Part shown: positions 1 through 20,718 of the stretch, piece by piece
How the letters are laid out: every line of letters starts with the position of its first letter
Numbering within the stretch: the stretch's first letter is position 1
IMG/VR virus record: IMGVR_UViG_3300045993_000505
Coordinates: 1 to 20,718 of that record
Length of the DNA stretch: 20,718 nucleotides
Direction: 5' to 3' (one strand)
Source of the DNA: a virus
The notes under the pieces: generated by a model
Told to the model about the DNA's origin: nothing
The model's input: the letters and a program-made list of their open reading frames with translations, nothing else
Database searches by the model: none
Program-made: the position numbers and the translations under genes

Positions 1-2
1 AG

Positions 3-1355
3 TTTGATAGAGCTGATCGTCAGATGGATATCCTGGCTCGAAACGAAGACTACGCTGCGATGGATGCGGAGTTGGAGGAGAAGATTTATGCCTTCCATAA
101 CTCTGCAAAAGAGTTGATTTTGGGGGTGGCGGGGGGAGCCTTAACACGGGCAGGGGATCATATTCGAACTGCGGCCTCACAGCCTGTGATGGCTGAGGGG
201 GATATCCATATCAGTTCCACTGGGGTGCGAACACAGCAAAGCTCTCATGCCGTCAATAAAGGAGTTGCCTCAGGAGAGAGGCTGGCTGGGAATGTAGAAC
301 TACGAGAAAGTCAGTTAGCAGAGACAAAAATCAGATTCGCAAATTTGACGGAGAAACTTGCAAAGATTGGAAGTGAGGTCTCAGGATACTTACATGACTC
401 GATCCTAGCCTATGACACGGCCAAAGAGGAGCGTGAGAAGCTAGAGCAACAGCTTGTAGAGCTGAAGCAGAAACTTAAAGAAACAGTTGACCCAAAAGAA
501 GTCATGTTACTGGTGGGGTACTTAGGCAACGCGACGGCAGAGCTTGCGGCGGCTCGTGATGTTGAGAAGGCGGCATTAGCTGATAAAACTCAGCAGTTTA
601 CTGCCCGTCGGGCCACTCGCAAGGCGAAGGATGACACAGAGATATCTATTGCTGCCCAGCAGGCGGAAATCCCAGGTGAGCTTTCTTGGAAAAGACTGTC
701 TGACACAATGGATGCAGTCTGGTCAAAGTACAAAGATTACGTCAAGTCTTTGAACGTGACCAAGACCTTGAACGATGGCATGACTGGTGCGTTGCAAGCC
801 TCCACCGGCCACATCGCTACCTTCTTCTCCGCACTGGCAACTGGCAGCATGACAGCCTCTCAGGCCTTCAAGGCAATGGCTGTGTCCATCATCCGGTCCA
901 TGATTGACATCCTGGCCCAGGCTCTAGCAATGCAAGCTGTGAAGTCAATTCTTGGTTTCTTTATGGGGGGTGTGTCAGGTGGGGGTGGGGGTGGGGTCAA
1001 CTACGGTTTGACAGCCCCATCTATCGCCCCGGGTGGCCTGGGGAAGGCTTCCTTTGACACCAGCGGGGTCCTGGCTATGCCTTCAGGGGTGATAAAGAAA
1101 ACGACTGGAGACACTGTGGGGGCAGGCTTCTTGAGCGGGCTCAATAAGGCCACGAACACCACTGTTGCTCAGAGTTCGCATGGGGCTACCAGTGTGGGTC
1201 GGCGCGATCCTGACCTCACTAATGTCTGGGTCGTGGCACCAGAGGCTCGGCCCACAATGGGTCCGCGTGATGTCGTCATTGCAATCACCGATGATATGAT
1301 GCGTGGAGGCGTGACACGGCAACTCGTCAAACAAATTCAGGCAGGAGCGGCCTAG
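3..1355 (+). CDS. Tail tape-measure protein, C-terminal part (5' partial)
   Basis: This is the end of a lambda-gpH-type tape-measure protein, which sets tail length and is threaded through the tail tube. The reading frame is open to the left edge, so the ATG at 24 is internal and about 450 residues are visible. Numbered from that ATG, residues 85-225 are a charged, Ala/Glu/Lys-rich helical stretch likely to form a coiled coil. Residues 250-320 carry the typical pattern near the end of lambda-family tape measures, an amphipathic helix ending SIIRSMIDILAQALAMQA followed by a Gly-rich linker. The last 60 residues end in ITDDMMRGGVTRQLVKQIQ. The next gene, gpM-like, starts one base after the stop, which is the lambda order H-M-L. 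The family is supported by the C-terminal pattern and position; the length of the whole protein is unknown. Confidence 0.88.
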   Translation, partial: FDRADRQMDILARNEDYAAMDAELEEKIYAFHNSAKELILGVAGGALTRAGDHIRTAASQPVMAEGDIHISSTGVRTQQSSHAVNKGVASGERLAGNVELRESQLAETKIRFANLTEKLAKIGSEVSGYLHDSILAYDTAKEEREKLEQQLVELKQKLKETVDPKEVMLLVGYLGNATAELAAARDVEKAALADKTQQFTARRATRKAKDDTEISIAAQQAEIPGELSWKRLSDTMDAVWSKYKDYVKSLNVTKTLNDGMTGALQASTGHIATFFSALATGSMTASQAFKAMAVSIIRSMIDILAQALAMQAVKSILGFFMGGVSGGGGGGVNYGLTAPSIAPGGLGKASFDTSGVLAMPSGVIKKTTGDTVGAGFLSGLNKATNTTVAQSSHGATSVGRRDPDLTNVWVVAPEARPTMGPRDVVIAITDDMMRGGVTRQLVKQIQAGAA

Positions 1356-1356
1356 C

Positions 1357-1782
1357 ATGACAATGGAAAACTTTAGCTGGATGAACCATACCGTTGCGAC
1401 GGACTACCCGGAGAACGGGTTCAAGGTTTCTTTCGGTAATTCCTACCAGTATGCGGAGGGCTCTACAGCGCCGGATCAACGCACGTTTGTTCTGAGCTTC
1501 CCGCTGATGCAGTATTTTGTGAACTCAGACGGAAGCCTCAACCCCACCCGAATGGTTGGGTCCCCTTTAGCATTAGAGGCAGCAGTATCCCCAGGCATCA
1601 ACATGCTGTGGATGGAGCAGTTTTACAACCGACACAAAACCTGGAAGGCCTTCACCTACGACCACCCCGTGCATGGGAGCCTCACAGTTCGATTCAACAA
1701 ACCTTTGAAGGTTCCAGCAGGAATCCCCGGGGGTGGTGGGGCGGTGGGTGCATTTTCAATTGAATTGATCGAGATACCATGA
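1357..1782 (+). CDS. M: Minor tail protein, lambda gpM-like
   Basis: Tail-tip protein of the lambda gpM / phage minor tail family, which in lambda joins the tip complex after the tape measure is loaded. It has 141 residues against about 109 in lambda gpM. Visible family features are the FSWMNHT start, a central beta-rich stretch (FKVSFGNSYQY), and an F-rich second half (WMEQFYNRHKTWKAFTY) followed by VRFNKPLKVPAGIPGGGG near the end. The start at 1357 has AGGAG at 1343-1347, nine bases upstream. A second ATG two codons later is possible but farther from that site. The stop overlaps the next start (ATGA), implying translational coupling with the gpL-like gene. Assignment rests on family resemblance and on the H-M-L-K-I-J order. 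Confidence 0.85.
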   Translation: MTMENFSWMNHTVATDYPENGFKVSFGNSYQYAEGSTAPDQRTFVLSFPLMQYFVNSDGSLNPTRMVGSPLALEAAVSPGINMLWMEQFYNRHKTWKAFTYDHPVHGSLTVRFNKPLKVPAGIPGGGGAVGAFSIELIEIP

Positions 1783-2297
1783 GAGAGAACATCCCCGACC
1801 TTTATAAGACCGAGGCCCAGCTTCTTGAGTCTGAGGGCTATATCACCTTGCTAGAACTCACTCTTTTATCCCCGGCTGTGATGGCTGGGAACGGGGGCAG
1901 TCAACTCACCCTACGCTTCAGTTCTCTGAATGCCGTGACTTGGCAAACAGATATGTACGAGGCCATTCCCTTCTCCATTACCGGGGTTGGTGCAAACTCC
2001 AGCGGGGAGGTCATCCGACCGAAGCTGTCTCTACCGAATGCTGCTGGGGCCTTCTCAACGTATGCTCACCAGGGTTGGTTGGATAACGCCTCAGTGATCA
2101 GGCGCATTATTCGCAAGGCAGATTTGGACAACGACATAAACAGCTTCATGCAGAAGCAATGGCGCATCTCCAAGATCGTAAATCTGAGCAAGAACACGAT
2201 TACTGCCGAACTCAGAAGTGTCTTCGACGGGCATAACTTCAAGATGCCTCCTCGCTCCTATTTCCCTCCAGAGTTCCCCTCGGTGAGCCTGCGATGA
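1779..2297 (+). CDS. L: Minor tail protein, short lambda gpL-like, without the Fe-S domain
   Basis: Tail-tip protein of the lambda gpL family. The 172 residues contain the conserved N-terminal body: an LLESEGYITLLELTLL strand region, VTWQTDMYEAIPFSITGVG (compare the lambda stretch VTWQGRQYQPYPIQGSGFE), a basic stretch near residue 110, and WRISKIVNLSKNTITAEL. Lambda gpL has 232 residues, and its C-terminal part carries a cysteine cluster that binds an iron-sulfur centre. This protein ends at PPEFPSVSLR, about where that domain would begin, and has no cysteine at all. The stop is clean and the next gene starts in an ATGA overlap, so truncation by a visible frameshift is unlikely. gpL identity is well supported by context; the missing domain is seen directly. 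Confidence 0.83.
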   Translation: MRENIPDLYKTEAQLLESEGYITLLELTLLSPAVMAGNGGSQLTLRFSSLNAVTWQTDMYEAIPFSITGVGANSSGEVIRPKLSLPNAAGAFSTYAHQGWLDNASVIRRIIRKADLDNDINSFMQKQWRISKIVNLSKNTITAELRSVFDGHNFKMPPRSYFPPEFPSVSLR

Positions 2298-2770
2298 AAT
2301 ACCCTAAAGAGTTATTGGGGATACCCTACACCGAAGGCGACCAGGACTGTTATGGGCTCTTGCGTAGATACTATTTTGAGAGCTATGGGCTGCAGCTCAG
2401 AAACTATGCCCGACCTCTGGACTTCGCAGATCAGTTCGATTTGATTTCCCAGAACTTTCTGGCTGAGGGCTTCGAGATTGCTGAGGTAGCCTTGATCCAC
2501 CTCCAGGTGGGGGACGGACTTCTTTTCTGTTTGAATAATCGAAGATACGTTAACCACGTTGGGGCCTTCGTTGGCAATGGCTTTGTTCTGCATCATCTCT
2601 ATCAGCGGGAGTCCTCAGTAGACCCCCTGACTCCGGTCTGGAGAAACCGTATTGTTTCCATTGTGCGACACCCAGAAGTGACCGAGCTGAATCGGAAGAT
2701 CACCCCCCCAACGAACCTCATGGATGTTCTCCCACCCCACCTCAAGGCCAAGTATGCTGCAGCTATGTGA
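2294..2770 (+). CDS. NlpC/P60 cysteine peptidase, tail tip (half of a split gpK)
   Basis: Papain-fold peptidase of the NlpC/P60 (C40) family, corresponding to the C-terminal half of lambda gpK. Such tail-tip enzymes are thought to cut peptidoglycan peptides or to process tail proteins during assembly and entry. The 158-residue protein starts like a catalytic domain: the active-site motif GDQDCYGLLRRYY has the nucleophile Cys19, NHVGAFVG gives His88 as the catalytic histidine, and His100 or His101 in VLHHLY is a plausible third residue. No JAB domain precedes it; a separate gene downstream carries that half. The start forms an ATGA overlap with the gpL-like gene, and the C-terminus overlaps the JAB gene by about 17 bases. 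The fold and active residues are clear; the substrate is not. Confidence 0.88.
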   Translation: MKYPKELLGIPYTEGDQDCYGLLRRYYFESYGLQLRNYARPLDFADQFDLISQNFLAEGFEIAEVALIHLQVGDGLLFCLNNRRYVNHVGAFVGNGFVLHHLYQRESSVDPLTPVWRNRIVSIVRHPEVTELNRKITPPTNLMDVLPPHLKAKYAAAM

Positions 2771-3119
2771 GTATTGGGGGCCGCAGCTTGAGCGTTGTGG
2801 CTTCATCTTGAAGGACGGGAGCATTGTTGAGATGCCCAATGTCCACAAAGACACCCAGGCTGGCTTCAAAATAGCCCCCGAGGACATTCTGAAGTACGAG
2901 GAGGGGGTAGCCGCCACTTGGCACACGCATCCTGTCACAGGCCCGAATCTGTCACCTGAGGACTACCGATGCTTTCTTGACTGGCCGAATTGGTCCCATT
3001 TCATCGTTTGTCGTGATAAAGTCTGGGGGTACTACGTCGAGGTCCACCGGGTGCTGCGCTATGATGATTCTAATTTTCCACGGCTATTTGAAGGAACTCT
3101 TCCCCAAGGGGACGCTTGA
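2754..3119 (+). CDS. JAB/JAMM (Mov34) metallopeptidase, tail tip (other half of a split gpK)
   Basis: Zinc-metallopeptidase-like domain equivalent to the N-terminal half of lambda gpK. With the start at 2754 it has 121 residues. The full JAMM signature is present: Glu13 in the ERCGF context, then His57, His59, Pro60, Ser67 and Asp70 (HTHP, six residues, S-x-x-D), so the metal site should be intact. I prefer ATG 2754, which has AAGG about eight bases upstream and places the start just before the conserved domain. An ATG at 2724 in the same frame would add ten residues not expected of the fold. The gene overlaps the NlpC gene at its 5' end and the gpI-like gene by 59 bases at its 3' end. Family assignment is strong; the role in tail assembly is by analogy with gpK. 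Confidence 0.86.
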   Translation: MLQLCEYWGPQLERCGFILKDGSIVEMPNVHKDTQAGFKIAPEDILKYEEGVAATWHTHPVTGPNLSPEDYRCFLDWPNWSHFIVCRDKVWGYYVEVHRVLRYDDSNFPRLFEGTLPQGDA

Positions 3120-3705
3120 AGTAGAAGCTACTTCTGCAGCAGAGGCAATTGCTGCCCTGGAGGGCCACCCAGGTTTCATTCGGGGAGAAGGGCTGATGCA
3201 CCGGGTGACCCTTCCAGGTTTCCAGTCCCGTGACGCGATCTACAGCCGTACCAACCAGTCGGAGATTCATATCGTTCCCGCCCTCGAAGGCGAGGGAGGA
3301 AAAGGCGGGTTGGCTCAGATCATCATCGGAGCCGTGATGATTGTTGCGGCTATCTATAGCGGTGGTACTTCGACAGCCCTCTGGACAGCCTTCGAGTCCA
3401 GCATGGCGATGGGGGGGGCCATGATGATGCTCGGCGGGGTCATGCAGATGCTGATGCCTCAACCATCAATCAACGATGGGTCTCAACCTCGCTCGAACTA
3501 TCTTCCGGCCAACGGCAACACGATTGCTATTGGCACCCCCATTCCTCTCCTGATTGGCAAGCGCCGGGTCTACGGCCAGTTCCTCAGCTTCAACATTGAT
3601 GCTGTCAATCAAAGTGCGATGATCAACCCCCCAGATGGCGTTGTGAACCACGCCCCCGCGTGGTCGAACTCCGGGGCGAATTGGAACTATGAGGGGGGGC
3701 TATAA
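3061..3705 (+). CDS. I: Tail assembly protein, lambda gpI-like
   Basis: Member of the lambda gpI tail assembly family, needed in lambda for tail-tip formation. The 214 residues follow the lambda pattern throughout: a ubiquitin-like N-terminal half (GYLKELFPKGTLEVEA, AAEAIAAL, GF), then IHIVP, a Gly/Lys linker, a long hydrophobic stretch (QIIIGAVMIVAAIYSG, lambda QIVLGAAAIAGS), MLGGVMQMLMPQP, and GTPIPLLIGKRRVYGQFLS (lambda GNVLPVLYGEMRVGSRVVS). The frame is open upstream to an ATG at 2977, but those extra residues lie inside the JAB gene and do not fit the family. ATG 3061 or 3064 begins exactly where the conserved N-terminus begins. An unbroken run of eight G lies at 3411-3418. Confident on family and position between gpK-like genes and J. 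Confidence 0.88.
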   Translation: MMILIFHGYLKELFPKGTLEVEATSAAEAIAALEGHPGFIRGEGLMHRVTLPGFQSRDAIYSRTNQSEIHIVPALEGEGGKGGLAQIIIGAVMIVAAIYSGGTSTALWTAFESSMAMGGAMMMLGGVMQMLMPQPSINDGSQPRSNYLPANGNTIAIGTPIPLLIGKRRVYGQFLSFNIDAVNQSAMINPPDGVVNHAPAWSNSGANWNYEGGL

Positions 3706-3707
3706 GG

Positions 3708-6700
3708 ATGAAGCTTCTCCAAGGCGCTGGTGGGGGTTCAAGCACCCCAGTTAGTACAGAGGACAACCTACTATCCGACGACTACCTTGAGGTGGTGCTT
3801 GGTATTGCAGAGGGTCCAATCCGTGGTCTGGTTGGGAAGACAGAGGAGGTGATGGCGCAGTCCATCTATGTCGGAGAGACCCCCCTCGTCAACCAGAACG
3901 GTAGCCTGAACTTTACCAACACTGAACCTGACAACACCACCAGCAACTCCCCCGGTTTTGTGTGGGCGATGTACAAGGGAACTCCCTCAGATACAGCCAT
4001 CAAATACACCCTGGGTGGGTCCTCCTCCAACCAGAGCGTTGGTACCCCACTTGGGGCGGACCCTGTAACACGGCAGACGAACATGACGCAGCGGGGTTTC
4101 ACCCTGATTCAGGTTCGACTGCATATTGACCAACTTGCCAAGCAGACTTCTGAAGGGACCTTCGAGCATACTGCCCATTTCAAGATTGAGTACAAGCCTA
4201 CTTCTGCCAACTCCTGGATCAACTGGGATCAAAGCAACGGGGATGGGGACACAACAATCACCGGGAAAACCACCAGCGGGTATGTGAAAGAGTTTTCAAT
4301 CCATGTCCCCGCTCTCCTCACGGAGGACTACAACGTTCGGGTTACCAAACTGAGCCCCATCAATACGACGGAACTCTTTGTTAGTATGACCTGGGAGTCG
4401 ATGCAGCTTGTTGTGCCGGGGGACGGAAGTTATCCAAACACCGCTTTGCTGCACATGAAGGGCAAGGCCACCAATCAATTCTCCTCGGTGCCTGACTTCT
4501 CTGGTATCTACGAGGGTTGGGTGATGTCAGTTCCAATGAACTACAACCCCACCACCAGGGTGTACAACGAGAGCACCGCCTGGAACGGAACCTTCCAACA
4601 GTTGTACACCAACAACCCGGCCTGGGTCCTGTATAACCTGATCACGGATACCCGACTCGGACTGGCCCGCTACTACCCCGGCGTGGTCGCAAACAGGTAC
4701 GCCTTCTACCGTGCGGCCAAGTGGTGTGACACACTGGTCCCCGATGGTATCGGTGGGATGCAACCTCGGTTCACCTTCAATGAGTTGATCACCCAGCAGC
4801 GCAATGGCCTGGAGATGCTTCAGTACATCGCCGGGTCCTTTAACGCTTCATTGTTTGATGATGAGAATGGGGCCGTGCATCTTCGCACGGATGAGTTCTC
4901 TCTCCCCCTACAGATTTTCACTCCTGAAAATACTACCGCTGATGGCTTCCAATACTCCTACTCTGACATCACAACTCGGGTCAACAGCATCACGGTCTCC
5001 TTTGTCAACCCGGACTTGAACTGGGCCGAGGATCGTCGGATTTATGAGTACCAGGAGGGCATAGATGCCAACGGGCGGATTCCTTTTGACTTTGTGGCAT
5101 TGGGCTGCACGAATGTCCAGGAGGCTGTGCGTCGGGCCAAGTACCGGGCGGTGACCGCCAATACAGAAGTTACTTCTGTCAATTTCACAACCAATCGGTT
5201 GGGGATGCTCACCTCCATCTTCGATACGATCTATATCGCAGACCCGGATAGCGGCTGGACCGCACCTGGGCGGATCAAGTCTATTGTGGGGAACGTAGTA
5301 AACCTGAGGGATGCTATTTTCTTTACCTCCCCCGGGACTGCCATGATGGAGATTGTGACAGCCTCTGGCATCCATAGGGTTGATGTAAACCCTCCGGGTA
5401 CAGGCCTGCAGAGCTACGTCACAAGAACCGGTGGTTACTCCTTCCCTGGGGACATGCCTCCTAACTGTGTGTTCACGTTGTCGAAGGATGGGACCTTCGG
5501 ATACTTGAAGCCCTTTCGTGTCCTGAGCATTACAGAGGCAGACGATGGTGGGAGGGCCTACCAGATAAGTGCTGTTGAGGTCAACACTGTTAAATACTCG
5601 GGTGTGGAGGGCGGGACCTCAACGGTCTCTCCCCCTTACTCCTACATCACCCCTCAGTTTCCTGATGCCCCCTTCAACCTACGAGCCAAGACGCTGACTC
5701 GGGTAAGTGCCGGGGGGGCCATCCAAACCTACCTTGAGGTAACCTGGGAAATTCGGGAACGACCCTTCACCGTGCGGTTCGATGTGGCTTGGCAGGAGAA
5801 CCTGACAGGGCACTGGGACGTTCTTCCAGCCACAGGCAACAGCATCATCATCGGCCCGATCCTGGACGGTCGCTATTACAACATCGCAGTCACGGCGATT
5901 AGCCCCACGGGGACTCGCTCTCGCGCAGTGGTCCTGAACTGGCACTGGGGCGGGGTGGTCCTTGACAAGAGTCCGATAGCTACGTGTAAGGCCACGGGCC
6001 AGCTCTTCTCAGTTAAGGTGTCCTGGGTCTTTGTGGACCCCCCACCCGTGGGCGTGAAGGAGGTCGAGGTCTGGGGCTCAACAACGAATAATCGCTGGGA
6101 CGCTCTCAAGGTTGCGGCTATTGTTTTCCCTGGACTTGAGTTTGTACAGACCGGGCTGGTACCGGGAGTGATGGGGTACTACTGGATCAGGGCAAAGATG
6201 GCCGACGGTGGCTACTCCCCTTGGAAGCCCTTGTCTGAGAGTGAGGGGATGAGTGCTGCGGCTATCCTCGATGGTGCATCCATTGTCCCGCTGCTACCCC
6301 CCATCACCATTGATCAATTCGGTCCTGATCTGCTGAGCAGTTTCCTTGGCCTTGAGACCTTGGCTGCAACGATGGCTTTAGCTGAAATGCACGAGGCCTA
6401 CCGGCATTCCTCGGCCTCTGCAAGTCTCTCCGCTGAGGCCTTGGTTCTGGGGACTGGAATCTACCACCAGGACACGATCCTGAAGGAAGCAAATCTCGCT
6501 CTTGCTTCAACAGTTGATAGTTGGGTTGCGGTGCTGTTCGGCAACACCTCCATGATCCAGCAGAGTATGGTAGCCCAGGTCACCAAGAAGGCCTCCATGG
6601 CTGAGTGGTTGACGGAGCTAGATACTGCCTTCTACGACCCCGTGACAGGGGTAGGGTCGAAGGCGAGTATTGTCAATATGAACACTGCCATTGCAACGGC

Positions 6701-9251
6701 ACTGTCAGCTACTGCTTCAACAGAGTCCTCCTTGTTTGCAAGCTTTGGCAGCGGGGAGAAGGCACGAGTTTTCAGGGGGGATACTGCACCTTCCCAGATT
6801 CTCAAGTACACCTCTGTTCAGCTATCCAACGGTACTCGTGTTTACTCCGATTACATAAGCACTGGGGACCTGTGGTTTAAGACAGGGACAACCGCCCAGG
6901 ACGTTTACATCTGGACCGGAACATGGACACCGACGAAGGTAGGGGGGACCCAGGCCTGGAATGAAATCTATGACCTTGTGGTGGCCGACACTACCTCGTC
7001 TCTGGCCCTACGTTTCAGCAATTTGTCGGCACGGTTTGGGGACCTACCCACAGGTAAAACGGTCACAGCTTTCCTCACTGACAGCTACTACACCAAGGCC
7101 AATACTGACTCAGCGATTACGTCAAGGTTAACTCAGTACAACTCCAGTCTGTTCAACGCTGATGGGTCGATTGCTTCCCAGGCCCTGGTCTCTGAGTTCA
7201 CCAAGACTGTCGCTCGTTCGACCTCGGTCTCAGCCGTTACTGAGAGAGCTTTGTTTGCTTCGCTGGGGTCCACTGCAACTCACGTTTTCCGGCAGACTAT
7301 TCCTCCAACTGACTCCGATGTCACGATCATCCTGAGCGATGGCACGTATGCCACGCATAAGTTCCTGACGAATGGGGACATCTGGTATGACATCTCGGGG
7401 ATTGAGAAGATTTATGTGTGGAACGGGGCCTGGGTCCTTACCACCCACGATACCTCATCTGCTTGGGCACAGGACTACACCACGGTCTTTAATACCCCGG
7501 GGTCCACGGTGGCGGCACACTACAACGCCCTGGCTGCAAGATTCGTTGGAATTGAGGATAGTTCGACTGTCAAGACATGGGTGGAGGGTTACACCTACTC
7601 CATGGCGAATGCCGACTCGGCCATTTCAAGTGCGATAAATACCCTTTCAGCAACTGTCTCGGGAAAGTTGGATGCCAAGGTTTCCACCACCACCCTGGAC
7701 ACCGTTCGAGCCGACTGGACCTCCACACTGGCCCGGTCAGAGAAAACGACGTATGCTGTTTTTGGAGGGACCCCCTTCAACCGCGTCTTCCGTGGACCCA
7801 CTGCCCCTACGCAGCGTGACATTGTTTCGACGCTGACTGATGGAACTACCTATACCCTCAAGTACCTGAACCCGGGGGACTTGTTCTTTAACACCGGCAC
7901 CATCCCTGAGAGCACTTGGGTCTGGGGCACAACTTCATGGATTGCTACCGGCGTAAATTCCGCCTCCGCTTGGCAGCAGAACTGGAGCAACACCTTCGGG
8001 AGTTCAACGTCGGCCTTCTCCCAATCTTTCTCTGATATGGGGGCAAGGTTCACTGGGATAGGTTCGGGGCAGACCGTTGTTGGGTATCTACAGGCCAACT
8101 ACATTGCCCTGGCTGACAAGTCAGGAATACTTACCCAGGCAAGGACGGACACTGTTGCATATTTGACAGCCCCAGGGACAGGAGCGTTAGCCCTCGCCCA
8201 GGCGGCAATCACAAACATCCAGACCTCCCGAATCGGGTACGCAACGGATACTTCCGGGGCAGTCACAGACGATACAACTTTGGAGGCGGCTCAAGCTGCC
8301 GGACATGCTTGGCACGTAGGGCTCCCCTTGGCGACGGCTGTCCAGAATGTCAAGATTTCAGATGGGACAGGTTATGCCACCCTCCAGCAACGGTTCACCG
8401 CTCAGAAAGGTTTGAACGATACCCTGTCTCTGACCCATAGTGTGCTGCTGGATAACAACGGCTATGTGACAGGTACAACCTCTGTCAATGGTGGACCGGG
8501 AGCCTCTGGGTTCACTGTCATCACAGACACCTTCCGTGTCGCCCGCCCCGGCCTGACGCCCCTCAACATTTTCACTATCGGTGCTGGTGCGAATGGAGCG
8601 AACACTGTAGGGATAAACGGGAACTTACTTCTGACAGGTTCAGTGACAGCCGACAGTATCAATGGGCTTAACCTCAGAGTCTACGGTGGGGGCTTTGCAT
8701 CTGATGGGGGCTGGTCAGGAACTGGGGGCTACTACCTCAGCTCTGGGGCTTTGCGTATGGGCAAGTTCCCTGGAGGCTTCTTTGAGGTACTTGCGAACGG
8801 GGATATGACCGCCCCGGGCTTCATGACTCGCAGTGGTGTCCTGACTATTTCAGCGTTGAATGTCATCGGCTCCAGTAACATCGAAACAGGTGGAGTGGAT
8901 ACAGGAAACCTTGCAGCTAACTCCAGCACCTACGCAGTGGGGAACGGGGGGTATGGGTCCATCGTGGGGGGGAGCATCACCCTCAAGGCGGCTGGCCGGA
9001 TCATGGTCACAGTCATGGCAAATGCTCTTGCCTATAACGCCACGGAGTCTACTTTGACTATCTACGCAACTTGTGGGGGGGTGGCAGGCCCCTCGGTGGG
9101 GGTGAGTCTGAACTCAGGATACTCTGGGTCAGCCACAGCTATCGGGTTCTTCAATGTGGCTGCAGGCACGTATGCGGTAGGGGGTTCGGTCAGTGCTTCG
9201 AATAGAAATATCGGGGCCACAGCCATGCACGCGGTAGGAGTAATGCGATGA
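3708..9251 (+). CDS. J: Host-specificity / central tail-tip protein, lambda gpJ-like, enlarged
   Basis: gpJ homologue, the central tip protein that in lambda contacts the receptor with its C-terminus. It has 1847 residues against 1132. The N-terminus (DNLLSDDYLEVVLGIAEGPI) matches the lambda opening DNLVSRDTLSIVEAISEGP. Residues about 310-560 hold the TipJ-like tail domain (LITDTRLGLARYYPG, NGLEMLQYIAG). Two fibronectin-III-like domains span about 650-845. Residues about 1003-1478 are three diverged tandem modules of about 170 residues, each with a VFRG or VFRQ motif, GDLWF or GDIWY, a Trp-rich strand and an ARF segment. A DUF1983-like part (NNGYVTG, FRVARPGLTPLNIFTI) follows near 1575-1650, and the end is Gly/Ser/Thr-rich and probably beta-structured. 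GAGGGGGGG at 3691-3699 is the likely ribosome site. The receptor-binding role of the tail end is inference. Confidence 0.93.
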   Translation: MKLLQGAGGGSSTPVSTEDNLLSDDYLEVVLGIAEGPIRGLVGKTEEVMAQSIYVGETPLVNQNGSLNFTNTEPDNTTSNSPGFVWAMYKGTPSDTAIKYTLGGSSSNQSVGTPLGADPVTRQTNMTQRGFTLIQVRLHIDQLAKQTSEGTFEHTAHFKIEYKPTSANSWINWDQSNGDGDTTITGKTTSGYVKEFSIHVPALLTEDYNVRVTKLSPINTTELFVSMTWESMQLVVPGDGSYPNTALLHMKGKATNQFSSVPDFSGIYEGWVMSVPMNYNPTTRVYNESTAWNGTFQQLYTNNPAWVLYNLITDTRLGLARYYPGVVANRYAFYRAAKWCDTLVPDGIGGMQPRFTFNELITQQRNGLEMLQYIAGSFNASLFDDENGAVHLRTDEFSLPLQIFTPENTTADGFQYSYSDITTRVNSITVSFVNPDLNWAEDRRIYEYQEGIDANGRIPFDFVALGCTNVQEAVRRAKYRAVTANTEVTSVNFTTNRLGMLTSIFDTIYIADPDSGWTAPGRIKSIVGNVVNLRDAIFFTSPGTAMMEIVTASGIHRVDVNPPGTGLQSYVTRTGGYSFPGDMPPNCVFTLSKDGTFGYLKPFRVLSITEADDGGRAYQISAVEVNTVKYSGVEGGTSTVSPPYSYITPQFPDAPFNLRAKTLTRVSAGGAIQTYLEVTWEIRERPFTVRFDVAWQENLTGHWDVLPATGNSIIIGPILDGRYYNIAVTAISPTGTRSRAVVLNWHWGGVVLDKSPIATCKATGQLFSVKVSWVFVDPPPVGVKEVEVWGSTTNNRWDALKVAAIVFPGLEFVQTGLVPGVMGYYWIRAKMADGGYSPWKPLSESEGMSAAAILDGASIVPLLPPITIDQFGPDLLSSFLGLETLAATMALAEMHEAYRHSSASASLSAEALVLGTGIYHQDTILKEANLALASTVDSWVAVLFGNTSMIQQSMVAQVTKKASMAEWLTELDTAFYDPVTGVGSKASIVNMNTAIATALSATASTESSLFASFGSGEKARVFRGDTAPSQILKYTSVQLSNGTRVYSDYISTGDLWFKTGTTAQDVYIWTGTWTPTKVGGTQAWNEIYDLVVADTTSSLALRFSNLSARFGDLPTGKTVTAFLTDSYYTKANTDSAITSRLTQYNSSLFNADGSIASQALVSEFTKTVARSTSVSAVTERALFASLGSTATHVFRQTIPPTDSDVTIILSDGTYATHKFLTNGDIWYDISGIEKIYVWNGAWVLTTHDTSSAWAQDYTTVFNTPGSTVAAHYNALAARFVGIEDSSTVKTWVEGYTYSMANADSAISSAINTLSATVSGKLDAKVSTTTLDTVRADWTSTLARSEKTTYAVFGGTPFNRVFRGPTAPTQRDIVSTLTDGTTYTLKYLNPGDLFFNTGTIPESTWVWGTTSWIATGVNSASAWQQNWSNTFGSSTSAFSQSFSDMGARFTGIGSGQTVVGYLQANYIALADKSGILTQARTDTVAYLTAPGTGALALAQAAITNIQTSRIGYATDTSGAVTDDTTLEAAQAAGHAWHVGLPLATAVQNVKISDGTGYATLQQRFTAQKGLNDTLSLTHSVLLDNNGYVTGTTSVNGGPGASGFTVITDTFRVARPGLTPLNIFTIGAGANGANTVGINGNLLLTGSVTADSINGLNLRVYGGGFASDGGWSGTGGYYLSSGALRMGKFPGGFFEVLANGDMTAPGFMTRSGVLTISALNVIGSSNIETGGVDTGNLAANSSTYAVGNGGYGSIVGGSITLKAAGRIMVTVMANALAYNATESTLTIYATCGGVAGPSVGVSLNSGYSGSATAIGFFNVAAGTYAVGGSVSASNRNIGATAMHAVGVMR
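6714..8140 (+). repeat. Three diverged ~170-residue tandem modules inside J
   Basis: Matching protein motifs recur three times. LFASFG-type motifs occur at J residues 1009, 1182 and about 1348, so the spacing is about 173 and 166 residues. Each copy then has VFRG/VFRQ plus an xAPT or PPT turn, a TDG/SDG/SNG hairpin, a GDLWF/GDIWY/GDLFF strand, a Trp-containing hairpin, an aromatic helix with AW, and a GARF/AARF/SARF segment. Copies 1 and 2 also share an NTDSAI/NADSAI motif. The copies differ a lot at DNA level, so the duplication is old and kept at protein level. Confidence 0.78.
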
Positions 9252-9667
9252 GCGATGGTATCTATGACCACATAGTGTACGAAAAGGACACAGGCCGAAT
9301 CATTGGCTCGGGCACAAGCGGGCACCCCGAGAGTTTAGAAACCCCGACCTTGGGCGTCCTGGTTGGTGTCCAAGCCAACCCTGGTTTCTCTTATCTCTCC
9401 AACGGCAGAGTGGTCAACATTGGAGATGCTCCCTCTCCCCACCATACCTTTGACTGGCAAGACAAAACCTGGGTTGACTCCCGGACCTTTGAGACGGAGT
9501 GGGAGCTGGTTCGAAGCAAACGGAACAAACTTCTGACGGCCTGCGACTGGACCCAACTCCCCGATGCGCCCGCCTCCCCGCTGTGGCTGGCTTACCGCCA
9601 AGCCCTCAGAGATATAACTTCCCAGGTTTCGCCTTTTGAGGTTGTGTGGCCCAGCCCCCCCGGTTAG
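9248..9667 (+). CDS. Tail assembly chaperone-like protein (Phage_tail_APC type)
   Basis: Small protein of 139 residues that lies between J and the side fibre. Its second half has the pattern of phage tail assembly chaperones (PF16778 type): WELVRSKRNKLLTACDWTQL, PDAPASP, then YRQALRDITSQ and a terminal VVWPSPP. The N-terminal half (YDHIVYEKDTGRIIGSG, then a Trp-containing strand DWQDKTWVD) looks like the region that usually precedes it. The start overlaps the J stop as ATGA and has TAGGAG at 9235-9240, seven bases upstream. Because it follows J directly, it may help fold or attach the J C-terminus, or serve the next fibre; the sequence does not say which. It contains a seven-C run just before the stop. 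Family assignment is by pattern; the partner is unknown. Confidence 0.72.
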   Translation: MSDGIYDHIVYEKDTGRIIGSGTSGHPESLETPTLGVLVGVQANPGFSYLSNGRVVNIGDAPSPHHTFDWQDKTWVDSRTFETEWELVRSKRNKLLTACDWTQLPDAPASPLWLAYRQALRDITSQVSPFEVVWPSPPG

Positions 9668-9689
9668 AATCTGAAAAAGGACTTTTACT

Positions 9690-12600
9690 ATGACTGATAC
9701 GGTCAATTATGTTACCCAGGACCTGGGTCAGGTTGCAGCCCTTACCGCTCGGGTGGGGGTTCTTGATGACAACGTAACTGCCCTGATTACGGCAGTCACA
9801 GCCACCAAGGTGGGGCTGCAGACTTCCGTCGCCAATGCAGCCACCAATGCCACCCTTGCGGGTACCAAGGCAACGGCGGCAGATGCTTCCGCCACCGCTG
9901 CGGGTGTCTCAGCAGGACTCTCCGGGACCTATGCCGAGAACTCGCGCTTGCACATGGTGGATTCGGAAGCAAGTTCTGTTGTGGCAACAACAAAGGCCGC
10001 TGCGGCTGCGGCCTCTGCCTCCTCCCTGGCAGTAGCTTTAGCATCTTTCCGACAGTTTTATCTGGGCACGTTTGCCTCTGACCCCCTACACGATGGGAAT
10101 GGAGACGCACTTCAGGAAGGGGCTGAATACTTCAACTCTGTCTCGGACAAGCTTCGGACCTACACGGGGGGGGTCTGGGTTGACTACGACTCAACCGCCC
10201 AGGCTGCAACTAACAATGCCAACCTGAGTGCCGCTGCTGCTGCTACCTCAGAAGCTGCGGCTGCTGCAGCCCTCGTTTCGGTTAATGGCATGGCGGTGAC
10301 TGTTGCGGGGTACACGGCTACCTCTGCAGGGGATGCAGCTACCGCTACCGAGCAGGCTGCTATTGCTGTGGAGAACGGCACCATTGCCACGACCCAGGCG
10401 GTGAGTGCAGCCCTTCAGGCCTCAAACGCAGCTACTTCTGCAACCGACTCTGCCTCCAGTGCCACAACGGCAACAACGAAAGCCTCAGAGGCTGCGACTT
10501 CTGCTACTACAGCTTCGACCAAAGCGGCAGAGGCTGCGACTTCTGCAACCTCAGCCTCGACCAAAGCGGCAGAGGCTGCGACTTCTGCAACCTCAGCCTC
10601 GGCCTCTGCTGCTACAGCAACCACCCAGGCAGAAGCCCTGGTGACGGCGGGTACCATAGCAACGACCCAGGCAGCAATAGCTATGACTCAAGCCGCCTTG
10701 GCGACAACCCAGGCGGAAGACGCTGCGGCCTCTGCTGCGTCTGCAGCCGCCAACGCGGGGGACGTAAACGCAGGGGTAACTGAGGCTACAGCTCAAGGTA
10801 CCGCCGCTGCGGCCAATGCTGCGTTGGCGCTTGAGGCTAAGGCCTCGGCCCTTGCAAGTGCTGCAACAGCCACAACCAAAGCAGCGGACTTAACCACTGC
10901 GGTATCCACAGCAACAACCAAAGCTTCCGAAGCATCTTCTTCTGCAACTACAGCCGGGACTGGCGCGACCACGGCCACAACCAAAGCGGCAGAAGCTGTA
11001 ACCTCTGCGACCAGTGCTGCGACCAGTGCCGCCACAGCGACGACTCAGGCCGCTTTGGCTGTGACGAGCGCCGGTACGGCCAGCACGGATGCCACAACGG
11101 CCTTCAGCAGCAAGACAACGGCAGTCTCCAGTGCCGCCGCTGCCGCTGCTTCCGCCTCTGCGGCTGCGGCTGATGCTTCAACGGCAAGTACGAAAGCAAC
11201 TTCGGCCACAGGCTCTGCCACGACGGCGACAACCCAGGCCGGAATCGCTACCACCAAAGCTGCGGAGGCGGCTGCAAGTGCAACGGCTGTTGCTACCAAT
11301 ACTGCCACGGTGGCTTCGAACCTTTCGACAGTCAATTCCCAAACCACCACGACCACTACAAAAGCTGCTGAGGCCTCAACCTCTGCAACCAATGCTGCAG
11401 CCAGTGCCACCACAGCCTCTACGGGCGCAACGACGGCGACAACTCAGGCGGGAATCGCTACAACTCAAGCAGGCCTTGCTGCAGCCTCAGCCGGAACTGC
11501 TGCAACCAGTGCCACAACGGCCACCACAGGGGCCTCTACTGTTGCCAGTGCTGTGACCGCTGCCTCGGGCAGTGCAACAGCAGCAGCGGGTAGTGCAACC
11601 TCAGCCAGCACAAGCGCCACATCGGCGGGAACAAGTGCCACCTCTGCCACCGCTGATGCTGCAACAGCCACCACCAAAGCAGCAACAGCAACGACTCAGG
11701 CCGGGATCGCAACCACCAAAGCCTCTGAAGCCAGTGCCAGTGCTGCAACAGCCTATGGAGCTTCCCTCCTGGCAGTATCCAAGGCTGATGAGGCCAGCAC
11801 CAGTGCCACCAGTGCTGCCACATCCCTTGCAGCTATCGGGAGTTCTGAAGCAAACGCTGCTACGTCGGCCACCAGTGCAGCAACATCGGCCACGTATGCT
11901 GACACCTCAGCAGCAACAGCCACGACCAAGGCTACTTTGGCGACTGAGAAAGCCACAGTAGCCTCCTCTAGTGCCACGACCGCCACCGACGCAGCGGCCA
12001 GTGCAGGCTCACAGGCAACCTATGCGGCTGTGTCTGCTGCCTCGGCCTTGACCTCGGCCTCTAGCGCCACCGCCTCACAGGCTGTTGCCACCACGCAGAA
12101 GGAGCTGGCACAGACCGCAGCAACTACAGCTACCGCCCAGGCCGTGCTTGCAGCCAACAGCGCCAGCGCAGCGGCTGGTTCAGCTACTGGTGCTGCCGCA
12201 AGCGATGCTTCGGCCCAGGACTGGGCAGAGAAGACCCCCAATATCCCAGTCGAGACCGGGATGTATTCTGCCAAGCATTGGGCGATGCAGGCCCAGGCCA
12301 GCAGCAGCGGCTCCGTGACCTACCGAGGGATGCTTGATGCCAGCATTGGCAGCTACCCCTCTCTGGCCCACCTTGGGGACTATTACGTCATTGGGACAGC
12401 CGGAACGATTGGCGGGACGTACTATACGGTAGGTGAGTCAATCATCTATAACGGAACGACCTGGGACAGCACAGGTGGGGCTACTATTCTGTCAGTCAAC
12501 GGGGAGGTAGGAACAGTTGTCTTGACCAAGACCCACATTGGTTTGAGTAATGTGGACAACACCAGTGACGCCAACAAGCCTGTAAGTACGGCCCAAGCCA

Positions 12601-15600
12601 CCGCCATTGCGTTGAAGGCCACCGCAAGTAGTCTTGCCACGGTTGCCACCACAGGGGCCTATGGTGACCTCTCTGGCACGCCTACAGCCTATTCCTTACC
12701 CTTGGCTGGGTCAACTACCCTCGGGGGCATCAAGAGCAGCTCCAGCGTCCTGGTGGATGGCTCGACGGGGGTGGCTACCGTCACCCCCACCTCCATCGGG
12801 GCACGGCCCAGCTCCTACGTCCCGGCTTGGTCAGAAGTTACTTCCAAACCGACAACCCTGGCAGGGTACAACATCAGTGATGCCTACCCTTTGACAGGAA
12901 ACCCGGCAGGCTACTCAACCACCGTGGGTACCGTAACGGGTGTCACAGCTACCGGGCCAGTGCTTTCCAGCGGGGGGACAGCTCCCGTCATCAGCCTACC
13001 TGCTGCAACAAGCAGCGTCAGCGGGTACCTGTCCAGCACGGACTGGGCTACCTTCAATGCTAAGGCTCCCGTCAACAACCCAACCTTTACAGGCACAGTT
13101 GGTGGTGTCACGGCAGCAATGGTCGGAGCCCCTTCCGGCAGCGGCTCCAGCAGCGGGACAAACACTGGGGACAATGCTACCAATACCCAGTATTCAGGCT
13201 TGGTCACGAATGCCACCCATACGGGAGACGTAACAGGTTCAGGTGCTTTGACGATTGCCACCAGTGCTGTGACCCTCGCCAAGATGGCGGATATGGCTAC
13301 GGGCTCACTGATCTATAGAAAGACAGCGGCCACGGGCGTACCTGAAGTCAATACCCTTGCGACCCTGAAGACGGACCTTGGGTTGACGGGGACAAACAGT
13401 GGGGACAACTCAGCCAACACCCTGTACTCCTCTTTGGTTACGAATGCGACCCATACTGGAGATGTAACGGGTGCCACAGCATTGACGATTGCCACCAGTG
13501 CTGTGACTCTCGCCAAGATGGCAGACATGGCTACGGCTTCGCTGATTTACAGAAAGACAGCGGCCACTGGAGCGCCTGAGGTTAATACCCTTGCGACCCT
13601 GAAGACGGACCTTGGGTTGACAGGCACGAACAGTGGGGACAACTCTGCCAATACGCTCTACAGTGGGTTGGTCACGAACGCGACCCACACGGGAGACGTA
13701 ACAGGTTCAGGTGCTTTGACGATTGCTAACAGTGCCGTGACCCTCGCCAAGATGGCAGACATGGCTACGGGTTCTCTGATTTATAGAAAGACAGCGGCCA
13801 CTGGAGCGCCTGAAGTCAATACCCTTGCGACCCTGAAGACGGACCTTGGTCTGACAGGTACAAATTCAGGGGACAACTCTGCCAATACGCTCTACAGTGG
13901 GTTGGTCACGAATGCCACCCATACGGGAGATGTGACGGGTTCTGGAGCTTTGACAATTGCTAATAAGGTAACGATGACCGCCACGGCTCCCGTGTTGGTA
14001 TCTGGAAGCCCAACAGTGATTGCTGGCGGCGCAGTTGCGATCAGTATGGCAGCAGCGACCACAAGTGTTCCAGGGTACCTGACAGCCGCCGATTGGACAA
14101 CCTTTAACGGTAAGCAAGCTGCGCTAGGTTTCACCCCAATGAATAGCACGGTTCCGGTAGTACAGTACACCGGAACCGCAGGGGATATGAACGCCTTTGG
14201 TGTCCACACCATCAATGAGGTAACCTACGCAAATGATAGCACTAGCAACCTCCCCGTAAGCCCCAGTGGTTCCGCCCAGTGGTGGAACACCCTGACGATG
14301 GGGCCAACAACAAGAACCACACAAATTGCAGCGCAGGCGTATGGGACGGGTTCTGGCAACGCACCACAAAGCGACGTATGGATTAGGTCTAAGCATGACG
14401 CCGGTTGGAGTACGTGGCTGAAGTTCATAACGTCAGGAAACATCGCCAGTCAGAGCGTCAACTACGCTACCACAGCGGGATCGGCCCCCGCAAACGGAGG
14501 GACTTCCGCTGCTTGCTCTGGCAATGCTGCATCTGCTACTTACGCTTCTGGGGTAACCCCAAATAGTTTCGCGGGGGCGGGTACGTTCAATCTATCTTGG
14601 TCAAGCAATGGTGGAGGTGACAAGGCCTCTTATTACACACCAGCTCTAACTTGGACGCCGACCACCTCAATGATTGGCGGGGCTAATATATCCGGCAACG
14701 CCGCTACTGCTACCACGGCGGCTGCTTGCTCAGGTGAAGCAGCAAGAGCCAAAGGGTTACAACGTAGCGATAGCCCCTCAGATGCCTATAACGTTCAGTC
14801 CTGGTGGGACGGTGCTTATTGGGAATTAAAAGGCTATGCAAGTACAACCTACCACGCGGGCTGCAAGGTAGCTTATGCAACAACCTCTGGCGCTTGCTCT
14901 GGTAACGCTGCCACAGCCACCACAGCTACCGCTCTGACAGGTCACTCCGCTGGATATGCCTACGCAGATGGTGGAAACTCAGCAACGGTTGGTGGTTATG
15001 GCCGGTGTACCGCACTTGCCGACTATACAACCTGGGACTCTGGCAAATGTGGTCCAGTGGGGTGGTACAACTTCGCTGGTGGCCCTACTACGTCGAACTT
15101 TCACATGGGGTGGAGAACAACGTTCAACGAAGCAATGACCTATGGTGCAGAAATTGCTGTCGTTAGCGGTGGTGGACGCGCATTCTTCAGGACATTCAAT
15201 GCCAATGTTGGTCAGGCGTGGAATGAGTTTTACCATAACGGAAACTTGACTCTATCGCAGACAGCGGGTACATCTTATCGCGCAGTGCAGGCAGACGTAA
15301 ACGGATACATCCACAACACCTACTTCAATTCGACAGACAACGCCATCGCATCTGGTGTGACTGCGATTATGGCAAAGCAGGGCAATGACTTCATGCGTTC
15401 TGCCTCGGCAGCAGCGGTAGCCACGTTCATTAGCGGGCAAGCAATGAACATCTCTGGAGCGTCTACATCGTGTTCAGGTAACGCTGCCTCTGCTTCACAA
15501 CTGGTAGGCGCAGCACCAAACGGGGTGTATCGCTACACGCCAAACGTCCACTTCAATTCGGGTGCAGGAGGTGGCATTTATATAAACTGGGATAACGGTG

Positions 15601-15983
15601 GAACAGGCACACACTTCCATGTTGGAAATGGCTTTAACAGTGAAGCTTTTTCCGTCTCCAGCACCGGTGTTACTTGGGCAGCCAGCACCATCAGCTCGGC
15701 CTCCGACGAACGCCTGAAAAAGAACTGGCGCGACCTTGGCATCGACTACATCTCCAAGCTGGCGAAGGTGAAGTATGGCGTCTATGACCGCACGGACATT
15801 GAACAGACCCAGGTCGGCGTCTCTGCCCAATCGCTCCAAGAAGTCATGCCGGAAGCGGTTACGGCCAGTGAAGACGGAATGCTCGCAGTGGCCTACGGCA
15901 ACGCAGCTCTCGCAGCCTGCGTTGCACTTGCAAAAGAAGTGACAGAACTCCGTGCGGAAATCAACAAACTGAAGGGGATTTGA
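9690..15983 (+). CDS. Side tail fibre with Ala-rich stalk and C-terminal S74 chaperone
   Basis: Very long fibre protein (2097 residues), analogous to lambda Stf. Order of parts: a short N-terminal coiled coil (LTARVGVLDDNVTALITAV); a recurring fibre module at about 118-170 (FYLGTFASDPLHDGNGDALQ); an Ala/Ser/Thr-rich stalk from about 175 to 840; the Stf-type motif DWAEKTPN...YSAKHWAMQAQ near 844; the SVNGEVGTVVLTKTHIGLSN segment; an array of 78-residue repeats; a pyocin-knob-like domain (about 1480-1585, SDVWIRSKHDAGWSTWLKF); and beta-rich fibre ending in WNEFYHNGNL. The C-terminus is an S74 intramolecular chaperone with SDERLK at 2005-2010 and a final coiled coil. AAAAAGGA at 9674-9681 is a good ribosome site. 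The S74 part should trimerise, then cut itself off at Ser2005/Asp2006. Assignment as trimeric fibre is strong; the receptor is unknown. Confidence 0.93.
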   Translation: MTDTVNYVTQDLGQVAALTARVGVLDDNVTALITAVTATKVGLQTSVANAATNATLAGTKATAADASATAAGVSAGLSGTYAENSRLHMVDSEASSVVATTKAAAAAASASSLAVALASFRQFYLGTFASDPLHDGNGDALQEGAEYFNSVSDKLRTYTGGVWVDYDSTAQAATNNANLSAAAAATSEAAAAAALVSVNGMAVTVAGYTATSAGDAATATEQAAIAVENGTIATTQAVSAALQASNAATSATDSASSATTATTKASEAATSATTASTKAAEAATSATSASTKAAEAATSATSASASAATATTQAEALVTAGTIATTQAAIAMTQAALATTQAEDAAASAASAAANAGDVNAGVTEATAQGTAAAANAALALEAKASALASAATATTKAADLTTAVSTATTKASEASSSATTAGTGATTATTKAAEAVTSATSAATSAATATTQAALAVTSAGTASTDATTAFSSKTTAVSSAAAAAASASAAAADASTASTKATSATGSATTATTQAGIATTKAAEAAASATAVATNTATVASNLSTVNSQTTTTTTKAAEASTSATNAAASATTASTGATTATTQAGIATTQAGLAAASAGTAATSATTATTGASTVASAVTAASGSATAAAGSATSASTSATSAGTSATSATADAATATTKAATATTQAGIATTKASEASASAATAYGASLLAVSKADEASTSATSAATSLAAIGSSEANAATSATSAATSATYADTSAATATTKATLATEKATVASSSATTATDAAASAGSQATYAAVSAASALTSASSATASQAVATTQKELAQTAATTATAQAVLAANSASAAAGSATGAAASDASAQDWAEKTPNIPVETGMYSAKHWAMQAQASSSGSVTYRGMLDASIGSYPSLAHLGDYYVIGTAGTIGGTYYTVGESIIYNGTTWDSTGGATILSVNGEVGTVVLTKTHIGLSNVDNTSDANKPVSTAQATAIALKATASSLATVATTGAYGDLSGTPTAYSLPLAGSTTLGGIKSSSSVLVDGSTGVATVTPTSIGARPSSYVPAWSEVTSKPTTLAGYNISDAYPLTGNPAGYSTTVGTVTGVTATGPVLSSGGTAPVISLPAATSSVSGYLSSTDWATFNAKAPVNNPTFTGTVGGVTAAMVGAPSGSGSSSGTNTGDNATNTQYSGLVTNATHTGDVTGSGALTIATSAVTLAKMADMATGSLIYRKTAATGVPEVNTLATLKTDLGLTGTNSGDNSANTLYSSLVTNATHTGDVTGATALTIATSAVTLAKMADMATASLIYRKTAATGAPEVNTLATLKTDLGLTGTNSGDNSANTLYSGLVTNATHTGDVTGSGALTIANSAVTLAKMADMATGSLIYRKTAATGAPEVNTLATLKTDLGLTGTNSGDNSANTLYSGLVTNATHTGDVTGSGALTIANKVTMTATAPVLVSGSPTVIAGGAVAISMAAATTSVPGYLTAADWTTFNGKQAALGFTPMNSTVPVVQYTGTAGDMNAFGVHTINEVTYANDSTSNLPVSPSGSAQWWNTLTMGPTTRTTQIAAQAYGTGSGNAPQSDVWIRSKHDAGWSTWLKFITSGNIASQSVNYATTAGSAPANGGTSAACSGNAASATYASGVTPNSFAGAGTFNLSWSSNGGGDKASYYTPALTWTPTTSMIGGANISGNAATATTAAACSGEAARAKGLQRSDSPSDAYNVQSWWDGAYWELKGYASTTYHAGCKVAYATTSGACSGNAATATTATALTGHSAGYAYADGGNSATVGGYGRCTALADYTTWDSGKCGPVGWYNFAGGPTTSNFHMGWRTTFNEAMTYGAEIAVVSGGGRAFFRTFNANVGQAWNEFYHNGNLTLSQTAGTSYRAVQADVNGYIHNTYFNSTDNAIASGVTAIMAKQGNDFMRSASAAAVATFISGQAMNISGASTSCSGNAASASQLVGAAPNGVYRYTPNVHFNSGAGGGIYINWDNGGTGTHFHVGNGFNSEAFSVSSTGVTWAASTISSASDERLKKNWRDLGIDYISKLAKVKYGVYDRTDIEQTQVGVSAQSLQEVMPEAVTASEDGMLAVAYGNAALAACVALAKEVTELRAEINKLKGI
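10200..12215 (+). repeat. Ala/Ser/Thr/Lys-rich stalk repeat region, 42-bp units in part
   Basis: The fibre coding sequence here is made of near-repeats of units such as STKAAEAATSATSA. The cleanest part is around 10470-10600, where a 42-bp unit recurs almost perfectly (second copy starting near 10557, 42 bases after 10515). 42 bp is 14 residues, or two heptads. The remainder is a degenerate relative, with TTQAGIATTKA and TTKASEA variants. Lys and Glu recur at regular intervals between small residues, as expected of an Ala-rich coiled coil. The composition also produces long open frames on the other strand that are not genes. Confidence 0.85.
13155..13970 (+). repeat. 234-bp tandem repeats in the fibre gene
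   Basis: The motif coding GTNxGDN recurs at 13155, 13389, 13623 and 13857, exactly 234 bp apart, giving three full units and about half of a fourth. Each 78-residue unit holds GTNSGDNSANTLYSGLV, TNATHTGDVTG, an AVTLAKMADMATGSLIYRK strand-helix and PEVNTLATLKTDLGL. Copies are very similar at DNA level, especially the third and fourth, so recombination between them could change shaft length in whole 78-residue steps. Confidence 0.93.
15702..15719 (+). other. Predicted S74 self-cleavage site and catalytic motif of the fibre
   Basis: These codons encode SDERLK, fibre residues 2005-2010. In characterised S74 chaperones (for example the K1F endosialidase tail spike) the chain is cut between Ser and Asp after trimerisation, using a Ser/Lys pair. 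Both residues are present here. A cut would release the last 92 residues, including the terminal coiled coil, and leave a fibre ending in STISSAS. The motif is seen; cleavage is inferred from the family. Confidence 0.8.
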
Positions 15984-15984
15984 A

Positions 15985-16782
15985 ATGACGACGATTTATA
16001 CCTTGCCGTTCGTGATGGGTGGCGGTGCCCTGAAGTACCAGGAATTCACCGGATCAGGCACCTTCACACCTAGCGCAGCACTGCTTGCTAATGGTGGACA
16101 GGTAATGGTGCTGTTGGTGGCGGGTGGTGGAGGGAGTGGTGGTACGTCCATGGGCTATGCCTCGGGTGGCGGTGGTGGTGGTGGTGTTTTACTGCAACCC
16201 TGTACGGTAAACGCCGCTACTACTGTAACTATCGGTGCTGGAGGGGTTGCTGCTGTAATGAGTGTTAGTAGTCCTACTACCGGTGGAGATTCACTCTTTT
16301 ATGCATCCTCTGGTACGCTGACAGCTAAGGGCGGTGGCTATGGGAGCAGTGGTAGTGGGGGCGCTGGAGGCTGTGGTGGTGGAGGTGGGAGCAACGGTTC
16401 AACAGGCTCTATTGCTGGCGGCGGTGGGGGTGGTGCTGGAGGCTATGGGCATCCTCCTACAGTGAGTCAGACAACGGCTATATCTTGGAGCGGTAGTGGT
16501 AGTGGTAGTCAAGGTGGCAGTGGTGCTCCTGGGTATAACGCCACTACCACTGGGCAGATATGTAGTGGCATGGGTGGCCCAGGACTATACGGATATGGTG
16601 GTGGTGGTGGTGGTGGTGGTGGCATTGGCGCAGGGGGTGGTTCAGGTGGTGGTGGCATTGGTGGTTCTCCGGGGTCTGATGGAGCCGCTAATACTGGCGG
16701 TGGTGCTGGTGGCTGCTATACCACAACAATTGCAGGGCGCAATGGCGGCTCAGGTTTCTGTCGTGTCTATTGGTCGGAGTAA
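15985..16782 (+). CDS. Glycine-rich phage adhesin-like protein, candidate fibre tip
   Basis: 265 residues, extremely Gly-rich. The N-terminal part (KYQEFTGSGTFTPSAALL, VMVLLVAGGGGSGG) is the glycine-rich domain seen at the ends of many phage fibres. It is followed by blocks of poly-Gly separated by short variable loops rich in Ser, Thr, Tyr, Pro and some Cys, and the protein ends GGSGFCRVYWSE. This layout resembles the adhesin gp38 of T2-like phages and phage S16, where a polyglycine-II sandwich holds hypervariable receptor-binding loops. It starts one base after the fibre stop with AAGGGGA at 15972-15978. Gly codons are mostly GGT and GGC, while GGG is common in J and the tape measure. The adhesin role is inference from composition and position; it could instead be a structural fibre protein. 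Confidence 0.62.
   Translation: MTTIYTLPFVMGGGALKYQEFTGSGTFTPSAALLANGGQVMVLLVAGGGGSGGTSMGYASGGGGGGGVLLQPCTVNAATTVTIGAGGVAAVMSVSSPTTGGDSLFYASSGTLTAKGGGYGSSGSGGAGGCGGGGGSNGSTGSIAGGGGGGAGGYGHPPTVSQTTAISWSGSGSGSQGGSGAPGYNATTTGQICSGMGGPGLYGYGGGGGGGGGIGAGGGSGGGGIGGSPGSDGAANTGGGAGGCYTTTIAGRNGGSGFCRVYWSE
16597..16623 (+). repeat. GGT trinucleotide tract in the glycine-rich gene
   Basis: Eight GGT codons in a row followed by GGC encode nine glycines. A shorter relative, GGT-GGC followed by five GGT, lies at 16165-16185 and codes six glycines within a seven-Gly run. Copy number could change by replication slippage without breaking the frame. Confidence 0.85.
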
Positions 16783-16785
16783 TTT

Positions 16786-17262
16786 ATGTATGCACTAATC
16801 AAAAATGAAGTGGTCGAGAATGTCATCATTGCTGACGCAGCTTTCGCAGAGCAAATCGCCGTCCACTACGACGATGTGATCAGCCTTGACTCACGCCCTG
16901 AAGTGGGCATCGGTTGGGGTTATGTGTCTGGTGCCTTCGTCGCCCCAATAGTCGTACTGCCTGTCCTTCCTGACCCTGAGCCTGATCCCGCCGAATGGTT
17001 GATCGACGTAGGCCCATTCTTTGACCGCTTCGGCAATCTCAAGATGGCAATCCTCACATCGACCGACGCCGGGGTGAGGGCTATTCTTGCTGACCTCCAG
17101 GTGCGCCATTGGATTGATTTGAAGCGTGCAGATGTGGCAACGGGACTGGCCTACGTTGGAAGTGTCGTTCCTTCGTTAACCTCTACAATCAGGACTACAA
17201 TTCTGACTACACCTGTTGCTGCACATGAGAACTTAGTTCTACGCAAACTGTACTTCAAATGA
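16786..17262 (+). CDS. Small fibre-associated protein, possible fibre assembly or attachment factor
   Basis: 158 residues. The N-terminus (MYALIKNEVVENVIIADAAF, VGIGWGYVSGAFVAP) has the pattern of short phage proteins found beside tail fibre genes, including fibre assembly proteins. The second half (PFFDRFGNLKMAILTSTDAG, RHWIDLKRADVATGL) resembles another small family that I associate with tail-fibre clusters. The end is basic (LVLRKLYFK). A GGAG at 16776-16779 overlaps the end of the upstream gene, and the start is three bases after its stop, so the two are probably translated together. The stop overlaps the next start (ATGA). No catalytic motif or membrane segment is visible. Role in assembly or attachment of the adhesin is inferred from position and pattern. 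Confidence 0.6.
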   Translation: MYALIKNEVVENVIIADAAFAEQIAVHYDDVISLDSRPEVGIGWGYVSGAFVAPIVVLPVLPDPEPDPAEWLIDVGPFFDRFGNLKMAILTSTDAGVRAILADLQVRHWIDLKRADVATGLAYVGSVVPSLTSTIRTTILTTPVAAHENLVLRKLYFK

Positions 17263-17759
17263 ACTACGCAACCATCCGGCCCACCCTCAAGTCAGGAGAC
17301 TTAATCGCTCAAAGCCACAGGGCTCCTTTCTGGAAATCCTGGTATGACTTCAAGATAGCAATGGTGCGCTGTTTTACCCAGAGTGAGTTCAGCCATGTGG
17401 CTATCTGTTGGGTGATTGCTGAGCGTGTCTTTATCCTGGAAGCTGTCTCCAAGGGGGTACGCATTTTTCCACTGAGCCGTGCTGGGGATTTCTACCATCT
17501 CCCCTTGCCAGTAAAGTGGACGGAGTTTTCCGAAGCCTATGCACTGTCCCATGTGGGGGACCGATACTCCCAGATCGAGGCCATCCTGGCCTACTTCGGG
17601 CCGGTAGATGAGATGAAGGATGTCTGGGAATGTGCTCAGTATGCCCTGTGCATACTAGAGCAAGCGGGGGTCCAACTGGGTAACGTTGCTACCCCCACCG
17701 CTGTGGTCCGAGCTGCACAACTCTCAGGCGCTCCCTGTATCCTGGTGACTAACCCATGA
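17259..17759 (+). CDS. Permuted papain-fold (YiiX/YebB-like) enzyme
   Basis: 166 residues with the layout of circularly permuted NlpC/P60-type enzymes, in which the histidine comes before the cysteine. Visible in order are SGDLIAQS, the SEFSHVAI motif giving the candidate catalytic His, FILEAVSKGVRIFPLS, a second basic strand block, and WECAQYALCILEQAG with the candidate Cys in a helix. Members of this superfamily include amidases and hydrolases; several phages carry them next to tail or lysis genes. No signal peptide is seen. The start forms an ATGA overlap with the gene before, and the stop overlaps the next (ATGA). It could act on peptidoglycan or on lipid or peptide amides; the substrate cannot be read from the sequence. 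Confidence 0.68.
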   Translation: MNYATIRPTLKSGDLIAQSHRAPFWKSWYDFKIAMVRCFTQSEFSHVAICWVIAERVFILEAVSKGVRIFPLSRAGDFYHLPLPVKWTEFSEAYALSHVGDRYSQIEAILAYFGPVDEMKDVWECAQYALCILEQAGVQLGNVATPTAVVRAAQLSGAPCILVTNP

Positions 17760-18175
17760 GCCAAGTATCTGTTGTCCTTGAGCTGGTGCCGGTAGGATTG
17801 GCTGTGGTATCCCTCGGCATTGCTATTCGGAAGTTACTTCGGGTCCGACGCAAAGCAGATAGAATAACCCTAGTGCTATCAATGATATGCAGTTTACTGT
17901 TAGTCATAGCTCAGCTATCTTGGTGGCAGACCTTTGCCAACCACCACCAGTTACAGGACACGGAATGGGTGAATATGATATGGACGTTGTTCAATACCTT
18001 GGTAATGATGACCTTCATCAGCATGGCGGGGTTCCGTTCCCCTGCCCCTTGCTCGCGCGTAGCGGGACAGTGCCCATTGGCGGACATGGATGAACAAGAC
18101 CGCATCAAACTCCGACCGGAGTGTGCGACTTGCCCAGCGAATAAGGGGAGGCCAAGTGCGTCAATACCTTTGTAA
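17756..18175 (+). CDS. Membrane protein, three TM segments and a Cys-rich C-terminus
   Basis: 139 residues, function not recognised. Hydrophobic segments lie at about 5-24, 37-57 and 74-93. A basic loop (RKLLRVRRKADR) between the first two predicts that this loop and the C-terminus face the cytoplasm. The tail (from residue 94) has four cysteines, Cys99, Cys106, Cys123 and Cys126, in a C-x6-C...C-x2-C arrangement that could bind a metal. The start overlaps the stop of the papain-fold gene (ATGA), so it is coupled to it. The gene lies among other small membrane proteins upstream of a holin-like gene. A role in lysis timing or in membrane exclusion of other phages is possible but not shown. Confidence 0.68.
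   Translation: MSQVSVVLELVPVGLAVVSLGIAIRKLLRVRRKADRITLVLSMICSLLLVIAQLSWWQTFANHHQLQDTEWVNMIWTLFNTLVMMTFISMAGFRSPAPCSRVAGQCPLADMDEQDRIKLRPECATCPANKGRPSASIPL
18143..18151 (+). promoter_or_regulatory. Strong ribosome binding site deciding a GTG start
   Basis: AAGGGGAGG lies four bases before a GTG at 18156. The in-frame ATG at 18090 has only a weak upstream purine run. This site supports the GTG start. Confidence 0.8.
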
Positions 18176-18584
18176 CCTACGGGACATGCTCCTGATCGGA
18201 CAAACTACCTCGGTACGCTTCTTCCTGGCTGTGTTCAGCCTATTTCTGGCCCTCGATATTTCCCTGGACATGAAGCCAGATGAGTCCATTGAGTTCATCT
18301 TCCACACCATAACCGGGTCGCTTGGGGGCCGGGAGCTGTGGATTGGGCTGTTACTCCTTCATGCTTTCATGTTGTTGAAGGGGCTTACTGGACGGTATGG
18401 ACCCTTTCACCTCATCTTTGAATCCGTACTTGGCTGGGCGCTTTGGGCACTGCTGGCCGTGTCGCAGATCATAGTAGATGGACACCCAGGCATTGCTTTT
18501 GCTGGTTTCTTAATGGCAACGTGGCTCCTTATCAGGTATCCCACACATTGGAGGGCCAGTCGTGGACGAAGCAACAATCATTAG
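18156..18584 (+). CDS. Membrane protein, four TM segments (GTG start)
   Basis: 142 residues from the GTG start; function not recognised. Hydrophobic segments lie at about 19-36, 60-77, 84-107 and 111-127. A basic C-terminal tail (RYPTHWRASRGRSNN) predicts a cytoplasmic C-terminus and therefore a cytoplasmic N-terminus as well. I chose GTG 18156 because AAGGGGAGG stands directly upstream; the open frame reaches an ATG at 18090, but starting there would add a charged, membrane-poor extension and a large overlap. The chosen start overlaps the previous gene by 20 bases. It ends inside the start region of the next gene. Possibly a holin or holin partner, but membrane topology alone cannot decide. 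Confidence 0.7.
   Translation: MRQYLCNLRDMLLIGQTTSVRFFLAVFSLFLALDISLDMKPDESIEFIFHTITGSLGGRELWIGLLLLHAFMLLKGLTGRYGPFHLIFESVLGWALWALLAVSQIIVDGHPGIAFAGFLMATWLLIRYPTHWRASRGRSNNH
18550..18555 (+). promoter_or_regulatory. Ribosome binding site for a GTG-start gene
   Basis: GGAGGG, six bases before the GTG at 18562, inside the end of the previous gene. It supports a GTG start where no ATG is available nearby. Confidence 0.75.
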
Positions 18585-18894
18585 GGTACTAGGTGGGGGC
18601 GGTGGGCTAACCATCGCTGTGGTGATCCTACGGGCACTCTACGTCCAATGGAGTAAACAGAACCCGGGGTTAGAACAAGCTGGCGCTGCTGTTGACATCT
18701 ACTCCATGCTGCGTACTGAGCTGAGGGAGATGCAGAAGGAACGCAAGTTGATGCGTCGGCAGATCGTTCTGCTTGAAGGTCTGTGTACCAAGCATGGCCT
18801 TGACATTCATGAGCTGTACCGTAGCGCCGGGATGGGGGATGAGGATGATCCTGATCCCACCCTGAACCCTGGGGCTCTCCCTGAGAAGGATTAA
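18562..18894 (+). CDS. Single-TM plus coiled-coil protein, spanin-like layout
   Basis: 110 residues, starting with GTG. A Gly-rich hydrophobic segment (LGGGGGLTIAVVILRALYV) near residues 9-28 is a likely TM anchor. It is followed by a charged helix (LRTELREMQKERKLMRRQIV) about 50-70 that fits a coiled coil, a Cys at about 75, then an acidic tail (GMGDEDDPDPT). The layout of N-terminal anchor plus coiled coil is that of an inner-membrane spanin or a lysis regulator, but no lipoprotein partner (lipobox) is visible nearby, and the family is not certain. It overlaps the previous gene by 23 bases and has a GGAGGG site. It precedes the holin-like gene by two bases. Confidence 0.66.
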   Translation: MDEATIIRVLGGGGGLTIAVVILRALYVQWSKQNPGLEQAGAAVDIYSMLRTELREMQKERKLMRRQIVLLEGLCTKHGLDIHELYRSAGMGDEDDPDPTLNPGALPEKD

Positions 18895-18896
18895 GA

Positions 18897-19112
18897 ATGA
18901 CTCTGGATGACGCTGGTGGACGCAAATTCGTTATTGCCCTACTCAGTGGGGCCAGCACATCCCTTCTGCAATGGTGGGGCAAGCTTGATGCTGCAGGAAT
19001 GGCCTACGGCATCTCGATAGCTGCCACTGTTGGAGCCTACATAACAGGGGACATCTTTGAGAAGAAGCATGTTCTGGAAGCAGAAACAAAACGAGAAAAG
19101 GACTGTCCATGA
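18897..19112 (+). CDS. Small holin-like membrane protein
   Basis: 71 residues with two hydrophobic segments, about 11-26 (FVIALLSGASTSLLQW) and 34-52 (GMAYGISIAATVGAYITG), joined by a short loop (WGKLDAA) and followed by a charged C-terminal tail (EKKHVLEAETKREKDC). The pattern GGRKFxxALL ... QWxGKLD ... GAYITGD is one I know from small phage proteins annotated as holins. A holin opens the inner membrane to trigger lysis. GAAGGA at 18884-18889 is a good ribosome site, and the stop overlaps the next start (ATGA). Holin is the best guess from size, topology and position; it could be another small inner-membrane protein. Confidence 0.66.
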   Translation: MTLDDAGGRKFVIALLSGASTSLLQWWGKLDAAGMAYGISIAATVGAYITGDIFEKKHVLEAETKREKDCP

Positions 19113-19549
19113 ACCTATATCTCTATCGTGAACCCTCCGTTGGCAGGGCCACCCTCGGAAGATTGTTCCACGGTGAAGAATTTGTGTGCGACGTTCTGGA
19201 AGACGTTGTGCGTGAGGTCCCAGGTGAGCCTGTAGAGAGCTGGAAAATCCATGGCGAGACAGCTATCCCTGCTGGTACCTACAACGTGACGATGGAGACC
19301 AGCGCCCGGTTCGGACCCCGGACCATCACCCTCAATAGTGTCCCAGGCTTCGAAGGTATCCGGGTCCACGCCGGGAACTACGCCAAGGACACTGAAGGGT
19401 GCCTACTGGTCGGGGAGCGCGATAGCTGCTGCACAATCACTCATTCAAAAATCACCTTGGCTACCGTCAAGGACATGATCAACATCGCGTTACTGGAGGA
19501 CAAGGAGCTGGTGACGCTACAGATATTTCCCGCAATGGAGGCGGTATGA
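19109..19549 (+). CDS. DUF5675-like phage protein, candidate cell-wall enzyme
   Basis: 146 residues of the DUF5675 type, common in phages and prophages and not well characterised to my knowledge. The family pattern is visible: a CDVLEDVVREV strand after the N-terminus, KIHGETAIPAGTYNVTM, ARFGPRTITLNSVPGFEGIR, then VHAGNYAKDTEGCLLVGER with His87 and Cys98. The His...DTEGC block recalls the His...(S/T)HGC active site of L,D-transpeptidases (YkuD fold), which suggests a thiol enzyme, but the resemblance is only in pattern. Cys107 and Cys108 follow. AAAAGGA at 19096-19102 gives a good ribosome site. It is coupled to the holin-like gene before (ATGA) and the 30-residue gene after (ATGA). Family is fairly sure, function is not. 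Confidence 0.75.
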   Translation: MNLYLYREPSVGRATLGRLFHGEEFVCDVLEDVVREVPGEPVESWKIHGETAIPAGTYNVTMETSARFGPRTITLNSVPGFEGIRVHAGNYAKDTEGCLLVGERDSCCTITHSKITLATVKDMINIALLEDKELVTLQIFPAMEAV

Positions 19550-19638
19550 AAAAATTGGACGAGGTAGTTGTGAGGGCTATCAGTTCGGTAATTCTCGCTG
19601 GACTATTGGTGATTATTTATCTGGTGTTCATACGATGA
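19546..19638 (+). CDS. 30-residue single-TM peptide
   Basis: A very short open frame in the middle of the overlap chain. It begins MKKLDEVVVRAISS with a basic start, then has one hydrophobic segment (SVILAGLLVIIYLVF, about 14-28) and a final IR. GGAGG at 19537-19541 stands four bases upstream. Its ATG overlaps the previous stop, and its stop overlaps the next start (ATGA at both ends). Those coupled junctions, the ribosome site and the membrane pattern all support a real gene despite its length. It could be an accessory pinholin, holin antagonist or small regulatory peptide; nothing in the sequence tells these apart. Confidence 0.6.
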   Translation: MKKLDEVVVRAISSVILAGLLVIIYLVFIR

Positions 19639-19847
19639 CCAAAGCCTACAACGAAGCCCTTGCAGAAGCCTCAAGATTGGCGCTGGAGATTCGCACGGCC
19701 AACGGGGTTAAGATACATTCTGATTCTATGAAGCGTAGGCGTAGGCAGGACCTTATTGAGGACCAGCAGGCGATTCGTGAAGCTTTCGAGGCCGACGCGC
19801 AGTGGGATGATTTCCACCTCATCGACAACCAAGTGGATATAAACTAA
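19635..19847 (+). CDS. Small charged helical protein, unknown
   Basis: 70 residues, no recognised family. The N-terminal half is a predicted amphipathic helix (YNEALAEASRLALEIRT), a run of four arginines follows at 34-37, then an acidic, Gln-rich helix (LIEDQQAIREAFEADAQW) and an acidic end. No membrane segment, cysteine or catalytic motif is visible. It overlaps the 30-residue gene by four bases at its 5' end and the next start by one base (TAATG), so it belongs to the same translated chain. The charge split, basic middle and acidic end, is consistent with a protein-binding or nucleic-acid-binding adaptor, but I cannot choose. Confidence 0.58.
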   Translation: MTKAYNEALAEASRLALEIRTANGVKIHSDSMKRRRRQDLIEDQQAIREAFEADAQWDDFHLIDNQVDIN

Positions 19848-20692
19848 TGGCTCCTTTATTTTTCCTCGCCTTTCTTGCTTTCATCGGCTTCCTTCTGTAC
19901 CAGAGAAGGCGCACCTACCCCGACATAACCGTAGCCCCCGCAGAGAAACGTAGGGATGACCTTCTGTATGGTTACTATGGTTGTGCAGACAATCAGGTTG
20001 CTGAAACAAAGGACCACGTTAACTTACTCCACGAAAGTCAATTTGATGGACCCGAGAAGTGTATTCAGAACATCCTGGATGCCCAGATGTTTACTGTTTT
20101 GGATGTCTCTACTCAAGTCTTCTTCGAGGGTCATGTCAAGCCAACGGCAGAGGGTGAGCTACTTGCCTTTCTAAGCGTGCTGTCTCTGCGTGGGGCTCTG
20201 AAATATATAGAGGTAATCTACCCAATTGATGAGCCCAACAATACTACTAATGCTTTGGACCTGAGCAAGGCTGTCAGCATAATCCAGAGGGTGGCAAAGT
20301 CCTTTCCCGACTTGGATGGGGTGCTGTTGGGCGTGTGCTATGCAGAAGATAAGCCCTTCATCTGCCAAGAGTTGTTTGATCTTGTAGGGTTTGATGCCTA
20401 CGGAAAGAAGTCGAGTGTCCTGACTGGGAAATATCAGACATTCAGGAACACACTTCTTCCCTTCCAGAAGACGATCCTTTTTCCTGGAGCGGCCTACGGG
20501 CAGGACCCTAAGCCGTTCGTCAATTGGGCCGAGACGGACCCGCGTGTCAAGATATTGATGCCCTTCCTCTGGCTCGATGAGCGCATTGACCCAAAGACTG
20601 GCAAGGGCTCGGTCGGTGCTCCGGGCGTTCGTAGTGGGCCGCTCAAGCAGCAGTATATTGACGCTGGCAAGTATGTGACAGGTAAAAGTTAG
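19847..20692 (+). CDS. Membrane-anchored protein, possible TIM-barrel glycoside hydrolase
   Basis: 281 residues. An N-terminal hydrophobic segment (PLFFLAFLAFIGFLLYQ, 3-19) is followed by four basic residues in the next stretch (RRR, then KRR at 34-36). The rest looks like a (beta/alpha)8 enzyme: YGYYGCADNQ (41-50), a strand ending DVSTQVFFEG (86-95), YIEVIYPIDEPNN (120-132) with Glu129 where a clan-A hydrolase acid would sit, GVLLGVCYA, VGFDAYG (180-186) and ILMPFLWLDE (236-245). The positive residues after the anchor would favour a cytoplasmic C-terminus, which is awkward for a wall enzyme unless it is released or exported in another way. It starts by TAATG overlap. I regard glycoside hydrolase as likely but unproven, and an endolysin role as a guess. 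Confidence 0.55.
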   Translation: MAPLFFLAFLAFIGFLLYQRRRTYPDITVAPAEKRRDDLLYGYYGCADNQVAETKDHVNLLHESQFDGPEKCIQNILDAQMFTVLDVSTQVFFEGHVKPTAEGELLAFLSVLSLRGALKYIEVIYPIDEPNNTTNALDLSKAVSIIQRVAKSFPDLDGVLLGVCYAEDKPFICQELFDLVGFDAYGKKSSVLTGKYQTFRNTLLPFQKTILFPGAAYGQDPKPFVNWAETDPRVKILMPFLWLDERIDPKTGKGSVGAPGVRSGPLKQQYIDAGKYVTGKS

Positions 20693-20718
20693 ATGACAAC
20701 GCTTATTGCGGTTTACCT
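20693..20718 (+). CDS. Start of a further gene (3' partial)
   Basis: An ATG follows directly after the previous stop (TAGATG) and reads MTTLIAVY to the window edge. Only eight codons are visible, with a weak AGG upstream. The tight junction matches the rest of the chain, so a gene probably continues to the right. No product can be assigned. Confidence 0.45.

Follow-up and report, generated by a model that had tools for sequence, protein, structure and literature searches.

An S74-Terminated Side Fibre and a Pam3-Type Glycine-Rich Protein Encoded Side by Side in a Lambda-Type Siphophage

The window analyzed here, a stretch of 20,718 nucleotides of viral DNA (positions 1 to 20,718 of IMG/VR record IMGVR_UViG_3300045993_000505), encodes a glycine-rich protein directly behind a side tail fibre that carries its own C-terminal chaperone. 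This raises the question of what the glycine-rich protein is, and on which part of the tail it would be mounted. A lambda-type tail region runs across the window, with the end of the tape-measure gene, the tail tip proteins, J, a Phage_tail_APC protein, the fibre, the glycine-rich protein, and a 158-aa protein in this order (Table 1). J and the six genes preceding it are 28-49% identical to their counterparts in Xylophilus phage Lumi and 31-45% identical to those in Achromobacter phage JWF. The genes after J have no detectable counterpart in the searched regions of Lumi and JWF, and the fibre cassette is therefore the variable part of the locus. Scanning with a portion of J retrieved no contigs. 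Further downstream, a 166-aa protein (17259-17759) shows a weak similarity to Peptidase_C92 that stays below the threshold (17.7 bits against a cut-off of 27; E 0.0038).

Table 1. Tail features in the window (coordinates are window positions)
Feature	Position	Strand	Evidence	Remark
Lambda-type tail tip protein J	3708..9251	+	phrog_31 'central tail fiber J' E 5.5e-152; PF24801	context; alternative mounting site
Tail fibre assembly chaperone-like protein (Phage_tail_APC)	9248..9667	+	PF16778 62 bits	between J and fibre
Side tail fibre, 2097 aa	9690..15983	+	ORF; PF13884; several PHROG tail fibre families	S74 domain C-terminal
Peptidase_S74 intramolecular chaperone, residues 2005-2097	15702..15980	+	PF13884 35 bits	predicted self-cleavage Ala2004/Ser2005
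Glycine-rich tip protein (probable), 265 aa, Gly_rich_2	15985..16782	+	PF21722; AlphaFold2; structural matches	Pam3 gp24-like predicted fold
158-aa protein, candidate accessory protein or tip folding helper	16786..17262	+	phrog_14370 E 5.7e-6, residues 1-56	role from position

The fibre and its junction with the next gene

The N-terminal part of the fibre is long and rich in Ala, Thr, and Ser. It consists of repeats rich in these residues together with at least three near-identical repeats of about 75 residues each (THTGDVTGSGALTIA...TNSGDNSANTLYSGLV; window 9690-13900).

At the other end of the fibre, the PF13884 (Peptidase_S74) profile matches residues 2005-2058 of the 2097 above its cut-off of 22 bits, with a score of 35 bits and an E of 1.7e-8, and the match begins exactly at Ser2005, the codon of which is TCC (15702-15704). 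Both Ser2005 and Lys2010 are in place in an intact SDERLK motif (residues 2005-2010), in agreement with the first-pass annotation, which had described a fibre ending in an S74 chaperone with this motif unbroken. The spacing of the two residues is that of the known S74 Ser/Lys pair. The portion of the fibre beyond the predicted cleavage point amounts to 93 aa, and the best relatives of the S74 domain, about 50-60% identical, are found in environmental phages. An S74 domain that is present but does not cut, and hence leaves no exposed fibre end, is hardly to be expected here, since Ser2005 and Lys2010 are intact within a canonical SDERLKKNW that is common to dozens of relatives. We infer that cleavage occurs.

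The fibre gene ends in TGA, followed by one base and then by the ATG at 15985, just as had been noted earlier, and an AAGGGG ahead of this ATG is a possible ribosome-binding site. A fusion of fibre and tip by frameshift or read-through was considered and set aside, because a normal start and a possible ribosome-binding site are present; the ordinary overlapping starts seen in relatives also disfavour it. The S74 motif, the family membership discussed below, and the order of the genes can all be read directly from the DNA and its translations.

Family and predicted fold of the glycine-rich protein

The 265-aa product of 15985-16782 contains 95 Gly (36%), in part as long Gly runs, and none of 2000 shuffles gave an open run as long as this ORF. 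PF21722 (Gly_rich_2), the only Pfam family matched, covers residues 25-263 with 36.8 bits against a cut-off of 24.3, and the alignment takes in profile positions 4-225 of 226. Such a near-full-length match indicates a complete conserved protein rather than an accident of G-rich DNA. Gly_rich_2 is likewise the sole family matched by all 15 of the proteins aligned, that is, the window protein and 14 relatives from environmental contigs and prophages, and a sequence profile of the family finds Pam3 gp24 in the PDB (E 3.5e-7). The glycine-rich protein gave no matches in phages by tblastn, nor in viral contigs when these were scanned for its peptides; low-complexity masking is a likely cause of both results, which do not imply absence. 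Two scans with correctly spaced degenerate DNA patterns were empty.

The AlphaFold2 model (pTM 0.70) has a confident strand-rich core, while the pLDDT is below 50 across much of residues 127-226, the glycine-rich part in which polyglycine II helices or a packed strand lattice would lie. VIA-align superimposes the model on Pam3 gp24 with a Z of 14.0 (170 residues, rmsd 2.9 Å) and on a tail-tip chain of siphophage Bxb1 (9d93 chain Q) with a Z of 13.9, the next matches, to the glycine-rich domains of ALK and LTK, being far lower (Z ≤6.6). In a viral structure library 204 matches were obtained at E 0.001, the top ones mostly named glycine-rich domain proteins, and a protein of Halorubrum phage HF2 is the second-best viral structural match. 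The model therefore supports a TNF-like β-sandwich core with glycine-rich insertions, as in proteins of the Pam3 gp24 type. The long N-terminal baseplate-docking helices of that type are absent from it: the core begins near residue 16 with no helix before it, and the N-terminus holds no recognisable docking domain.

The protein had been compared at first to the gp38-type adhesins of T2 and S16, a resemblance that does not hold up. It gives no match to PF05268 or PF21721 at E up to 1, where S16 gp38, used as the positive control, scores 246 and 70 bits, respectively; its residues 1-45 contain no Trp, as against W7, W20, and W36 in S16 gp38, and its best structural matches are Pam3 gp24 and the Bxb1 chain. 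The gp38 fold (6F45) is not among the structural matches listed, an absence that is no evidence either way. It is thus very improbable that the protein is a true gp38 family adhesin docked via Gp38_N, even if it shares with gp38 the position after an S74 fibre and a similar glycine content, and even if one environmental protein in that position (L017) has a real GP38 match (E 4e-10).

The glycine-rich protein is most likely a receptor-binding tip of the Pam3 kind. Pam3 gp24 is the tail fibre of its phage and has proposed receptor-binding loops (PMC9608196), and its relative TFP_Y, of a Klebsiella phage, recognises LPS and acquired mutations in its glycine-rich domain that are host-adaptive (PMC12671077). 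In the haloarchaeal hafunaviruses, host range goes with mutations in the adjacent genes of a glycine-rich adhesin and a small protein (PMC8651126). By analogy, these three cases lend support to a receptor-binding role in the present phage.

A different role, that of a non-virion helper of fibre folding like T4 gp38 or Tfa, is suggested by the position of the gene, as the genes of fibre chaperones frequently lie directly behind that of the fibre (PMC7289586), and by a weak match (E 4e-4) to phrog_863, annotated 'tail fiber assembly'. However, the fibre has its own S74 chaperone, a chaperone-like Phage_tail_APC gene already lies upstream, and the predicted fold matches receptor-binding tips, which makes this role improbable.

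For the 158-aa protein encoded next, searches of phages, viral contigs, and 369 genomes yielded no relative. A profile made from the small genes located behind other glycine-rich proteins does not pick it up (E 9.9), and its single-sequence structure model, with a pLDDT of 34, is too poor to be informative. In the environmental loci L110-L189, the gene behind a glycine-rich tip very often encodes a small protein that starts with M(A/S)HFA; these small proteins are likely a dedicated helper family.

Recurrence in environmental contigs

Among 77 environmental loci that were found via the S74 domain alone and are long enough to judge the next gene, a glycine-rich protein comes next in 7 (L009, L016, L017, L018, L027, L065, and L070). 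It is thus a minority partner, and many other small genes take this place in the remaining loci. L017 passes the GP38 cut-off and L027 matches GP38 below it; the Gly_rich_2 matches of L009 and L070 are also below cut-off. A second sample, biased because it was drawn through a glycine-rich protein, contains four loci with Gly_rich_2 above cut-off directly after S74 fibres (L118, L138, L168, and L183). Altogether, 16 of 71 distinct glycine-rich ORFs lie within 150 nt of an S74 fibre, a count that takes in S16 gp38 and the window's own ORF as well as a few glycine-rich ORFs that are unrelated. No lambda J match was found among the S74-plus-glycine-rich records tested, which are mostly short fragments.

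L183, with a Gly_rich_2 head, and L017, with a GP38 head, have in common an N-terminal tag of 63 residues at 67% identity, so that the two kinds of head seem to hold the same position. As judged from the sequences, a common tag with differing heads suggests exchangeable tips on a shared docking tag. The tag is carried by ORFs behind S74 fibres at L183:4610-5605, L017:5393-6280, and L027:701-1597, with either a Gly_rich_2 or a GP38 head. An N-terminal tag, 88% identical over 26 residues, is likewise shared by L070:305-955 and an ORF of L052 starting MAVDLGPDGL, both right after S74 fibres; one of the two heads is glycine-rich and the other is not.

Immediately ahead of the cleavage point, the relatives have conserved residues (GNVTAY or TTYNTT) irrespective of the gene that follows, and a search by eye for co-evolution of the fibre end and the tip gene in these relatives gave no sign of it. 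There is thus no indication that the fibre end and the next gene evolve together, an outcome that speaks neither for nor against a general socket. In a separate group of loci (L055, L071-L077, and L089), S74 with an SDIRTK motif occurs on short proteins that do not look like tail fibres. An unrelated protein of the MDSQ/MNNM type comes next, and S74 may here be used outside tail fibres.

Mounting of the tip and comparison with known systems

The explanation that we favour, and regard as somewhat probable, is that the S74-trimmed side fibre and the glycine-rich receptor-binding tip together make up a bipartite module for host recognition in a siphophage whose J is of the lambda type. In this mechanism, the long side fibre would trimerise with the C-terminal S74 domain aiding the folding, and the S74 domain would then detach by cutting the chain between Ala2004 and Ser2005. 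The glycine-rich protein would be the tip, with a β-sandwich core bearing glycine-rich loops, the variable ends of which would contact the receptor, as proposed for Pam3 gp24. As the N-terminal extension of the tip is only about 17 residues long, the protein probably caps another tail part, and this would most likely be the fibre end freed by cleavage. Such mounting is suggested by analogy to S16, by the gene order, and by the short N-terminal tail. A more specific proposal, which we hold tentatively and at less than even confidence, is that this lambda-type siphophage follows the S16 assembly rule with a Pam3-type tip replacing gp38 and docked by a short N-terminal peptide.

The main rival to mounting on the fibre end is mounting on J or the baseplate. 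Here the glycine-rich tip would sit elsewhere, at J or the tail tip, independently of the fibre like Pam3 gp24 or the Bxb1 proteins, and its adjacency to S74 would reflect the clustering of host-range genes. The closest solved relatives are indeed not known on S74 fibres, and in Bxb1 the central fibre protein is reported to be the one with which the polyglycine-rich domains associate (PMC13252515); moreover, most of the sampled glycine-rich ORFs are not directly behind an S74 fibre, and the fibre end and the next gene appear uncoupled. On the other hand, Pam3 gp24 docks on the baseplate by means of its long N-terminal helices, whereas the short tail of the window protein suits a cap, and the one-base spacing fits expression coupled to the fibre. 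We consider this arrangement unlikely, yet deserving of serious weight.

The first-pass annotation had suggested that the locus would be a host-range cassette of a mixed kind, with an S74 domain doing the shortening of a T2-like scheme in a lambda-like siphophage. The deposited genome of Salmonella phage S16 shows that gp37 itself matches PF13884 (44.9 bits, SDRRIK, Ser638), with 112 aa from the cleavage point onward and gp38 27 nt downstream, and the chaperone part of gp37 is reported to be autocleaved at DLNVS^SDRRIKK, which exposes the docking surface of gp38 (PMC7917993). The logic of the window is therefore the same as that of T2 and S16 and not mixed; in that established scheme, too, S74 shortens the fibre before a glycine-rich adhesin is added. 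Polyglycine or 'brush' domains and glycine-rich tips of siphophages are also already on record (PMC13243795, PMC13252515, PMC13243192). What survives of the earlier reading is the S74 fibre, the separate and probably receptor-binding glycine-rich tip just downstream, and the lambda-type J, while the mixed kind, the gp38 identity, and a novelty for siphophages find no support.

The locus thus adds one more phage, a lambda-type siphophage, that encodes a self-trimming fibre beside a glycine-rich receptor-binding tip, and it suggests that the latter should be modelled on the Pam3 family. The environmental Gly_rich_2 and GP38 heads on the same kind of tag behind S74 fibres suggest an exchangeable tip position. 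If the S16 rule does operate here with a Pam3-type tip, the cleaved end of an S74 fibre would be a general socket for different adhesin families.

Among the known systems, the hafunaviruses share with the window a small gene after the glycine-rich adhesin gene, the pair being linked to host range; they differ in being archaeal myoviruses, and no S74 processing is described in the passages on these adhesins. The Bxb1 glycine-rich tail-tip proteins (9d93 chain Q; gp33 brush domains, PMC13243192) belong to a siphophage tail tip and to the same fold class, but Bxb1 has a mycobacterial host, a different baseplate setting, and no reported S74 fibre. Gp24 of cyanophage Pam3 has the glycine-rich tip fold and is followed by a small gene, that of the gp25 chaperone, a position taken in the window by the gene of the 158-aa candidate helper; unlike the window protein, gp24 makes up an entire fibre, long N-terminal helices included, instead of a separate tip behind an S74 fibre. 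A parallel in layout is gp37-gp38 of S16 and T2, where the fibre is also shortened by its own C-terminal S74 chaperone and the gene of a glycine-rich adhesin lies immediately downstream. However, the core of gp38 is a β-helix, and its dock is the helical Gp38_N domain with the Trp prongs, whereas the window protein is of the Gly_rich_2/Pam3 type. Both the parts of the module and their order are accordingly known, a Pam3-type tip standing in for gp38, and the module is a variation on a known tail design rather than a new kind of machine.

Follow-up and report, generated by a model that had tools for sequence, protein, structure and literature searches.

The last complete gene of a linear IMG/VR record of 20,718 bases, the whole of which was analysed and is called the window here, encodes a protein with an N-terminal anchor and the motifs of a (beta/alpha)8 hydrolase, and this raises the question of what a phage does with such a protein. 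A sequence-only reading of the same DNA had proposed it as an unusual endolysin. The gene, P0001 (19847-20692, plus strand, 281 aa), begins with an ATG that overlaps the stop codon of the preceding ORF (TAATG) and stays open for 281 codons. Scans of IMG/VR viral contigs yielded six relatives (L002, L003, L004, L005, the record carrying L010 and L020, and L028), so that the family counts seven distinct records, window included and all in IMG/VR; L006, L007, L011-L019, L024-L027 and L029 are extra copies of counted records and were left out, and later scans of IMG/VR mostly returned contigs already known. The relatives are 31-54% identical to P0001, and 31 columns of the alignment are invariant across the seven members. 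L003 is truncated by its own contig end, and L004, whose end differs shortly after GAPGI, was trimmed to residue 263 from alignment A3 onward. These two form the closest pair, with 203 of 220 residues identical, and over the 220 codons dN is 0.048 and dS 0.50 by NG86 (0.051 and 0.515 by YN00), a dN/dS of about 0.10; the pair is under purifying selection. Six homologues with conserved residues, together with this ratio, show that the ORF is more than a chance open frame, and 19847-20692 is confirmed as a real gene.

Sequence searches did not place this family among known ones. P0001 had no match in Pfam, NCBIfam or the PDB sequences, its best match in PHROGs was PHROG 1521 (E 0.37), and searches of phage records at E 0.01 and of plasmid records at E 0.1 gave nothing. 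For the family, neither the 50,697 phage records (six of the seven members run) nor the 72,556 plasmid records (two of the seven run) gave a convincing match, and NCBIfam scans of all seven members and Pfam scans of six (all but L020) found no glycoside hydrolase family. The members' weak, scattered matches in Pfam, PHROGs, NCBIfam, PADLOC and PDB sequences were attributed to chance, the best in PADLOC having E 0.022 and 0.027, each for one member. The same was concluded for a phage match, H1 (E 0.2), within an ORF that resembles an Asp/Glu racemase by eye, and for phage matches H11-H13 (E 4-10), the first of which is antisense to an annotated gene. Two scans of genome contigs gave no cellular relatives, a weak demonstration of their absence because each scan used two short peptide patterns. 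GH123 (PF13320) was not found in the window, which says little since it gave a below-cut-off signal in one of 14 control genomes.

An AlphaFold model of P0001, built from the five members of alignment A3 (the two most distant members were found later), reached pLDDT 68 and pTM 0.65, with pLDDT below 50 at residues 129-132, 215-218 and most of 241-281; a single-sequence fold with pLDDT 40 was discarded. The AlphaFold model takes the form of a (beta/alpha)8 barrel, with glycoside hydrolases as its nearest matches, and its barrel domain spans approximately residues 37-272 (19955-20662, plus strand), with low confidence over 241-271. The first ten rows of VIA-align were all GH26 enzymes and beta-1,4-galactanases, the latter of which we take to be GH53, at Z 12.7-13.1: the GH26 lichenase 2bv9 had Z 13.1 (rmsd 3.3 over 211 residues) and a beta-1,4-galactanase 12.9, and GH17 followed at 12.4. 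Barrels of the PEP-mutase/lyase superfamily came within 1 of the best, at Z 12.5 (PEP mutase 1s2w) and 12.1. The best Foldseek matches in the PDB were pyruvate carboxylase, ranked first, and human O-GlcNAcase, both with a modest E of 3.7e-4, and six of the eight PDB matches with E <= 0.001 were glycosidases, 5tke being taken as O-GlcNAcase; the other two were pyruvate carboxylase and dehydroquinate dehydratase. Query TM-scores were at most 0.48 among the 50 rows listed, and the neighbours included O-GlcNAcase, GH26, GH18-like and GH113 enzymes. In a viral fold library the best match was a protein annotated as glycoside hydrolase family 5 (E 2.0e-5, TM 0.54). The barrel fold is thus supported by the model, whereas membership of the glycoside hydrolase class is likely and short of proof.

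In clan GH-A, Asn-Glu ends strand 4 and the nucleophile Glu ends strand 7. P0001 shares with enzymes of this clan, such as the GH26 lichenase CtLic26 and the beta-1,4-galactanases, the (beta/alpha)8 barrel and a Glu in the loop after strand 4, but in its family Asp replaces Asn before that Glu, the strand-7 Glu is absent in all seven members, and there is no sequence match. The Glu in question, Glu129, sits in the motif IYPIDEP, and the pair Asp128-Glu129 (20228-20233, plus strand) is placed by the model in the loop after strand 4 and is invariant in all seven members, with Glu129 in a low-confidence stretch. Asp183, Tyr185, Asp220 and Trp242 are likewise invariant in the alignment. At the GH-A nucleophile site, the last part of strand 7 and the loop behind it (20483-20509, plus strand) carry an invariant P213-G214 and Q219-D220-P221, and no Glu occurs at residues 205-219 in any of the seven, as judged by sequence alignment; in L020 an insertion that follows strand 7 contains an Asp. 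Because the strand-7 Glu is missing throughout, the classical GH-A mechanism is unlikely, and Glu129 is a good candidate acid without its classical partner. Among 15 polar or aromatic invariants, a set chosen by hand, seven lie in windows at the strand C-termini that make up 48 of 240 positions (p 0.014, 20,000 random draws, strand 1 being taken by hand to residue 44 where the model called 40-41), and control windows at the strand N-termini hold three (p 0.61). All 31 invariants are weakly concentrated in the C-terminal windows (10, p 0.062). The model therefore supports a barrel with conserved polar residues near the C-termini of its strands, and the hydrolase-like barrel first suspected from the letters is supported at the level of the predicted fold and by the invariant Asp-Glu after strand 4.

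Other barrel enzymes resemble P0001 in part. PslG of Pseudomonas aeruginosa (5bx9), presumably a membrane-anchored polysaccharide hydrolase, matches it as a barrel with Z 11.5 and rmsd 3.7 over 219 residues, but is a larger, host enzyme with no sequence relation found. The GH20 and GH84 N-acetylhexosaminidases, whose catalysis is substrate-assisted, share an acidic pair that opens loop 4, model confidence at Glu129 being low; in an extract on the GH20 enzyme VhGlcNAcase, the catalytic Asp437-Glu438 start the loop after strand 4 (PMC4752478). Human O-GlcNAcase, as noted, is among the top Foldseek matches, but P0001 is much smaller, is anchored, has 9-14% identity in the Foldseek rows and no family match, and the comparison concerns the acidic pair alone. 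The GH114, GH135, GH166 and GH191 galactosaminidases are described as small barrels, too, which attack surface polysaccharides by means of an Asp/Glu pair (PMC12054363). Two phage proteins of spherulation-specific family 4 among the 50 viral fold rows listed are a further likeness to this group, whose catalytic Asp and Glu are not adjacent in sequence, in contrast to Asp128-Glu129 of P0001, and with which P0001 has no sequence match. Enzymes of GH114, GH135 and GH166 are absent among the 50 VIA rows listed, which excludes nothing.

On which side of the membrane would this barrel act? The anchor of P0001, residues 1-17 (19847-19897, plus strand), reads MAPLFFLAFLAFIGFLL and is followed by YQRRR; its 17-residue hydropathy (KD17) is 2.52, within the range of 2.19-3.43 found in the six members with a transmembrane (TM) type of anchor. 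In these six the stretch before the anchor carries a net charge of 0 or -1 and the 15 residues behind it one of +1 to +4, and the position of the Arg20-22 cluster of P0001 (19904-19912, plus strand) is basic in every one of them. Since the basic residues come after the anchor, the positive-inside rule points to an N-out, C-in orientation, so the barrel of TM-type members probably faces the cytoplasm; for P0001 we judge a cytoplasmic barrel to be fairly likely. The seventh member, L028, has instead a lipoprotein leader with a lipobox Cys, MSAMKQLLSILSLSTAVLLTAC, read directly from its sequence, which sets it on the opposite side of the membrane from the one the charge rule gives for the TM members. 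SAR endolysins also hold a phage hydrolase-like domain behind a single N-terminal anchor, but they are described as having basic N-termini and weakly hydrophobic anchors (extract of PMC9239132), whereas the P0001 anchor is strongly hydrophobic and its basic residues follow. The sequence-only reading had called the anchor unlike that of SAR proteins and its topology puzzling; both remarks extend beyond P0001, since in all six TM-type members KD17 is 2.2-3.4 and the basic residues come behind the anchor, and the puzzle is a real and conserved one.

The surroundings of the relatives are diverse. In L003 and L004 (contigs G003 and G004) the barrel gene follows an HSP20 gene (by Pfam for L003) among genes that look by eye like T4-like replication genes, and in L005 its region also contains helicase, ssDNA-binding and exonuclease genes. 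The contig of L020 (G001) is T4-like by eye and carries, about 13 kb from the barrel, a GH19-type endolysin that matches phrog_181 'endolysin' (E 7.7e-79) and stays below the Pfam cut-off for GH19 (22.2 of 25.5 bits in one scan, 16.1 in another). In L002 (G002) a DUF4376 protein precedes the barrel, and a GH24 lysozyme (122 bits), which has a holin-like gene upstream (phrog_785, E 4.9e-5), lies at a distance of about 5 kb. A search of all seven records for GH24 (PF00959) and GH19 (PF00182) thus placed a separate endolysin on two of the six related contigs, all records being fragments. The interval between hsp20 and the DNA polymerase gene holds the barrel in G003 and G004 (L003:9292-10768, L004:9173-11045) and the GH19-type endolysin in G001 (L020:2532-4057), and appears as a variable site. 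In L028 the barrel lipoprotein adjoins a BD-FAE esterase lipoprotein, and the locus also includes virion-protein and exonuclease genes. The two lipoproteins have very similar leaders and make up a two-gene lipoprotein cassette (L028:9842-11930). These unrelated neighbourhoods argue that the barrel gene is not tied to lysis cassettes, the occupants of the hsp20-polymerase interval being the one observation that speaks against this, and the 53-54% identity between P0001 and members on contigs of unrelated gene content points to a mobile accessory gene.

The window itself is a siphophage-type tail module by PHROGs, with the end of a tape measure gene, minor tail proteins, tail assembly, J and a tail fibre, and the N-terminal part of its J is 40-43% identical to the counterparts in Xylophilus phage Lumi and Achromobacter phage JWF. 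The tail fibre (9690-15983, 2097 aa) shows by eye a long Ala/Ser/Thr-rich region and segments repeated in near-identical form. Small genes follow the tail genes, and at least one transmembrane segment is predicted in each of 16786-17262, 17756-18175, 18090-18584 and 18562-18894. That no ordinary lysozyme or amidase is visible here, as had been remarked, holds: PF00959 and PF00182 had no match in the window, and a Pfam scan of the ten ORFs at 15985-20692 found no lysozyme or cell-wall amidase; its closest approach was ORF 17259-17759, which scored 17.7 bits against the papain-like 'amidase' family C92 and so fell short of the cut-off of 27. C92/YiiX-like permuted papain-fold proteins share a record with the barrel in two of the seven cases, this below-cut-off one and L020:18816-19295. 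The contig ends 26 bases past the stop of P0001, in the start of a next ORF (MTTLIAVY..., 20693-20718, plus strand) that runs off it, so that the view of genes stops at 20718. In Lumi and JWF, the nearest tail relatives, GH19 genes come after the tail genes (28.3 and 27.3 bits, cut-off 25.5), with an Rz-like gene beside that of Lumi (E 1.7e-4), and by analogy a GH19 endolysin beyond 20718 is possible. The window genes after the fibre had no match in these two phages, except a weak one of 18090-18584 to JWF gp033 (22% over 73 aa, E 0.004).

A candidate lysis enzyme lies in the late region 0.3 kb upstream of P0001, where the gene at 19109-19549 (plus strand) encodes a DUF5675 protein (Pfam E 2.8e-24). 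Pfam classes DUF5675 as a family of unknown function, and an extract of PMC10671443 merely lists a DUF5675 ORF. Relatives occur in 109 of the 50,697 phage records, and in the 40 of these listed the annotation is transpeptidase or L,D-carboxypeptidase/transpeptidase for 22 and peptidoglycan hydrolase for one, and two overlap a gene called lysis regulatory protein or holin. We inspected three neighbourhoods, picked for closeness or annotation: in cr85_1 two lysis-regulatory genes stand directly upstream of the DUF5675 gene, in a Thiohalocapsa phage an annotated Rz-like spanin stands two genes upstream, and in Curvibacter phage PCA1, whose DUF5675 protein is 55% identical to that of the window, Rz-like matches stand two genes upstream (E 3.9e-4) and, marginally, downstream (E 0.021). 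DUF5675 relatives in crAss-like phages and in PCA1 adjoin lysis-like genes. One His and a Gly-Cys pair are conserved in all four aligned DUF5675 proteins. A 71-aa ORF (18897-19112, plus strand) overlaps the DUF5675 gene by 4 nt and is 46% identical over 54 aa to its positional counterpart in PCA1, which likewise overlaps the DUF5675 gene; it is holin-like by eye only, since neither the window ORF nor that of PCA1 has a segment hydrophobic enough to pass the TM threshold, and PHROGs gave no match. The DUF5675 protein is predicted to be a better lysis candidate in the window than P0001, and is a candidate non-canonical endolysin.

With moderate confidence, we favour the reading that P0001 is a membrane-tethered, glycoside-hydrolase-like accessory enzyme spread among unrelated phages, and not a lysis enzyme. 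We hypothesise that it would cleave a host envelope glycan, either a surface polysaccharide or a lipid-linked precursor, at the inner membrane, with Glu129 as the putative general acid and Asp128 or Asp183 as its partner. Catalysis could be substrate-assisted on an N-acetylated sugar, or could involve a different partner from the strand-7 Glu that clan GH-A uses; TM members would face the cytoplasm and the lipoprotein member would be extracytoplasmic. The benefit to the phage, which may be receptor loss, less trapping of progeny or exclusion of competitors, is a guess. Counted against this reading are that no sequence family match backs a glycoside hydrolase, that PEP-mutase barrels are near in Z, that pLDDT is low at Glu129 and beyond residue 241, that charge rule and lipoprotein relative indicate opposite membrane sides, and that the barrel of G003 and G004 occupies the interval of the GH19-type endolysin of G001. 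A more specific version, in which these are small inner-membrane-tethered glycosidases whose cytoplasmic Asp-Glu pair, by substrate-assisted catalysis, cuts lipid-linked precursors (undecaprenyl-linked N-acetyl sugars) while the phage is infecting, and whose exported lipoprotein branch works on the same glycan once it has been flipped, is a speculation to which we give little chance. If the favoured reading is true, phages possess a tethered envelope enzyme by which host glycans are edited from the membrane, different in kind from both lysis enzymes and tail depolymerases, and, given that no convincing match was found in the phage or plasmid records searched, the repertoire of phage accessory genes would gain a new kind.

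The glycosidase assignment has to be weighed against two other uses of the same barrel. One is an enzyme of other chemistry, lyase, mutase or aldolase-like, at the cytoplasmic membrane face, which would agree with the Z-scores of the PEP-mutase/lyase-superfamily barrels, the high Foldseek rank of pyruvate carboxylase and dehydroquinate dehydratase, the predicted cytoplasmic side and the lack of the GH-A nucleophile. We nevertheless think it unlikely, since glycosidases fill the first ten VIA rows and six of the eight best Foldseek PDB matches, and a lipoprotein member beside an esterase lipoprotein misfits a cytoplasmic metabolite enzyme. The other is a barrel without catalytic activity whose role would be to bind a glycan or a membrane partner, perhaps as an exclusion or lysis-timing factor. 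For this there is a precedent in the releasin gp25 of phage Mu, a short-tailed anchored phage protein with predicted N-out/C-in orientation and a regulatory role (extract of PMC9239132), and the classical GH-A nucleophile is indeed missing in seven of seven members; at the same time, Asp128, Glu129, Asp183, Tyr185 and Asp220 stay invariant down to 31% identity to P0001, which is unusual for a dead site and makes this distinctly unlikely in our view. There remains the endolysin first proposed, whose anchor would export the barrel to the periplasm to cut the glycan strands of peptidoglycan. Its late-gene position near small membrane-protein genes, the window's want of a GH24 or GH19 match, the exported leader of L028, the barrel of G003 and G004 standing where G001 has its endolysin, and a GH20-like Asp-Glu pair that could act on peptidoglycan sugars are all in keeping with it, as are the formally unknown function of DUF5675 and the small ORF upstream of it that lacks a clear TM segment. 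Set against these are the separate GH24 and GH19-type endolysins on two of the six related contigs, the gene's place among replication genes on other contigs, a strong, non-SAR anchor whose basic residues stand on the wrong side in six of six, and the annotation as L,D-transpeptidase or peptidoglycan hydrolase of 23 among the 40 DUF5675 relatives listed. With neighbourhoods so unrelated and DUF5675 predicted as the better candidate, the endolysin proposal does not stand up well: P0001 is probably not an endolysin, and we consider that role quite improbable. An anchored barrel in a late region, accordingly, need not be an endolysin.

Two of the related contigs also show interrupted genes. At L003:5971-8416 a clamp-loader-like gene is divided into two ORFs, which look by eye like a split intein in two halves and enclose a further, separate ORF; the first ORF ends with an intein-like N part, and the second opens with a C part ending VIAHNC. 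At L004:11045-16404 a DNA-polymerase-like gene is, by eye, spread over several ORFs, between which lie minus-strand endonuclease-like ORFs.
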